Shown: piece after piece, positions 1 to 64,000 of the stretch
How the letters are laid out: each line of letters starts with the position of its first letter
Numbering within the stretch: position 1 is the stretch's first letter
Source: Rubrivivax sp.
GTDB taxonomy: Bacteria; Pseudomonadota; Gammaproteobacteria; Burkholderiales; Burkholderiaceae_C
Reading direction: 5' to 3'
Assembly (NCBI GenBank): GCA_030681795.1
Contig: JAUXRG010000063.1
Location: forward strand, 116,530-180,529
Length of the DNA: 64,000 bases
Made by a program: the position numbers and the translations under genes
The notes under the pieces: model-generated
Told to the model about the DNA's origin: nothing
What the model saw: only the letters and a program-made list of their open reading frames with translations
Database searches by the model: none

Positions 1-194
1 GTCGTGGCTGGGCTGCGCTGCGCAGCCGGTGGCCAAGAGCCCCGCTGCGAGCAGCAGGAGCCCTCCGAGCGGGCGGGCCCAGCGCCGGGCGATGTACCGG
101 GCCATGCGCTGGGCCATGCGCGGCCACAGGCCGCCGCGCTTCGGCAGGCGAAAGCCAGTGTGCAGCGAGCAGGGGGCAGACATCGGCAGACCCT

Positions 195-1076
195 TCAACG
201 CGTGGGCGCCAGGGGCCGCAGGAAGTCGCCCATGGCGGTCCAGTAGGCCGGCTCGGGCAGGTTGTTGTGGTCCCCGTCGTCGAATACCACCAGCTGGTGC
301 GGCCCACCCCAGGCCTGCACCAGGCGGCGCGAGTGCCCGACCGGCATGATGCGATCGCCGGCCATCGCCAAGGCGAGCAGCGGCGCCGTGATGGCTGGCG
401 CGAGCGACACCGCGTCGAAGGGGTGGCGGAACAGCCAGCGCACCGGCACCCAGGGGTAATGACCCTGGGCGACCGCGGCCAGGCTGTCGTATGGCGAAAG
501 CAGCACGACACCGGCGACCGGGCGCTGCGCCGCCAGATGCACCGCCACCCCGGCACCCAGGCTGCGACCCCAGGCCACGATGCGGCGGGCATCCACCTCG
601 GGGCGCTGGTGCGCCCAGTCGTACAGCGCCACCGCGTCGCCCAGCAGCGCCGCCTGTGAAGGTTTCCCGCCACTCAGGCCGTAGCCTCGGTAGTTGACCA
701 GCAGCAGCCCCCAGCCGGGCAGCTGCTCGCGCGCCGAGAGCAAGGCGGTGACCTCTTCGGCATTGCCGCCGAAATAGATCAGCAGCGGCGAGCGCGGCGA
801 CGCGGGCCCTCCTGAAGTTGCGGCGGCGGGCAAGAACCAGCCGTGCAAGGCGATCCCATCGGCCACCGGGATGCGCACCTCGGCGTCGGGCCAGCGCGTG
901 CGCGCCCATTCCAGCGTGCGTGGGTCCATCGGCGCGCGCAGGAACAGCAGGCGGTCCTGCAACAGGTAGAGGGTCGGATAGACGACCACGCACAGGCCCA
1001 GGGCAACCATCGCGGCAATGCGCAGCAGCGGCCACAGGAAGTGCCATGCGCTGTCCAGCGGGGCGAGCAGGTTCAC
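195..1076 (-). CDS. alpha/beta hydrolase (serine aminopeptidase-like)
   Basis: ORF with N-terminal TM segment, LLVNYRGYGLSGGKPS and GRSLGAG nucleophile elbow. Confidence 0.85.
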   Translation of the reverse strand: MNLLAPLDSAWHFLWPLLRIAAMVALGLCVVVYPTLYLLQDRLLFLRAPMDPRTLEWARTRWPDAEVRIPVADGIALHGWFLPAAATSGGPASPRSPLLIYFGGNAEEVTALLSAREQLPGWGLLLVNYRGYGLSGGKPSQAALLGDAVALYDWAHQRPEVDARRIVAWGRSLGAGVAVHLAAQRPVAGVVLLSPYDSLAAVAQGHYPWVPVRWLFRHPFDAVSLAPAITAPLLALAMAGDRIMPVGHSRRLVQAWGGPHQLVVFDDGDHNNLPEPAYWTAMGDFLRPLAPTR

Positions 1077-1146
1077 GGCCGCGCGCCCGAAGTCGGGCTC
1101 GGATGCAGGCCGGGTGGGGACGTCAACCCTGGTGTGCCCATCACGA

Positions 1147-1218
1147 TCAGCGCAGGGTGTGTTCGCCCTGGACGGCCACCGCCGGGATCTGCACGTACTC
1201 CAGAGAGGTCTCTGTCAT
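1147..1218 (-). CDS. possible 23-aa micro-ORF (MTETSLEYVQIPAVAVQGEHTLR) overlapping the ACP stop codon
   Basis: ATGA-type overlap with the end of the ACP ORF (GGC CGC GCA TGA / ATG ACA GAG); read directly from the minus strand. Confidence 0.25.
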   Translation of the reverse strand: MTETSLEYVQIPAVAVQGEHTLR

Positions 1219-1505
1219 GCGCGGCCCTTTGAAGTGGTTGGGGGCTGACCGGGCGGCGCCAGTCGGGCCTGCAGGTGGTCGAGCACATCGTTCAGCGAGA
1301 CCAGGCGCGCGTAGTCGGATTCCGGGATCTCGACGCCGAAGCGCTGCTTCAGGCCGACCATCAGGTCCAGCCAGTTCATCGAGTCCAGGTCGACCTGACG
1401 GCGCAGCGGCCGCGTGGGATCGAGGGTGTCGGGCTCGACTTCGGGCGCGATCGAGACCAGCAAGGCCATCACGGCGTCGGCGAGTGCCCGCCGATCCGGG
1501 TTCAT
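1215..1505 (-). CDS. acyl carrier protein
   Basis: Size and LDSMNWLDL phosphopantetheine attachment motif. Confidence 0.8.
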   Translation of the reverse strand: MNPDRRALADAVMALLVSIAPEVEPDTLDPTRPLRRQVDLDSMNWLDLMVGLKQRFGVEIPESDYARLVSLNDVLDHLQARLAPPGQPPTTSKGRA

Positions 1506-2725
1506 GGGGTGCCTTCTGGCGGCAGGGCTGCGCCGGCGGCGGCAGGAGAGGGAGGAGGGGGCACGTCCAGGGTCTGTGGCTGTTGCAACAGCTCGCGCAG
1601 CTCAGTCAGGAACAGGGCACCGCGATGCCCGTCCGAAGCCCGGTGGTCGGCGGCGAGCGAGGCGCACACCACGGGAAGGGCCTGCACCGTGCCGCTCACC
1701 ACCCAGGCTCGCTCGGCCAGCCTGCCGAAGCCCACCAGCGCCACCTGCGGCGGGTAGATCACACCGAAGACGGTCTCGACACCCTGGTCGCCGAGGTGGG
1801 TGATGGTGATCGTCGGGTCGCTCATCTCCGAGCTGCGCAGCGAGCCCGCGCGGGCTCGCCTGACGAGATCGGCCAGCTCGCGCATCAACACGTCCAGCGG
1901 CTTGTCGCCGACGTCATGGATCGCCGGCGCCACCAGCCCACCACCGCGCAGCGAGATCGCCACGCCGGCGTGCACGGCGGCGGCAGGCTCGAAGCGGCCC
2001 TCGCGGTACCAGCCGTTGAGCTCTGGCGTGCGCCGCAGCGCCAGCGCCACTGCCTTGAGCAGCAGCACCGCCGGCAGCACTCGTTCGGTGACGGGCAGGG
2101 CCTGGTTGCGCTGCTGCAGCCAAGCCAGCGCGCGGGCCATCGGGATGGTCTCCGACAGGTAGTAGTGCGGAATCTCGCGCTTGGAACGGCTCATCGCCGC
2201 CGCGATCGCCTTGCGCATTTCTGCGGCCCGATCGACGGCAGCGCTGGCCGCAGGTGCGCCCGCGGGTTCAGGCGTGGCGGCACGCGCCGCGGCCTCGACG
2301 TCGGCCAGCGTGACCGAGCCCAGCACGCCGCTGCCTTGCAGGCCCTCGGGGTCGATGCCGAGTTCGCGCGCACGCTGGCGGGCGGACGGCGAGACGGGCC
2401 GGCGCGGGGCGCGTGCCGGGGGCGCCGAGGGGGGCGTTGAGGGTGGCGGTGAGGGTGGCACTGAGGGGACCGGCGCAGCGGGCGCTTCGCCCGGCTCCAG
2501 CAGGGTCGCCAGCACCGTGCCGACCGGGACCTTTTCGCCCGGCTGCACCCGCAGTTCGGCGACCACGCCGTCGTGCCAGATCTCGACATCGACGGCCGCC
2601 TTGGAGGTGTCGACCACGGCCACGACCTGGCCGCGCTTGACGGTGTCGCCGGGCTGCACATGCCATTGCAGCAGGGTGCCTTCGTCCATATCGGCACCCA
2701 GAGATGGCAGCTCGAAATGGATCAC
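1502..2725 (-). CDS. 2-oxoacid dehydrogenase E2 (dihydrolipoamide acyltransferase)
   Basis: N-terminal lipoyl domain (VDTSKAAVDVE), Pro/Ala linker, peripheral subunit-binding domain, C-terminal DHRASDG active-site motif. Confidence 0.9.
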   Translation of the reverse strand: MIHFELPSLGADMDEGTLLQWHVQPGDTVKRGQVVAVVDTSKAAVDVEIWHDGVVAELRVQPGEKVPVGTVLATLLEPGEAPAAPVPSVPPSPPPSTPPSAPPARAPRRPVSPSARQRARELGIDPEGLQGSGVLGSVTLADVEAAARAATPEPAGAPAASAAVDRAAEMRKAIAAAMSRSKREIPHYYLSETIPMARALAWLQQRNQALPVTERVLPAVLLLKAVALALRRTPELNGWYREGRFEPAAAVHAGVAISLRGGGLVAPAIHDVGDKPLDVLMRELADLVRRARAGSLRSSEMSDPTITITHLGDQGVETVFGVIYPPQVALVGFGRLAERAWVVSGTVQALPVVCASLAADHRASDGHRGALFLTELRELLQQPQTLDVPPPPSPAAAGAALPPEGTP

Positions 2726-2752
2726 GGCGCGCGGCCTTTCATCTGCGGCCCT

Positions 2753-3736
2753 TCATCTGCGGCCCATCACCGCCTGCACCGCCGCGACGATCTTCGCGGG
2801 CTGTGGCAGCGCGGCCTCTTCCAGGTGGCTGGCGTAGGGGATGGGCACTTCCTCGCTGCACACGCGGGCCGGCGGCGCGTCGAGGTCGAAGAAGGCCTGC
2901 TCGCTGATGCGCGCCATGATCTCGGCGGCCAGGCTGCCCGAGCGCCAGCCCTCGTCGACGATGACCGCGCGGCGGCACTTGCGCACCGAGGCCATGATCG
3001 TGGCGTCGTCGAGCGGCCGCAGCACGCGCAGGTCGATCACTTCGGCCGAGATGCCGGCGACGGCCAGCGTCTCGGCGGCCTGCATCGCCTTGGGCAGCGA
3101 GCCGCCGTAGGTGATCAGGCTCACGTCGGCACCGGCGCGGCGCACGCTGGCGCTGCGGATGTCCACCGCGCCGCCGTCGGACAGCATGCCCTCCATGTTG
3201 TAGAGCTGGGCGTGCTCGAACAGCAGCACCGGGTCGGGGTCGGCCAGCGCCGCGGCGAGCATGCCGCGCGCATCTTCAACCGTGGCCGGCGCCACGATGC
3301 GGATGCCCGGAATGTGCGCATACCAGCCCTCGAAGCTGTGTGAATGCTGCGCCGCCACCTGGCGCCCGGCGCCGGTGGCCATGCGCACCACCAGCGGCAC
3401 CGAAAACTGCCCGCCCGACATGTGGCGCAGCAGCGCCGCGGTGTTGATGATGGGGTCCAGCGCCAGCAGGCTGAAGTTGACCGTCATGACCTCGACGATG
3501 GGCCGCATGCCGCCGAGTGCCGCGCCGATGCCGGCGCCGACGAAGCCCAGCTCCGACAGCGGGGTGTCGCGGATGCGCGCGGGCCCGAATTCGTCGAGCA
3601 GGCCCTTGCTTACGGCGTAGGTGCCTCCGTAGCGCCCCACGTCCTCGCCCATCAGGAAGACCCGGGGATCGGTCTGCAGGGCTTCGCGCAGGGCTTCGCG
3701 CAAGGCTTCGCGGTAGGTGATGCGGCGGCCCATCAT
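2753..3736 (-). CDS. pyruvate/2-oxoacid dehydrogenase E1 component, beta subunit
   Basis: [11 protein letters not shown]...[21 protein letters not shown]...; typical E1-beta. Confidence 0.92.
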
Positions 3737-4742
3737 GCGGCTCCCTCAGGGGTGTGGACATCGCGCAGCAGGTCTTGCAGGGGCTCCCAGGTGCCGGCTT
3801 CGGCAAAGGCCACGGCGTCGTCGACCTCGGCCTGCGCCCTGGCGTCCAGGGCCAGGAACTCGTCCTCGGTGAGGCTGCCCTGCGCTTTGAGGCGGGCGGT
3901 GTAGGTGTGGATCGGCCCGCGCGTCTTCCATTCCTCGACCTCGCTCTTGTCGCGGTACAGCTCGGGGTCGAACATCGAATGGGCGCGGAAGCGGTAGGTG
4001 CGGAGTTCGATGAACCTCGGCCCGCTGCCGTCGCGCACCTGCGGCGCTGCGCGCTTGACAGCTTCAAACACGGCCACCACGTCCATGCCATCGACGGCGA
4101 GCGCCGGCATGCCGTAGGACGCTGCCTTGACGCACAGGTCGGTCTGCGATTCCGAACGCGCCAGCGCCGTGCCCATCGCGTAGAGGTTGTTCTCGCAGCA
4201 GAACAGCAGCGGCAACTGCCACAGCGCGGCCAGGTTCATGGCTTCGTGGAAGGCACCTTCGGCGATGGCCCCTTCGCCGAAGAAACAGGCGGTCAGTGCA
4301 TGGCGCCCGGAGAGCTTGTCGGCCAGCGCCAGCCCGGCCGCCAGCGGCAAGCCGCCACCGACGATGGCCAGGCCGCCGAAGAAGCGCGTGGCGCGGTCGA
4401 AGAGGTGCATCGAACCGCCTCTCCCGCGCGAGCAGCCCTCCTGCTTGCCGTACATCTCGGCCATGATCGCGTTCATGCTCACGCCGCGCAGCAACGCGTG
4501 GCCATGCTCGCGGTAGGTGGCGACGACGTTGTCCTCGGGCCCGAAGGCGCGCATCGCACCCGTGGCCACCGCTTCCTCGCCGATGTACAGGTGCAGGAAG
4601 CCGCGGATCTTCTGCTGGCCGTAGAGCTCGGCGCACTTCTCTTCCATGCGTCGCACGCGCAGCATGTCGTGCAGCAGGGCCAGCGCGAAGGGCTTGTCCC
4701 AGGGTACCGGGCCGGTGGGCGGGGGCGGTACAGCTTGTTCGT

Positions 4743-4746
<4 letters not shown>
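3733..4746 (-). CDS. pyruvate/2-oxoacid dehydrogenase E1 component, alpha subunit
   Basis: [40 protein letters not shown]; ThDP motif [20 protein letters not shown]. Confidence 0.92.
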
Positions 4747-6527
<1,781 letters not shown>

Positions 6528-6565
6528 TCCTGACCACTAGCCTAGCGGCGGGCCAGGGCCCCGCG

Positions 6566-6579
6566 TTGAGTCAGCTCAA
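6566..6579. promoter_or_regulatory. FNR/CRP-family-like box TTGAG-TCAG-CTCAA upstream of the acsA-led operon
   Basis: Perfect 5-bp inverted arms with 4-nt spacer, about 39 bp upstream of the ATG at 6527. Confidence 0.4.
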
Positions 6580-6619
6580 TGGCCGGCACTGCCCCGGCGC
6601 ACTGGCGCCGTGAACCGGT

Positions 6620-9004
6620 TCAGCTCGCCGGCTCCGATGGGCTGCCGGGCAGGCCCCAGCGCCACTCGAGGATCTCCGGCATGTCCTGGCCATGCCGCTC
6701 GATGTACTCGCGGTGCTCGATCAGCTTGTCGCGCACGGTCTGCCTGAGGTGGGCCGCCCGATAGCCCAGCGTGGGGACGCGGTCGATCACGTCGGCCACC
6801 AGGTGGAAGCGGTCGAGGTCGTTGAGCACCGCCATGTCGAAGGGCGTGGTGGTCGTGCCTTCCTCCTTGTAGCCGCGCACGTGCAGGTTGTCATGGTTGC
6901 GGCGCCGGTAGGTCAGCCGGTGGATCAGCCACGGGTAGCCGTGGTAGGCGAAGATGACCGGCTTGTCGGTGGTGAACAGGGTGTCGAAGTCGCGGTCGGA
7001 CAGCCCGTGCGGGTGTTCTTCCTTCTGCTGCAGCGTCATCAGGTCGACGACATTGATGACCCGCACCTTGAGCGCCGGCAGGTGCAGTCGCAGCAGCTCC
7101 ACGGCGGCCAGGGTTTCCAGCGTCGGCACGTCGCCGGCGCAAGCCATCACCACGTCGGGCTCGCCGCCGTGGTCGTTGCTGGCCCATTCGAAGATGCCGA
7201 TGCCGGCGGCGCAATGCTTGATCGCCGCGTCCATGTCCAGCCACTGCGGTGCCGGCTGCTTGCCGGCAACGATCACGTTCACGAGGTTGCGCGAGCGCAG
7301 GCAGCGGTCGGTCACGCACAGCAGCGTATTGGCGTCTGGCGGCAGGTAGACGCGGATGACATCGGCCTTCTTGTTCACCACATGGTCGATGAAGCCCGGG
7401 TCCTGGTGCGAAAAGCCGTTGTGGTCCTGGCGCCAGACATGCGAGGTGAGCAGATAGTTGAGCGAGGCGATGGGGCGGCGCCAGGGGATCTCGTTGCACA
7501 CCTTGAGCCACTTGGCGTGCTGGTTGAACATCGAGTCGACGATGTGGATGAAGGCCTCGTAGCAGGAGAAGAGGCCATGCCGGCCGGTGAGCAGGTAGCC
7601 TTCGAGCCAGCCCTGGCAGGTGTGCTCGGAGAGGATCTCCATCACCCGTCCGTCCACTGCCAGGCCTTCGTCCTCGGGCAGGCGCTCGGCCAGCCAGGTG
7701 CGGCCGGTGACTTCGAACAGCGCGCCCAGGCGGTTGGAGGCGGTCTCGTCCGGGCCGACGACGCGAAAGTTGCGTGCATCGAGGTTGAGCCGCATGACCT
7801 CGCGCAGGAAGCCCCCCATCACCCGGGTGGCCTCGGCGTCCACCGCGCCGGGCTGCGGCACGGCCAGGGCCGAAGCGCGGAAATCCGGCATGCGCAGATC
7901 GCGCAGCAGCAAGCCGCCGTTGGCGTGCGGGTTGGAACCCATGCGGCGCGTGCCGCGCGGCGCGAGTGCCGTGATGTGAGCGCGCGGTGCCCCCTGCTCG
8001 TCGAACAGTTCTTCGGGTCGGTAACTCTTCAGCCACGCTTCGAGCAGCCGCAGGTGCGCCGGGTTGCGGGCGGTGTCGGCGAATGGCACCTGGTGCGAGC
8101 GCCAGCTGCCCTCGGCCGGCTTGCCGTCGACTTCCTTCGGCCCGGTCCAGCCCTTGGGACTTCTCAGCACGACCATCGGCCAGCGCGGTCGCTCAGTGTG
8201 GCCCTCGCTGCGTGCCGCGCGCTGAATTGCGCGGATGTCGGCGAGGACGGCGTCCAGCGTGGCCGCCATCTGCGCGTGCATGGCCGCCGGTTCCGAGCCT
8301 TCGACAAAGTAGGGCTTGTAGCCGTAGCCAGTGAGCAGCGCTTCGAGCTCCGCATGCGGGATGCGTGCGAGCACCGTGGGGTTGGCGATCTTGTAGCCGT
8401 TGAGGTGCAGGATGGGCAGCACCGCGCCGTCGCGGGCGGGGTTGAGGAACTTGTTGGCGTGCCAGGCGGCGGCCAGCGGCCCGGTCTCGGCCTCGCCGTC
8501 GCCCACCACGCAGGCCACGATCAGCTCGGGGTTGTCGAAGGCCGCACCGAAGGCATGCGAGAGCGCATAACCCAGCTCACCGCCTTCGTGGATCGAGCCC
8601 GGGGTTTCGGCGGTGACATGGCTGCCCACCCCACCGGGAAACGAGAACTGCCGGAACAGCCGCTGCATGCCTTCGGCGTCGCGGGTGACGTTCGGATAGA
8701 ACTCGCTGTAGCTGCCCTCGAGCCAGGTGTTGGCGAACATCGCCGGCCCGCCGTGGCCGGGGCCGGCGATGTAGAGCACGTCGAGGTCGAATTCGTTGAT
8801 GACGCGGTTCAGGTGCGCGTAGATGAAGTTCAGGCCCGGCGTCGTGCCCCAGTGGCCCAGCAACCTGGGCTTGGTATGCCCGGCCTGCAGCGGCTGGCGC
8901 AGCAGCGCATTGGCGAGCAGGTAGATCTGCCCTACCGAGAGGTAATTGGCGGCGCGCCACCAGGCGTCGAGTGCTTCGAACCCCTTGTCAGGCGGCGCGT
9001 TCAT
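6620..9004 (-). CDS. xfp: phosphoketolase (xylulose-5-P/fructose-6-P)
   Basis: [61 protein letters not shown]. Confidence 0.95.
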
Positions 9005-9064
9005 GCTTGGACGCTGTAGACGGAGAACATCGGGTGCTTCCTTGCGTGGGCTGGGCCACGTAGC

Positions 9065-11773
9065 TTAGGCCATGCGAGGGCGCCGCAGGCGGACGAACAG
9101 CTTGCGCAGCTCCTCCACCCACAGCACCGCGCTGGCCACTGCGACCATGGGCAGCAGGTCGGCTGGCGGGATCGGCACGGTGTGGAACAGCTCGTTCAGC
9201 GGCGGCCAGTACAGCACGACGCCCTGCAGCACGATGCTCAAGGCCAGGCCGCCCAGCAGCCAGGGGTTGCGGAAAATGCCGAACCGCAGCGCCGAGCGCG
9301 TGGCCGACTGACAGTTCAGCACGTTGAACCACTGGCACATGGCGAGCACGGTGAAGGTTTCGGCGCGCACCACTTCGTAGGGCATGCCGCCGGCCTGCCG
9401 CCAGACAAACCAGCCAAAGGTGGCTGCCACAGCGATCGGCGTCAGCCAGGCGACACGCCACAGCATGGCGCTGCTGAGCAGCCGGTCGTCGCGCGGCACC
9501 GGCGGGCGACGCATCTCGTCGCCATCGGGCGGGTCCATCACCAGGTTTACGGTCAGCGTGCTCTCGGTGACGATATTGATCCACAGGATCTGCACGGCCG
9601 CCAGCGGCAGCCGGTAGCCGAGCACCAGGGCCAGCAGCAGGATCAGCACTTCATCGATCGAGGTGATGAACAGGAACAGGATCACTTTCTTCAGATTGCC
9701 GTAGACCACCCGGCCTTGCTCGACGGCGCCGACGATGGTGGCGAAGTTGTCGTCGGTGATGACGATCTTGGCGGCACTCTTGGCGACTTCGGTGCCGGTG
9801 ATGCCCATCGCCACGCCGACATCGGCGCGCGCCAGCGCTGGGGCGTCGTTGACGCCGTCACCGGTCATCGCCACCACGTCGCCGCGCGATTGCAGCGCTT
9901 CGACAATGCGCAGCTTCTGCGCCGGGTGCACGCGCGCGAAGACGGCGATGTGGTCCAGGCCTTCGAGCAGCTCGGCCTCGTTCATGCGTTCCAGCTCAGT
10001 GCCGTCCACCGCACGGTCACCGTCTCGCGCAATGCCGAGTTCGCGCGCGATGGCCAGACCGGTGAGCTTGTGGTCGCCGGTGACCATGATCGGGCGGATG
10101 CCGGCCGCGCGGCATTCCGCGACAGCCACCTTGACCTCCTCGCGCGGTGGGTCGATCTGGCCGATCAGCCCGAGCAGCGTGGCGCGGCCGGCGAGGGCAT
10201 CGAAGCCGGCGGTGGCTTCGAGCGGATCGTCCTCGACGCTGGCGACAGCGAGCACCCGCAGCGCCTGGCTGGCCATGCCTTCAGCGGCATCGCGGGCGGC
10301 GTGCAGCGCCGGCTGGCCATCGGTCACGCACAGGCGAAACACGGACTCGGGTGCGCCCTTGATGGAGACGCGGCGTGGCGCCGTCGGGCCACCGTGGCGC
10401 GTGGCCATCATCTTGGTGTCGGCGTCGAACGGCAGCTCGGCCTCGCGCGGCGACTGCTGGCGCAGTGCTGGGAGTTCGATGCCGGCCTTGCCTGCGGCGA
10501 CCAGCAGCGCTGCTTCGGTCGGGTCGCCGAGCACGGTCCACTGCGCCTTGTCGTCCTGCGGTGGCACGAGTTCGGCGTCGTTGCACAGCGCGGCGGCTTG
10601 CAACAGCGCCGTGACTTGCGCGTCGGCGACATCGACCGGCGCGCCCGCTTCACTGAGCGCGCCCTGAGGCGCGTAGCCCACCCCCGAGACGGCGATCGAC
10701 CGTCCACCGGGCAGCCAGAGTGCGCTGACCGTCATCTCGTTGCGCGTCAGCGTGCCGGTCTTGTCGCTGCAGATCACGGTGGTGGAGCCCAGCGTTTCGA
10801 CGGCCGACAGCCGGCGGATGATCGCGCCGCGCCCGGCCATGCGCTGCATGCCCACGGCGAGGGCGATCGTCATCGCCACCGGCAGGCCCTCGGGCACCAT
10901 CGAGACCATCTGGCTGATCGCCACCATCAGCACATCGGCCAGCGGCAGGCCGCGCAGCAGGCCCAGCGCCACCACGACGACGAACAGCAGCAGCGCAGCC
11001 GCCACCAGGTAGCGGCCGAACTGCGCGATGCGCAACTCCAGCGGCGTCTTCGGTTCCTGCGCGCCTTCGGTCATGCGCGCGATGCCGCCGACCTCGGTGT
11101 GCGTGCCGGTGGCCGTGACCACCGCGCGCGCCCGGCCCGCAGTGATGTAGGTGCCAGAAAACACCATGTTGCGGCGGTCGGCCAGGCCGGTGGCTTCGGG
11201 CAGGGCCGCAATGCTCTTGGACACCGGCACCGATTCACCGGTCAGCGCCGCCTCGGCCACCTGCAGTTGGGCTTCCTCGATCAGGCGCGCATCGGCGCCG
11301 ACGGCGTCGCCCGCGGCCAGCAGCAGCAGGTCGCCGGGGACCAGTTCGCGGGCGGCGACGGCCTGCTCGTGGCCGCCCCGCAGCACCCGCACCTGCAGGG
11401 CCGAGAGCCGGCGCAGCGCCGCCATCGAGGCTTCGGCGCGCCCTTCCTGGTAGGCGCCAATCAGCGCGTTCACCCCCACCACGGCGAGGATCACCGCCGC
11501 GTCGCCCCAATGGCCCATGCCCGCAGCCAGCGCCGCGGCGGCGAACAGGATGTAGATCAGCGGGCTCTTGAACTGGCGCAAGAACACCAGGAACACCGAG
11601 CGCTTGGGTGGCTCGGGCAGGGCATTCGGGCCGTGCTCGGCAGTGCGCTGCGCGACCGCCTCCGGGGTCAGGCCTGCCGATCCGTCGCAACCAAGCTGTT
11701 CGAGCGCCGCAGCGCTTTCCAGCGCGTGCCAGGGGGTGGGGATCATGGTGGGCATCATCGCGCCTTTTGGCAT
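9065..11773 (-). CDS. P-type cation-transporting ATPase (Ca2+-ATPase-like)
   Basis: CSDKTGTLTRNEM phosphorylation motif, TGES, GDGVNDAPALARADVGVAMG, 10-TM layout. Confidence 0.93.
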   Translation of the reverse strand: MPKGAMMPTMIPTPWHALESAAALEQLGCDGSAGLTPEAVAQRTAEHGPNALPEPPKRSVFLVFLRQFKSPLIYILFAAAALAAGMGHWGDAAVILAVVGVNALIGAYQEGRAEASMAALRRLSALQVRVLRGGHEQAVAARELVPGDLLLLAAGDAVGADARLIEEAQLQVAEAALTGESVPVSKSIAALPEATGLADRRNMVFSGTYITAGRARAVVTATGTHTEVGGIARMTEGAQEPKTPLELRIAQFGRYLVAAALLLFVVVVALGLLRGLPLADVLMVAISQMVSMVPEGLPVAMTIALAVGMQRMAGRGAIIRRLSAVETLGSTTVICSDKTGTLTRNEMTVSALWLPGGRSIAVSGVGYAPQGALSEAGAPVDVADAQVTALLQAAALCNDAELVPPQDDKAQWTVLGDPTEAALLVAAGKAGIELPALRQQSPREAELPFDADTKMMATRHGGPTAPRRVSIKGAPESVFRLCVTDGQPALHAARDAAEGMASQALRVLAVASVEDDPLEATAGFDALAGRATLLGLIGQIDPPREEVKVAVAECRAAGIRPIMVTGDHKLTGLAIARELGIARDGDRAVDGTELERMNEAELLEGLDHIAVFARVHPAQKLRIVEALQSRGDVVAMTGDGVNDAPALARADVGVAMGITGTEVAKSAAKIVITDDNFATIVGAVEQGRVVYGNLKKVILFLFITSIDEVLILLLALVLGYRLPLAAVQILWINIVTESTLTVNLVMDPPDGDEMRRPPVPRDDRLLSSAMLWRVAWLTPIAVAATFGWFVWRQAGGMPYEVVRAETFTVLAMCQWFNVLNCQSATRSALRFGIFRNPWLLGGLALSIVLQGVVLYWPPLNELFHTVPIPPADLLPMVAVASAVLWVEELRKLFVRLRRPRMA

Positions 11774-11793
11774 TGCCCAAGCGTCTTGCGCAC

Positions 11794-12792
11794 TCAGGGC
11801 GGCAGGGCCACGGTCGCGAAGGCGAAGGTCGCGAAGGCGAAGGCCGCGTAGGCGGCCAACAGCGCGAGTCCGCGTCGGCGGGGCAGGGTGCCTGCGCGCG
11901 GCAGCGCCAGCAGCACGGTCAGCGCGCCGAATGCCAGGGCCACGGCGACCTCGCGCAGCGGCGCGGCTATGGGGTGAATCGTGGCGGCAACGCCGACGAT
12001 GGCCAGCCCGTTGAAGAGGTTGCTGCCCAGCAGGGTACCCAGCCCGACATCGTCGTGGCCGTGCCAGCGCGCAAGCAGCACGGTCACCAGCTCCGGCAGC
12101 GAGGTGCCGACCGCCACCACGGTCGCGCCGATCAGATAGGGGTGCACCCCCAGCGCCGCGGCGATGCCGGAAGCCCCGGTCACGAACAGCCGCCCGGCCA
12201 GGACCAGCCCGGCCAGGCCCGCCAGCACAAACAGCCCGGCGCGCGCAGGGTGGACCGCCGGCCCGGCGCCTGCCGTGGCTTGCCGGCGGTGGGCGACCGC
12301 CCGCCGCGCGACCCAGGCCAGCCAGAGCGCGAACAGGGCGAGCAGCAACGCGCCGTCCGTGCGCGACAAGCCGCCATCCAGCGCCAGGGCCAGGGTGAGG
12401 AAGGGGACGATGAGCGCTGCCACCCAGTCGGCCTTGGTCTCATGGTCGCGCGTGGTCAGTGCGCCGAAGCACAGCGCCAGCCCCAGGATCAGGCCGACAT
12501 TGACCACGTTGCTGCCCAGCGCGTCTCCCAGGCCGATCTCCGGCTCGCCGGAGAGCGCCGCCAGGGTCGAGACGGCCATCTCCGGGCTGGACGTGGCGAA
12601 GGCGGCGAGTGTCGTCGCCACCAGCAGTTTGGGCAGGCGCAGCCAGGCCGCCACGCCGAGCACGCCCTTGAGGAAACTGGCCCCGCCCAGCGCGGCCGCA
12701 GGAATGGCGGCGAGCAGCGCGAGCCAATCGCCAGGGGCGAGGGATGGGGGCGTGATGGGCATGTCGCCTGGCGGGGAACCACGACGGTCCAT
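11794..12792 (-). CDS. sodium/calcium exchanger family protein
   Basis: Duplicated alpha repeats: SPEMAVSTLAALSGEPEIGLGDALGSNVVNVGLILG and GTSLPELVTVLLARWHGHDDVGLGTLLGSNLFNGLAIVG. Confidence 0.88.
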   Translation of the reverse strand: MDRRGSPPGDMPITPPSLAPGDWLALLAAIPAAALGGASFLKGVLGVAAWLRLPKLLVATTLAAFATSSPEMAVSTLAALSGEPEIGLGDALGSNVVNVGLILGLALCFGALTTRDHETKADWVAALIVPFLTLALALDGGLSRTDGALLLALFALWLAWVARRAVAHRRQATAGAGPAVHPARAGLFVLAGLAGLVLAGRLFVTGASGIAAALGVHPYLIGATVVAVGTSLPELVTVLLARWHGHDDVGLGTLLGSNLFNGLAIVGVAATIHPIAAPLREVAVALAFGALTVLLALPRAGTLPRRRGLALLAAYAAFAFATFAFATVALPP

Positions 12793-12870
12793 TGTCAGGC
12801 ACGCTGTGTCGGGTCGTGGAAACCCGCGGTGTGTGCGAAAGTCCGGGAAGCATCAAGCAGAGCAGCCACG

Positions 12871-13090
12871 AGAAGACTGTTGGTGTCCTTCGACGGTTCA
12901 GACAACGCGCTACGTGCGTTGCGCTACGCGATCTCGCTGGCCAGGAGAACGGACCGGTCGAGATCCACGTCTTCGCCGCCCATGAAGAGCCCAACATCTA
13001 CGGGGAGATCGCGGCGTACCTGACGCCCTGACGCGCGAGAAGATGGCGGAAGACCCGCTGCAGCAGCTCGACCTGCGGGCCGCGGCGGGC
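12871..13090 (+). pseudogene. N-terminal fragment of a universal stress protein, frameshifted
   Basis: RRLLVSFDGSDNALRALRYAISLARRT then, in another frame, GPVEIHVFAAHEEPNIYGEIAAYLT, then in a third frame LTREKMAEDPLQQLD. Confidence 0.7.
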
Positions 13091-13228
13091 CCGCCCACGG
13101 ACATCGACGCTCGCGCGGCAGCCGGGGACCTGCGCTACAGGCAGGTCAAGGCGCCTTTGCTCGAAGCAGGGGCGCTAGGCACGGTGGCGCCCGGCGCGAT
13201 GGAACTGCTGCTGCGATCCACTGGACCC

Positions 13229-14134
13229 CTACTTCTCGCGGATAAAGAGCAGCGGGGCACGACACTGCGCGGCGACGCGAGCGGCGACCGAACCGAGCAC
13301 GGCGGACTCCAGGGCACCGTGACCCTGCGAGCCCAACGCAATCAGATCGAGCTTGTTCTTCGTCGCATACGCGGCGATCTGATCACCCGGATTGTTGCCA
13401 ATCAGACGAACCTCCGTGGCCACCATGCCTGCTCGCTCGAGCAGCTTGCGCGCCGGCGCCATGGCGTTCTCGAATGCTGCGCACTGCATCGCCTCGACCT
13501 GCTCCGGCCTGAGGCTTGGGGCAGGTACGCGACCGAAGTAGCCCGGGACGAAAAGGTTCAAGAGATCCGGCACCACGTGAACGAGTGTGACCGTCGGTGC
13601 CGCACCGAACAAGTCGCGGTTCTTGACGAAGAAGCGCATCGCTGCGACCCCGTACTTGCTTCCGTCGAGCGCGATGCCCACCTTCAATGAGTCCTTCTTG
13701 GGGGCGGGCTTGCCCCGCAATACCAGCAGCGGTGTCGTGCAGGACGCCAGCACGGTATTGGCCACCGACCCGAACAGAAGCCTCCTCAGCCCCGTGTGCC
13801 CGTGGGAGCCCATCACGATGAGGTCCGCCGAGTCGGCAGCCACGAGGGAGACCAGTTCCCGACCCACGGTACCGACAACGTACTTGGCGCTTGCCTTCAA
13901 GCCGGCCCGGTTGAGGGTTGCCAAGGCGGGTTTGAGCACCCTGTTCGCCGCAGACTCGTGATAGGCGAGCACGACTTCCTTGCTCAGGGCGCTGGTCGCA
14001 CGCAAGGGAACGGGGTCTTGGACATTGAGCAACTCGACGTCCGGCTGGTTATGGATGAGTGTGGCGCGCGACGCGACGAACGTCACCGCGGCCTTGCTGA
14101 AACTGCTTCCGTCGACGGGAATGAGGATGCGCAT
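13229..14134 (-). CDS. universal stress protein, tandem two-domain
   Basis: MRILIPVDGSSFSKAAV..., VMGSHGHTGLRRLLFGSVA, second domain VGIALDGSKYG... ALGSQGHGALESAVLGSVAARV; start chosen at internal ATG. Confidence 0.9.
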   Translation of the reverse strand: MRILIPVDGSSFSKAAVTFVASRATLIHNQPDVELLNVQDPVPLRATSALSKEVVLAYHESAANRVLKPALATLNRAGLKASAKYVVGTVGRELVSLVAADSADLIVMGSHGHTGLRRLLFGSVANTVLASCTTPLLVLRGKPAPKKDSLKVGIALDGSKYGVAAMRFFVKNRDLFGAAPTVTLVHVVPDLLNLFVPGYFGRVPAPSLRPEQVEAMQCAAFENAMAPARKLLERAGMVATEVRLIGNNPGDQIAAYATKNKLDLIALGSQGHGALESAVLGSVAARVAAQCRAPLLFIREK

Positions 14135-14242
14135 TCTTCTTCCTTCCGGGTGTGATGTCGAACGTCTCAAGATCGATCGAGGCCGCCTCGGCAGCGCCTG
14201 CCCCGGGCGCTTGCTGGAAACGTGTGGCTCGGGTTCAACCAA

Positions 14243-15928
14243 TCAGGTGTAGTACAGCAGCAGATAACCCAACAACAATACCAGCACCCACAGCGCCATG
14301 CTCCGCGTGGGCCAGGTACGGGCCAGTCGGGCATCCTGCCCCGCCTGACGGACCAGCATCCCGAGGAGGCCATCGCCCGCATGGCCGACCCGCGCTGACA
14401 GTGCCCGTCTGGCCACACCGAACAAGGCTTCCAAACGAGTCGCCCCTGCCGACAGCAGGCGCCGCCACAACCAGTCGGTGTCCAGCGTGATCGTCAGCGT
14501 GCGCTTCAGGTAGGGCAGCATGACGAAGAACGCCAGCCCCGAGAACAGCAGCAGTTGCGTCTGGGTCAGCACATGGGCCCAGGTGTAGGGCTCGTACTTC
14601 ACCGCATAGGGCAGCAGCGCATACAGCGGCTCGACCCAGACGCCGAGCGCGATGCACAGGAACGCGAACACGACCATCGCCCAGCGCATGCTCGCCGGCG
14701 GTTCGGCCGGCCGCAGACCCGAGTCCTTCTGGAAGAAGACGAACCACGGGAACTTGATGCCGGCGTGCAGGAACACACCCGCCGAAGCCGCCGTGAGCAG
14801 CAGCCACACCGTCATCAGTTGGCCGTCGGCCGCAGCCTGCGAGACCATCGACTTCGAGACGAAGCCCGAGGTCAGCGGGAACGAGGAGATCGCCAGTGCC
14901 CCGATCGTGCCGCATACCGTGGTCAGCGGCATGGTGTGGAACAGCCCGCCGAGTTCGGAGCACTTGCGCCGGTCCGTCATCAGCAGCACCGAGCCGGCCG
15001 ACATCAGCAGCAGGGCCTTGTAGATGATGTGGGCGAAGGCGTGTGCTGCCGCACCGTTGAGCGCCATCTCGGTGCCGATGCCGATGCCGGCGATCATGAA
15101 GCCGACCTGGTTGACGATCGAATAGGCCAGGATGCGTCGCATGTCGTTCTCCAGCAGCGCGTAGACGATGCCGTAGAAGACCATGAACAGGCCCACCCAG
15201 ATCAGCAGCTCGGTGCCCGGGAACCCGCGGATCAGCACATAGACCGCGGCCTTGGTGGTGAAGGCCGACAGGAACACCGTGCCGCTCCACGATGCCTCGG
15301 GGTAGGCGTCGGGCAGCCAGGCCGACAGCGGCGGCGCACCAGCGTTGACGAGGAAGCCGATCAGGATCAACCAATGCGCAATGGAATCCGGCGCCATGCG
15401 TGTGAAGGCGACGCTGCCGGTCTGCGCGATGTGGCCGGTGACGCCGGCAAAGAGCACCACGCCGCCGAGCAGGTGGATCATCAGGTAGCGGCGCGCGGCG
15501 CGGTAGGACGACTCCCGACCGTTGCTCCACAGCACCAGCGTCGAGCCCACGGCCATCAGCTCCCAGAACACGAACACGGTGATCAGGTCGCCTGCGAGCG
15601 CCACGCCCATCGCCGAGCCGGCGTAGACGAAGGCCGCCGGCACTTCGACGCGGCTCTTCTGGCCGAGGGCGAAGAGGCCACCGCCCGCCGCCATCAACGC
15701 GAAGATCGTTGCGAACAGGCGCGACAGCTTGTCGCCCTGCAGCGGCGTGATCGTGTAATCGAGAAACCGCGCCTGCCAGGCCGGCCCGTCGGGCACCTGC
15801 CACACCAGCGCCAGCGCGATGAGCGGAATCCCCGCGATCGCCACCGACCGGAGCGTGCCGCGCAGGAACGGCAGCAGCAAGGCACCGACGATCAGCACCA
15901 GCGCGGGGTGGGCCAGGAACTCAGTCAT
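14243..15928 (-). CDS. Mrp-type antiporter / complex I NuoL-M-N-like membrane subunit (MrpD-like, third copy)
   Basis: Multi-TM proton-conducting antiporter family; LPDAYPEASWSGTVFLSAFTTKAAVYVLIR. Confidence 0.85.
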   Translation of the reverse strand: MTEFLAHPALVLIVGALLLPFLRGTLRSVAIAGIPLIALALVWQVPDGPAWQARFLDYTITPLQGDKLSRLFATIFALMAAGGGLFALGQKSRVEVPAAFVYAGSAMGVALAGDLITVFVFWELMAVGSTLVLWSNGRESSYRAARRYLMIHLLGGVVLFAGVTGHIAQTGSVAFTRMAPDSIAHWLILIGFLVNAGAPPLSAWLPDAYPEASWSGTVFLSAFTTKAAVYVLIRGFPGTELLIWVGLFMVFYGIVYALLENDMRRILAYSIVNQVGFMIAGIGIGTEMALNGAAAHAFAHIIYKALLLMSAGSVLLMTDRRKCSELGGLFHTMPLTTVCGTIGALAISSFPLTSGFVSKSMVSQAAADGQLMTVWLLLTAASAGVFLHAGIKFPWFVFFQKDSGLRPAEPPASMRWAMVVFAFLCIALGVWVEPLYALLPYAVKYEPYTWAHVLTQTQLLLFSGLAFFVMLPYLKRTLTITLDTDWLWRRLLSAGATRLEALFGVARRALSARVGHAGDGLLGMLVRQAGQDARLARTWPTRSMALWVLVLLLGYLLLYYT

Positions 15929-16199
15929 CGCGCTTGCCGTAGTAGGTGTCGGGGCGCTTGAGCACCAGGGCCAGCGCCTTGGCGACGCCGATCATCGCGG
16001 CGCAGGCCATGAAGCCGAACCAGGCGCTGAAGCCGAAGACCGATTCGATCTCGAAGTACGGGTGCAAGTGGACGACAAATTCCGCCAGCACGGTGAGCGC
16101 CAGCACGACGAGGAAACCTCGCCACAGTCGCTTGACGTTGCGCGGCTCGTCGAGCCAGTGGGGTTTGTCGTCCATGGGAGTCGTCCTTGTCCCGTTCAT
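15921..16199 (-). CDS. small membrane protein within the Mrp cluster
   Basis: ATGA overlap with upstream subunit; DDKPHWLDEPRNVKRLWRGFLVVLALTVLAEFVVHLHPYFEIESVFGF, two predicted TM segments. Confidence 0.7.
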   Translation of the reverse strand: MNGTRTTPMDDKPHWLDEPRNVKRLWRGFLVVLALTVLAEFVVHLHPYFEIESVFGFSAWFGFMACAAMIGVAKALALVLKRPDTYYGKRDD

Positions 16200-17695
16200 C
16201 ACGGGGCGATCGTCTGGCGTGCCAGCGCCAGCGGCACGTCGGGCAGGAAGAACAGCAGCACAGTAGCCGCGGCCGTGGCGCACAGCGCCAGCACCATGGT
16301 CAGCGGGGCTTCACCGTGCGGGTGATCGCGGGCCTCGTCTCGCGGCGCCACGAAGAACGCGCGATAGACGATGGGCAGGAAGTAGCCCGCGTTCAACAGC
16401 GTGCTGAGGACGATCACGCCCACCGCGGGCCAATGCTGCGCGGCCATCGCACCGGACAGCATGTACCACTTCGAGATGAAGCCCACGGCAGGCGGCAGGC
16501 CGATCATCGAAAGCGCGGCGATGGCGAAGGCGCCCATCGTCCAGGGCATGCGCCGGCCGATGCCGTCGAGCTGGCTGACTTCGGTCTTGTGTGCGGCGGT
16601 ATAGATCGCGCCAGCGGCGAAGAACAGCGTGATCTTGCCCACCGCGTGGGCCGCGATGTGCATCACGGCGCCGATCAGCGACAGTGGCGCCAGCAACGCC
16701 GCGGCCATCACCACATAGGAGAGCTGGCTGATCGTGGAATAGGCCAGGCGGCGCTTGAGGTTGTCGGCGGCGAGCGCGACCACCGAGGCCGCCACGATCG
16801 TGAAGCCGGCCACCGCCACCAGCCAGTCGGCGGCGCCGCCGATGGCCCATCCGATGTCGATCGGTGCGGCCTGGGCCAGGTTGTCGACGCCGAAGACATA
16901 GACGATCACCTTGACGACGCTGAACACGCCGGCCTTGACCACCGCCACCGCATGCAGCAGCGCCGACACCGGCGTGGGCGCCACCATCGCCGCCGGCAGC
17001 CAGCGGTGGAAGGGCATCAGCGCTGCCTTGCCGATGCCGAACATGCACAGCGCGAGCAGGGCCGCGAGGCCGGCGGGCCCGAGCTTGCCGGCCAGGATGC
17101 CGCCGGCCGCGAAGTCAGTCGTGCCGGCGACGTGCCAGATGAATACCAGCGCCGGCAGCAGGAAGACGATCGAGGTGCCCATCAACAGCCCGAGGTACAC
17201 GCGAGCGCCGCTGCGCGCCTTGTCGGTGCCGTGGTGGGCGACGAGCGGGTAGGTGATCAGCGTGAGCAGTTCGTAGAAGACGAACAGCGTGAAGAAGTTG
17301 CCGGCGAAGGCAATGCCCATCGTGGCCGCCAGCGCCAGCGCGAAGCAGACGTAGAAGCGCGTCTGGTGGGCCTCGTTGTTGCCGCGCATGTAGCCGATCG
17401 AGTACAGCGAATTGACGATCCACAGGCCCGACGCGATGAGCGCGAACAGCATGCCCAGCGGCTCGACCTTGAATCCGATCTGCAGACCCGGCAGCAGGGC
17501 GAACAGCGTGACCGCGGGGCGGGCGCCGCCGCTGACTGCCGGCAGCAGCCACAGCACACAGCCCAGCAGCGCTAGCGCGGTGATCAGGGTGATGGCTTCG
17601 CGCAGGTTCGGTGCACGTCCGGCCAGCGCGATCAGGGCCGCACCGCACAGCGGCACCGCCAGCGCGGCAAGAATGGCCTGCTCGGCGCTCAGCAT
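16199..17695 (-). CDS. mrpD: Mrp-type antiporter subunit D-like (second copy)
   Basis: Proton-conducting membrane transporter; MPFHRWLPAAMVAPTPVSALLHAVAVVKAGVF. Confidence 0.88.
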   Translation of the reverse strand: MLSAEQAILAALAVPLCGAALIALAGRAPNLREAITLITALALLGCVLWLLPAVSGGARPAVTLFALLPGLQIGFKVEPLGMLFALIASGLWIVNSLYSIGYMRGNNEAHQTRFYVCFALALAATMGIAFAGNFFTLFVFYELLTLITYPLVAHHGTDKARSGARVYLGLLMGTSIVFLLPALVFIWHVAGTTDFAAGGILAGKLGPAGLAALLALCMFGIGKAALMPFHRWLPAAMVAPTPVSALLHAVAVVKAGVFSVVKVIVYVFGVDNLAQAAPIDIGWAIGGAADWLVAVAGFTIVAASVVALAADNLKRRLAYSTISQLSYVVMAAALLAPLSLIGAVMHIAAHAVGKITLFFAAGAIYTAAHKTEVSQLDGIGRRMPWTMGAFAIAALSMIGLPPAVGFISKWYMLSGAMAAQHWPAVGVIVLSTLLNAGYFLPIVYRAFFVAPRDEARDHPHGEAPLTMVLALCATAAATVLLFFLPDVPLALARQTIAP

Positions 17696-19179
17696 CAGCG
17701 CAACCCTCCGAGCAGCAGCGCGGCAGCCTGCGCGGCCGAGCCGACGGTGAACGAGGTGTCGAGCCCGAAGTACACGGCGGCGGCGGCCAGCACGCCCGCC
17801 GGCACGGCCATGGTCCAGGGCAACGCAGCGCCGCCGGCCGTGTCCTGCCGCGGCTTACGGAAGTAGGCGGCTTCGACGAAGCGCCACACGTAAGCCACGG
17901 CCAATAGCGACGACGCCACGATCAGGAATACCAGCCACCATTGGCCCTTCTCGAGCGCCGCCAGGATCAGGTACCACTTGCTGACGAAGCCGGCCGTGCC
18001 CGGCACGCCGATCAGCGACAGCCCGCAGATCACCAGCCCCAAGCTCGTCAGCGGCATGCGCTTGCCCAGGCCCTGGATGCGCGCCAGGCTGGTGCCGCCC
18101 ATCACCAGCGCCACGCAGCCGAGCAGCAAAAAGATCGCGCCCTTGGTCACGCCGTGGTTGAACAGGTGGACGATGGTGGCGGTGAGCCCGGAGGCCGAAT
18201 CGAACGACAGCCCGAGGATGATGTAGCCGATCTGGCTGACGCTCGAGTAGGCAAACAGGCGCTTCAGGTCGGTCTGGAAGATGGCGATCGTCGAAGCGAC
18301 GAACATGCCCGCCAGCGCGAGCAGCAGCATCGCTTCAGTCATTGGCAGCCGCGTGAACACCGCCGACTCGCCGAACACCGAGAAATAAAAGCGCAGCAGC
18401 ACGTACACCGCCACCTTGGTGGCCGTGGCGGCCAGAAAGGCCGACACCGCCGAAGGCGCGAAGGTGTAGGCATTGGGCAGCCACTGGTGCAGCGGGAACA
18501 GCGCCAGCTTCAGCGAGATACCCACGGTGAGGAAAGCCAGCGCCGCCAGCACCGGCCGCGTGCCCTGCACCGCGGCGATGCGTCGGCCCATGTCGGCCAG
18601 GTTCAGCGTGCCCGTCATCAGGTACAGCAGACCGATGCCGATGACGATGAAGGTGGCACCGATCGTGCCCATGATCAGGTACTGGTACGAGGCCACCAGC
18701 GCGCGCCGGTCGCGCCCCAGGGCAATCAGCACGTAGGTCGACAGCGACGAGATCTCCAGGAATACGAAGATGTTGAAGGCGTCGCCGGTGATCGTGATGC
18801 CCAGCAGCCCCGCCAGGCACAGCACGAACATGGTGTAGAAGAGGTAGTGCTGCTGAGACGGTACTTCGGCCTCGATGCTGGCGCGGCTGTACGGCAGCAC
18901 CACGGCCGCGATGCCCGAGACCAGCACCAGCACGAAGGCGCTCAGCCGGTCAACCCGGTACTCGATGCCCCAGGGCGGCGGCCAGTTGCCGATGGCATAC
19001 GAGATGGTGCCGCTGTCGGCCACGCGCAGCCACAGCATGACGGCGATCGCCAGGGCCGCCCAGCTGGCGGCGAGCGCCACCGCGAAGGCCACGCTGCGAC
19101 GGCGCAGCAGCACCGTCAGCGGTGCGGCAAGCAAAGGCACGACGACCTGCAATGCAGGCAGATGCAGGGCCAGGCTCAT
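17695..19179 (-). CDS. mrpD: Mrp-type antiporter subunit D (first copy)
   Basis: LFPLHQWLPNAYTFAPSAVSAFLAATATKVAVYVLLRF. Confidence 0.9.
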   Translation of the reverse strand: MSLALHLPALQVVVPLLAAPLTVLLRRRSVAFAVALAASWAALAIAVMLWLRVADSGTISYAIGNWPPPWGIEYRVDRLSAFVLVLVSGIAAVVLPYSRASIEAEVPSQQHYLFYTMFVLCLAGLLGITITGDAFNIFVFLEISSLSTYVLIALGRDRRALVASYQYLIMGTIGATFIVIGIGLLYLMTGTLNLADMGRRIAAVQGTRPVLAALAFLTVGISLKLALFPLHQWLPNAYTFAPSAVSAFLAATATKVAVYVLLRFYFSVFGESAVFTRLPMTEAMLLLALAGMFVASTIAIFQTDLKRLFAYSSVSQIGYIILGLSFDSASGLTATIVHLFNHGVTKGAIFLLLGCVALVMGGTSLARIQGLGKRMPLTSLGLVICGLSLIGVPGTAGFVSKWYLILAALEKGQWWLVFLIVASSLLAVAYVWRFVEAAYFRKPRQDTAGGAALPWTMAVPAGVLAAAAVYFGLDTSFTVGSAAQAAALLLGGLR

Positions 19180-19571
19180 TCTTGTGGCTCGAGGCGGTTC
19201 GGTGCCTCATCCATGCTCAGGATTTCATCTTCCTCGATGCAGTCGTAGGCCTCGCGGATGCGCACCACCAGCGCCAGCCCGAGCGCCAGCGTGGCCACGC
19301 CGACCACGATGGCGGTCAGGATCAACACATGGGGCAAGGGGTTGGAATACACGGTGAACGCGTCGCTGAGGATAGGTGCCGTGCCACCCACCAGCTTGCC
19401 CGGCGCGATATACAGCAGGTACACCGAGGTCTGGAAGATGCCCAGGCCAACGAGCTTCTTGATCAGATTGCCGCGCGCGATGACGATGAACAGCCCCGCG
19501 ATCATCAGGAAGATGGTGATGAAGTAGGTGAAGTGCCCGCCCAGGGTCATGGCCGTCCCGGAGCCCGTCAT
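19176..19571 (-). CDS. mrpC: Mrp-type antiporter subunit C (NuoK-like)
   Basis: LIKKLVGLGIFQTSVYLLYIAPGKLVGGTAPI; overlapping gene order. Confidence 0.9.
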   Translation of the reverse strand: MTGSGTAMTLGGHFTYFITIFLMIAGLFIVIARGNLIKKLVGLGIFQTSVYLLYIAPGKLVGGTAPILSDAFTVYSNPLPHVLILTAIVVGVATLALGLALVVRIREAYDCIEEDEILSMDEAPNRLEPQE

Positions 19572-19993
19572 TCATCCACCTTGCCGCGGTCGGCGAACAT
19601 GTAGAAGATCTTCAGCATCACGCCCGAGACGGTGGTCGCCACGCCCACTTCGACCCAGAAGATGCCTCGGTGTTGGCCCAACACCGGATTCGGATCGAGC
19701 ACGAAGTAGTCGAGGTAGTTGCCGCCCAATAGCAGGCCGGCCACACCGACGCCGCCGTAAATCAACACACCGATGGCCATCATCGATTCGACCAGCGGCT
19801 CGGGCACCAGCTTGCGGGTGTCGGCCAGGCCATAGATCAGGCCATAGAAGATCACTGCCGCAGCCAGGATCACGCCGGCCTGGAAGCCCCCGCCCGGACC
19901 GAAGTCGCCATGGAACTGCACGTACAGCGCGAAGAGCAGGATGAACGGGATCAGCAGCTTGGCGATGACCCGCAGGACCAGGTCGTGTCTCAT
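19568..19993 (-). CDS. mrpB: Mrp-type antiporter subunit B
   Basis: FILLFALYVQFHGDFGPGGGFQAGVILAAAVIFYGL. Confidence 0.92.
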   Translation of the reverse strand: MRHDLVLRVIAKLLIPFILLFALYVQFHGDFGPGGGFQAGVILAAAVIFYGLIYGLADTRKLVPEPLVESMMAIGVLIYGGVGVAGLLLGGNYLDYFVLDPNPVLGQHRGIFWVEVGVATTVSGVMLKIFYMFADRGKVDE

Positions 19994-20530
19994 GGCTTGC
20001 GGTTCCTGCGACGCCGCCTCAGCAGGGCAACCACGCCGGCGCCTGCCGTGAACACCACCGTGGTTTCACCCAGCGTGTCGTAGCCGCGGTAGCTGGCGAG
20101 GACGGCGGTCACCACGTTGGGCACGTCGACTTCCTGCTTCAATTCGTTCAGGTAGCGCGGCACCACATGCACGTGGATGGGCGCCAGCGGGTCGGAGAAC
20201 TCGGGCAGGCCGAGCGTGCCGTAGACCAGCACCGCGCCAACGGCCAGGGATACCGCCAAAGGCAACCAAGGTTTGTGCAACGGTCGCGCCTCCTCGCTCT
20301 TGCACAGGTAGAGCGCGCCCAGGAGCAGCACCGTGGAAATGCCCGCACCCACCGAGGCCTCGGTCATCGCCACGTCCACCGCATCCATCGCCACCAGCGC
20401 GGTCGCCATCAGGAAGCTGTAGAGGCCGCTGAGCACGATCACGCCGAACAGGTTGCGGCTGCGCGCGATGACGAGCACGGTAGCCACCATCAGCACGAGC
20501 AGCACATTGATGATCAAGGTTTCGATGGTG
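19990..20530 (-). CDS. Mrp-type subunit, DUF4040 / MrpA C-terminal-like
   Basis: NLFGVIVLSGLYSFLMATALVAMDAVDVAMTEASVGAGISTVLLLGALYL; start uncertain (non-ATG), overlaps mrpG. Confidence 0.85.
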
Positions 20531-20843
20531 TGCTCTCCCCCTCGAATAACACAGGCTTCAAGCCACGCACCATTCCTGCACGCGCCAGCGCATGGGTGGC
20601 CGTCGGGCTGGCGATGAAGATCAGGACGCCCACCATCAGCAGCTTCACGGCCACCAGCGTGAACCCGGCCTGGAGGATGAGCCCGAGCAGGATCGAGCCG
20701 ACACCCAGCGTATCGATCACGCTCGCCGCATGCATGCGGGTGTAGAAGTCGGGCATGCGCAGCAGGCCTAACGCACCGACGACGCAGAAGAAGCCGCCAC
20801 CCACCAGGCAGACCCAGCTCAGGGCGTCGATCCAGGCCGTCAC
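20514..20843 (-). CDS. mrpG: Mrp-type antiporter subunit G
   Basis: GGGFFCVVGALGLLRMPDFYTRMHAASVIDTLGVGSILLG. Confidence 0.92.
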   Translation of the reverse strand: MTAWIDALSWVCLVGGGFFCVVGALGLLRMPDFYTRMHAASVIDTLGVGSILLGLILQAGFTLVAVKLLMVGVLIFIASPTATHALARAGMVRGLKPVLFEGESTPSKP

Positions 20844-21127
20844 TTGGCAGGCTCCTCGTCGATGCCCGGATCCCCGAGATCACCCCGGCGGAAGTACTTC
20901 AGCACGGCGATCGTGCCGATGACATTGAGCAGGCCGTAGACGATCGCCAGGTCCAGGAACTCGGGGCGGCCGTCGAGGAAGCCCAGCACGGCCAGCAGCA
21001 GCATGGCCACCGTGCCCACGGTATTGGCCGCTTGCGCCCGGTCAAAGACGGTGGGGCCCAACGCGGCGCGCACCAGGGCCAGCGCGATCGTCGCCAGCAA
21101 GGCGAGGGCAGCGGCCGCAAACATCAT
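20840..21127 (-). CDS. mrpF: Mrp-type antiporter subunit F
   Basis: MMFAAAALALLATIALALVRAALGPTVFDRAQAANTVGTVAMLLLAVLGFLDGRPEFLDLAIVYGLLNVIGTIAVLKYF. Confidence 0.92.
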   Translation of the reverse strand: MMFAAAALALLATIALALVRAALGPTVFDRAQAANTVGTVAMLLLAVLGFLDGRPEFLDLAIVYGLLNVIGTIAVLKYFRRGDLGDPGIDEEPAK

Positions 21128-21600
21128 GGTCTGCCCTCGCAAGCCGCGACGCGGCGATCCATTTCGCTGTCCACCACGGCCTGGGCACCGCCACGGGTCA
21201 GCGCATGCACGAGAAACTCGTTCGGCCCGGCCTCGATCGTGATCGTTCCGGGGGTCAGGGTGATCGATTGGGCGTGGATCACCAGCCCCAGGTCGGATTT
21301 CTGCTTCGGCGCGAAGCGCACCAGGGTCGGGCTGATCGGCAACTTTGGGTGCAGGATGATCTTGGTCACATCCCACCCCGACTTGACGATTTCCTTCAGC
21401 AACCAGGGCCAGTAAAGCAGGGCCCTCGGGCCCAGGCGGCTCGGGTCCCCTTCTTGGCCAATCCCGTCCATGCGTCGCGCGAACCAGACCACCGCCAGCG
21501 CGGAGCCCACGCCCGCCAACAACAGGAACGGAGTGAAGAACCCCGACAGCAGCAACCAGAAGAGGTACAGAGAGGAGAAGAGGCTGACCGAGCGAAACAC
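21124..21600 (-). CDS. mrpE: Mrp-type antiporter subunit E
   Basis: LFWLLLSGFFTPFLLLAGVGSALAVVWFARRMD... ITLTPGTITIEAGPNEFLVHAL. Confidence 0.92.
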   Translation of the reverse strand: MFRSVSLFSSLYLFWLLLSGFFTPFLLLAGVGSALAVVWFARRMDGIGQEGDPSRLGPRALLYWPWLLKEIVKSGWDVTKIILHPKLPISPTLVRFAPKQKSDLGLVIHAQSITLTPGTITIEAGPNEFLVHALTRGGAQAVVDSEMDRRVAACEGRP

Positions 21601-21776
21601 TTCAAATGACCGGCTAGGAGTTCCGAATCATTGTATGCAGGTCATTCGACGCAACCCCGACCGGGGTGCGCGGGCTTTCCTTCGGTCGCTGCGCCGGAAC
21701 AGGATTGAGGCGTTCGACATGCCCCAGCGCGCGGAGTACAGGAACGGATAGGGACAATGATGGCTCCCTACTTCTG

Positions 21777-21923
21777 CCGCTCGCGCGTCGGGCCGACGAG
21801 CTCGGGTGCGACGGCATCGTGATGGGCACGCGCGGCATGACAGCGATAGGCAGTGTGGTGATGGGCTCGGTGGCGACCAAGGTCGTCCACGCCGCGAACG
21901 TGCCTGTGACGCTCGTCAAGTAG
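21777..21923 (+). pseudogene. C-terminal fragment of a universal stress protein
   Basis: ARRADELGCDGIVMGTRGMTAIGSVVMGSVATKVVHAANVPVTLVK*, the ATP-binding C-terminal third of a UspA domain without an N-terminus. Confidence 0.8.
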
Positions 21924-21993
21924 CGCGCCGCGCTCGGCCATGCCTGGTCGTGCCGGGCCGGCGCAACGGCGCCTGCTGCAACCCTCTCCAGGC

Positions 21994-22701
21994 CTACGCC
22001 GGCTCGGCCTCAGCGGCCCGGGGCAAGCGCCTGAGATTTCCGTCATCCAGGTGGTACACGGTGTCGAAGCCTTTGATCATGCGCTGGTCGTGGGTCACGG
22101 CAATCACCGCTGAACGGCGCTCGCGCGCGATCTTGTGCAGCAGCGCCATCACCTTGGTGCCGCGATCGGTATCGAGCGCGGCGGTCGGCTCGTCGGCCAG
22201 GATCAACGGGGGTTCGTTGGCCAGCGCGCGCCCGATTGCCACGCGCTGCTGCTCGCCGCCGGAAAGATTGGCTGGCAGCGAATCGGCCCGGTGGGCGATC
22301 TCCAGGTAACCGAGCAGTTCCTTCGCCCGCTTGGCGGCATCGCGTCGGCTGGCACCGTTCAACTGCATCATCAGCGCGACGTTTTCCTGCGCGGTGAGGA
22401 ACGGGATCAGGTTGTGCTGCTGGAAGATGAAACCGATGTTGCGGCGGCGAAAGGCGCGTTCGTCCACGCCGGTCCAGCCGTGGTTGTAGATCTCCTGCCC
22501 GTTGACCACGATGCGCCCGGTGGTCGGCTCGAGGATCAGGCTGATTGCCAGCAGCAGCGTGCTCTTGCCCGAGCCGCTGGGCCCCACCAGCGCGGCGAGT
22601 TCGCCTTCCTGCACGCTGAATGAGCAGGGCTTGAGCGCCTGGACGGCAAGCTCTCCGCTGCCGAAGGTCTTGGATACGTTTTCGACTTCGACAACCGCCA
22701 T
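21994..22701 (-). CDS. ABC transporter ATP-binding protein (MacB/LolD/DevA-like)
   Basis: Walker A GPSGSGKSTLL, LSGGEQQRVAIGRAL, ILADEPTAALD. Confidence 0.93.
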   Translation of the reverse strand: MAVVEVENVSKTFGSGELAVQALKPCSFSVQEGELAALVGPSGSGKSTLLLAISLILEPTTGRIVVNGQEIYNHGWTGVDERAFRRRNIGFIFQQHNLIPFLTAQENVALMMQLNGASRRDAAKRAKELLGYLEIAHRADSLPANLSGGEQQRVAIGRALANEPPLILADEPTAALDTDRGTKVMALLHKIARERRSAVIAVTHDQRMIKGFDTVYHLDDGNLRRLPRAAEAEPA

Positions 22702-22702
22702 G

Positions 22703-23896
22703 TCAACCGCCCAGTGCCGTCTGCGGCGGCGTGCGCAGCGCATGCCAGATGGCCATCAGGCTGGCGAGCACGCCGCCGGCCAGCATGACCGCAAAGGTGA
22801 CCGCCGTCTCCTGCGTCAAGAACGCCATATTGCGCGGGAAGCCCAGCGCGATCAGGTCGCGCAACACGTAGGCGGCGGCAAAGCTCGCCAGCGTCAGCGC
22901 CAGCGACTGCTCCAGGATCAGCCGCACGATGACCCAGTTCGGCGCGCCGATCAGCTTGAGCGTGGCGATGGACTTGATCTTCTCGATCGTCAGCACATAG
23001 ATGATGAGCGCGATGATGACGATGGCGACGATGACCAGAAGCGCGCGAAACAGGCCCAGCACGGCCGACATCTTGTTCAGCTTGCCTTCGAGCAGCAGGT
23101 TGCGCTCTTCTTCGGTGGTGTAGACGTTGAAATACAGCCAGTCGCTGATCTGCCGGGCGACCTGCGCGCCGTCGGCGCCCGGGGCGAGCTTGACCAGCAC
23201 GACATTCACGGTATCGCTGGTCGAAGACAGCAGCGGCAGCAAGCGGCTGGCCTGTTCCGCCGAATAGCCGGCGAGCTCAAGCCGCTTCAGGCTCGCTGCG
23301 CGCGATGCGACGAGCGCACGGTTGTCCTGCTGGAACTGCACCTCCTGCGCGTCCGGCAGCGACAGATAGACGAGTGGGCTGCCGCCGGAATCGACTGCCC
23401 CCTGCGTGATGCCGACCACGGTGTACTCGTGGGTGCCGAAGGGCACCTTGTCGCCCAGGGCCAGACCGAGCTTGCGGTCGGCCACCAGCTCATAGTGCGG
23501 CGCCTCGATGGCGCGGCCGAGCACGATGCGGCCGGGCCCGCCCAGGCCACCGAAGACGTCGTAGCCGATCATCGTGAACTGCTGGCTCACGCCGGCGATG
23601 TCGCGCTGCGCCGAGTAGAAAACCAGCGGGCTGGCCTTGGCCACGCCGGGCGTGGCGGCGATGCTCTTGGCGCTGTCCAGCGGCATGCGCGAGCTCTCGT
23701 TGAAGGGCCCGCCGCGCCCGCGCTCGACCACCCACAGGTCGGTGGCCGTGTTGTCGATCAGCCAGACGCCATCGGCGATATTGCCCTGGAAGATGCCGTT
23801 CATGATGAGCACGATGGACAACAGCATCGCCACGCCGGAAATGGTGGCGATGAACTTGCCGATGTGACGGCGAATGTCCTTGAGGGCGAGATCCAT
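22703..23896 (-). CDS. ABC transporter permease (FtsX/DevC-like)
   Basis: DLALKDIRRHIGKFIATISGVAMLLSIVLIMNGIFQG plus C-terminal FtsX-like TM domain. Confidence 0.9.
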   Translation of the reverse strand: MDLALKDIRRHIGKFIATISGVAMLLSIVLIMNGIFQGNIADGVWLIDNTATDLWVVERGRGGPFNESSRMPLDSAKSIAATPGVAKASPLVFYSAQRDIAGVSQQFTMIGYDVFGGLGGPGRIVLGRAIEAPHYELVADRKLGLALGDKVPFGTHEYTVVGITQGAVDSGGSPLVYLSLPDAQEVQFQQDNRALVASRAASLKRLELAGYSAEQASRLLPLLSSTSDTVNVVLVKLAPGADGAQVARQISDWLYFNVYTTEEERNLLLEGKLNKMSAVLGLFRALLVIVAIVIIALIIYVLTIEKIKSIATLKLIGAPNWVIVRLILEQSLALTLASFAAAYVLRDLIALGFPRNMAFLTQETAVTFAVMLAGGVLASLMAIWHALRTPPQTALGG

Positions 23897-23920
23897 GGCG
23901 TGTCCAGGGTGCCGTTTGGA

Positions 23921-25081
23921 TCAGCGCGCCGGCGCGCTCGCCTGGACGCGAACGCCGGTCTTCACGCCATCGGCGTTCGCCACCACGAGCTCGTCCGCGG
24001 CCAGCCCCTTGGCGATGATCACGCTGTGTGGGTCGCTGACGCCGGTCTGCACCGGGCGAAACGCGGTGCGCGAGTCGGTCACCACCAGCACCCCCTGCAG
24101 TCCCTGGCGGTCGCGCATCAGCGCCGATATCGGCACGACCACGCCGCTGGCTACGCCCGCGGTGATGGAGACCTCGGCCTCCTGGTCGATGGCAAAGCGC
24201 GCAAGCGGGGCGTCGAAGGCCACGAAGACATCCAGTTCGCGCGTGGCGGCGTCGGACTGCCGCGCGATGCGGGCGACCTTGCCCGCCAGCGTCTGACCCG
24301 TGCGCAGGCGAATGCTGGCCGGCTGGCCAAGTTCCACCCGGCCGACCACCGATTCGTCCACCCGCATGGCCACCCACAGCGACGCCACGTCGACCATGCG
24401 CAGCAGTGTGCTGCCCGGCACGACGGTGGTGCCGACCTCGACCTGGCGCGAGATGATCACGCCGTCCATGGGCGCGGTGATGCGGGTGAATGACAGCACG
24501 GTGTCCGCGTAGCTCGCTTCCTGCGACAAGGCCTGCAAATCGGCCTCGCGTGCCGCTTGCGTGGCCCGGGCGTTGTCCAGGCCCGCCGCGGCGGAGCGCA
24601 TCGCGGCATCCGAGCCATCCAGCACGGCCTGTGAAACGAAGCCATCGCGCAGCAATTCGGCGTCACGCCGCTGCTTGCTGCGTGCCAGTTCCAGGTCGGC
24701 CTGCGACTTGGCCACGGTGGCCTGCGCGGCGGCGAGGTTGCGGGTCAGCGAGAGCTGCTGACCGCCGACGACACCGCGCCGCGCGGCCAGGTCGCGGTCG
24801 TCCAGCAGAGCCAGCGGCTGGCCGCGCCGGACCACATCGCCGACATCGACATCGAGCGCCTTGACCGTGGCGGTGATGCGCGAGCTGAGCGTGACCGGCA
24901 CGCGGGCCTGCACGGTCCCTGGGCCGACCACGCGCAGGACCACCTCGCCCTGCACGGCCTGGACCAGGGGCAGCGCGACGGCACGCCCGAAGCGCAGGTA
25001 GGCCGCACCCGCGGCGACCACCAGCACCACCGCGGCGAGCCCGGCAGTCAAGAACATGTTGCGACGATTCATGCGCGTCAT
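23921..25081 (-). CDS. periplasmic adaptor (membrane fusion) subunit of efflux system
   Basis: HlyD-like barrel-sandwich: LSSRITATVKALDVDVGDVVRRGQPLALLDDRDL...; ITAPMDGVIISRQVEVGTTV. Confidence 0.9.
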   Translation of the reverse strand: MTRMNRRNMFLTAGLAAVVLVVAAGAAYLRFGRAVALPLVQAVQGEVVLRVVGPGTVQARVPVTLSSRITATVKALDVDVGDVVRRGQPLALLDDRDLAARRGVVGGQQLSLTRNLAAAQATVAKSQADLELARSKQRRDAELLRDGFVSQAVLDGSDAAMRSAAAGLDNARATQAAREADLQALSQEASYADTVLSFTRITAPMDGVIISRQVEVGTTVVPGSTLLRMVDVASLWVAMRVDESVVGRVELGQPASIRLRTGQTLAGKVARIARQSDAATRELDVFVAFDAPLARFAIDQEAEVSITAGVASGVVVPISALMRDRQGLQGVLVVTDSRTAFRPVQTGVSDPHSVIIAKGLAADELVVANADGVKTGVRVQASAPAR

Positions 25082-25215
25082 CCTATGAGACTACGGGGCC
25101 CGCGTGGTTGCGGCGGCCAAGCCAGGAATGGCGACTGGAAGAGCCCTGGGGCATGCGGGAGCCTACTACCGAACCGTGCCAAGGCTGTGCGCTCACAGGT
25201 GGCACGGCCAGGGCA

Positions 25216-25719
25216 TCAGCCGTGGCGGCCGCGGCCACCGTATCCCGGGCCACCATGGCCCTGGCTGTCGAGCACCTTGCGCTGCTCGGGTGTGAGCGCG
25301 CCGTACAGCGTCTTGAGAGCCTGGCTCATCTGGTCCATGCCCTTGAGGCGCTCACCGGCCAGCCGCGAGGCCTGTTCCTGGCGCTGGGGCAGGGTCTGTG
25401 CGGCGTCGCCCATCGCTTGGCGTGCCTGCCCCATCTGCTTGGCCTGAGCCAGGGCAGTGTCACGGAAAGCGCTCCAGGCGGGCTCTTGTTGCGGCTGCAG
25501 GGCCAGCGACTTCTTCAGCGCGTCCAGTCGCGATGCGGCCATCTGGTCGGCACGCTCGGCGGACACGCCATGCGACATGAAGCCGCCGTGGCCGGGCCCG
25601 CCACTGAAGGGGCCCATGCCCGGCCCCCAGCTGCCACCGCCGGCGATGGCCGCGGCCGAGGCCAGCAAGGAGGCGCCGGCCAAGCCGAGCATCAGGGTGT
25701 TGAATATGGTCTTGCTCAT
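25216..25719 (-). CDS. Spy/CpxP-like LTxxQ-motif periplasmic protein
   Basis: Signal peptide, YGALTPEQRKVLDS motif, Gly/His-rich ends. Confidence 0.8.
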   Translation of the reverse strand: MSKTIFNTLMLGLAGASLLASAAAIAGGGSWGPGMGPFSGGPGHGGFMSHGVSAERADQMAASRLDALKKSLALQPQQEPAWSAFRDTALAQAKQMGQARQAMGDAAQTLPQRQEQASRLAGERLKGMDQMSQALKTLYGALTPEQRKVLDSQGHGGPGYGGRGRHG

Positions 25720-26068
25720 GATGAATTCCTTTGCGAGTGTCAGAGTGAGGTTGTTGCCAATCGGCAGGATGTATTCCAAGCTCGGCATGTAATCCCGGTG
25801 TGTCGAACACCCCCCCGTTTGGTGAGCCTTCATGACAAGGCGGCCGTTGTCGCACTACGTCACCGAAGGCCCAGTGGCCCCGCCGGCCGGCCCGGCAGAA
25901 TTCGATTCATGCCTGCTGCCCTGGTGGCAGGGCCCCAACCCTTCAACGGCACAACGGAGTACCCCATGACCCCTTTCGCTATGCCCGATCTCCGGCGATC
26001 GTCCACCGGCTCCCTGGTGCTGGGCGTCGCGCATGTCGCTGGGCCGGCGATGAAGCGGTGAGCGGCCG

Positions 26069-26791
26069 ATGAGCGCGACCCCAGAGCATTTGCTGATCGT
26101 CGATGACGATCGCGAGATCCGCCACTTGCTCACCGAATTCCTGGAGCAGGCGGGCTACCGCGTCACCTCGGTGGGCGATGGCAAGGCGATGCGCCGCACC
26201 CTGGAGAGCCACCGCATCGACCTGGTGGTGCTGGACCTGATGCTGCCGGGCGAAGACGGCTTGACGCTGTGCCGCGACCTGCGGGCGCGCTCGAACATCC
26301 CGGTGCTGATGCTCACCGCGCGGGGCACCGAGATCGACCGCATCGTGGGGCTGGAAATGGGTGCCGACGACTACCTGGCCAAGCCCTTCAGCCCGCGTGA
26401 GTTGCTGGCGCGCATCCGCAGCGTGTTGCGGCGGGCGCATGCGCTGCCGCCCAACCTGGAGCCCGAGGACGCGCGCGGTTTTCGCTTTGGCGGCTGGACC
26501 CTGGACGTTGCGGCCCGGCATGTCGTCGCACCCGACGGGCTGGTGGTTCCCCTGTCCGGGGCCGAGTTCCGCTTGCTGCGCGTGCTGCTCGAACACCCCC
26601 AGCGCGTGATCTCGCGCGATCAGTTGCTCGAGCTGGCCAACGGGCGCGAATCCATCCTCTTCGACCGCAGCATCGATGTGACGATCGGCCGGCTGCGGCG
26701 CCGCCTGCGGGATGACGGGCGGGAGCCGCAGGTCATCAAGACGGTGCGCGGGCAAGGCTATGTGCTGGCGCTGCCCGTGGAGCTGTCATGA
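26069..26791 (+). CDS. OmpR-family response regulator
   Basis: IVDDDREIRHLL, LVVLDLMLPGEDG, winged-helix C-terminus RSIDVTIGRLRRRLRDD. Confidence 0.95.
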   Translation: MSATPEHLLIVDDDREIRHLLTEFLEQAGYRVTSVGDGKAMRRTLESHRIDLVVLDLMLPGEDGLTLCRDLRARSNIPVLMLTARGTEIDRIVGLEMGADDYLAKPFSPRELLARIRSVLRRAHALPPNLEPEDARGFRFGGWTLDVAARHVVAPDGLVVPLSGAEFRLLRVLLEHPQRVISRDQLLELANGRESILFDRSIDVTIGRLRRRLRDDGREPQVIKTVRGQGYVLALPVELS

Positions 26792-26831
26792 CCCACCCAG
26801 CCGCAGGCCGAAGCCCCGCCGGGGAGGCCGC

Positions 26832-28142
26832 GTGAAGCCACGCGCACCGCGCACGCTGTTCGGCCGTCTGCTGCTCATCATGACGGCCGGCCTGCTGCTG
26901 GCCCAGGTGCTGGGCGTCTGGCTGCAATTGTCCGAGCGCCGCAACACGGTGGGCAGCACCGTGAGCCTGGAGCTGACCCAACGCGTGGCGGCCGTCTATC
27001 GGGCCATCGACCACCAACGGCCGGCTGAGCGCGCCGAGCTGGCGGCCTGGCTGGCCTCGCCGCGGCTGAGTCTGGAACTGCTGGCGCAGGCGCCGCAAGA
27101 GCAGGCGATGGCGGCCCGACTCCACGGCCTCGTCGTGGGTCTGAAGAAGTTGCTCGGTCCGGATGTCGAGGTGCGAGCCCTGCGCCTGCCGCGCATCGGC
27201 GACTTCAGCTTCGAGCTCTTCATCCGGCTCTCCGCGGGCGACTGGCTGCACCTCCGGGGCGGCGCTTCGGACGAAGTCTTTGCCTGGCCCTGGCTCTTGC
27301 TGGCCAACCTGAGCCTGATGCTCACGGCCGTCATCGTGCTGGTGTGGTGGGCGGCCCGCCAGGCGGTGCGGCCGCTGTCCGAGCTGGCCGCTGCCGCGCT
27401 GGCGCTGGGCGAGGACCTGGGCCGCAAGCCCCTGCCCGAAGACGGACCGCAGGAAGTGCAGCAGGCGGCCAAGGCCTTCAACGCGATGCAGACCCGCCTG
27501 CGCGCGGGCATCGAGGAGCGCGAGCGCTTCCTGGCCGCCGTGTCGCACGACCTGCGCACGCCGGTCACGCGGCTCAGGCTGCGCGCCGAAATGCTGACCG
27601 ACCCGCTGTTGCGCGAGCGCACGCTGCGCGATCTGGACGACATGCAGGGCATGCTCGACGGCGCGCTCGATTTCCTGCACGGCAAGCTGGTGGACGAGCC
27701 CACCCAGCCGGTGGATATGGTGGCCTTGCTGGAGAGCATGGTCGACGATGCACAGGACGCCGGCCAGCCCGTGACGCTGCAGGTGCCGCCCGGGCCGCTG
27801 CGCCTGAATGCGCGCCCGCGTGCGCTGAAGCGGGCGATTTCGAACCTCATCGACAACGCGCTGAAGTACGGCGCGCGGGCCGGCGTCGAAGTGGCCGCGC
27901 GCGGGCACGAGCTTCAGATCACGGTCGACGACGACGGCCCCGGGCTGGAGGCGCAGGAACTGACGCGGGTCTTCGAGCCCTTTTACCGGGTGGAGAGCTC
28001 ACGCAGCCGTGAGACCGGCGGCGTGGGCCTGGGCCTGGCCATCGTGCGCCAGGTGGCCAGGAGCCACGGCGGCGAGGTCGAACTCCTGAACCGGCCCGAA
28101 GGCGGCTTGCGCGCGTTGATGCGCCTGCCGTTGCAGGGGTGA
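26832..28142 (+). CDS. sensor histidine kinase
   Basis: HAMP-like linker, FLAAVSHDLRTPVTRLRLRAEML, N/G boxes (NALKYGA, DDGPGL, GGVGLGLAIVRQ); GTG start inferred. Confidence 0.93.
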   Translation: MKPRAPRTLFGRLLLIMTAGLLLAQVLGVWLQLSERRNTVGSTVSLELTQRVAAVYRAIDHQRPAERAELAAWLASPRLSLELLAQAPQEQAMAARLHGLVVGLKKLLGPDVEVRALRLPRIGDFSFELFIRLSAGDWLHLRGGASDEVFAWPWLLLANLSLMLTAVIVLVWWAARQAVRPLSELAAAALALGEDLGRKPLPEDGPQEVQQAAKAFNAMQTRLRAGIEERERFLAAVSHDLRTPVTRLRLRAEMLTDPLLRERTLRDLDDMQGMLDGALDFLHGKLVDEPTQPVDMVALLESMVDDAQDAGQPVTLQVPPGPLRLNARPRALKRAISNLIDNALKYGARAGVEVAARGHELQITVDDDGPGLEAQELTRVFEPFYRVESSRSRETGGVGLGLAIVRQVARSHGGEVELLNRPEGGLRALMRLPLQG

Positions 28143-28174
28143 TGCGGCCTCGACACCGCACACAGGAGGGCGGG

Positions 28175-28636
28175 TCAGTGCTTGGCCGCGGTGCCGGCCT
28201 TCGCAGCGGCATCGAAGCCGCCCTTGGCCTTCCACTCCGCGAACCCGCCTTGCAGGATGCGGACGTTCTCGTACCCCGCCACGCGCAGCGCGAAGCCGGC
28301 CTGCGCAGAGAGCGTGCCGGTATTGCAGTACAGCAGCACCGGCTTGTCTTTCGGGATGCGGCTGCGTTCGGCCAGGGCTCGGCGCCACTCGATGTTCACC
28401 GCGCCGGCAATGTGTTCCTTGTCGAACTGCGCCTTGTCGCGCGCATCGATGACGAAGAATTTCTTCCAGTCGTCTTTCGGGATCTGCTCGGGGAAGATCG
28501 TCGCGCCGCCGTAGTCGACGAAGTCGAGGTAGGCCTCCATCGCGTCGATGGCGGCTTTTTCATTGGCCCAGGCGAAGGTGGGCGCGAATTGCATTGTGCA
28601 AGCCAGCAAGGCGGCGGTGATCAGGGGAAATCGCAT
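28175..28636 (-). CDS. periplasmic rhodanese-like protein
   Basis: Signal peptide, VLLYCNTGTLSAQAG active-site loop, GGFAEWKAKGG. Confidence 0.88.
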   Translation of the reverse strand: MRFPLITAALLACTMQFAPTFAWANEKAAIDAMEAYLDFVDYGGATIFPEQIPKDDWKKFFVIDARDKAQFDKEHIAGAVNIEWRRALAERSRIPKDKPVLLYCNTGTLSAQAGFALRVAGYENVRILQGGFAEWKAKGGFDAAAKAGTAAKH

Positions 28637-28706
28637 GTCGTCCTCGGGTGGTTGGGATCAGGCGGGATGGGGAGTGAAACGGCTGCGTCATGCCGACCCT
28701 TCCCTG

Positions 28707-29852
28707 TCAAAGGTGGCGCCAAAGCCAGGATTTCTGGTACAGGACCTTGCCCAGGTGCCAGAACGGATTCGGCCAACGCATGCGCACGTCGGGCAGCGGT
28801 TCGGCGTAGAAATTGCCGCTGCCCATGCCGGCCATGCCGCCGCCGGTCTCCAGGAAACACGCACCATGACCGTCAAAGCGAGCCGTTGCCGCCCGCCCAC
28901 GCCAGGCAGCGGCGATGTTCTGCGCCACCACCACGGCCTGCTTGCCGGCGAACACGCCGGCCTTGGGCAGCGGGCGGCCCATCTTGAGCGGAATCGCAGT
29001 CACGTCGCCGATGGCCCAGACCTTGGCGAACTTCGTCGCCAGCGTGCCCCGGTCCACCGGCACCCAACCCGATTCGCCGCACAGGCCGGCGTCCCTGACC
29101 ACGGCGGGAGCGCGGTGCGGTGGCACGTAGAGCAACAGGTCGAAGGCGGCGGTCTGACCTTCGGAGAAATGCAGGACGCCGTCATCGACCCGTACGACCT
29201 GGCGTTGCGGAAAGTAGGCGATGCCCTTGCGTTCCAGCATCGTCTTGATCTGGGCGCCAGCCACCGGGCCGGCCACCGGCATCGGCGCGGGCTCGGCGGC
29301 ATGGATGGCGATCTCTGTCCGGGCGCGCAGGCCGCGCTTGCGGCAGAACGCTTCGACCAGCATGGCCACCTCGTAGGGCGCGGCCGGGCACTTGTAGCCC
29401 GGCGCTGAAGTCAGAACGACGATGCGGCCGCCTTCGAATCGGTCGAGCGCGGTGCGGATCTGTTCAGCGCCGGAGAATGTGTAGAGATTGAGTCCGTGCT
29501 CTGCCAGGCCGGGGACGGTTTCCGGCGCGTAGTCTGCGCCCAGCGCCACGATCATCGCGTCGCCGGCCAGGGTCTTCGCACCGACCTCGACGGCCAAGCC
29601 GGACGGATCGATGCGCGAGATATCGCCGCTGACAAGCTCGATGCCCTTGGAGTTCAGCACTTCGAGCGGCCGCGTGAAATCCGCCGGTTCACTCTCGCCG
29701 ACGATGTGCCAGATCAGCGCAGGCGCGAAGACGAGACTCCGTTCGCGCTCGACCACGACGACGCGATCATCGGCCGGCAACCGTTTGCGTAGGGCCCGGG
29801 CGACGGCGATGCCGCCGATGCCTCCGCCGAGGACAAGGGCGGTGCGTCCCAT
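28707..29852 (-). CDS. FAD-dependent oxidoreductase, sulfide:quinone reductase-like
   Basis: GxGxxG: LVLGGGIGGIAVARAL; SAPGYKCPAAPYEVAMLVE; AIGDVTAIPLKMGRPLPKAGVFAGKQA. Confidence 0.85.
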   Translation of the reverse strand: MGRTALVLGGGIGGIAVARALRKRLPADDRVVVVERERSLVFAPALIWHIVGESEPADFTRPLEVLNSKGIELVSGDISRIDPSGLAVEVGAKTLAGDAMIVALGADYAPETVPGLAEHGLNLYTFSGAEQIRTALDRFEGGRIVVLTSAPGYKCPAAPYEVAMLVEAFCRKRGLRARTEIAIHAAEPAPMPVAGPVAGAQIKTMLERKGIAYFPQRQVVRVDDGVLHFSEGQTAAFDLLLYVPPHRAPAVVRDAGLCGESGWVPVDRGTLATKFAKVWAIGDVTAIPLKMGRPLPKAGVFAGKQAVVVAQNIAAAWRGRAATARFDGHGACFLETGGGMAGMGSGNFYAEPLPDVRMRWPNPFWHLGKVLYQKSWLWRHL

Positions 29853-30202
29853 CAGAACACCAGCACCTTGTCGGCCTCGGTGGTCCAGTCCGCCAGCTGG
29901 GCCAGCGTGCTGCGCAACGCGCCCTCGACCATGTCCTCCTGCAGCAGGCCGCGGGCGTCCATGCAGGTGCCGCACAACCCCACTTCGCCCTTGCGCAGCA
30001 CCTTGCCGAGCATGAGCTGCACGTTGTAGTAGCCCTCGGGCACTTTCTGCCCGCTCTTGGCGCAGGCCACGGCGTCGGCCATCAGGAACAGCCGCACCCG
30101 CTGGTCCTCCTTGCCCGCCACCGCGGCGGCCAGGCGCAGCGCGTTGTAGGCGCGTTCGTTCCCGTAGGGAGCCTCGTTGAGGATGAACAGGGTGGAGGTC
30201 AT
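29852..30202 (-). CDS. DsrE-family sulfur-transfer protein
   Basis: FILNEAPYGNERAYNALRLAAAV... GLCGTCMDARGL. Confidence 0.88.
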   Translation of the reverse strand: MTSTLFILNEAPYGNERAYNALRLAAAVAGKEDQRVRLFLMADAVACAKSGQKVPEGYYNVQLMLGKVLRKGEVGLCGTCMDARGLLQEDMVEGALRSTLAQLADWTTEADKVLVF

Positions 30203-30230
30203 GGGGGTTCCTTGGTGGTTGACTTGGGCT

Positions 30231-30893
30231 TCAAGCCCGTGACACCGGCAGGCCGGCGGCCTGCCATTCGCTGACGCCATCGAAGGTCTTGCTCGCGCGG
30301 TAGCCGTGCGAGCGCAACAGCTTCACCGCCTCGTCGGACATCAGGCAGAACGGGCCGCGGCAGTAGGCGACGATCTCCACATCGCGCGGCAACTCGGCCA
30401 GGCGCTGCGCCAGCTCGGGCAGCGGCAGCGAGCGTGCATGGGGCAGGTGGGCGGTGTCGTATTCCAGCTGCGGTCGCACGTCGAGCACGATCACCTCACC
30501 GCGTTTGGCCTGGGCCAGCAGGTCCTTGCGGCCGACGCTCGCCAGCCGGTCGGGCTCGGCCATCATCTGCTGCAGCGCCAGGCGCAGTTCGAGCAAGTGC
30601 TCCTGCGCCACCTGGCGCAAGGTCACGCCAAGCTGCGCGACATCGTTGCCGCTCAGCCGGTAGATCATGCGCTTGCCCTCGCGCCGGCTCTGCACCAGCC
30701 GCGCTTCCTTCAAGGCCTTCAGGTGGGCGCTGGCGAGCTTGACGTCGATGGCCACTTCGGCGGCGACGACTTCGACCGCCTTCTCGCCCTGCGCCAGCAT
30801 CTCCAGCATCTCCAGCCGCTTGGGGCTGGCCAGCGCCTTGCCCACGCGGGCGACCTGTTCGTACAGAAGATCCTTCAGCGTTCGGTTGTTCAT
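30231..30893 (-). CDS. ArsR-type HTH regulator fused to rhodanese domain
   Basis: ArsR wHTH (ALASPKRLEMLEMLAQGEKAVEVVAAEVAIDVKLASAHLKALKEARLV) plus rhodanese loop AYCRGPFCLMSDEAV. Confidence 0.92.
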   Translation of the reverse strand: MNNRTLKDLLYEQVARVGKALASPKRLEMLEMLAQGEKAVEVVAAEVAIDVKLASAHLKALKEARLVQSRREGKRMIYRLSGNDVAQLGVTLRQVAQEHLLELRLALQQMMAEPDRLASVGRKDLLAQAKRGEVIVLDVRPQLEYDTAHLPHARSLPLPELAQRLAELPRDVEIVAYCRGPFCLMSDEAVKLLRSHGYRASKTFDGVSEWQAAGLPVSRA

Positions 30894-30901
30894 AGAGTAC
30901 A

Positions 30902-30919
30902 TTCTAACGGGCGTTAGAA
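30902..30919. promoter_or_regulatory. perfect inverted repeat TTCTAACG-GG-CGTTAGAA, probable operator of the ArsR-rhodanese regulator
   Basis: 8-bp perfect arms, immediately upstream of the regulator ATG (30893) and between it and the divergent cysteine desulfurase. Confidence 0.65.
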
Positions 30920-31008
30920 CGCACGGTAAAGTTCGCGGCGCAGATTCTGTGCGGGGCTGCCCTTGCGCCACCTGCCCGAGCCGGCCCGACCCCGACAGGG
31001 CGTGAGAC

Positions 31009-32151
31009 ATGAACGACCCCATTTATCTCGACTACAACGCCACCACACCGGTGGCGCGGGAAGTGCTCGATGCGATGCTGCCGTGGCTGCGCGGCGAGTT
31101 CGGCAATCCCTCCAGCACGCACCCCTATGGCCGACGCGCTGCGCAGGCGGTTGCTGCCGCGCGGCAGCAGGTGGCCGAACTGGTGGGCGCGCAGGCGCGG
31201 GAGATCGTCTTCACCGGCTGCGCGACCGAGGCCAACAATCTCGCGCTGCTGGGCACGGCACGCGCATCCGGTGACGCCAGGCGCCATCTGGTGATCAGCT
31301 CGGTCGAACATCCGGCGGTCATGGCACCGGCGCTTTATTTGCGCGATCAGGGATGGGCGCTGACGGTATTGCCGGTCGACGCGTTTGGACGCCTCGCACC
31401 CGAGCGCGTGGCCGACGCGCTGAGGCAGGATACGGCCCTGGTCTCGGTGATGCTCGCCAACAACGAGGTGGGTACGCTGCAGCCCATTCGTGAGATCGCC
31501 CGCATGACGCGCGAACGCAGCGTCCTGCTGCATACCGACGCCGCCCAGGCGGCCGGCAAGCTACCCCTGGACGTGGACGAACTCGGCGTCGATCTGCTGA
31601 CCCTGGCCGGCCACAAGTTCTACGCGCCCAAGGGGGTCGGCGCGCTGTACGTGCGCACCGGCACGCCGATTCGGTCGGTGATGCATGGCGCCGAGCAGGA
31701 GCAGGGCCTGCGGCCCGGTACCGAAAACGTGGCGGCCATCGTCGGGCTGGGTGCCGCGGCCGCCTTGGCCAAGACACGGCTGCCTGCCGCCGCGGCCCAC
31801 CTGCTCGCATTGCGCGAGCGCTTGCATGAACACCTGGCAAGCGCGATCCCGGGCCTGCGCCTCAACGGCCACCCCGAATACCGGCTGCCCAATACGCTGC
31901 ATGTGTCGTTCCCAGGTGTCAGCGGGCGCGCCTTGCTGGCCGAAGCCGCCGAGATCGTCGCCGCCTCGGTCGGGTCGGCCTGTCATTCGGAGCACGACGC
32001 CGTCAGCGGCGTGCTCGCCGCGATGGGTGTGGACGCGGCGCAGGCGGCCGGCGCCGTGCGCCTGTCGGTCGGGCGCATGACCACGCCGGACGAGGTGACG
32101 CGCGCAGCGGCGGGCCTGGTGGCCGCGTGGCAGCGGCTGCGCTCGCCGTGA
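31009..32151 (+). CDS. cysteine desulfurase (NifS/IscS-like)
   Basis: YLDYNATTPVAREVLDAMLPWL; LAGHKFYAPKGVGALYVR (PLP Lys); SVGSACHSEHD (catalytic Cys). Confidence 0.93.
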   Translation: MNDPIYLDYNATTPVAREVLDAMLPWLRGEFGNPSSTHPYGRRAAQAVAAARQQVAELVGAQAREIVFTGCATEANNLALLGTARASGDARRHLVISSVEHPAVMAPALYLRDQGWALTVLPVDAFGRLAPERVADALRQDTALVSVMLANNEVGTLQPIREIARMTRERSVLLHTDAAQAAGKLPLDVDELGVDLLTLAGHKFYAPKGVGALYVRTGTPIRSVMHGAEQEQGLRPGTENVAAIVGLGAAAALAKTRLPAAAAHLLALRERLHEHLASAIPGLRLNGHPEYRLPNTLHVSFPGVSGRALLAEAAEIVAASVGSACHSEHDAVSGVLAAMGVDAAQAAGAVRLSVGRMTTPDEVTRAAAGLVAAWQRLRSP

Positions 32152-32816
32152 CTCCCACCGTGACGCCCGCCGAGACTCCCGAGAACTACGACGCCTGGTA
32201 CGACACACCGCGTGGCCGCTGGATCGGCGACACCGAGTACGCCCTCATCCGGCGCCTGCTGCATCTGCAGCCGGGTGAGCGCGTGCTCGACGTGGGCTGC
32301 GGCACGGGCTGGTTCACGCGACACGTGGTCGATGGTGGAGCCACGGTGGTCGGGCTCGATCGCGATGCCGAGGCCTTGGCCTTCGCGGCCCGCCGCGGCG
32401 CCGAGGGTGCCAGCTACGTTCGGGGTGATGCGATCGCGCTGCCGTTCGCCGACGCGTCGTTCGACGCGGTGATGTCGGTCACCGCGCTGTGTTTCGTGCA
32501 GGACTGGCCGCAGGCGCTGGCCGAAATCGTGCGCGTCAGCCGCCGCCGCTTCGTGCTCGGTTTGCTCAACCGCCACAGCCTGCTCTGGCGGGCCAAGGGC
32601 CGCCAAGGCGGCAGCGGGGCCTATCGTGGGGCGCACTGGCACACCCGCGCCGAGCTCGACCGTGAGTTGCGGGCTCTGCCGGTCCGCCACCTGCAATTCC
32701 GCTACGGCGTCTATCTGCCATCGGGGTCCGCCGCTGCGCAGGCGCTCGAGCGCACGCTGCCCTCCGGGTTGCCGCTGGGGGCGTTCATGGCCGTGGCCGG
32801 CGACGTGGGGCGCTGA
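32127..32816 (+). CDS. class I SAM-dependent methyltransferase
   Basis: VLDVGCGTGWFTRHVVDGGATVVGLDRD; SFDAVMSVTALCFVQDW. Confidence 0.88.
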   Translation: MAAAALAVTPTVTPAETPENYDAWYDTPRGRWIGDTEYALIRRLLHLQPGERVLDVGCGTGWFTRHVVDGGATVVGLDRDAEALAFAARRGAEGASYVRGDAIALPFADASFDAVMSVTALCFVQDWPQALAEIVRVSRRRFVLGLLNRHSLLWRAKGRQGGSGAYRGAHWHTRAELDRELRALPVRHLQFRYGVYLPSGSAAAQALERTLPSGLPLGAFMAVAGDVGR

Positions 32817-32900
32817 CCGGCGCCGGGGTCGACCGCTTCCGGCCAGACGCCACAGCCCTGCCGCACCTGCGCGCGGCAAGGCCTTTCGGCGAGGCGGCGA

Positions 32901-35900
32901 CTACGCTCTGGTGACCTTGACGCGCGTGCTGCTGAAGTCCGGGATGCCGCCGCAGACTTCCACGAGCGGCGTATTGCCGAAGTCTTCGTCCAGGCGCGCG
33001 ATGGCGTTGTAGTTCAGGCCGGCCCCCATCTTCGGGTTGGGTTTGAGGCCCTGCGCATCGGTCACGGCCTTGCCGCCGAGAAACACCGACGCGGCATCGC
33101 GGATCGCCAGCCGGCTGGCGCCAAACTGGGTGTGGCCATAGTGGAAGGACACGCCCAGCGTGCCCGGGCGCACCAGGCTCGTGACCTTGACCTGGCCGGT
33201 GATGCCTGCCGGGTTGCTGCGCGAGGCGAGCCGGACCTGGTCGAGGTCCTTCACGCCCAGGCGCTTGGCGTCGGACTCGTGCATGTGCACGTGGTTCGTG
33301 GGCACCACTTCCATCGAGATCGATGACAGCACGGTGCGCGACTGCGTGTGCAGGTTCATCTTGTAGGTGACTGGCGCAAATGGGTAGTCCCGATCGATGG
33401 TCTCGATGCTGCGACCCATGGGCGTCATCGGCGGCGTGTGCTTCAGGGTGCCAGAGAAATACTCGCCGGTGATCGAGTTGCGAGTCGTCGCGAGTTGCTC
33501 GTTGTAGATCACCACCCGCTTGATGCCGTACTTGTGCTTCTCGCCATCGAATACGTCCGCGTACTTCGCCGTGAATACGCCGCCGCGGGCCAGCGCGTAG
33601 CAGACCTGCTTCCACTCCGCGGCCGGCAGGACGTTCTTGAACTTTGCCACCGGGTAGCTGCCTTCCACGAAGGCGACCTCGTCTTCAGGGGCCGCCTGCA
33701 GCTTTGCTCCTGAGGCCACGTTGGCGATCGCACGCAGGTAGAAGTCCTCCGCCCGGTCCAAGGCATGGGTCCTTCCGTCGCTGCCCTTGATGACGTCTGG
33801 GCCAAACCCGGGCAGCCCCACGGCCTTGGCCAGGTCGATGAGGAAGGTCTCTTCGCTGAAGGGACGACCGTCGGCGGTGCGCCCCGTCAACGGCTCGATG
33901 GTCGGCGTACGGATGCCGGTAAACCGCGAAGCCGGCGCATGGGGAGTGAGGAAACCGTAGTGCCCTTCCGAATAGGTGAGGTCGGGAACGATGTAGTCGG
34001 CAAAGACGTTCGACTCATTGACCGTGATGTCGATCGATACGAACAGCGGTACCTTGCTGCTGTCCTTGAGCGTCTGCGCATAGCGATAGCCGCCTGGAAT
34101 CGAATACACGGGGTTGAAGAAGTAGGTGAACAGGACCTTGCAGGGATAGGGGTAGCCCTGGTCGATGCCACTCATCGCCTCGACGCACAGCCCACCCACC
34201 GAGAACGGGTACCACGGCCGCTTGGACGGATAGCCCTTGTTCTTGAATTCGGTGGTCTTTTCGTAAGCGAACTTCTCGCGCGAAATGGGCGGCCCCTGAG
34301 TCTTGCGTTGCCCCGGGAAACTGGCCAGGTCGTACAGGCCGCTGCTCCATGCGGCAAGGCCACCGCCAGGTTTCATGTAGCCACCCTTGCGGTCTATGCT
34401 GCCGATGAGGACGCTGAGCATGGCCACCGGATAGGACGCATAGGTGCCGCTCAGGTAGTTGCCCGCGCCGTGGTACTGGGTGACGGCAGCGCGCGTGCCA
34501 TGCGAGGTGAACTCGCGCGCCGTGCGCACGATGGCATCGACGTCCACGCCGGAAATGGTGGCGTACTCCTCGATGGACTTCTCGCGCACGCCTTGTGCCA
34601 TCAGGTGGAACGAGGAGGCGACATGGATCGACGGGCCGCCTTCGGGCTGGGCCATCACCTCGGCGTCGAGTGTTGCTTCTTGCACTTGGTCGAACGCGAC
34701 CACGCCTGCCGGCCCGAGCACCATGTACTTTGCGCTCGCGTCACCGGTCAATGCCGGAAAGAGATCAGAGACTCTGAGGAACTTGCGGTAGTTCTTGTGG
34801 CGTGGGTCGACGATGACCAAGTGCGAGGCGTTGCTGTAGCAGCCATGCCCGATCTTGGCTGCAGCAATGGGGTTGGGCGCCGACAGAAAGGCCTTGTTGT
34901 GCCTATCGTTGTCGATGATCCAGCGGATCAGGCCCATCGAGAACGCGCCGTCCTGACCTGGCTTGATCGGGATCCAGTCGTCGGCGTGCGTGGAAGCGTT
35001 GGTCGCGCGCGGATCCACGATGGTGAATTTGACCTTGCCGGTCGAGTTGCGGTGTGCCACGGTGGCGGCGTAGGTGTTCACGCCCGGCTGCAGGGCCTCG
35101 TAGATGTTGGCGCCGATGACGAGGATGTATTCCGCGTGCACCGGGTCGGCCTTGAACTCGACCTCCTTTTGCTCCGAGATGGCCCAGTTGCCCATGCGAA
35201 AGCCGATGCCGCAGATGTCGGTGTGACCGATGCGGTTCACCGAACCGAGGCCTTGCTTGACGAACCGGTCCGAGAACTCCTTGCGTGCATTCTGGTCGCG
35301 GCCACCCAGGAACACGAACTGGTTGCGCACCGGCCCCAGTTCAGGCGCCGCCGCATCGATCAGGGCGTCGCTGTTGAGATCCTTGATACCCGGCACGGCA
35401 CGATCCTCGCCCAGGTGGGCGAACAGCTTTCCGCCTTGCGCCACCTCGCGAATGAGCTGATCCCACTCGATGGGCTCGAACTGGCCGGAGCCACGCGGGC
35501 CGGACCGCTTCAGGGGCTTGAGCACCCGATACGGGCTGTAGGCGTAGCTCGGGACATCCTGCGACTTGCCGCAAACCGGCGAGGGCAGCGCCAGCGACTG
35601 GGCCACCGGCGTGTCGTAAGGAATGGGGTCAAAACGGCTGTTGTAGGGGTGGTAGGGGTTGCCCGATTGCTTGACGAGCTTGCCTCCATCGACCACGGCG
35701 CGCACTCCGCAGCGCGCATTGCAACCCAGGCACACCGAGTGGACCACCTGGGTGCCCTTGTCGAGTTGCGTGGCGGCGGCCTTCTGGGCCTTGCGCGGGC
35801 TCACGTACTTGGGTGCCGCTTTCGCCTGGCCGATGCCGGCACCGAGTGCGACGGCCGAAGCCGATGTCGCGGCGAAGAACCGGCGGCGCGTGACGGAGGC

Positions 35901-35936
35901 GGCCGACACCGTGGCCTTGATGCGGCGTGCTTTCAT
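32901..35936 (-). CDS. ttrA: molybdopterin oxidoreductase, tetrathionate reductase subunit A-like
   Basis: Tat signal VTRRRFFAA, CLGCNARCGVRAVVDGG...SPVCGKS [4Fe-4S] motif, SPYRVLKPLKRSGPRGSGQFEPIEWDQLI, HTDICGIGFRMG; layout matches TtrA. Confidence 0.78.
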   Translation of the reverse strand: MKARRIKATVSAASVTRRRFFAATSASAVALGAGIGQAKAAPKYVSPRKAQKAAATQLDKGTQVVHSVCLGCNARCGVRAVVDGGKLVKQSGNPYHPYNSRFDPIPYDTPVAQSLALPSPVCGKSQDVPSYAYSPYRVLKPLKRSGPRGSGQFEPIEWDQLIREVAQGGKLFAHLGEDRAVPGIKDLNSDALIDAAAPELGPVRNQFVFLGGRDQNARKEFSDRFVKQGLGSVNRIGHTDICGIGFRMGNWAISEQKEVEFKADPVHAEYILVIGANIYEALQPGVNTYAATVAHRNSTGKVKFTIVDPRATNASTHADDWIPIKPGQDGAFSMGLIRWIIDNDRHNKAFLSAPNPIAAAKIGHGCYSNASHLVIVDPRHKNYRKFLRVSDLFPALTGDASAKYMVLGPAGVVAFDQVQEATLDAEVMAQPEGGPSIHVASSFHLMAQGVREKSIEEYATISGVDVDAIVRTAREFTSHGTRAAVTQYHGAGNYLSGTYASYPVAMLSVLIGSIDRKGGYMKPGGGLAAWSSGLYDLASFPGQRKTQGPPISREKFAYEKTTEFKNKGYPSKRPWYPFSVGGLCVEAMSGIDQGYPYPCKVLFTYFFNPVYSIPGGYRYAQTLKDSSKVPLFVSIDITVNESNVFADYIVPDLTYSEGHYGFLTPHAPASRFTGIRTPTIEPLTGRTADGRPFSEETFLIDLAKAVGLPGFGPDVIKGSDGRTHALDRAEDFYLRAIANVASGAKLQAAPEDEVAFVEGSYPVAKFKNVLPAAEWKQVCYALARGGVFTAKYADVFDGEKHKYGIKRVVIYNEQLATTRNSITGEYFSGTLKHTPPMTPMGRSIETIDRDYPFAPVTYKMNLHTQSRTVLSSISMEVVPTNHVHMHESDAKRLGVKDLDQVRLASRSNPAGITGQVKVTSLVRPGTLGVSFHYGHTQFGASRLAIRDAASVFLGGKAVTDAQGLKPNPKMGAGLNYNAIARLDEDFGNTPLVEVCGGIPDFSSTRVKVTRA

Positions 35937-36604
35937 ATTTCGACTCCCTCACCGGTCTTGCGATGCGCAACGTAGAGAACATTGGTCGTGATTCCCAACC
36001 CTGGCTTGCGGCGCGTGAGATCGGCCCGCTTGAGGTACTCGGCAAATTCACCTTGCGGTGCATTGAGGTCGCCGAAGATCCTGGCCCCGGCATCGCAGGC
36101 CTCCACGCAGGCGGGCAACAGACCCTTGTCGAGGCGGTCGATGCAGAAGTCGCACTTGTCGACCATGCCCTCGTGCCGCGGATCGAGGAAGCGCGCGTCG
36201 TAGGGGCATGCAGGCACGCACTTCCCGATTGAGACGCACTGCTCCCAGTCGGTGACGACGATGCCATTGGGTAGCTTGAAGGTCGCTTCGGCCCTGCAGG
36301 CCTTCACGCAGGGCGGGTCCTCGCAGTGGTTGCACTGTATGGGAGTGAAGGTCACGCGCTTTGCGCGCGACTTGGAGTGCTCAACGGCGACGACGCGGGT
36401 GTTGAACTTGCCGGGGACGGTCTTGTTTTGTACCTTGCAGGCGATTACGCAGGCTTGGCAGCCGCTGCAGCGGTTGAGGTCGATCACCATGCCCCACTTC
36501 GGTGTGCCCTCGTTCAGCGCGGCCGCACCCTTCGCTCCCATCAGGCCGGTGGCGCCGACCAGGCTCACCACGCCGCCCTTCATCAACAGCCTGCGCTCAT
36601 TCAT
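35933..36604 (-). CDS. ttrB: 4Fe-4S ferredoxin subunit, TtrB-like
   Basis: Tat-like N-terminus; CSGCQACVIACK, CNHCEDPPCVKACR, CVSIGKCVPACP, CDFCIDRLDKGLLPACVEAC. Confidence 0.8.
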   Translation of the reverse strand: MNERRLLMKGGVVSLVGATGLMGAKGAAALNEGTPKWGMVIDLNRCSGCQACVIACKVQNKTVPGKFNTRVVAVEHSKSRAKRVTFTPIQCNHCEDPPCVKACRAEATFKLPNGIVVTDWEQCVSIGKCVPACPYDARFLDPRHEGMVDKCDFCIDRLDKGLLPACVEACDAGARIFGDLNAPQGEFAEYLKRADLTRRKPGLGITTNVLYVAHRKTGEGVEI

Positions 36605-36665
36605 CTCATCGTTCCTCGTAGCCCCTGTGTGATCAAGAACGCTACGCTGATCCATCAGGGCGGCA

Positions 36666-36679
36666 TTGACAAAAGTCAT
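36666..36679. promoter_or_regulatory. FNR/DNR-like box TTGAC-AAAA-GTCAT upstream of ttrB
   Basis: Near-perfect palindrome about 62-75 bp upstream of the ttrB ATG. Confidence 0.4.
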
Positions 36680-36799
36680 GGTTCGCCTGCTCGCCGAGTC
36701 GAGCTCCGCTGCGCATGGCAGCCGACTCACGCGTGGGCCACGGATCCAGGCCGGCCCAGGGACGACTCACCTCACGGAACCGGGCCCGAAGGATGGCGC

Positions 36800-37894
36800 T
36801 CAGTGCGGGTGACGGTGGTGCTCATCCGGAAAGTGCCCGTGCGAGTGCTTCATTGCCTCGTGCCGATGCCGATGCGAGTGGCGCAGCGCCACATTCCCGT
36901 CGGCATGCACATGTGCATGATGGGCGTCGTGCTCGTGCTCATGTTCATGCTCGATCACCTCGTGGGTGTGGTCGTGCTCGTGCCGTTCACTCAAGTGCAG
37001 CCAGACGCCCAGCGCCATGAACGCGCCGGCCACCAGCAACGCGGTGGTGACGGGCTCACCCCACACGGTCACGGCCAGAGCGGCGCCGAAGAAGGGTGCC
37101 ACCGAGAAGTAGGCGCCGGTGCGCGCCGTGCCCAGGTGGCGCAGCCCGATGACGAACAGGACCAGGCTGATACCGTAGGCGGCCAGGCCGAGCGCCATGG
37201 CGCTGGCGAGCAGGGTGGGCGAGGGTGCTGAGGCGCCCACCCACACCGCCAGCAGCAGGTTCACCGAGCCGGCAGCCAGGCCCTTGACGGAGGCGATCCA
37301 GGTCGCGTCGTTGAGCGCCACCTTGCGCGTGAGGTTGTTGTCGATGGCCCAGGCCAGGCAGGCACCGAGCACGGCCAGCGCCGGCCACGCATCGCCAAAG
37401 CGCGCCTCGCCCGGCCAGCTCAGCACCACGGCGCCGGCCACGATGGCGAGCATGCCGATGGCGATGCGGCGGTCGAAGTTCTCGCGGAATGCAAACCAGG
37501 CCAGCAAGGCGGTGAACACCCCCTCGGCGTTGAGCAGCAGCGACGCGCCCGACGCCGGCATGCGCGACAGCCCGAACATCAGCAGCACGGGCCCGACCAC
37601 CCCACCGGCCAGCACCGCACCGCCCAGCCACAGCCACTGATCCACCGGCAACCGCACGGGCGCGGCGCGCCGGAGCAACCGCCATACGCCCAGGCCGAGG
37701 CCGGAGCCGAGATAAAGCAGCCCGGCCAGCATCCAGGGATCGACGCCTGCCAGCAGCTGCTTGGCCAGCGGCGTGCCGGCGCCGAACAGCGCTGCCGCGC
37801 CCAGCGCCGCGGCCACGCCGGGGCGGCGCCATGGGTGGCGCCAGGGGTGGGGCGGTGTCGCAGAGGGGTCGAGCTTGCTCATGGGCCCGATCAT
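36800..37894 (-). CDS. EamA/DMT-family transporter with His-rich C-terminal tail
   Basis: About 10 TM segments then HEHDHTHEVIEHEHEHEHDAHHAHVHADGNVALRHSHRHRHEAMKHSHGHFPDEHHRHPH. Confidence 0.9.
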   Translation of the reverse strand: MIGPMSKLDPSATPPHPWRHPWRRPGVAAALGAAALFGAGTPLAKQLLAGVDPWMLAGLLYLGSGLGLGVWRLLRRAAPVRLPVDQWLWLGGAVLAGGVVGPVLLMFGLSRMPASGASLLLNAEGVFTALLAWFAFRENFDRRIAIGMLAIVAGAVVLSWPGEARFGDAWPALAVLGACLAWAIDNNLTRKVALNDATWIASVKGLAAGSVNLLLAVWVGASAPSPTLLASAMALGLAAYGISLVLFVIGLRHLGTARTGAYFSVAPFFGAALAVTVWGEPVTTALLVAGAFMALGVWLHLSERHEHDHTHEVIEHEHEHEHDAHHAHVHADGNVALRHSHRHRHEAMKHSHGHFPDEHHRHPH

Positions 37895-37913
37895 GCCTTG
37901 CGCAGCAATGGGT

Positions 37914-38396
37914 TCAGAGCTGCACCGGCAACGCGCCTGCGGTCTTGACTTCCTTGAGGGTGAAGCTGGTGTAGATGTCCTTCACGCCAGGCAACGAACG
38001 GATCTTTTCGCGCACCACCTGGGCAAAGCTCTCGTGGTCGGGCGCCACGAGTTCGAGCTGGTAGTCGTACTGCCCCGACAGGTTCTGGCACGCAATCACT
38101 TCAGGCAGCGCCACCACCAGGCGTTCGAAGTTCGCCGAGGTGCTCTGCGCATGGTTCTCCATGCGCACGCTGACGAAGCCATGCACATCCAGGCCCATCA
38201 TTCGCCGGTCCAGCCGCGCGCGGTAGTCGACGATGAATCCGCCGCGTTCCAGCAGCTGGACACGCCGCCAGCAGGGCGAAGGCGACAGCGACACCTTCTC
38301 GCCCAGTTCGGCCATCGTGAGCCGGCCGTTGGACTGCAATGCCTCCAGGATCTGCAGATCGACGCGGTCGAGGTCGCGCAGGGATTCGTAGGCCAT
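37914..38396 (-). CDS. Lrp/AsnC-family regulator (MdeR-like by context)
   Basis: LDRVDLQILEALQSNGRLTMAELGEKVSLSPSPCWRRVQLLERGGFI. Confidence 0.92.
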   Translation of the reverse strand: MAYESLRDLDRVDLQILEALQSNGRLTMAELGEKVSLSPSPCWRRVQLLERGGFIVDYRARLDRRMMGLDVHGFVSVRMENHAQSTSANFERLVVALPEVIACQNLSGQYDYQLELVAPDHESFAQVVREKIRSLPGVKDIYTSFTLKEVKTAGALPVQL

Positions 38397-38414
38397 GGGT
38401 AGATTCCCTTGTTC

Positions 38415-38431
38415 GTGGAAGAAGCTTCCAC
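38415..38431. promoter_or_regulatory. inverted repeat GTGGAAG-AAG-CTTCCAC in the intergenic region between the Lrp-type regulator and megL
   Basis: Perfect 7-bp arms; CTTCCACTT recurs at 38489-38497. Confidence 0.5.
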
Positions 38432-38555
38432 TTTCCTGGCGGTTCGCCACGAAGATTTGGCAAATTCAACTCAGTGCGCATTCTGATACTTCCACTTGTG
38501 ACTGAGGCCCTTCTGCCCGCCGCGGTGGCTCGCAGGCGCCCCACGGAGAGCACGC

Positions 38556-39764
38556 ATGCACAAGGACTCCCAGCTCGGCTTCGCGACACGCGCGATCCAC
38601 AGCGGCTACGACCCGCAAGCCCACGAAGGTGCGCTGGCGCCGCCGATCTACCAGACCGCCACCTTCACCTTCCCGAGCGCAGAGGTCGGCGCGGCGCGGT
38701 TCGCAGGCACCGACCCGGGCTACTTCTACACGCGCATTGCCAACCCGACACTGCGCCTGCTCGAGGCCCGCATGGCCGACCTCGAGGGCGGTGTCGATGG
38801 CATTGCCTTCGGCTCCGGCATGGGCGCCATCACGGGCACGCTGTGGACGCTGCTGCGTCCGGGCGACGAAATCCTGGCGCACCTGACGATGTACGGCTGC
38901 ACCTACGCCTTCTTGCAGCACGGCCTGGAGGCCTTCGGCGTCAAGGTCCGCTTCGTCGACCTGTCGCGCCCCGGCGTGCTCGAGGACGCGATCTCGCCGG
39001 CCACGCGTGTCGTGTATTGCGAATCCCCCGCCAACCCGAACATGCGGCTGGTCGACTTGCGCCATGCGGCCGCGGTGTGCCGCCGGCATGGCGCGCGCCT
39101 GGTGGTCGACAACACCTACTGCTCGCCCTACCTGCAGCGCCCGCTGGAGCTGGGCGCGCATGTGGTGGTGCATTCGGCCACCAAGTACCTCAATGGCCAC
39201 GGCGACGTGACGGCAGGCGTGGCGGTGTGCGCCGAGGCCGAAGTCGCCCAGCAGATCCGCCTGTACGGCTTGAAGGACATGACCGGGGCCGTGCTGTCGC
39301 CGCACGACGCCAGCCTGGTGTTGCGCGGGCTGAAGACCCTGCACCTGCGCATGGAGCGCCACTGCGACAACGCCGAGGCGGTGGCCGATCTTCTCGCCGC
39401 GCACCCGGCGGTGGAAACCGTGATGTATCCCGGCCTGGCGAGCTTTGCGCAGCACGCGCTGGCGCGCGAGCAGATGCGGCGATTCGGTGGCATGGTGGCT
39501 TTCGAGCTGCGCGGCGGCATCGAGGCCGGGCGGAGTTTCCTGAACGCCTTGCGCCTCGTGCAGCGCGCCGTCAGCCTGGGTGACGCCGAGAGCCTGGCCC
39601 AGCACCCGGCGAGCATGACGCATGCCACCTATCCGCCCGAGGCGCGGGCGGCCAGCGGCATCTCCGACGGGCTGGTGCGCATCTCGGTCGGTCTGGAAGA
39701 CGCCGCCGACCTGCTGGCCGACATCCGCCAGGCGCTGGAGGTTACCCTCTCGGTCGAGCGCTGA
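38556..39764 (+). CDS. megL: methionine gamma-lyase / trans-sulfuration PLP enzyme
   Basis: FATRAIHSGYDPQAHEGALAPPIYQTATFTF; VVHSATKYLNGHGDVTAG (PLP Lys). Confidence 0.9.
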   Translation: MHKDSQLGFATRAIHSGYDPQAHEGALAPPIYQTATFTFPSAEVGAARFAGTDPGYFYTRIANPTLRLLEARMADLEGGVDGIAFGSGMGAITGTLWTLLRPGDEILAHLTMYGCTYAFLQHGLEAFGVKVRFVDLSRPGVLEDAISPATRVVYCESPANPNMRLVDLRHAAAVCRRHGARLVVDNTYCSPYLQRPLELGAHVVVHSATKYLNGHGDVTAGVAVCAEAEVAQQIRLYGLKDMTGAVLSPHDASLVLRGLKTLHLRMERHCDNAEAVADLLAAHPAVETVMYPGLASFAQHALAREQMRRFGGMVAFELRGGIEAGRSFLNALRLVQRAVSLGDAESLAQHPASMTHATYPPEARAASGISDGLVRISVGLEDAADLLADIRQALEVTLSVER

Positions 39765-39797
39765 CTCCCTCCGTAGTCGCGCAAACAGGCCGCCGCG

Positions 39798-42557
<2,760 letters not shown>

Positions 42558-42732
42558 CCCGGCTCGGGTCTTCGACAACCCTTCCGCAAAGAGGGGTGGC
42601 AAACGCCGCAGCAAGGCCGAAATTGCCGTGTTGATCGGGTCTTGAAGCCCGGGCATCCGGGGCAACATGAGGCGGTGAAGGGTGGGTCTGCCCGCCACCC
42701 TGCAGCCTTGGACCAACTCGATAGAATGAGTC

Positions 42733-43085
42733 ATGCCCGACGATTCCCCGCCGCTGCCTCCCAAGCCGCCTGCCGCGCCGCGGCCGGGCGGCGGGCAGGG
42801 CACGGTGCTCGCCGAGCGCAAGGCGGCGCGTACGAAACCGCCGCAGCTGTATCAGGTGGTGATGCTCAACGACGACTACACGCCGATGGAGTTCGTCGTG
42901 ATGGTGGTTCAACAGTACTTCCAACGTGACCCCGACACGGCCACGCTCATCATGCTGAAGATTCACCACGAAGGGCGCGGCATCTGCGGCGTCTACACGA
43001 AGGACGTCGCGGCGACGAAAGTCGAACTGGTGCTGACCGCGGCGCGCCGCGAAGGGCACCCGCTGCAATGCATTATGGAGGCCGC

Positions 43086-43089
<4 letters not shown>
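42733..43089 (+). CDS. clpS: ATP-dependent Clp protease adaptor ClpS
   Basis: [40 protein letters not shown]. Confidence 0.97.
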
Positions 43090-45388
<2,299 letters not shown>

Positions 45389-45392
<4 letters not shown>

Positions 45393-46189
45393 GGATTTCG
45401 CGGTGGCGGCCGCTCGGCGGCCGGGTCCTGCCGGTAGAAGCGGGAGAACATCCCGTACAGGCCGGGGTGTTCAGCGAGCATGGCCTGTGGGTTGACGAAA
45501 AAGGCCTCGCTGGCGACGGCGAAGAACTCGTCCTCGCCCTCGGCGCCGTAGGGGTCCAGGGTCGTCGTCTCGTGGGCCTGCACGCGGGCCACGAAGCGCT
45601 GAAACTCGTCAGCCAAGATGCGTCGCCACTGCGTCGCCGGCAGCTCGGGCGGCAACACCGGCATGCCGTCGGAGGCGCCGTTGGCGAGGTCCAGCACATG
45701 GGCAAATTCATGGATCACGACGTTGTAGGCCTGGACCGCACTGCGCCCGGCGCAGCGCACGTCATGCCACGACAGCATGAGTGGCCCGCCCTGCATGGCC
45801 TCACCGGCCAGCACTTCGTCGTAGGCATGAACGATGCCATCGTCGTCGGTCACCTCGCGCCGTGCCACCACCTGGTCGGCATGGACGACGATGCCCACGA
45901 AGCCGTCGTAGCGCGCCAGCCCCAGCCTCAGCACGGGCAGGCAGGCCTGCGCCGCGACCGCCACCACCATGGCGTCGGTGAGGCGAAGGCCGCCGCTGGT
46001 GCTGAATTCCTTGCGGTCCAGGAACAGGCTTGTCATGCGCCTCAGTTCGGCCATGTCCGCGGGGTCGCGGCGCTGCAGGAACGGGTAGCGAACGAGGGTG
46101 CGCTTCCACAGGTCGTCCGGGATCGCCCGACGGCGCGCGGCGGCGTGCTCGCGGCGCTGCCGCCAAAGCTGCCACCAGTGCGAGAGCAT
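45389..46189 (-). CDS. mtfA: zinc-dependent peptidase, MtfA family
   Basis: NVVIHEFAHVLDLANGASDGMP (HExxH), overall MtfA layout. Confidence 0.9.
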
Positions 46190-46196
46190 GGGCGGT

Positions 46197-47012
46197 TCAG
46201 CCTCGCGCGAGGGACGCGAGGGGAATGCGCGCGAAACCCTCGCGGCTCAGGCGCAACACCTCGGCGCGCGCCCCCGTATCCAGATCCCAGTCGCTGAGCA
46301 CATGGCGCTCGAACCCGGGCGCCAGCGCCTGGCTCCCCGGCCGGTGGGTATGGCCATGCACCATCATCGCAGCGCCCGCGGCATGCATCCAGCGGACGGC
46401 TTCGGCGGCATCGACATCGACGCTGGCGTCGCCGTCGAAGCGGCGCTGGGTCTCGCTGGCCCGACGCAGATCGGTGGCGATGCCCAGACGGTCGGAGAGT
46501 GGGCGCGCCTGAAACGCTGCCTGCCAGGGTTCGGAGCGCACTTCCTGCCTGAACGCCTGGTAGGGTGCATCCGCCAGGCACAGCGCGTCGCCGTGGCTGA
46601 GCAGCACGCGCTGCCCCCAGGCGTCCAGCACGGTGGGGTCGGGCAGGCCCGCCAGCCCGCTCTCGTGCCGCATCGCGCGACCGAGCAGGAAGTCCCGATT
46701 GCCCGCCATGAAGGCCAGGTGGCGACGCTTCGAAGCCTCGGCCAGCACCTCCACGCACCGGCTTTCGAAAGCGCGCGTGCGCATGTCGTCGCCGACCCAG
46801 ATCTCGAACAGGTCGCCGAGCATGAACACCGCATCCGCCGGTGTGTCGCGAAGGTGCGCCGCCCACGCTTCGAAGGTGCGTGGCATCGCCTCGCACAGGT
46901 GCAGGTCGGAGATGAAATCGATGGCGTGCCACGCGGGCGGCGCGCTGAATTCGAAGAACGCCGGCAGCGGACCGCGCGGCAAAGCCGCCGCAGGCGCCCC
47001 GGCGTCAGGCAT
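46197..47012 (-). CDS. lpxH: UDP-2,3-diacylglucosamine diphosphatase
   Basis: FISDLHLCEAMPRT, FMLGDLFEIWVGDD, GNRDFLLG, MVHGHTHRPG. Confidence 0.94.
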   Translation of the reverse strand: MPDAGAPAAALPRGPLPAFFEFSAPPAWHAIDFISDLHLCEAMPRTFEAWAAHLRDTPADAVFMLGDLFEIWVGDDMRTRAFESRCVEVLAEASKRRHLAFMAGNRDFLLGRAMRHESGLAGLPDPTVLDAWGQRVLLSHGDALCLADAPYQAFRQEVRSEPWQAAFQARPLSDRLGIATDLRRASETQRRFDGDASVDVDAAEAVRWMHAAGAAMMVHGHTHRPGSQALAPGFERHVLSDWDLDTGARAEVLRLSREGFARIPLASLARG

Positions 47013-47515
47013 CAGCGCAGCTCGGTGGCACGTTCGATGCGCAGGTCTTCCAGCGGCACGTTCTCGTGCCCGCCCTTGACGCCGGTGCCCACGCCCTCCA
47101 TCGCATCGACCACCTCGGTACCCTCGATCACGCGGCCGAATACCGCGTAGCCCCAGCCCTGGACGTTCTCGGCGCGGAAGTCGAGGAACGCGTTGTCCAC
47201 GGTATTGATGAAGAACTGCGCCGATGCCGAATGCGGATCGCCCGTGCGCGCCATGGCCAGCGTGTAGCGCTTGTTCTTCAGGCCGTTGTTGGCCTCGTTG
47301 CGGATCGTCGCGTCGGTGGGCCGCTGTTTCATGCCGGGTTCGAAACCACCGCCTTGCACCATGAAGCCCTTGATCACGCGGTGGAACACCGTGCCGTCGT
47401 AGTGGCCCTTGTTGACGTAGGCGAGGAAGTTGGCCACCGTCAGCGGCGCCTTCTCGTCGTCGAGTTCGATGCGCAGGGTGCCTGCGCTGGTTTCCATCTG
47501 GACGGTCTTCGTCAT
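47012..47515 (-). CDS. ppiB: peptidyl-prolyl cis-trans isomerase, cyclophilin type
   Basis: VANFLAYVNKGHYDGTVFHRVIKGFMVQGGGFEPGM. Confidence 0.95.
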   Translation of the reverse strand: MTKTVQMETSAGTLRIELDDEKAPLTVANFLAYVNKGHYDGTVFHRVIKGFMVQGGGFEPGMKQRPTDATIRNEANNGLKNKRYTLAMARTGDPHSASAQFFINTVDNAFLDFRAENVQGWGYAVFGRVIEGTEVVDAMEGVGTGVKGGHENVPLEDLRIERATELR

Positions 47516-47516
47516 C

Positions 47517-48098
47517 TCATTTCTCCACAGAGGCTTTTTGAATCGTCACCGGCGTGATCGGCAGGTTTTCGTGCATGCCCGACGCCTTGGTAGGCACCGC
47601 CTTGATCTTCTGCACCACGTCCATGCCTTCGACCACCTTGCCGAAGACGGCATAGCCTTCGCCGTCGCGGGCGTTGGGCTGGTCGAGGAACCGGTTGTCG
47701 TTGACATTGATGAAGAACTGCGCGGTGGCCGAGGCCGGCACGGCGGTGCGGGCCATGGCGATGCTGCCGCGCATGTTGGACAGGCCGTTGCGGCTTTCCA
47801 GGGGGATCGGGGCACGCGTCGGCTTCTCGCTCAGGTCGGGCTTGTAGCCGCCGGTCTGGATCATGAAGCCCTCGATCACGCGGTGGAAGATCACGCCGTC
47901 GTAGTGCCCCGCGCGCACGTACTGCAAAAAATTCTCGACCGTCTTGGGCGCCTTTTCGGGCGCCAGTTCAAGCACGATATCGCCGGCGCTGGTGGCCAGA
48001 CGGACCTTCTGGGCGAAGGCAGGCGAAGCGGTGGCCATCAGGCTGACCATCAGGGCGGCCATCGGGGCCGCCAGCAGCAGGCTGGAGAGGAATTTCAA
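47517..48098 (-). CDS. ppiA: peptidyl-prolyl cis-trans isomerase, cyclophilin type, periplasmic
   Basis: Signal peptide then VENFLQYVRAGHYDGVIFHRVIEGFMIQTGGYKPDL. Confidence 0.94.
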   Translation of the reverse strand: MKFLSSLLLAAPMAALMVSLMATASPAFAQKVRLATSAGDIVLELAPEKAPKTVENFLQYVRAGHYDGVIFHRVIEGFMIQTGGYKPDLSEKPTRAPIPLESRNGLSNMRGSIAMARTAVPASATAQFFINVNDNRFLDQPNARDGEGYAVFGKVVEGMDVVQKIKAVPTKASGMHENLPITPVTIQKASVEK

Positions 48099-48146
48099 GT
48101 CGGTATCTCCTTGGGATGCGCCGCGGCAGGGCGCGAGGCCGCGAGT

Positions 48147-48680
48147 CTAGCGGGACGAGAGCGGGGCACAGGCCAGCAGCGTGCGCGCGGCCTCCAGCCT
48201 GCGCAGCAGCTGAGCATCCAGCGGGCCGCTGGCCGCCGCCTGCTCCCAGGCCTGCACGGCCAGCATCAGGTGCACCTGGCCAAGGTTGGCCCGCGCCGCG
48301 CGGTGGCCGGGCTGGTTGCGCAAGGCCGCCTCGAGGGCCAGGCGCGCCAGTTCCAGCCGGCCCGCGCGGGCATGGAGCAGGGCGATGTTGTTGAACGGGT
48401 CGGGCAGCTCGGGGTATTCCTGGGCCAGTCGGGTGAACAAAGCCAGGGCTTCGTCGTCGCGCTTGAGCTCCATCAAGACAAAGCCGTACAGGAAGCGCGC
48501 CTGCGGGTCGGTGGGGCGGGCCTGCTGGGCCTTGTGCGCGCGCTCCAGTGCGCCAGGGAGGTCGCCGCGGGTCATCAATGCGCGGATCTCCGCCGGCTCG
48601 TCCGCCCAAGCCGTGCCCACGGCGAAAGCCAGCGCCCACAGGAGGGCGTGCAGGGGGGAGGCGTTGGGGGGCTTGTGCAT
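48147..48680 (-). CDS. TPR-repeat protein
   Basis: Signal peptide, [57 protein letters not shown]. Confidence 0.85.
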
Positions 48681-48837
48681 GGGCGCGGAGCCGCGGCGGC
48701 ATCTGGGTTTGCAGAGCACGGCCGCTATACTGAATTGGATTCTATCGACGTACCGTTTCGACGCGCGCGCCGTGCCACCCTCGTCGCCTTCCCGATGTTC
48801 GCCGACAGCGCTTTGGCCGTCGGCGCCTGCCCCGCCC

Positions 48838-50235
48838 ATGACCCTTCGCATCCACAACACCCTGACAAGACGCCTCGAGGACTTCGTGCCTCTGCAGCCG
48901 GGCCATGTGCGCCTGTATGTCTGCGGCATCACGGTGTACGACCTCTGCCATCTGGGCCATGCCCGCATGGTGCTGGTCTTCGACATGGTCTATCGCTGGT
49001 TGTTGGCCAGCGGCTGGCGCGTGACCTACGTGCGCAACATCACCGATATCGACGACAAGATCATCAAGCGCGCCCTGGAGCGCGGCGTCCCCATCCGCCA
49101 GCTCACCGACGAGATGATCGTGGCCATGCACCGCGACTTCGCCGCGCTGGGGGCCGCCGTGCCCACCCACGAGCCGCGCGCCACCGACTACGTGCCGCAG
49201 ATGCTGTCGCTGATCGAGCGGCTGCAGGCCAAGGGCCTGGCCTACCAGGCCAAGCCGAAAGCCGGCGACGGCTCGGGCGGCGACGTGAACTTCGCCGTGC
49301 GGCGGTTCCCTGGCTACGGCAAGCTGTCGGGCAAGTCGCTGGATGAGTTGCGCGCCGGCGAGCGCGTGGCGGTGCAGGGCGACAAGGAAGACCCGCTGGA
49401 CTTCGTGCTCTGGAAGGCCGCCAAGGCGAGCGAGCCCGACGAAGCCAAGTGGCCCAGCCGCTACGGCCCGGGTCGGCCGGGCTGGCACATCGAGTGCTCG
49501 GCGATGAGCTGCGCGCTGCTGGGCGAACCCTTCGACATCCACGGCGGCGGCATGGATCTGCAGTTCCCGCACCACGAAAACGAGATCGCGCAGAGCGAAG
49601 GGGCCAGTGGCAGGGAGTTCGTGCGCACCTGGATGCACAACGGCTTCCTCAATATCGACGACGAGAAGATGTCCAAATCGCTGGGCAACTTCTTCACCAT
49701 CGCCGATGTGCTGCAGAAGTTCGACGGTGAAACGGTGCGCTTCTTCATGCTGCGCACGCACTACCGCAGCCCGTTCAACTTCAGCGATCAGCTGCTCGAA
49801 GAAACGCGCACCGCGCTCAAGCGCCTGTACACCGCGCTGGAAGCGGCGGGTGAGGTCGAGGCGCTGCCGGCGATCGACTGGACCGAGCCGCGCGCCGCGG
49901 CCTTCAAGGCGGCGATGGATGACGACTTCAATACGCCCGGCGCGGTGGCCGTGCTGTTCGAGCTGGCCGGCGAGATCAACCGGGGCCGCACGGGTGACGC
50001 GGCCCTGTTGAGGGCGCTGGGCGGCGTGCTGGGCCTGCTGCAGCAATCTCCCAGCGCGTACCTGCAGGGGGGCTCGGCGCTGGACGATGCGGCCATCGGC
50101 GAGCGCATCAGCGCCCGCGCGGCGGCCAAGCAGGCGCGCGATTTCGCCTTGGCCGACCGCATCCGCGCGGAGCTTGCCGCACAGGGCATTCAACTCAAGG
50201 ACTCGGCGCAAGGCACGACCTGGGTCAAGGCCTGA
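48838..50235 (+). CDS. cysS: cysteinyl-tRNA synthetase
   Basis: [38 protein letters not shown]. Confidence 0.98.
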
Positions 50236-50237
50236 GC

Positions 50238-50915
50238 ATGAGCAAAGTGTCCGCCGGCCCGGCCACCGCGAACTCCGCTGGCGTGGGTGCGCCCGAGTAC
50301 TGGGACGACGCCTGCAAGCACCTGGCGCGGCGCGACCGTGTGCTGAAGAAGCTCATTCCCAAATTCGGCGAGGCCCGCCTGCGCAGCCGCGGCGACGCCT
50401 TCACCACGCTGGCACGCTCCATCGTCGGACAGCAGATCTCGGTGAAGGCGGCGCAATCGGTATGGGACCGCTACGCCGCGGCGGTGGGCGGCGTGGCCAC
50501 GCATCTGCCGCCGGCCGACGTGCAGGCGCTGCCCGTGCCACGCATGCGCGAGGCCGGCCTCTCGGCACGCAAGTGCGAATACCTGCTGGCCCTGGCCCAC
50601 CACTTCAGCGAAAGCCGCGTCCATGTGGCGCAGTGGCAGGCGATGGACGACGAGGCCATCATCACCGAGCTCGTGGCCATCCGCGGCATCGGCCGCTGGA
50701 CGGCCGAGATGTTCCTCATCTTCCATCTCATGCGCCCCAATGTGATGCCGCTGGACGATCTCGGTCTGCTCAAGGGCATCAGCCTGAACTACTTCAGCGG
50801 CGAACCCGTCTCGCGTGCCGAGGCGCGCGAGGTCGGCGAGGCCTGGGCGCCTTTCCGCTCGGTGGCCACTTGGTATATTTGGCGCAGCCTCGATCCGCTG
50901 CCGGTCGAATACTGA
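50238..50915 (+). CDS. DNA-3-methyladenine glycosylase (HhH-GPD)
   Basis: [43 protein letters not shown]. Confidence 0.93.
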
Positions 50916-50928
50916 GCCAAACCACAGC

Positions 50929-51900
50929 ATGAGCAAGCGCCATTTCCTGGAGTTCGAGCAGCCGATCGCCGAACTCGAATCCAAGATCGACGAGCTGCGC
51001 TATGTGCAGAACGAGTCGGCGGTGGACATCTCCGACGAGATCGAGCGCCTGGCGGGCAAGAGCCAGCAGCTCACCAAGGACATCTACTCCAGCCTGACGC
51101 CCTGGCAGGTGACGCAGATCGCGCGCCACCCACAGCGGCCGTACACGCTGGACTACGTGAACGAGATCTTCACCGACTTCCAGGAACTCCACGGCGACCG
51201 CCACTACGCCGACGACCTCTCCATCGTCGGCGGGCTGGCGCGCTTCAACGGCCAGGCCTGCATGGTGCTCGGCCACCAGAAGGGCCGCGACACCAAGGAG
51301 CGCACGCTGCGCAACTTCGGCATGTCGCGCCCCGAGGGTTATCGCAAGGCGCTGCGCCTGATGAAGCTGGCCGAGAAGTTCGGCCTGCCGGTATTCACCT
51401 TCGTCGATACGCCCGGTGCCTACCCCGGCATCGGTGCCGAGGAGCGCGGGCAATCCGAAGCCATCGGCCGCAACATCTTCGAGATGGCGCAGCTCGAAGT
51501 GCCCATCGTCAGCACCATCATCGGCGAAGGGGGCTCGGGTGGGGCGCTGGCCATCAGCGTGGCCGACCAGGTGCTGATGCTGCAGTTTTCTGTCTATTCG
51601 GTGATCTCGCCCGAAGGCTGTGCCTCGATCCTGTGGAAGACCTCCGAGCGCGCCCCGGAAGCGGCCGAGGCGCTGGGGATCACGGCGCACCGCCTGAAGG
51701 CGCTGGGCGTGATCGACAAGATCGTCAGCGAGCCTGTGGGCGGTGCCCACCGCGACGTGCCCTGGATGGCTGCGCAGCTCAAGCGCGCGTTGGCCGAGAC
51801 CCTGCGTCAGAGCGCCGACCTCAAGCCCAAGGAACTGCTGCAGCGCCGCTACGAGCGGCTGCGCGCCTACGGCCGCTTCACCGACACCAAGGAGCGCTAG
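50929..51900 (+). CDS. accA: acetyl-CoA carboxylase carboxyltransferase subunit alpha
   Basis: [69 protein letters not shown]. Confidence 0.98.
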
Positions 51901-53223
51901 TTGAATTTGCCGCGGGTCGCGGTGGCCGTCAGCGGCGGCCGCGATTCGACGGCGCTGCTGCATTGCACGCAGCGTGCGGCGCTGGCCCTGGGCATCGAGG
52001 TGGTGGCCCTGCATGTGCACCACGGTTTGATGCCGCAGGCCGACGCCTGGCTGGCCCATCTGCGCCGCCAGTCCCGCCGCTGGGGTGCGCGGTTCTTCTG
52101 CACGAAGCTGGGCACCTCGCCTGGCCGCGGCGACAGCGTCGAAGCCTGGGCGCGACGCGAGCGCTACCGCGCACTTGCCGCCATGGCACAGGCAGCGGGG
52201 TGCAGCCTGGTCCTGCTGGCCCACCACCGCCGCGACCAGGCCGAGACCTGGCTGCTGCAGGCCTTGCGCGGCGCGGGGCCGGCAGGGCTGTCGGCCATGC
52301 CCGCCTTCGCCGAGCGATCCGGCGTCGTCTGGGCCAGGCCCTGGCTGGCCCAGCCGCGCGAAGCCATCGAGGCGTACGTGAGGCGCCACCGGCTGAGCCA
52401 CATCGAAGACGACAGCAATGCCGACGAGCGATACGCCCGCAACCGCTTGCGATTGCGGGTCTGGCCGGCCTTGACCCGGGCCTTCCCGGAGGTCGAGAGC
52501 ACGCTGGCGGCGGCAGCTTCGCGGGCGCAGGAAGCCCAGGCCCTGGCGCGAGAAGTCGCGGCTGCGGATTTGCCGCCGTTGCGGGTCGGGGACGGCCTTT
52601 CGGTGCCGGCCTGGCTGACCCTGCCGACGGAGCGACGCCGCAACGTGCTTCGCACCTGGTTGGCGCAGGCGCTGGCCGGCCCCGCCACCGAAGCGCTGGT
52701 GGCTCGGCTCGCGACCGAACTCCCGGTCAAACGGGCGGCACGCTGGCCCGCCGCCGGGGCAGAGCTGCGCCTGTACCGCGGCATCCTGCGCGCTCATCCG
52801 GCCGGGTCGACCGAACCCCGACCGGCCGACGAAGCCTCATCGGCCGCCTTCGATTGCAGTCAGGCCGGCGAATACAGCCTGCCCGGCTGGCCCGGCCGTC
52901 TGGTGGTCGAGACCGTGAAGGAGGGTGGGGCGCCGGTGTCGCTGTTGCGCTCGGCCTTGCCACAGCCTCGGCGGGGCGGTGAGCGCTTCTGTCTGTCTGC
53001 GCGTGGCACACCTCGCAGCCTGAAGAAGCAGTTCCAGACCCTGGCCGTTCCCGCATGGGAGCGGGCCGGCCCCTTGCTGTATTCGGCGCAGGGTCGATTG
53101 CTCTTCGTGCCCGGACTGGGGCTGGACGCCACCGTCTGTGCCGAGCCTGGCCAGCCCAGGGCAGGGCTGAGGTGGATTCCCGATGCGCCTGCCGCCACCG
53201 GGCAGCGTCGATCCGGCAGGTAA
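51901..53223 (+). CDS. tilS: tRNA(Ile)-lysidine synthase
   Basis: VAVSGGRDSTALLH PP-loop, HHRRDQAETWLLQALRGAG, RNRLRLRVWPAL; TTG start. Confidence 0.93.
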   Translation: MNLPRVAVAVSGGRDSTALLHCTQRAALALGIEVVALHVHHGLMPQADAWLAHLRRQSRRWGARFFCTKLGTSPGRGDSVEAWARRERYRALAAMAQAAGCSLVLLAHHRRDQAETWLLQALRGAGPAGLSAMPAFAERSGVVWARPWLAQPREAIEAYVRRHRLSHIEDDSNADERYARNRLRLRVWPALTRAFPEVESTLAAAASRAQEAQALAREVAAADLPPLRVGDGLSVPAWLTLPTERRRNVLRTWLAQALAGPATEALVARLATELPVKRAARWPAAGAELRLYRGILRAHPAGSTEPRPADEASSAAFDCSQAGEYSLPGWPGRLVVETVKEGGAPVSLLRSALPQPRRGGERFCLSARGTPRSLKKQFQTLAVPAWERAGPLLYSAQGRLLFVPGLGLDATVCAEPGQPRAGLRWIPDAPAATGQRRSGR

Positions 53224-53282
53224 AATCCCTCCCTTGTGCATGGCCGCAACGGGCTGCCGTGCGAGTGACCCGGCATTCAGCG

Positions 53283-54560
53283 ATGGCATTGATCGTTCAC
53301 AAGTACGGTGGCACCTCGATGGGCTCCACCGAGCGCATACGCAGCGTGGCGCAGCGCGTGGCCAAATGGGTCCGGGCAGGCCACCAGATGGTGGTGGTGC
53401 CTTCGGCCATGTCGGGCGAGACCAACCGCCTGCTCGGCCTGGCCAAGGAGCTGATGCCCAACCCCCAAACGCCCGAGGCGCTGCGCGAACTCGACGCCGT
53501 GGCTGCCACGGGCGAGCAGGTCTCGGTGGGCCTGCTGGCGCTGGCATTGCAGGCACAGGGCGTGCCGGCAGTGAGCTACGGTGGCTGGCAAGTGCCCTTC
53601 GAGACCGACTCGGCCTTCACCAAGGCGCGCATCTCGCATATCGACGACACGCGGGTGCGCGCCGATCTGGCCCACGGCAAGGTGGTGATCATCACGGGCT
53701 TTCAGGGCATAGACCCCGAAGGCAACGTCACCACCCTGGGGCGCGGCGGCAGCGACACCTCGGCCGTGGCCGTGGCCGCGGCCATGAAGGCCGACGAGTG
53801 CCTGATCTACACCGACGTCGACGGTGTCTACACCACCGATCCACGCGTCGTGCCTGAGGCACGGCGGCTGAAGACCATCAGCTTCGAAGAGATGCTCGAG
53901 ATGGCCAGCCTGGGCTCCAAGGTGCTGCAGATCCGCTCGGTGGAGTTCGCCGGCAAATACCGCGTGCCGGTGCGCGTGCTCTCCAGCTTCACGCCCTGGG
54001 ACATCCCGCTCGAAGAAGAAATGCAATCGGGCACCCTCATCACCTTCGAGGAAGACGAAAAGATGGAACAAGCCGTGGTCGCCGGGATCGCGTTCAACCG
54101 CGACGAGGCCAAGATCAGCGTGATCGGCGTGCCCGACAAGCCGGGCATCGCCTACCAGATACTCGGGCCGGTGGCGGATGCCAATATCGACATCGACGTC
54201 ATCATCCAGAACGTCTCACACGACGGCAAGACGGACTTCTCGTTCACCGTCCCGCGCAATGACTACCAGCGCACGATCAGCGTGCTGGAGACCCAGGTGC
54301 TGCCAGCCACCGGAGCCGAGCGCGTGCTGGGTGACGCCAAGATCTGCAAGGTGTCCATCGTGGGCATCGGCATGCGCAGCCACTCGGGCGTGGCCAGCAA
54401 GATGTTCCGCACGCTCTCGGAAGAGAGCATCAACATCCAGATGATCACCACCAGTGAGATCAAGACCAGCGTGGTGATCGACGAGAAGTACATGGAACTG
54501 GCCGTGCGCGCATTGCACAAGGCATTCGGCCTGGATCTGCCCACCGCAACCGAAGCCTGA
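53283..54560 (+). CDS. lysC: aspartate kinase
   Basis: [48 protein letters not shown]; two ACT domains. Confidence 0.98.
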
Positions 54561-54585
54561 TGCCGCTAGAATGCCGAGCTTCGCC

Positions 54586-54678
54586 GGAGTCGTGACCGAG
54601 TGGCCGAAGGTGCTCCCCTGCTAAGGGAGTATGTGGGCAAAACCTGCATCGAGGGTTCGAATCCCTCCGACTCCGCCA
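54586..54678 (+). tRNA. tRNA-Ser (anticodon GCT)
   Basis: GGAGTCG...CGACTCC acceptor pairing with encoded GCCA, CTCCC-CTGCTAA-GGGAG anticodon arm, long variable arm, GAGGGTTCGAATCCCTC T arm. Confidence 0.97.
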
Positions 54679-54683
54679 GACAG

Positions 54684-54716
54684 ATGAAAAACGGGCCCTT
54701 GGGGCCCGTTTTTCAT
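54684..54716. terminator. perfect 15-bp stem, 3-nt loop, A/T-flanked (probably bidirectional terminator)
   Basis: ATGAAAAACGGGCCC-TTG-GGGCCCGTTTTTCAT directly after tRNA-Ser. Confidence 0.9.
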
Positions 54717-54813
54717 GCGCGTCTTGCACACGTTCATGGCGCAGATCAAGTTGCCGGCGCAACCACTCGCAAGACAATCACAGGTTCTGCACTTCATTCC
54801 CGAAGGAGCCACC

Positions 54814-56490
54814 GTGCCCATCAGCGACATCGAAATCGCCCGCCAATCCCACCCTCACCGCATCGCCGATCTGGCCCGCGACCGGCTGGGCATTGCCGAC
54901 GAGCATCTGGTTCCCTATGGTCACCACAAGGCCAAGCTGGCGCTGCCGTTCATCGACACGCTCGCCGCCCGCCGCGAGGGCAAGCTGGTCCTCGTCACCG
55001 CCATCAGCCCCACGCCTGCGGGCGAGGGCAAGACCACCACCAGCATCGGACTGGCCGACGCGCTCAATCTCATCGGCAAGAAGGCCATGGTCGCGTTGCG
55101 CGAGCCCTCGCTGGGCCCGGTTTTCGGAATGAAGGGTGGGGCGACCGGCGGCGGCCTGGCCCAGGTGGTGCCGATGGACGACATCAACCTGCACTTCACC
55201 GGTGACTTCAACGCCATAGGACTGGCCAACAACCTGTTGGCCGCAGTGCTGGACAACCACATCCACCACGGCAACGCGCTGGGGATCGACGTGCGCCGCA
55301 TCACCTGGCGCCGCGTGGTGGACATGAACGACCGCGCGTTGCGCAATATCACGGTGGGCCTGGGCGGGCCGGCCAACGGCTTCCCACGCCAGGATGGCTT
55401 CGACATCGTGGTGGCCTCCGAGGTGATGGCCATCCTGTGCCTGGCGACATCGCTGCAAGACCTGAAGGCGCGGCTGGGCCGCATCGTGGTGGCCGAGACC
55501 TTGGCGCGGCAGCCCGTGCGCGCCAGCGACCTGAAGGTCCACGGCGCGATGGCCGTGCTGCTCAAGGATGCGCTGGCGCCGAACCTCGTGCAGACCCTGG
55601 AGCACACGCCGGCGCTGTTGCACGGTGGACCGTTCGCCAATATCGCGCATGGCTGCAATTCGGTCATCGCCACCCGCACGGCGTTGCATCTGGCCGACTA
55701 CGTGGTCACCGAGGCCGGATTCGGCGCCGACCTGGGTGCCGAAAAGTTTATCGACATCAAGTGCCGCGCTTCGGGGCTGCGGCCTTCTGCGGCGGTGCTG
55801 GTGGCCACCGTGCGGGCCGTCAAGTTCCACGGCGGCGTGGAGCGTGCGGACCTCGGTCGGGAGGACCTGCCGGCCCTGGAGCGCGGCCTGGCCAACGTGG
55901 AACGCCACCTGAGCAACATGCGCGAGGTCTTCGGCCTGCCCTGCGCCGTGGCGCTCAACCACTTCTCCGGTGACACCGAGGCCGAGCACGCGCTGCTGCG
56001 CGATCGCATCGGCCGCCTCGGCGTGGCGGTGTTGACGGCACGGCACTGGGCCGAGGGCGGGCAGGGTGCAGTCGATCTGGCACACGAAGTCGTGCGCCTG
56101 TGCGACCATGCTTCGACGCTGCGCTTTGCCTACGAAGACGGCGCCCCGCTGTGGGACAAGATGCGCGCGGTGGCCACCCGCATCTACGGCGCGGCCGACA
56201 TTTCGGCCAGCGCCGCCGTCCGCGCGCAGGTCGACAAGTTGCAGGCCGCCGGTTACGGCCGCTTTCCCGTGTGCGTGGCCAAGACGCAGTACAGCTTCTC
56301 CACCGATGCCGCGCTTCGCGGTGCGCCCAGTGGCCACATCGTCGACGTGCGCGAGGTGCGCCTGGCGGCCGGTGCCGAGTTCGTGGTGATGATTTGCGGC
56401 GACATCATGACCATGCCCGGCCTGCCCAAGCTTCCCGCGGCCGAGCGCATCGACCTGGATGAGCAGGGGCTCATCGTCGGCCTGAGCTAG
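54814..56490 (+). CDS. fhs: formate--tetrahydrofolate ligase
   Basis: [58 protein letters not shown] start with upstream AAGGAG chosen. Confidence 0.97.
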
Positions 56491-56503
56491 GGGCAGGGGC
56501 CCG

Positions 56504-57499
56504 ATGGCCAACCGCACGGCGCGGCTGTACCGCATCGAGACGCTGATCCGCTCGCGCGGACACGCCAGTTTCGCGCTGCTGCGGGAGGAGCTGGAGGTCT
56601 CGCCGGCCACGCTCAAGCGCGACCTGGAGTACCTGCGCAGCCGCCTGGGTGCACCCATCGAGTACGACCGCGCCGCCAACGGCTACGGCTTCGGCACCGC
56701 CCATGCCGGCGCCAAGCACGAGTTGCCCGGGTTGTGGTTCGACGAATCCGAGCTCTATTCGCTGCTCATGGCCCAGCAGTTGCTCGCCGGGCTGGACAGC
56801 GACGGCATGCTCAGCCGCCACCTGCAACCCTTGCTCGATCGCATCCACCAGTTGCTGGCCAGCGGCGAGGGCGAGGAGGCCGCGGCGAGGCTGATGAAGC
56901 GGGTGAAGATCGTCACCGCGCTGCGCAGGCCGGTGCCCAGCCGCTTCTTCGAGCGTGTCAGTGCGGCGCTGTTGTCGCGCAAGCGCCTGCATCTGCGCTA
57001 TTTGACGCGGGGCCGTGGCGAGGTGAGCGAAAGAGATGTCTCACCGCAGCGCCTGGTGCATTACCGCAACACCTGGTACCTGGATGCCTGGTGCCACCGG
57101 GCGGAAGCGCTCCGACGCTTTGCGCTCGACGCCATCGAGCAGGCCACCGTGCTGGGGACGGCGGCGCGCGATCTCCCGATGAAACGCGTGCAGGCCGAGA
57201 TGGACGCCGGTTACGGCATCTATGCCGGAGGCCAGCAGCGCTGGGCGGTACTGCGCTTCGACCGCCAGGCCGCACCCTGGGCCAGCCGCGAGGAGTGGCA
57301 CCCGCAACAGCAGGGTCGCTGGTGTGAGGACGGTGGCTACGAGATGCGTCTGCCCTATGTGGACGACACCGAGCTTGTCATGGACGTGCTGCGCCAGGGC
57401 GAACAGGTGCGGGTGCTCGAGCCGCCGGAACTCGTGCAGGCCGTACGACAGCGGCTGCTGGCGTCTGCCGCCTTGTACGGGGCACCCCAGAGGCCCTGA
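56504..57499 (+). CDS. WYL-domain transcriptional regulator
   Basis: N-terminal HTH, RYLTRGRGEVSERDVSPQRLVHYRNTWYLDAWCHRAEALRRFALDAI. Confidence 0.92.
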   Translation: MANRTARLYRIETLIRSRGHASFALLREELEVSPATLKRDLEYLRSRLGAPIEYDRAANGYGFGTAHAGAKHELPGLWFDESELYSLLMAQQLLAGLDSDGMLSRHLQPLLDRIHQLLASGEGEEAAARLMKRVKIVTALRRPVPSRFFERVSAALLSRKRLHLRYLTRGRGEVSERDVSPQRLVHYRNTWYLDAWCHRAEALRRFALDAIEQATVLGTAARDLPMKRVQAEMDAGYGIYAGGQQRWAVLRFDRQAAPWASREEWHPQQQGRWCEDGGYEMRLPYVDDTELVMDVLRQGEQVRVLEPPELVQAVRQRLLASAALYGAPQRP

Positions 57500-57522
57500 T
57501 CCGCGACGCCGGCGTGCGTGAA

Positions 57523-57880
57523 CCATAAGTCCTTTCCCCCACATAAGCTCCACAAGGTGTCGGCTGCAGCGGGGCATAGGCGTCACGAGGCCGCGTTGCC
57601 ACATGTGCAGTCAGCGGTTGCCGGCAAGGGTAGACAGCTATGGCAGCCATTGGCTGAGCAGGAAAGCACTTTCTGCATCACTGAAAGCATCAAATGTCCT
57701 TTCCCGAAGCGGTAGACGACGTTTCTGGTGGGCAGGCCAGAAGGGCAACTGACGAACGACATTGCGAGCCAAGTCAGCGCGTCGACCGGTACGTGAGTGG
57801 GATCGGATCCTCCAAGCCCGCGTTCCAGGCGACAGCTGATCCACATCCGATCTATCAGCGCTTCAGGAAAGCACTTATCA
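57523..57880. repeat. four copies (two in each orientation) of core RGGAAAGSACWTWYNR, candidate TnsB-binding sites
   Basis: Minus-oriented copies within about 57523-57538 and 57693-57706; plus-oriented copies with exact CAGGAAAGCACTT at 57659-57671 and 57864-57876. Confidence 0.6.
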
Positions 57881-57945
57881 AGTAGGGAAATCGGGCGCAG
57901 AATCTTCACCCGTGTTTTAGGCCGGCTGGATGCGACCGTGGCACC

Positions 57946-57964
57946 GGGAGCGATGTCCGCTCCC
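57946..57964. promoter_or_regulatory. hairpin GGGAGCG-ATGTC-CGCTCCC upstream of tnsA
   Basis: Perfect 7-bp arms. Confidence 0.4.
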
Positions 57965-58022
57965 TAGGTTGCTCCGCGATACTGCTCGGACCAGAGACGA
58001 GGATGCGAGTAATCCGCACTCC

Positions 58023-58036
58023 CTGGCACCAGGGTG
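58023..58036. promoter_or_regulatory. palindrome CCCTGG-CA-CCAGGG upstream of tnsA (possible operator)
   Basis: Perfect 6-bp arms about 50 bp before the tnsA start. Confidence 0.35.
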
Positions 58037-58087
58037 AACACCGCTTGCAGCGCTGAAGTCTGATGTGTCGTCTGACGGGAGGGTTTC

Positions 58088-58807
58088 GTGAGCGTATCCA
58101 GCTACGAAGAACCGACAGCAGACGAACTCCTGCGCGTTCCGGAAACCTTTGAGCGACAGCGGTGGCACACCGACCTCTACGCGCCCTACAGCCCCAAGAC
58201 GAAGCGGCGGGTGTACGCCTACGGCCGCCGTGGGAGGGCGCTCTTTCTGCGACTTGAGGCCGAACCGCTTGTCAGGCGGTTCAACATCTCCGTTCGAGAG
58301 GTGCCGTTAGTCGTCGGCGATCGCGTCAAGTCGATCGCCCCAGCGGCCATTTCGCTGGATCACGAAAACCAAGTGTCGATCCACACCTTCTCTGATGTCG
58401 TCGAGGAGCCGATGGATCCCGCACACCCACTTCCCGCGTCTCCTTGGAATGGATGGTGCCAAACGCGCGGCTGGCGCTTGATCGAGTGGACTCCCGCGGC
58501 ACTGTTAGGCCCTGAAATCGAACTGGAGAACTGGGAAATTCTGCTTCGATACCTGAGTGTGCCGGGTCGGGTGCCGAACAGGCCGCTGGAGGATGCACTT
58601 CGTCTGACATTGGCCGCAGATATCGAAATGACGTGGAACAGGCTTGCCAAACAATTCCCACGCGAAAAGCCAGAGACTGTCCATGAGTGCATCGCTGCGC
58701 TGATCCTGGAACGACGAGTCCACGCCGACATCGCTGCAAGAACGGTATCACTGCTGACTCGCCTCTCTATCTCGCCGCTGAACGCGGCTGAGCCGTTACG
58801 TGCCTAG
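58088..58807 (+). CDS. tnsA: TnsA-like transposon endonuclease-fold protein, catalytic residues apparently lost
   Basis: Position before tnsB; DLYAPYSPKTKRRVYAYGRRGRALFLRLEAEPLVRRF N-terminal TnsA layout and GWRLIEWTPAALLGPEIELENWEILLRYL, but no ExxLE, PDF or (E/Q)xK motif. Confidence 0.75.
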   Translation: MSVSSYEEPTADELLRVPETFERQRWHTDLYAPYSPKTKRRVYAYGRRGRALFLRLEAEPLVRRFNISVREVPLVVGDRVKSIAPAAISLDHENQVSIHTFSDVVEEPMDPAHPLPASPWNGWCQTRGWRLIEWTPAALLGPEIELENWEILLRYLSVPGRVPNRPLEDALRLTLAADIEMTWNRLAKQFPREKPETVHECIAALILERRVHADIAARTVSLLTRLSISPLNAAEPLRA

Positions 58808-60749
58808 ATCCACAGCACGGTATGCCTGTCTGGTCGACGTGGAAGACTGGCCAGACGTTGTTGACCTTGCTGTTGGAGCGGACGCACGTGCGTTCTACCA
58901 GAATCGTGTTTCCGCTTTCATTCAATACAAACAGGGCGCGTCTACAAGACTCATTGAAAACAGCACAGGGCTGACCAGGCAACTATTGCGTTACTGGCTT
59001 TGTCGTTGCAGCGAAACGGATTCTGATGGGAATGTACTCGGATGGCGAGTACTCGTTCCGTATAAGCACTTGCCCGCACCGAGACGTGTAGATGTGCGGG
59101 TGCTTGAGGCATCCAAGCCTTTGCCCGGCTCACTCCGCGCACTATTCTTGAAGTTTCCCGACGTCAAGACTGCCGTGTTTAATGCTGCTGTTCATGGCAA
59201 GCATCCACGATCAAGGAGAAAGGATCCCAGAATGACCTGGGATGCCATCCACTCGATATTCCTTAGTGAGTGTACCGAAGCTGGCATAAGAGCGCCACAC
59301 TATCCCTTCAACAGCGAAAGAAGTGGTAGGGCGGCGCTGATCCGATGGGGTAAACGGGAGCGAGCTACTGAGATTCATCGATCGCAGCTTTCCCAGGCAA
59401 TCACGCGCCAGAAAAACCCATGGGCAACGCACTCATCCTCCGCTGTTCGCTGCTATCAGGACTGCTCGGTTGACGGTCATTACGTTGATATACAACTGCG
59501 GGTTGTATATGAGTCGCTCAATGGAGGCGCGAAGATTGAACTCAACTTCACGCGACTATGGCTAATTGCGATTATAGAAGAAAAGAGCACGGCCGTGCTC
59601 GGCTACTCGATCGCACTCGGTGCAAACTACTCAGCTGAGGATGTAACTCGAGCGCTGCGATCCGCACTTGCACCGTGGAAGCCGCGCGCGCTGACGGTCT
59701 CCACGGTTGCTCACAGGCCGGGTGACTGCCTCCCAACGGGATTCGACCCTGATTTGGAGTACGTCTGCTTCGATCGGCTTAAGCTTGACAACGCCCTCGC
59801 GCACAAATCAAAGGCGCTGCTCTCCACGATGGATCAAACCGTGCAAGCCGTGCCGATTTTCGGTGCGCGCGCGAGTCCCAATGAACGGCCGCTCATAGAA
59901 CGTGTCTTTGGTCTGTTTGAAGAGGCCGGTGTTCATGTTCTGGACGGCACTACGGGTTCGTCGCCCAAAGACAGCCGGCGCGATAACTCCAAGGCGGTGC
60001 AGTACAAGCTCACCATCGAGTTACTTGAGGACCTGATCGAACTGCTGGTCACTCGATACAACGGGAGCATCTGCCCAGGGTCGACTCAAACACGTCTGGA
60101 GATATTGAAGCACTACGTTCAACGTACTCCTAATCTTGTTCGTCGGGTGGCTCCACGTAGAAGGGAGCAACTCCTGGAGTTTGACGTATACGAAGAGGCC
60201 GTCATCGGCATTGATGGCGATGAGCCGTTGTTAAGGTGGCGAAATGCCAGGTACTACAACAAGGTCGCCTTGGCTGACCCCGCATTGGTGGGGAAAGCCG
60301 TCCTTGTCATGTGCAATAGCCAGGATGCACGAAGCGTTAATGTCGCTCTTATGGAAGACGGAAGAGTCCTCGGCAACTTTACGGTCGAGCGCCGATGGAA
60401 GAGCACACCCCACTCGCTACAAACTCGAACTCTGATTTGCAGGGCGATGGCGAGCAAAAGTTTTGTCACTAACTCAGCGGACCTGCCGAGAGCATTTAGG
60501 GCGCATGTCGAACAGTCCGCCAAAGAGCAGCGGGCCAAGCAGCGGACACTCATGCGACTAGGTCGGGAACAGGTCAAGCCAAGCTCATCCCCTGAGGAGA
60601 GTAGCGACGCAGTGGCCGCGGTACCGGTGGCCGGCCCATCACAAAGCAAGACCGAAGTCCATGCGCAGCATGCGCCGTCGGAAATCCCCCCCGACCTGCT
60701 CGACGTGCTAGGCAGTACCTTCAACAGAACACCATGGCCAACCCGCTAG
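58800..60749 (+). CDS. tnsB: TnsB-like DDE transposase (Mu/Tn7 rve family)
   Basis: CSVDGHYVDIQL, LKLDNALAHKS, SPNERPLIERVFGLFEE (D-D-E); Mu-type C-terminal beta-barrel region. Confidence 0.92.
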   Translation: MPRSTARYACLVDVEDWPDVVDLAVGADARAFYQNRVSAFIQYKQGASTRLIENSTGLTRQLLRYWLCRCSETDSDGNVLGWRVLVPYKHLPAPRRVDVRVLEASKPLPGSLRALFLKFPDVKTAVFNAAVHGKHPRSRRKDPRMTWDAIHSIFLSECTEAGIRAPHYPFNSERSGRAALIRWGKRERATEIHRSQLSQAITRQKNPWATHSSSAVRCYQDCSVDGHYVDIQLRVVYESLNGGAKIELNFTRLWLIAIIEEKSTAVLGYSIALGANYSAEDVTRALRSALAPWKPRALTVSTVAHRPGDCLPTGFDPDLEYVCFDRLKLDNALAHKSKALLSTMDQTVQAVPIFGARASPNERPLIERVFGLFEEAGVHVLDGTTGSSPKDSRRDNSKAVQYKLTIELLEDLIELLVTRYNGSICPGSTQTRLEILKHYVQRTPNLVRRVAPRRREQLLEFDVYEEAVIGIDGDEPLLRWRNARYYNKVALADPALVGKAVLVMCNSQDARSVNVALMEDGRVLGNFTVERRWKSTPHSLQTRTLICRAMASKSFVTNSADLPRAFRAHVEQSAKEQRAKQRTLMRLGREQVKPSSSPEESSDAVAAVPVAGPSQSKTEVHAQHAPSEIPPDLLDVLGSTFNRTPWPTR

Positions 60750-61768
60750 ACCCGACACTTACCGCTGCGCTTCGTCGTCGCCTTGCGCTGCAACTCATGA
60801 CGGGCAGAGCCTTCCAGATAAAGACGCCGGCCACTGTTGAATACCTCAAGGCGACCCACAACTGGCTGTCGATGGGCGTGCAGGGAGGATATGTTCATGC
60901 ACGGTCTCGTACCGGAAAAACGTTCGGCACGCGCTGGGTCTTGGGCTCTCTACCCGTACTGCTTGATTGCGCGATTCCCTACTTAGAGATTCCCTTACGC
61001 GACCAAGTCTACGATTCAGAGCGGGCCTTTTTCCAGTTCATGCTGCAATGTGCGTGTCATCCACTTTATGCAAAGGGCAGTTCGGGCGATAAGCGTGACC
61101 GCTTGAGTCGCTGGTTGCTCGCGCGGGCACGTCGTTCACGAATCGGAACGGTAGTGCTCGTCATTGATGAGGCGCAACTCCTGAGCGACCATCACTTCCA
61201 GTGGCTGCTTGATATTTCGAACGAAATCGAGGCCGGAGGATATCGACTTTTTTGCCTTCTTGTCGGACAGGAACCACTTCACGCGCGCGCACAAAACATG
61301 ACTCGATACGCAGAGTTCGAGCCTATCGTAGCGAGATTTCTGATTTGCCATCATGAACTCTCCGCTATGCGAACTGAGCAAGATCTGTCGATGTGCTTGG
61401 AGCAGTTTGACCGCACGCTTTACCCTGTCGAGTCAGGTAAAACATTTGTCGAAAACTTTGTGCCAGAGGCGTGGGCACAAGACTTCCGCTTGGCTTCCTG
61501 CGCGCCGGCCTTTTTTTCGGCATTTCGTTCGCAGGCCCCCGTCGAAAAGGATGCACAGGAGTTGGATATTCCGATGGCCTACCTTGTTATGGCCTTGCTT
61601 CAGTTCCTCAATGCTGTTGCCGGGTTCGATTCCCCGACAGCGTTAGTACCTCAGGATACCGCTCGCAGAGCAGTCGAGAACACTAACTACCATCTGTTCA
61701 TGAATGCTCGTGCGGCGCAGGCAGATTCGGTTGGCGAGTCGTCATCCGCAGCACGACGCCGGCGATGA
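60734..61768 (+). CDS. tnsC: TnsC-like AAA+ ATPase regulator
   Basis: Walker A-like HARSRTGKTFGTRW, Walker B GTVVLVIDEAQLL. Confidence 0.9.
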   Translation: MANPLDPTLTAALRRRLALQLMTGRAFQIKTPATVEYLKATHNWLSMGVQGGYVHARSRTGKTFGTRWVLGSLPVLLDCAIPYLEIPLRDQVYDSERAFFQFMLQCACHPLYAKGSSGDKRDRLSRWLLARARRSRIGTVVLVIDEAQLLSDHHFQWLLDISNEIEAGGYRLFCLLVGQEPLHARAQNMTRYAEFEPIVARFLICHHELSAMRTEQDLSMCLEQFDRTLYPVESGKTFVENFVPEAWAQDFRLASCAPAFFSAFRSQAPVEKDAQELDIPMAYLVMALLQFLNAVAGFDSPTALVPQDTARRAVENTNYHLFMNARAAQADSVGESSSAARRRR

Positions 61769-63768
61769 TGAACGGATCCTTCACTTGGCCGGCAGGACAC
61801 TTGAGGCGGTTTGAATCTGTCAGTTCCGTTGGCGCATGGTTCTGCTACTTTAACGCCGTCGGACCGCGCGACTTCGGGTCGTTGCTGGCGCAGTATTGTT
61901 CGGCTGCATCTTATTCTGGGGTCACTACAGTAGACCGTCCCGGATTTAGCGGAGCAGGATTGGCGAAGCGGCTCGGTGAGGACGCAAGAATTGTTGAGTC
62001 GTTAGGTTGTGCGAGGCTACTTGCCGCCTGGGATACACCTGATATCAGGCTCTTCGGTCACCAGAATGCATTTTCAGAGCGTGACGCAGTGATACTGCCA
62101 TTTCGGCCTACGTTTGATCTACTGCGCGTATGCACTACCTGCATGAGGCTCCGGTTTCACAGTTATCTGCATCAGATCGAGGACTTCGCCGAGTGCCCCT
62201 TCCATAGAGACGTCACTTTGCAGTACTACCGTGACTTAACGATGCAACCTCCGAGGCTAAATCGGCTCGTCGGAACAGATTCAAGATATGTCAAGGTCCT
62301 TCATAACCAGTGGTTTGATTCGTCTTCAGTGTTGGACTGGCACACCTTGCGAGACCGCGACCCATTCGGTCAGGCGCAATGCAATAGGCTGATCGCTAGC
62401 CTGAGTAAACGATTCGCGAGGTTGCGCAGAAGCGCTGAGCAGGCAGGGGAGGATCAGGCGCCCCAGATGCTGGTTGTAGGTCCAAACACCAACGCACTAA
62501 TTTGGCAGTCCTTGGCTGTCGCCCGTATTCCGGCCTCGCGTCGGCCTGCGCAGGGGTCGAATGACTGGTCAGCCAAGCCCGCGGTCTGGGAAATCAGTGC
62601 TAGCCGAGAAGAAGCCAGAGCAGTTTGCCTGTTAAGGCCAGTAGACTTTGCGCAGCTGCAGTTGCTGCGAAACGCATACTGCAACATCGCTGGAATAGAT
62701 CCGCCGTGGAGAACCTGTCGCAAGTCGATCGTAGAGCTTGAGTACCCAGTCGAAGCAAAGCCTTTCGCGGATGAATATGAACTCACGCTACGCTTCTTAT
62801 TCAGAGATATCATGCGCGCTTTGGATATGGATGACTTAGCTAGACCAGCACTCGACTACAGTCAACTCGATACCGCGTACGCCAGCCTGTCGAGTTTGAT
62901 AAGATTTACTGCGCGGATGAAGTGGGCTTGCTTCTGGAATTTTGATTCCCATGTCTATGCGCAAACTCGCACCGAGTATGCAACTTCTGCGATCACCGCG
63001 CTCAAGGCGGAACATCTGGACGGGCTCATGCTCGAAATATCGACCTCAGAGGAGGCCGTCAATGAACGGGGCGGATCGCGCGTTCCAATATCTCCGTTCG
63101 GGTTCGCTGCTTCAGAGTTTGGGTACCTGGATAATCCCTTCACGAGATTTGTTCTTAAGGCGCCGATTGGCGGGCTTGGTGCACTGCTCGATATATTTCT
63201 ACTGGAGGAGGTGAAGTTTGTTAAGAGGCTTATTCAACATGTAGAAAGACTTCGATGTGAACTTGAAATGGCTAGCGTGGAGAGCGCTTCACGTGTATTT
63301 CAAGCAGTCGTTCGGATGAGTCGCAGCACGGTGGCGATAAGCCGCGCGGGTGATCGGCTTCTGGTCTGCGTCTTGCCGCCCGGCCGATGTCAGTGGTCGG
63401 CTGCTTTCCAGCAGCGGACCCCCCGCCGCGACTTGCTGACCGAACGACCCTGCACGACGCCAGAATCCTCGGTGAAGGTAGCCGCCGACGAACTCCAGCG
63501 CAAGCTGGACGCAGCGCATGCGCGGGAGTTGCAGTTCCAGACCCACCTCGCCACTGCCACGGCCGACCTCGCCCAAGAGCGTACTTTGCAACATGATGCT
63601 CAGCGAGCTGCGGCCCAGACGCAGGAGGCCGATGCCCGTGCCGCCCGCGAACAAGTCGCCACGTTGCAGCAGGCGCTTGAACGCTTGACGGCGCTGTTGG
63701 CAGCCAACGCATCATCGCCAGCCATGCCGGCCGTGCGACGCAAGCGCTCGGTTCCGGCGGCTTCTTGA
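61765..63768 (+). CDS. tniQ: TniQ/TnsD-family target selector with atypical KfrA-like coiled-coil C-terminus
   Basis: Zinc-finger CTTCMRLRFHSYLHQIEDFAECPFH; downstream of and overlapping tnsC; C-terminal about 95 aa are an Ala/Gln/Glu coiled coil ending MPAVRRKRSVPAAS. Confidence 0.82.
   Translation: MMNGSFTWPAGHLRRFESVSSVGAWFCYFNAVGPRDFGSLLAQYCSAASYSGVTTVDRPGFSGAGLAKRLGEDARIVESLGCARLLAAWDTPDIRLFGHQNAFSERDAVILPFRPTFDLLRVCTTCMRLRFHSYLHQIEDFAECPFHRDVTLQYYRDLTMQPPRLNRLVGTDSRYVKVLHNQWFDSSSVLDWHTLRDRDPFGQAQCNRLIASLSKRFARLRRSAEQAGEDQAPQMLVVGPNTNALIWQSLAVARIPASRRPAQGSNDWSAKPAVWEISASREEARAVCLLRPVDFAQLQLLRNAYCNIAGIDPPWRTCRKSIVELEYPVEAKPFADEYELTLRFLFRDIMRALDMDDLARPALDYSQLDTAYASLSSLIRFTARMKWACFWNFDSHVYAQTRTEYATSAITALKAEHLDGLMLEISTSEEAVNERGGSRVPISPFGFAASEFGYLDNPFTRFVLKAPIGGLGALLDIFLLEEVKFVKRLIQHVERLRCELEMASVESASRVFQAVVRMSRSTVAISRAGDRLLVCVLPPGRCQWSAAFQQRTPRRDLLTERPCTTPESSVKVAADELQRKLDAAHARELQFQTHLATATADLAQERTLQHDAQRAAAQTQEADARAAREQVATLQQALERLTALLAANASSPAMPAVRRKRSVPAAS
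63395..63420. repeat. imperfect inverted repeat GGTCGGCTGC-TTTCCA-GCAGCGGACC at the tniQ/KfrA-like junction
   Basis: 9 of 10 arm positions pair; lies inside the fused ORF where composition changes. Confidence 0.55.
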
Positions 63769-64000
63769 GACTGAAAGCGCGGTCACCTCTCGGCGGCTTC
63801 GGTGCGCCAGAGCGAAAAACTCGGGTGCCGATCAGCGGTCGTTCGTGTGGGGCGGCAATCGACCCCGAGCGGTCGGTCGCCTCGATCGATTCGTAGCCAC
63901 GAAGCAGACGTTCAGGGGACAGCAGTCCAACACTTCGCGAGCGCCGACGTCGGTCCAGAGCGCTGGCACGGCCGGCCTGAGCGCGGCAACCGAGTCGCTC

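Follow-up and report, generated by a model that had tools for sequence, protein, structure and literature searches.

The cutting and assembly roles of TnsA are entangled in Tn7 and in the CRISPR-guided transposons used for genome engineering. We describe here a Tn7-like element in a 64,000-nucleotide stretch of Rubrivivax sp. DNA (the window, meaning the whole stretch that was analysed). Like Tn7 of Escherichia coli (TnsABC+D; TnsA structures PDB 1F1Z and 1T0F), this element has the A-B-C-D gene order, a TnsA with the two-domain fold, a DDE TnsB, an AAA+ TnsC, a putative zinc-knuckle targeting protein and, in its relatives, a 5-bp target duplication. In contrast to Tn7, its TnsA has lost the active site, the termini of the related clade read CGT...ACG, and its TnsC, at about 340 aa, is short and lacks the long C-terminal extension that binds TnsA.

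The replicative, cointegrate-forming transposition that we predict for this element is shared with the tnsA-less Tn5053 family and type V-K CAST. Unlike those systems, it possesses a tnsA homologue, which is conserved and under selection in its relatives; Tn5053 carries a resolvase, whereas the minimal relatives of this element have none. In the Vibrio cholerae CAST (Tn6677), a single mutation of the TnsA active site, D90A, results in cointegrates in >95% of reads (PMC8188705). This mutant is the closest experimental precedent for copy-in with a dead TnsA. It combines a TnsA that is structurally present but catalytically dead (as predicted here) with an active TnsB. However, D90A is a laboratory point mutant of an RNA-guided system, whereas the loss seen here is natural and fixed. 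Elements on plasmids of the Bacillus cereus group (for example L022, L030 and L002) belong to the same TnsB family (the window TnsB is about 27% identical) and have the same four-gene order but encode a TnsA with E, D, E and K that is matched by PF08722.

Gene content of the element

Positions 58088–63768 of the window encode, on the forward strand and in the gene order of Tn7, a tnsA-like gene (A, 58088–58807, 239 aa), a tnsB-like DDE transposase (B, 58800–60749, 649 aa), a tnsC-like AAA+ ATPase (C, 60734–61768, 344 aa) and a tniQ/tnsD-like gene (D, 61765–63768, 667 aa). ORFs A and B are present exactly as quoted in the initial annotation, and the element reaches beyond the piece covered there to include C and D. 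The genes overlap by 8 bp (A/B), 16 bp (B/C) and 4 bp (C/D), which indicates one operon, and the drop in GC content from ~0.69 in host genes to 0.50–0.60 over A–D marks the block as foreign. At window position 64000, 232 bp past D, the contig stops. No relative of the element was found in the phage and viral collections searched.

TnsB keeps its D, D and E, as had been claimed: an alignment of 10 members shows no variation at D225, D330 or E367. Window B shows a weak match to the TnsB of PDB 7svw/8rdu, and the TnsB examined matches transposase-core models below threshold only. The adjoining AAA+ TnsC is recognized by PF13401 (E 2e-11) and is homologous to the third gene of the relatives. D contains a zinc-knuckle region (CxxC...H...CxxH) that aligns with the fourth gene of the relatives; the latter matches TniQ (PF06527), for which D of the window is itself below threshold.

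Homology and active site of the TnsA-like protein

Window A has no Pfam or NCBIfam match, falling below the gathering score of the TnsA endonuclease family PF08722, and a direct sequence search of the PDB was also empty. Nevertheless, it lies where tnsA is placed in a large family, collected by tblastn with B (104 plasmid records) and by a scan with the B alignment (160 genome stretches); a similar small gene lies directly upstream of B in most of the loci inspected, and the Bacillus counterparts are annotated as TnsA. A profile of eight motif-bearing members matches 1F1Z/1T0F and PseTnsA in the PDB, with E-values of about 5e-5 and 6e-10. This alignment pairs the SDLE glutamate, the D and the (E)xK of the family with E63, D114, Q130 and K132 of Tn7 TnsA (PDB 1F1Z). 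The degenerate proteins, with window A as the first sequence, align to the intact profile over 191 columns with 99.6% probability (hhalign), while a profile built from degenerate TnsA alone has no match to PDB TnsA. Window A was modelled with AlphaFold2 at a mean pLDDT of 78; the nuclease domain is weaker and the C-terminal domain, a winged helix, is the best-predicted part. The best solved structures for this model in Foldseek are those of Tn7 TnsA, namely 1t0f (E 3e-4), 9bw1 and 1f1z (probability 1.00), with TM-scores of only 0.4–0.5, so that the fold assignment rests on the profile and structure lines together. A is thus a true TnsA homologue and retains the TnsA layout noted in the initial annotation.

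The same alignments bear out the loss of the catalytic motifs at the positions that had been indicated. G49 replaces the equivalent of Tn7 E63 and P85 that of D114, and the (E/Q)xK positions are occupied by H99 and F101 (MAFFT) or by I98 and T100 (hhalign), with no Lys or Asp/Glu/Gln in either alignment. The catalytic E-D-(Q/E)-K of cut-and-paste Tn7-type TnsA is therefore missing from window A (G49, P85, I98–F101). A frameshift hiding these motifs was ruled out, as no neighbouring frame restores them.

Distribution and conservation of the degenerate TnsA

Among 87 aligned A proteins, D is present in 81 and is replaced by E in 4 more, and only ten have the SDLE glutamate, nine of them from intact-type elements. 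The TnsB phylogeny recovers a Pseudomonadota clade of 78 rows (SH-aLRT 100) in which no readable TnsA has the glutamate and the lysine together. This degenerate clade comprises dozens of elements, mainly from Burkholderiales, and D usually stays; further Burkholderiales loci that were read later are of the same type. Intact triads were found in Bacillota, in an Acidobacteriota MAG and in several further genomes from the same class as the window (L014, L017, L018 and L128–L130). The window element, whose nearest relative is about 30% identical at best, groups with L015 outside the clade (86/85), on a long branch. The TnsA of L015 also lacks E, D and K, and the residue losses of window A recur in L015 and L124. 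Loss of active-site residues is seen in the window and about 75 relatives. A single origin of degeneration for the window and the clade was not rejected (AU p 0.12). On these alignments, the loss of TnsA active-site residues is fixed across a large, mostly overlooked Burkholderia-type family, which nevertheless retains the protein. One Variovorax element (L097) encodes an in-frame fusion of the degenerate TnsA with TnsB (851 aa). Four loci (L087, L123, L125 and L126) form a separate B-C-D group with no recognisable tnsA directly upstream of B.

PF08722 matches six of 37 sampled A proteins, which equals the number with an intact-type (Bacillota/Acidobacteriota) TnsA; all sampled degenerate TnsA are missed by this model. 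PF08722 is among the models used in two surveys (PMC8649781, PMC10293859), which may consequently have scored degenerate-TnsA elements as lacking tnsA. More generally, because common models miss the degenerate TnsA and the TnsB examined is sub-threshold, model-based surveys may overlook such elements or record them as tnsA-less. As to the suggestion that this is an undescribed lineage, the elements are common and their genes have been annotated singly, as hypothetical protein or integrase. The literature searched, which covered few subscription papers, describes tnsA loss and laboratory TnsA mutants, but we found in it no account of a naturally occurring lineage whose TnsA is degenerate yet conserved; the suggestion is thus partly right.

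The degenerate tnsA genes have a median dN/dS of 0.23 (0.08–0.38) in 46 pairs with dS of 0.1–1.0, and of 0.20 in 16 independent, non-overlapping pairs. These values are similar to those of intact Bacillus tnsA (0.13–0.23, from three pairs only), and tnsB has a dN/dS of about 0.12. The pseudo-nuclease is thus maintained by purifying selection in these elements; for the window's own tnsA, which has no close relative for comparison, selection would be an extrapolation from these relatives. We see an even chance that the elements represent a widespread Tn7-like family in which TnsA has turned into a conserved pseudo-nuclease that is under selection for a structural or regulatory role and fixes transposition in the copy-in mode. 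Such a change may have arisen more than once, and some sister elements would have lost the gene afterwards.

Integrity of the window copy

Alternatively, the window copy could be a decaying remnant, with tnsA in neutral decay and the right end lost or fused to host DNA, a reading that we consider rather unlikely but that accounts for several features of its flanks. Neither end of the element was located. The left end lies within 57471–58087 (no strand assigned), a stretch bounded by homology to the host WYL gene, which extends to at most 57471, and by the start of A. Four copies of the 13-mer GGAAAGSACTTWY (three exact, one with one mismatch) are found upstream of A at 57525–57878 in alternating orientation; noticed after the fact, they are candidate transposase sites only. 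When the flanks on either side of the window element were compared for terminal inverted repeats, none exceeded shuffled sequence, and the attempt to use the WYL locus of relatives as an empty site revealed no synteny and yielded no end.

On the right side, the GC content inside D steps sharply from 0.43 to 0.65 at about 63300, and the last ~155 aa of D, from this point on, look KfrA-like and have host-like GC; the last 100 residues resemble (41%, E 2e-7) the tail of a KfrA-like protein encoded elsewhere in this genome, on contig C82. The sequence from 63773 onward recurs elsewhere in the genome, and interspersed repeats occupy 63773–64000 (forward strand) directly after D, where the assembly stops. 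Judging from this sequence, D may be chimeric at its 3' end, the right end lost and the window copy immobile. Several features speak against decay: each of the four ORFs is open, they overlap and follow one another as in an operon, the TnsB residues are intact, L015 and L124 have the same losses, and dozens of relatives conserve a similar one.

The repeat is ~93 bp long with a AGCGGTCGTTCG core and was found at window positions 63773–64000, C82:111150–111244, C43:2281–2380 and C48:5957–6097, one copy being located just downstream of an integrase gene. The KfrA-like gene of C82 adjoins a tyrosine recombinase. The final 141 bp of the window are identical to the end of contig C48, which looks like an assembly overlap.

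Ends and movement of the relatives

Pairwise comparison delimited relatives of 4.5–5.2 kb that consist of A-B-C-D only, and the inverted termini of the minimal relatives read CGTnnnnCnAAnTAAnTnTGTCA. Minimal copies of about 4.6 kb have no room for another nuclease or a resolvase. Paraburkholderia sp. PGU19 contains two 100% identical copies of 4681 bp on two replicons; such elements have thus moved recently although they lack an intact TnsA and have no space for a resolvase.

Four of the 34 delimited copies (L049, L080, L102 and L184) have a flush 5-bp target duplication, which sets the duplication length at 5 bp; a few of the 34 have doubtful right ends. The intact-TnsA control consists of the one element that could be delimited (L064, flush CGGCT). 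The low proportion of flush duplications fits the expectation for frequent replicative rearrangements and recombination, but ordinary recombination between copies, or misassembly, has the same effect. In PGU19, the 5-mer to the left of one copy is the same as that to the right of the other (ACGAG), the remaining two 5-mers being unmatched; this crosswise arrangement fits what a cointegrate leaves. In Robbsia, by contrast, the p1 and p2 copies show a reciprocal exchange of their flanking 5-mers, a pattern explained by recombination or misassembly. A collection of every copy in each draft genome gave no information, since such assemblies collapse repeats.

Transposon termini of this kind are usually TG...CA. 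In the degenerate clade (L021, L131, L001, L029 and others), termini of the form 5'-CGT...ACG-3' were observed at both ends, at 33 of 34 left and 31 of 34 right ends. Paraburkholderia and Caballeronia genomes contain ~140-bp left-end fragments without a long tns match (G986 C214, G988 C207 and C254, G989 C76), perhaps truncated or non-autonomous copies. The left and right flanks of L083 (123–5299) form a perfect inverted repeat (TTTGCGAGTCGC), either an inversion product or an assembly artefact.

Proposed mode of transposition

The best explanation, which we regard as probable, is copy-in (cointegrate) transposition with the TnsA homologue kept as a non-catalytic structural partner. TnsB would cut and join the 3' ends, while the TnsA homologue, having lost its 5'-strand nuclease activity, would be retained as a non-catalytic subunit that probably contacts TnsB, TnsC and the end DNA. 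As the 5' strands would stay uncut, replication would convert the Shapiro intermediate into a cointegrate, which could be resolved by host homologous recombination or, in some relatives, by a tyrosine recombinase. We infer the loss of the nuclease itself, the structural role and the copy-in product. By analogy, the window copy would be expected to behave like its relatives, whose footprints fit copy-in, short of proof. The initial annotation had proposed copy-in or a structural partner; the dN/dS values of the relatives support the structural role, and copy-in is the best inference from the D90A analogy and the relatives' footprints. If this is true, the two jobs of TnsA, cutting and helping to assemble the transposase complex, would be separated in these elements, and natural, stable copy-in systems would be available for study.

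It is improbable that A is still a nuclease through migrated or unconventional active-site residues and that the elements cut and paste. Such residues might include the glutamate of the E57 helix, as window E57 (Tn7 E71), a neighbouring glutamate, does not vary among intact or degenerate members, and the D114 equivalent, which is kept in most of the degenerate clade; with both retained, residual metal binding by the clade TnsA is possible. However, K and the classical E never occur together in the clade, and the window element and L015 are without D too. Even less probable is a purely DNA-binding or regulatory function of A, suggested by its well-predicted winged helix, with another element-borne or host enzyme cutting the 5' strands, since the minimal 4.6-kb relatives encode only A–D and the cutter must then be a host enzyme.

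Larger copies occur on plasmids p2, p4 and p1 of Robbsia andropogonis BLB1 (L180, L181 and L182), where nearly identical elements of ~11.1 kb carry cargo and have the termini TGTCAAACG. In these copies, a tyrosine recombinase (DUF3701 + phage integrase), possibly a cointegrate resolvase, is encoded right after D.
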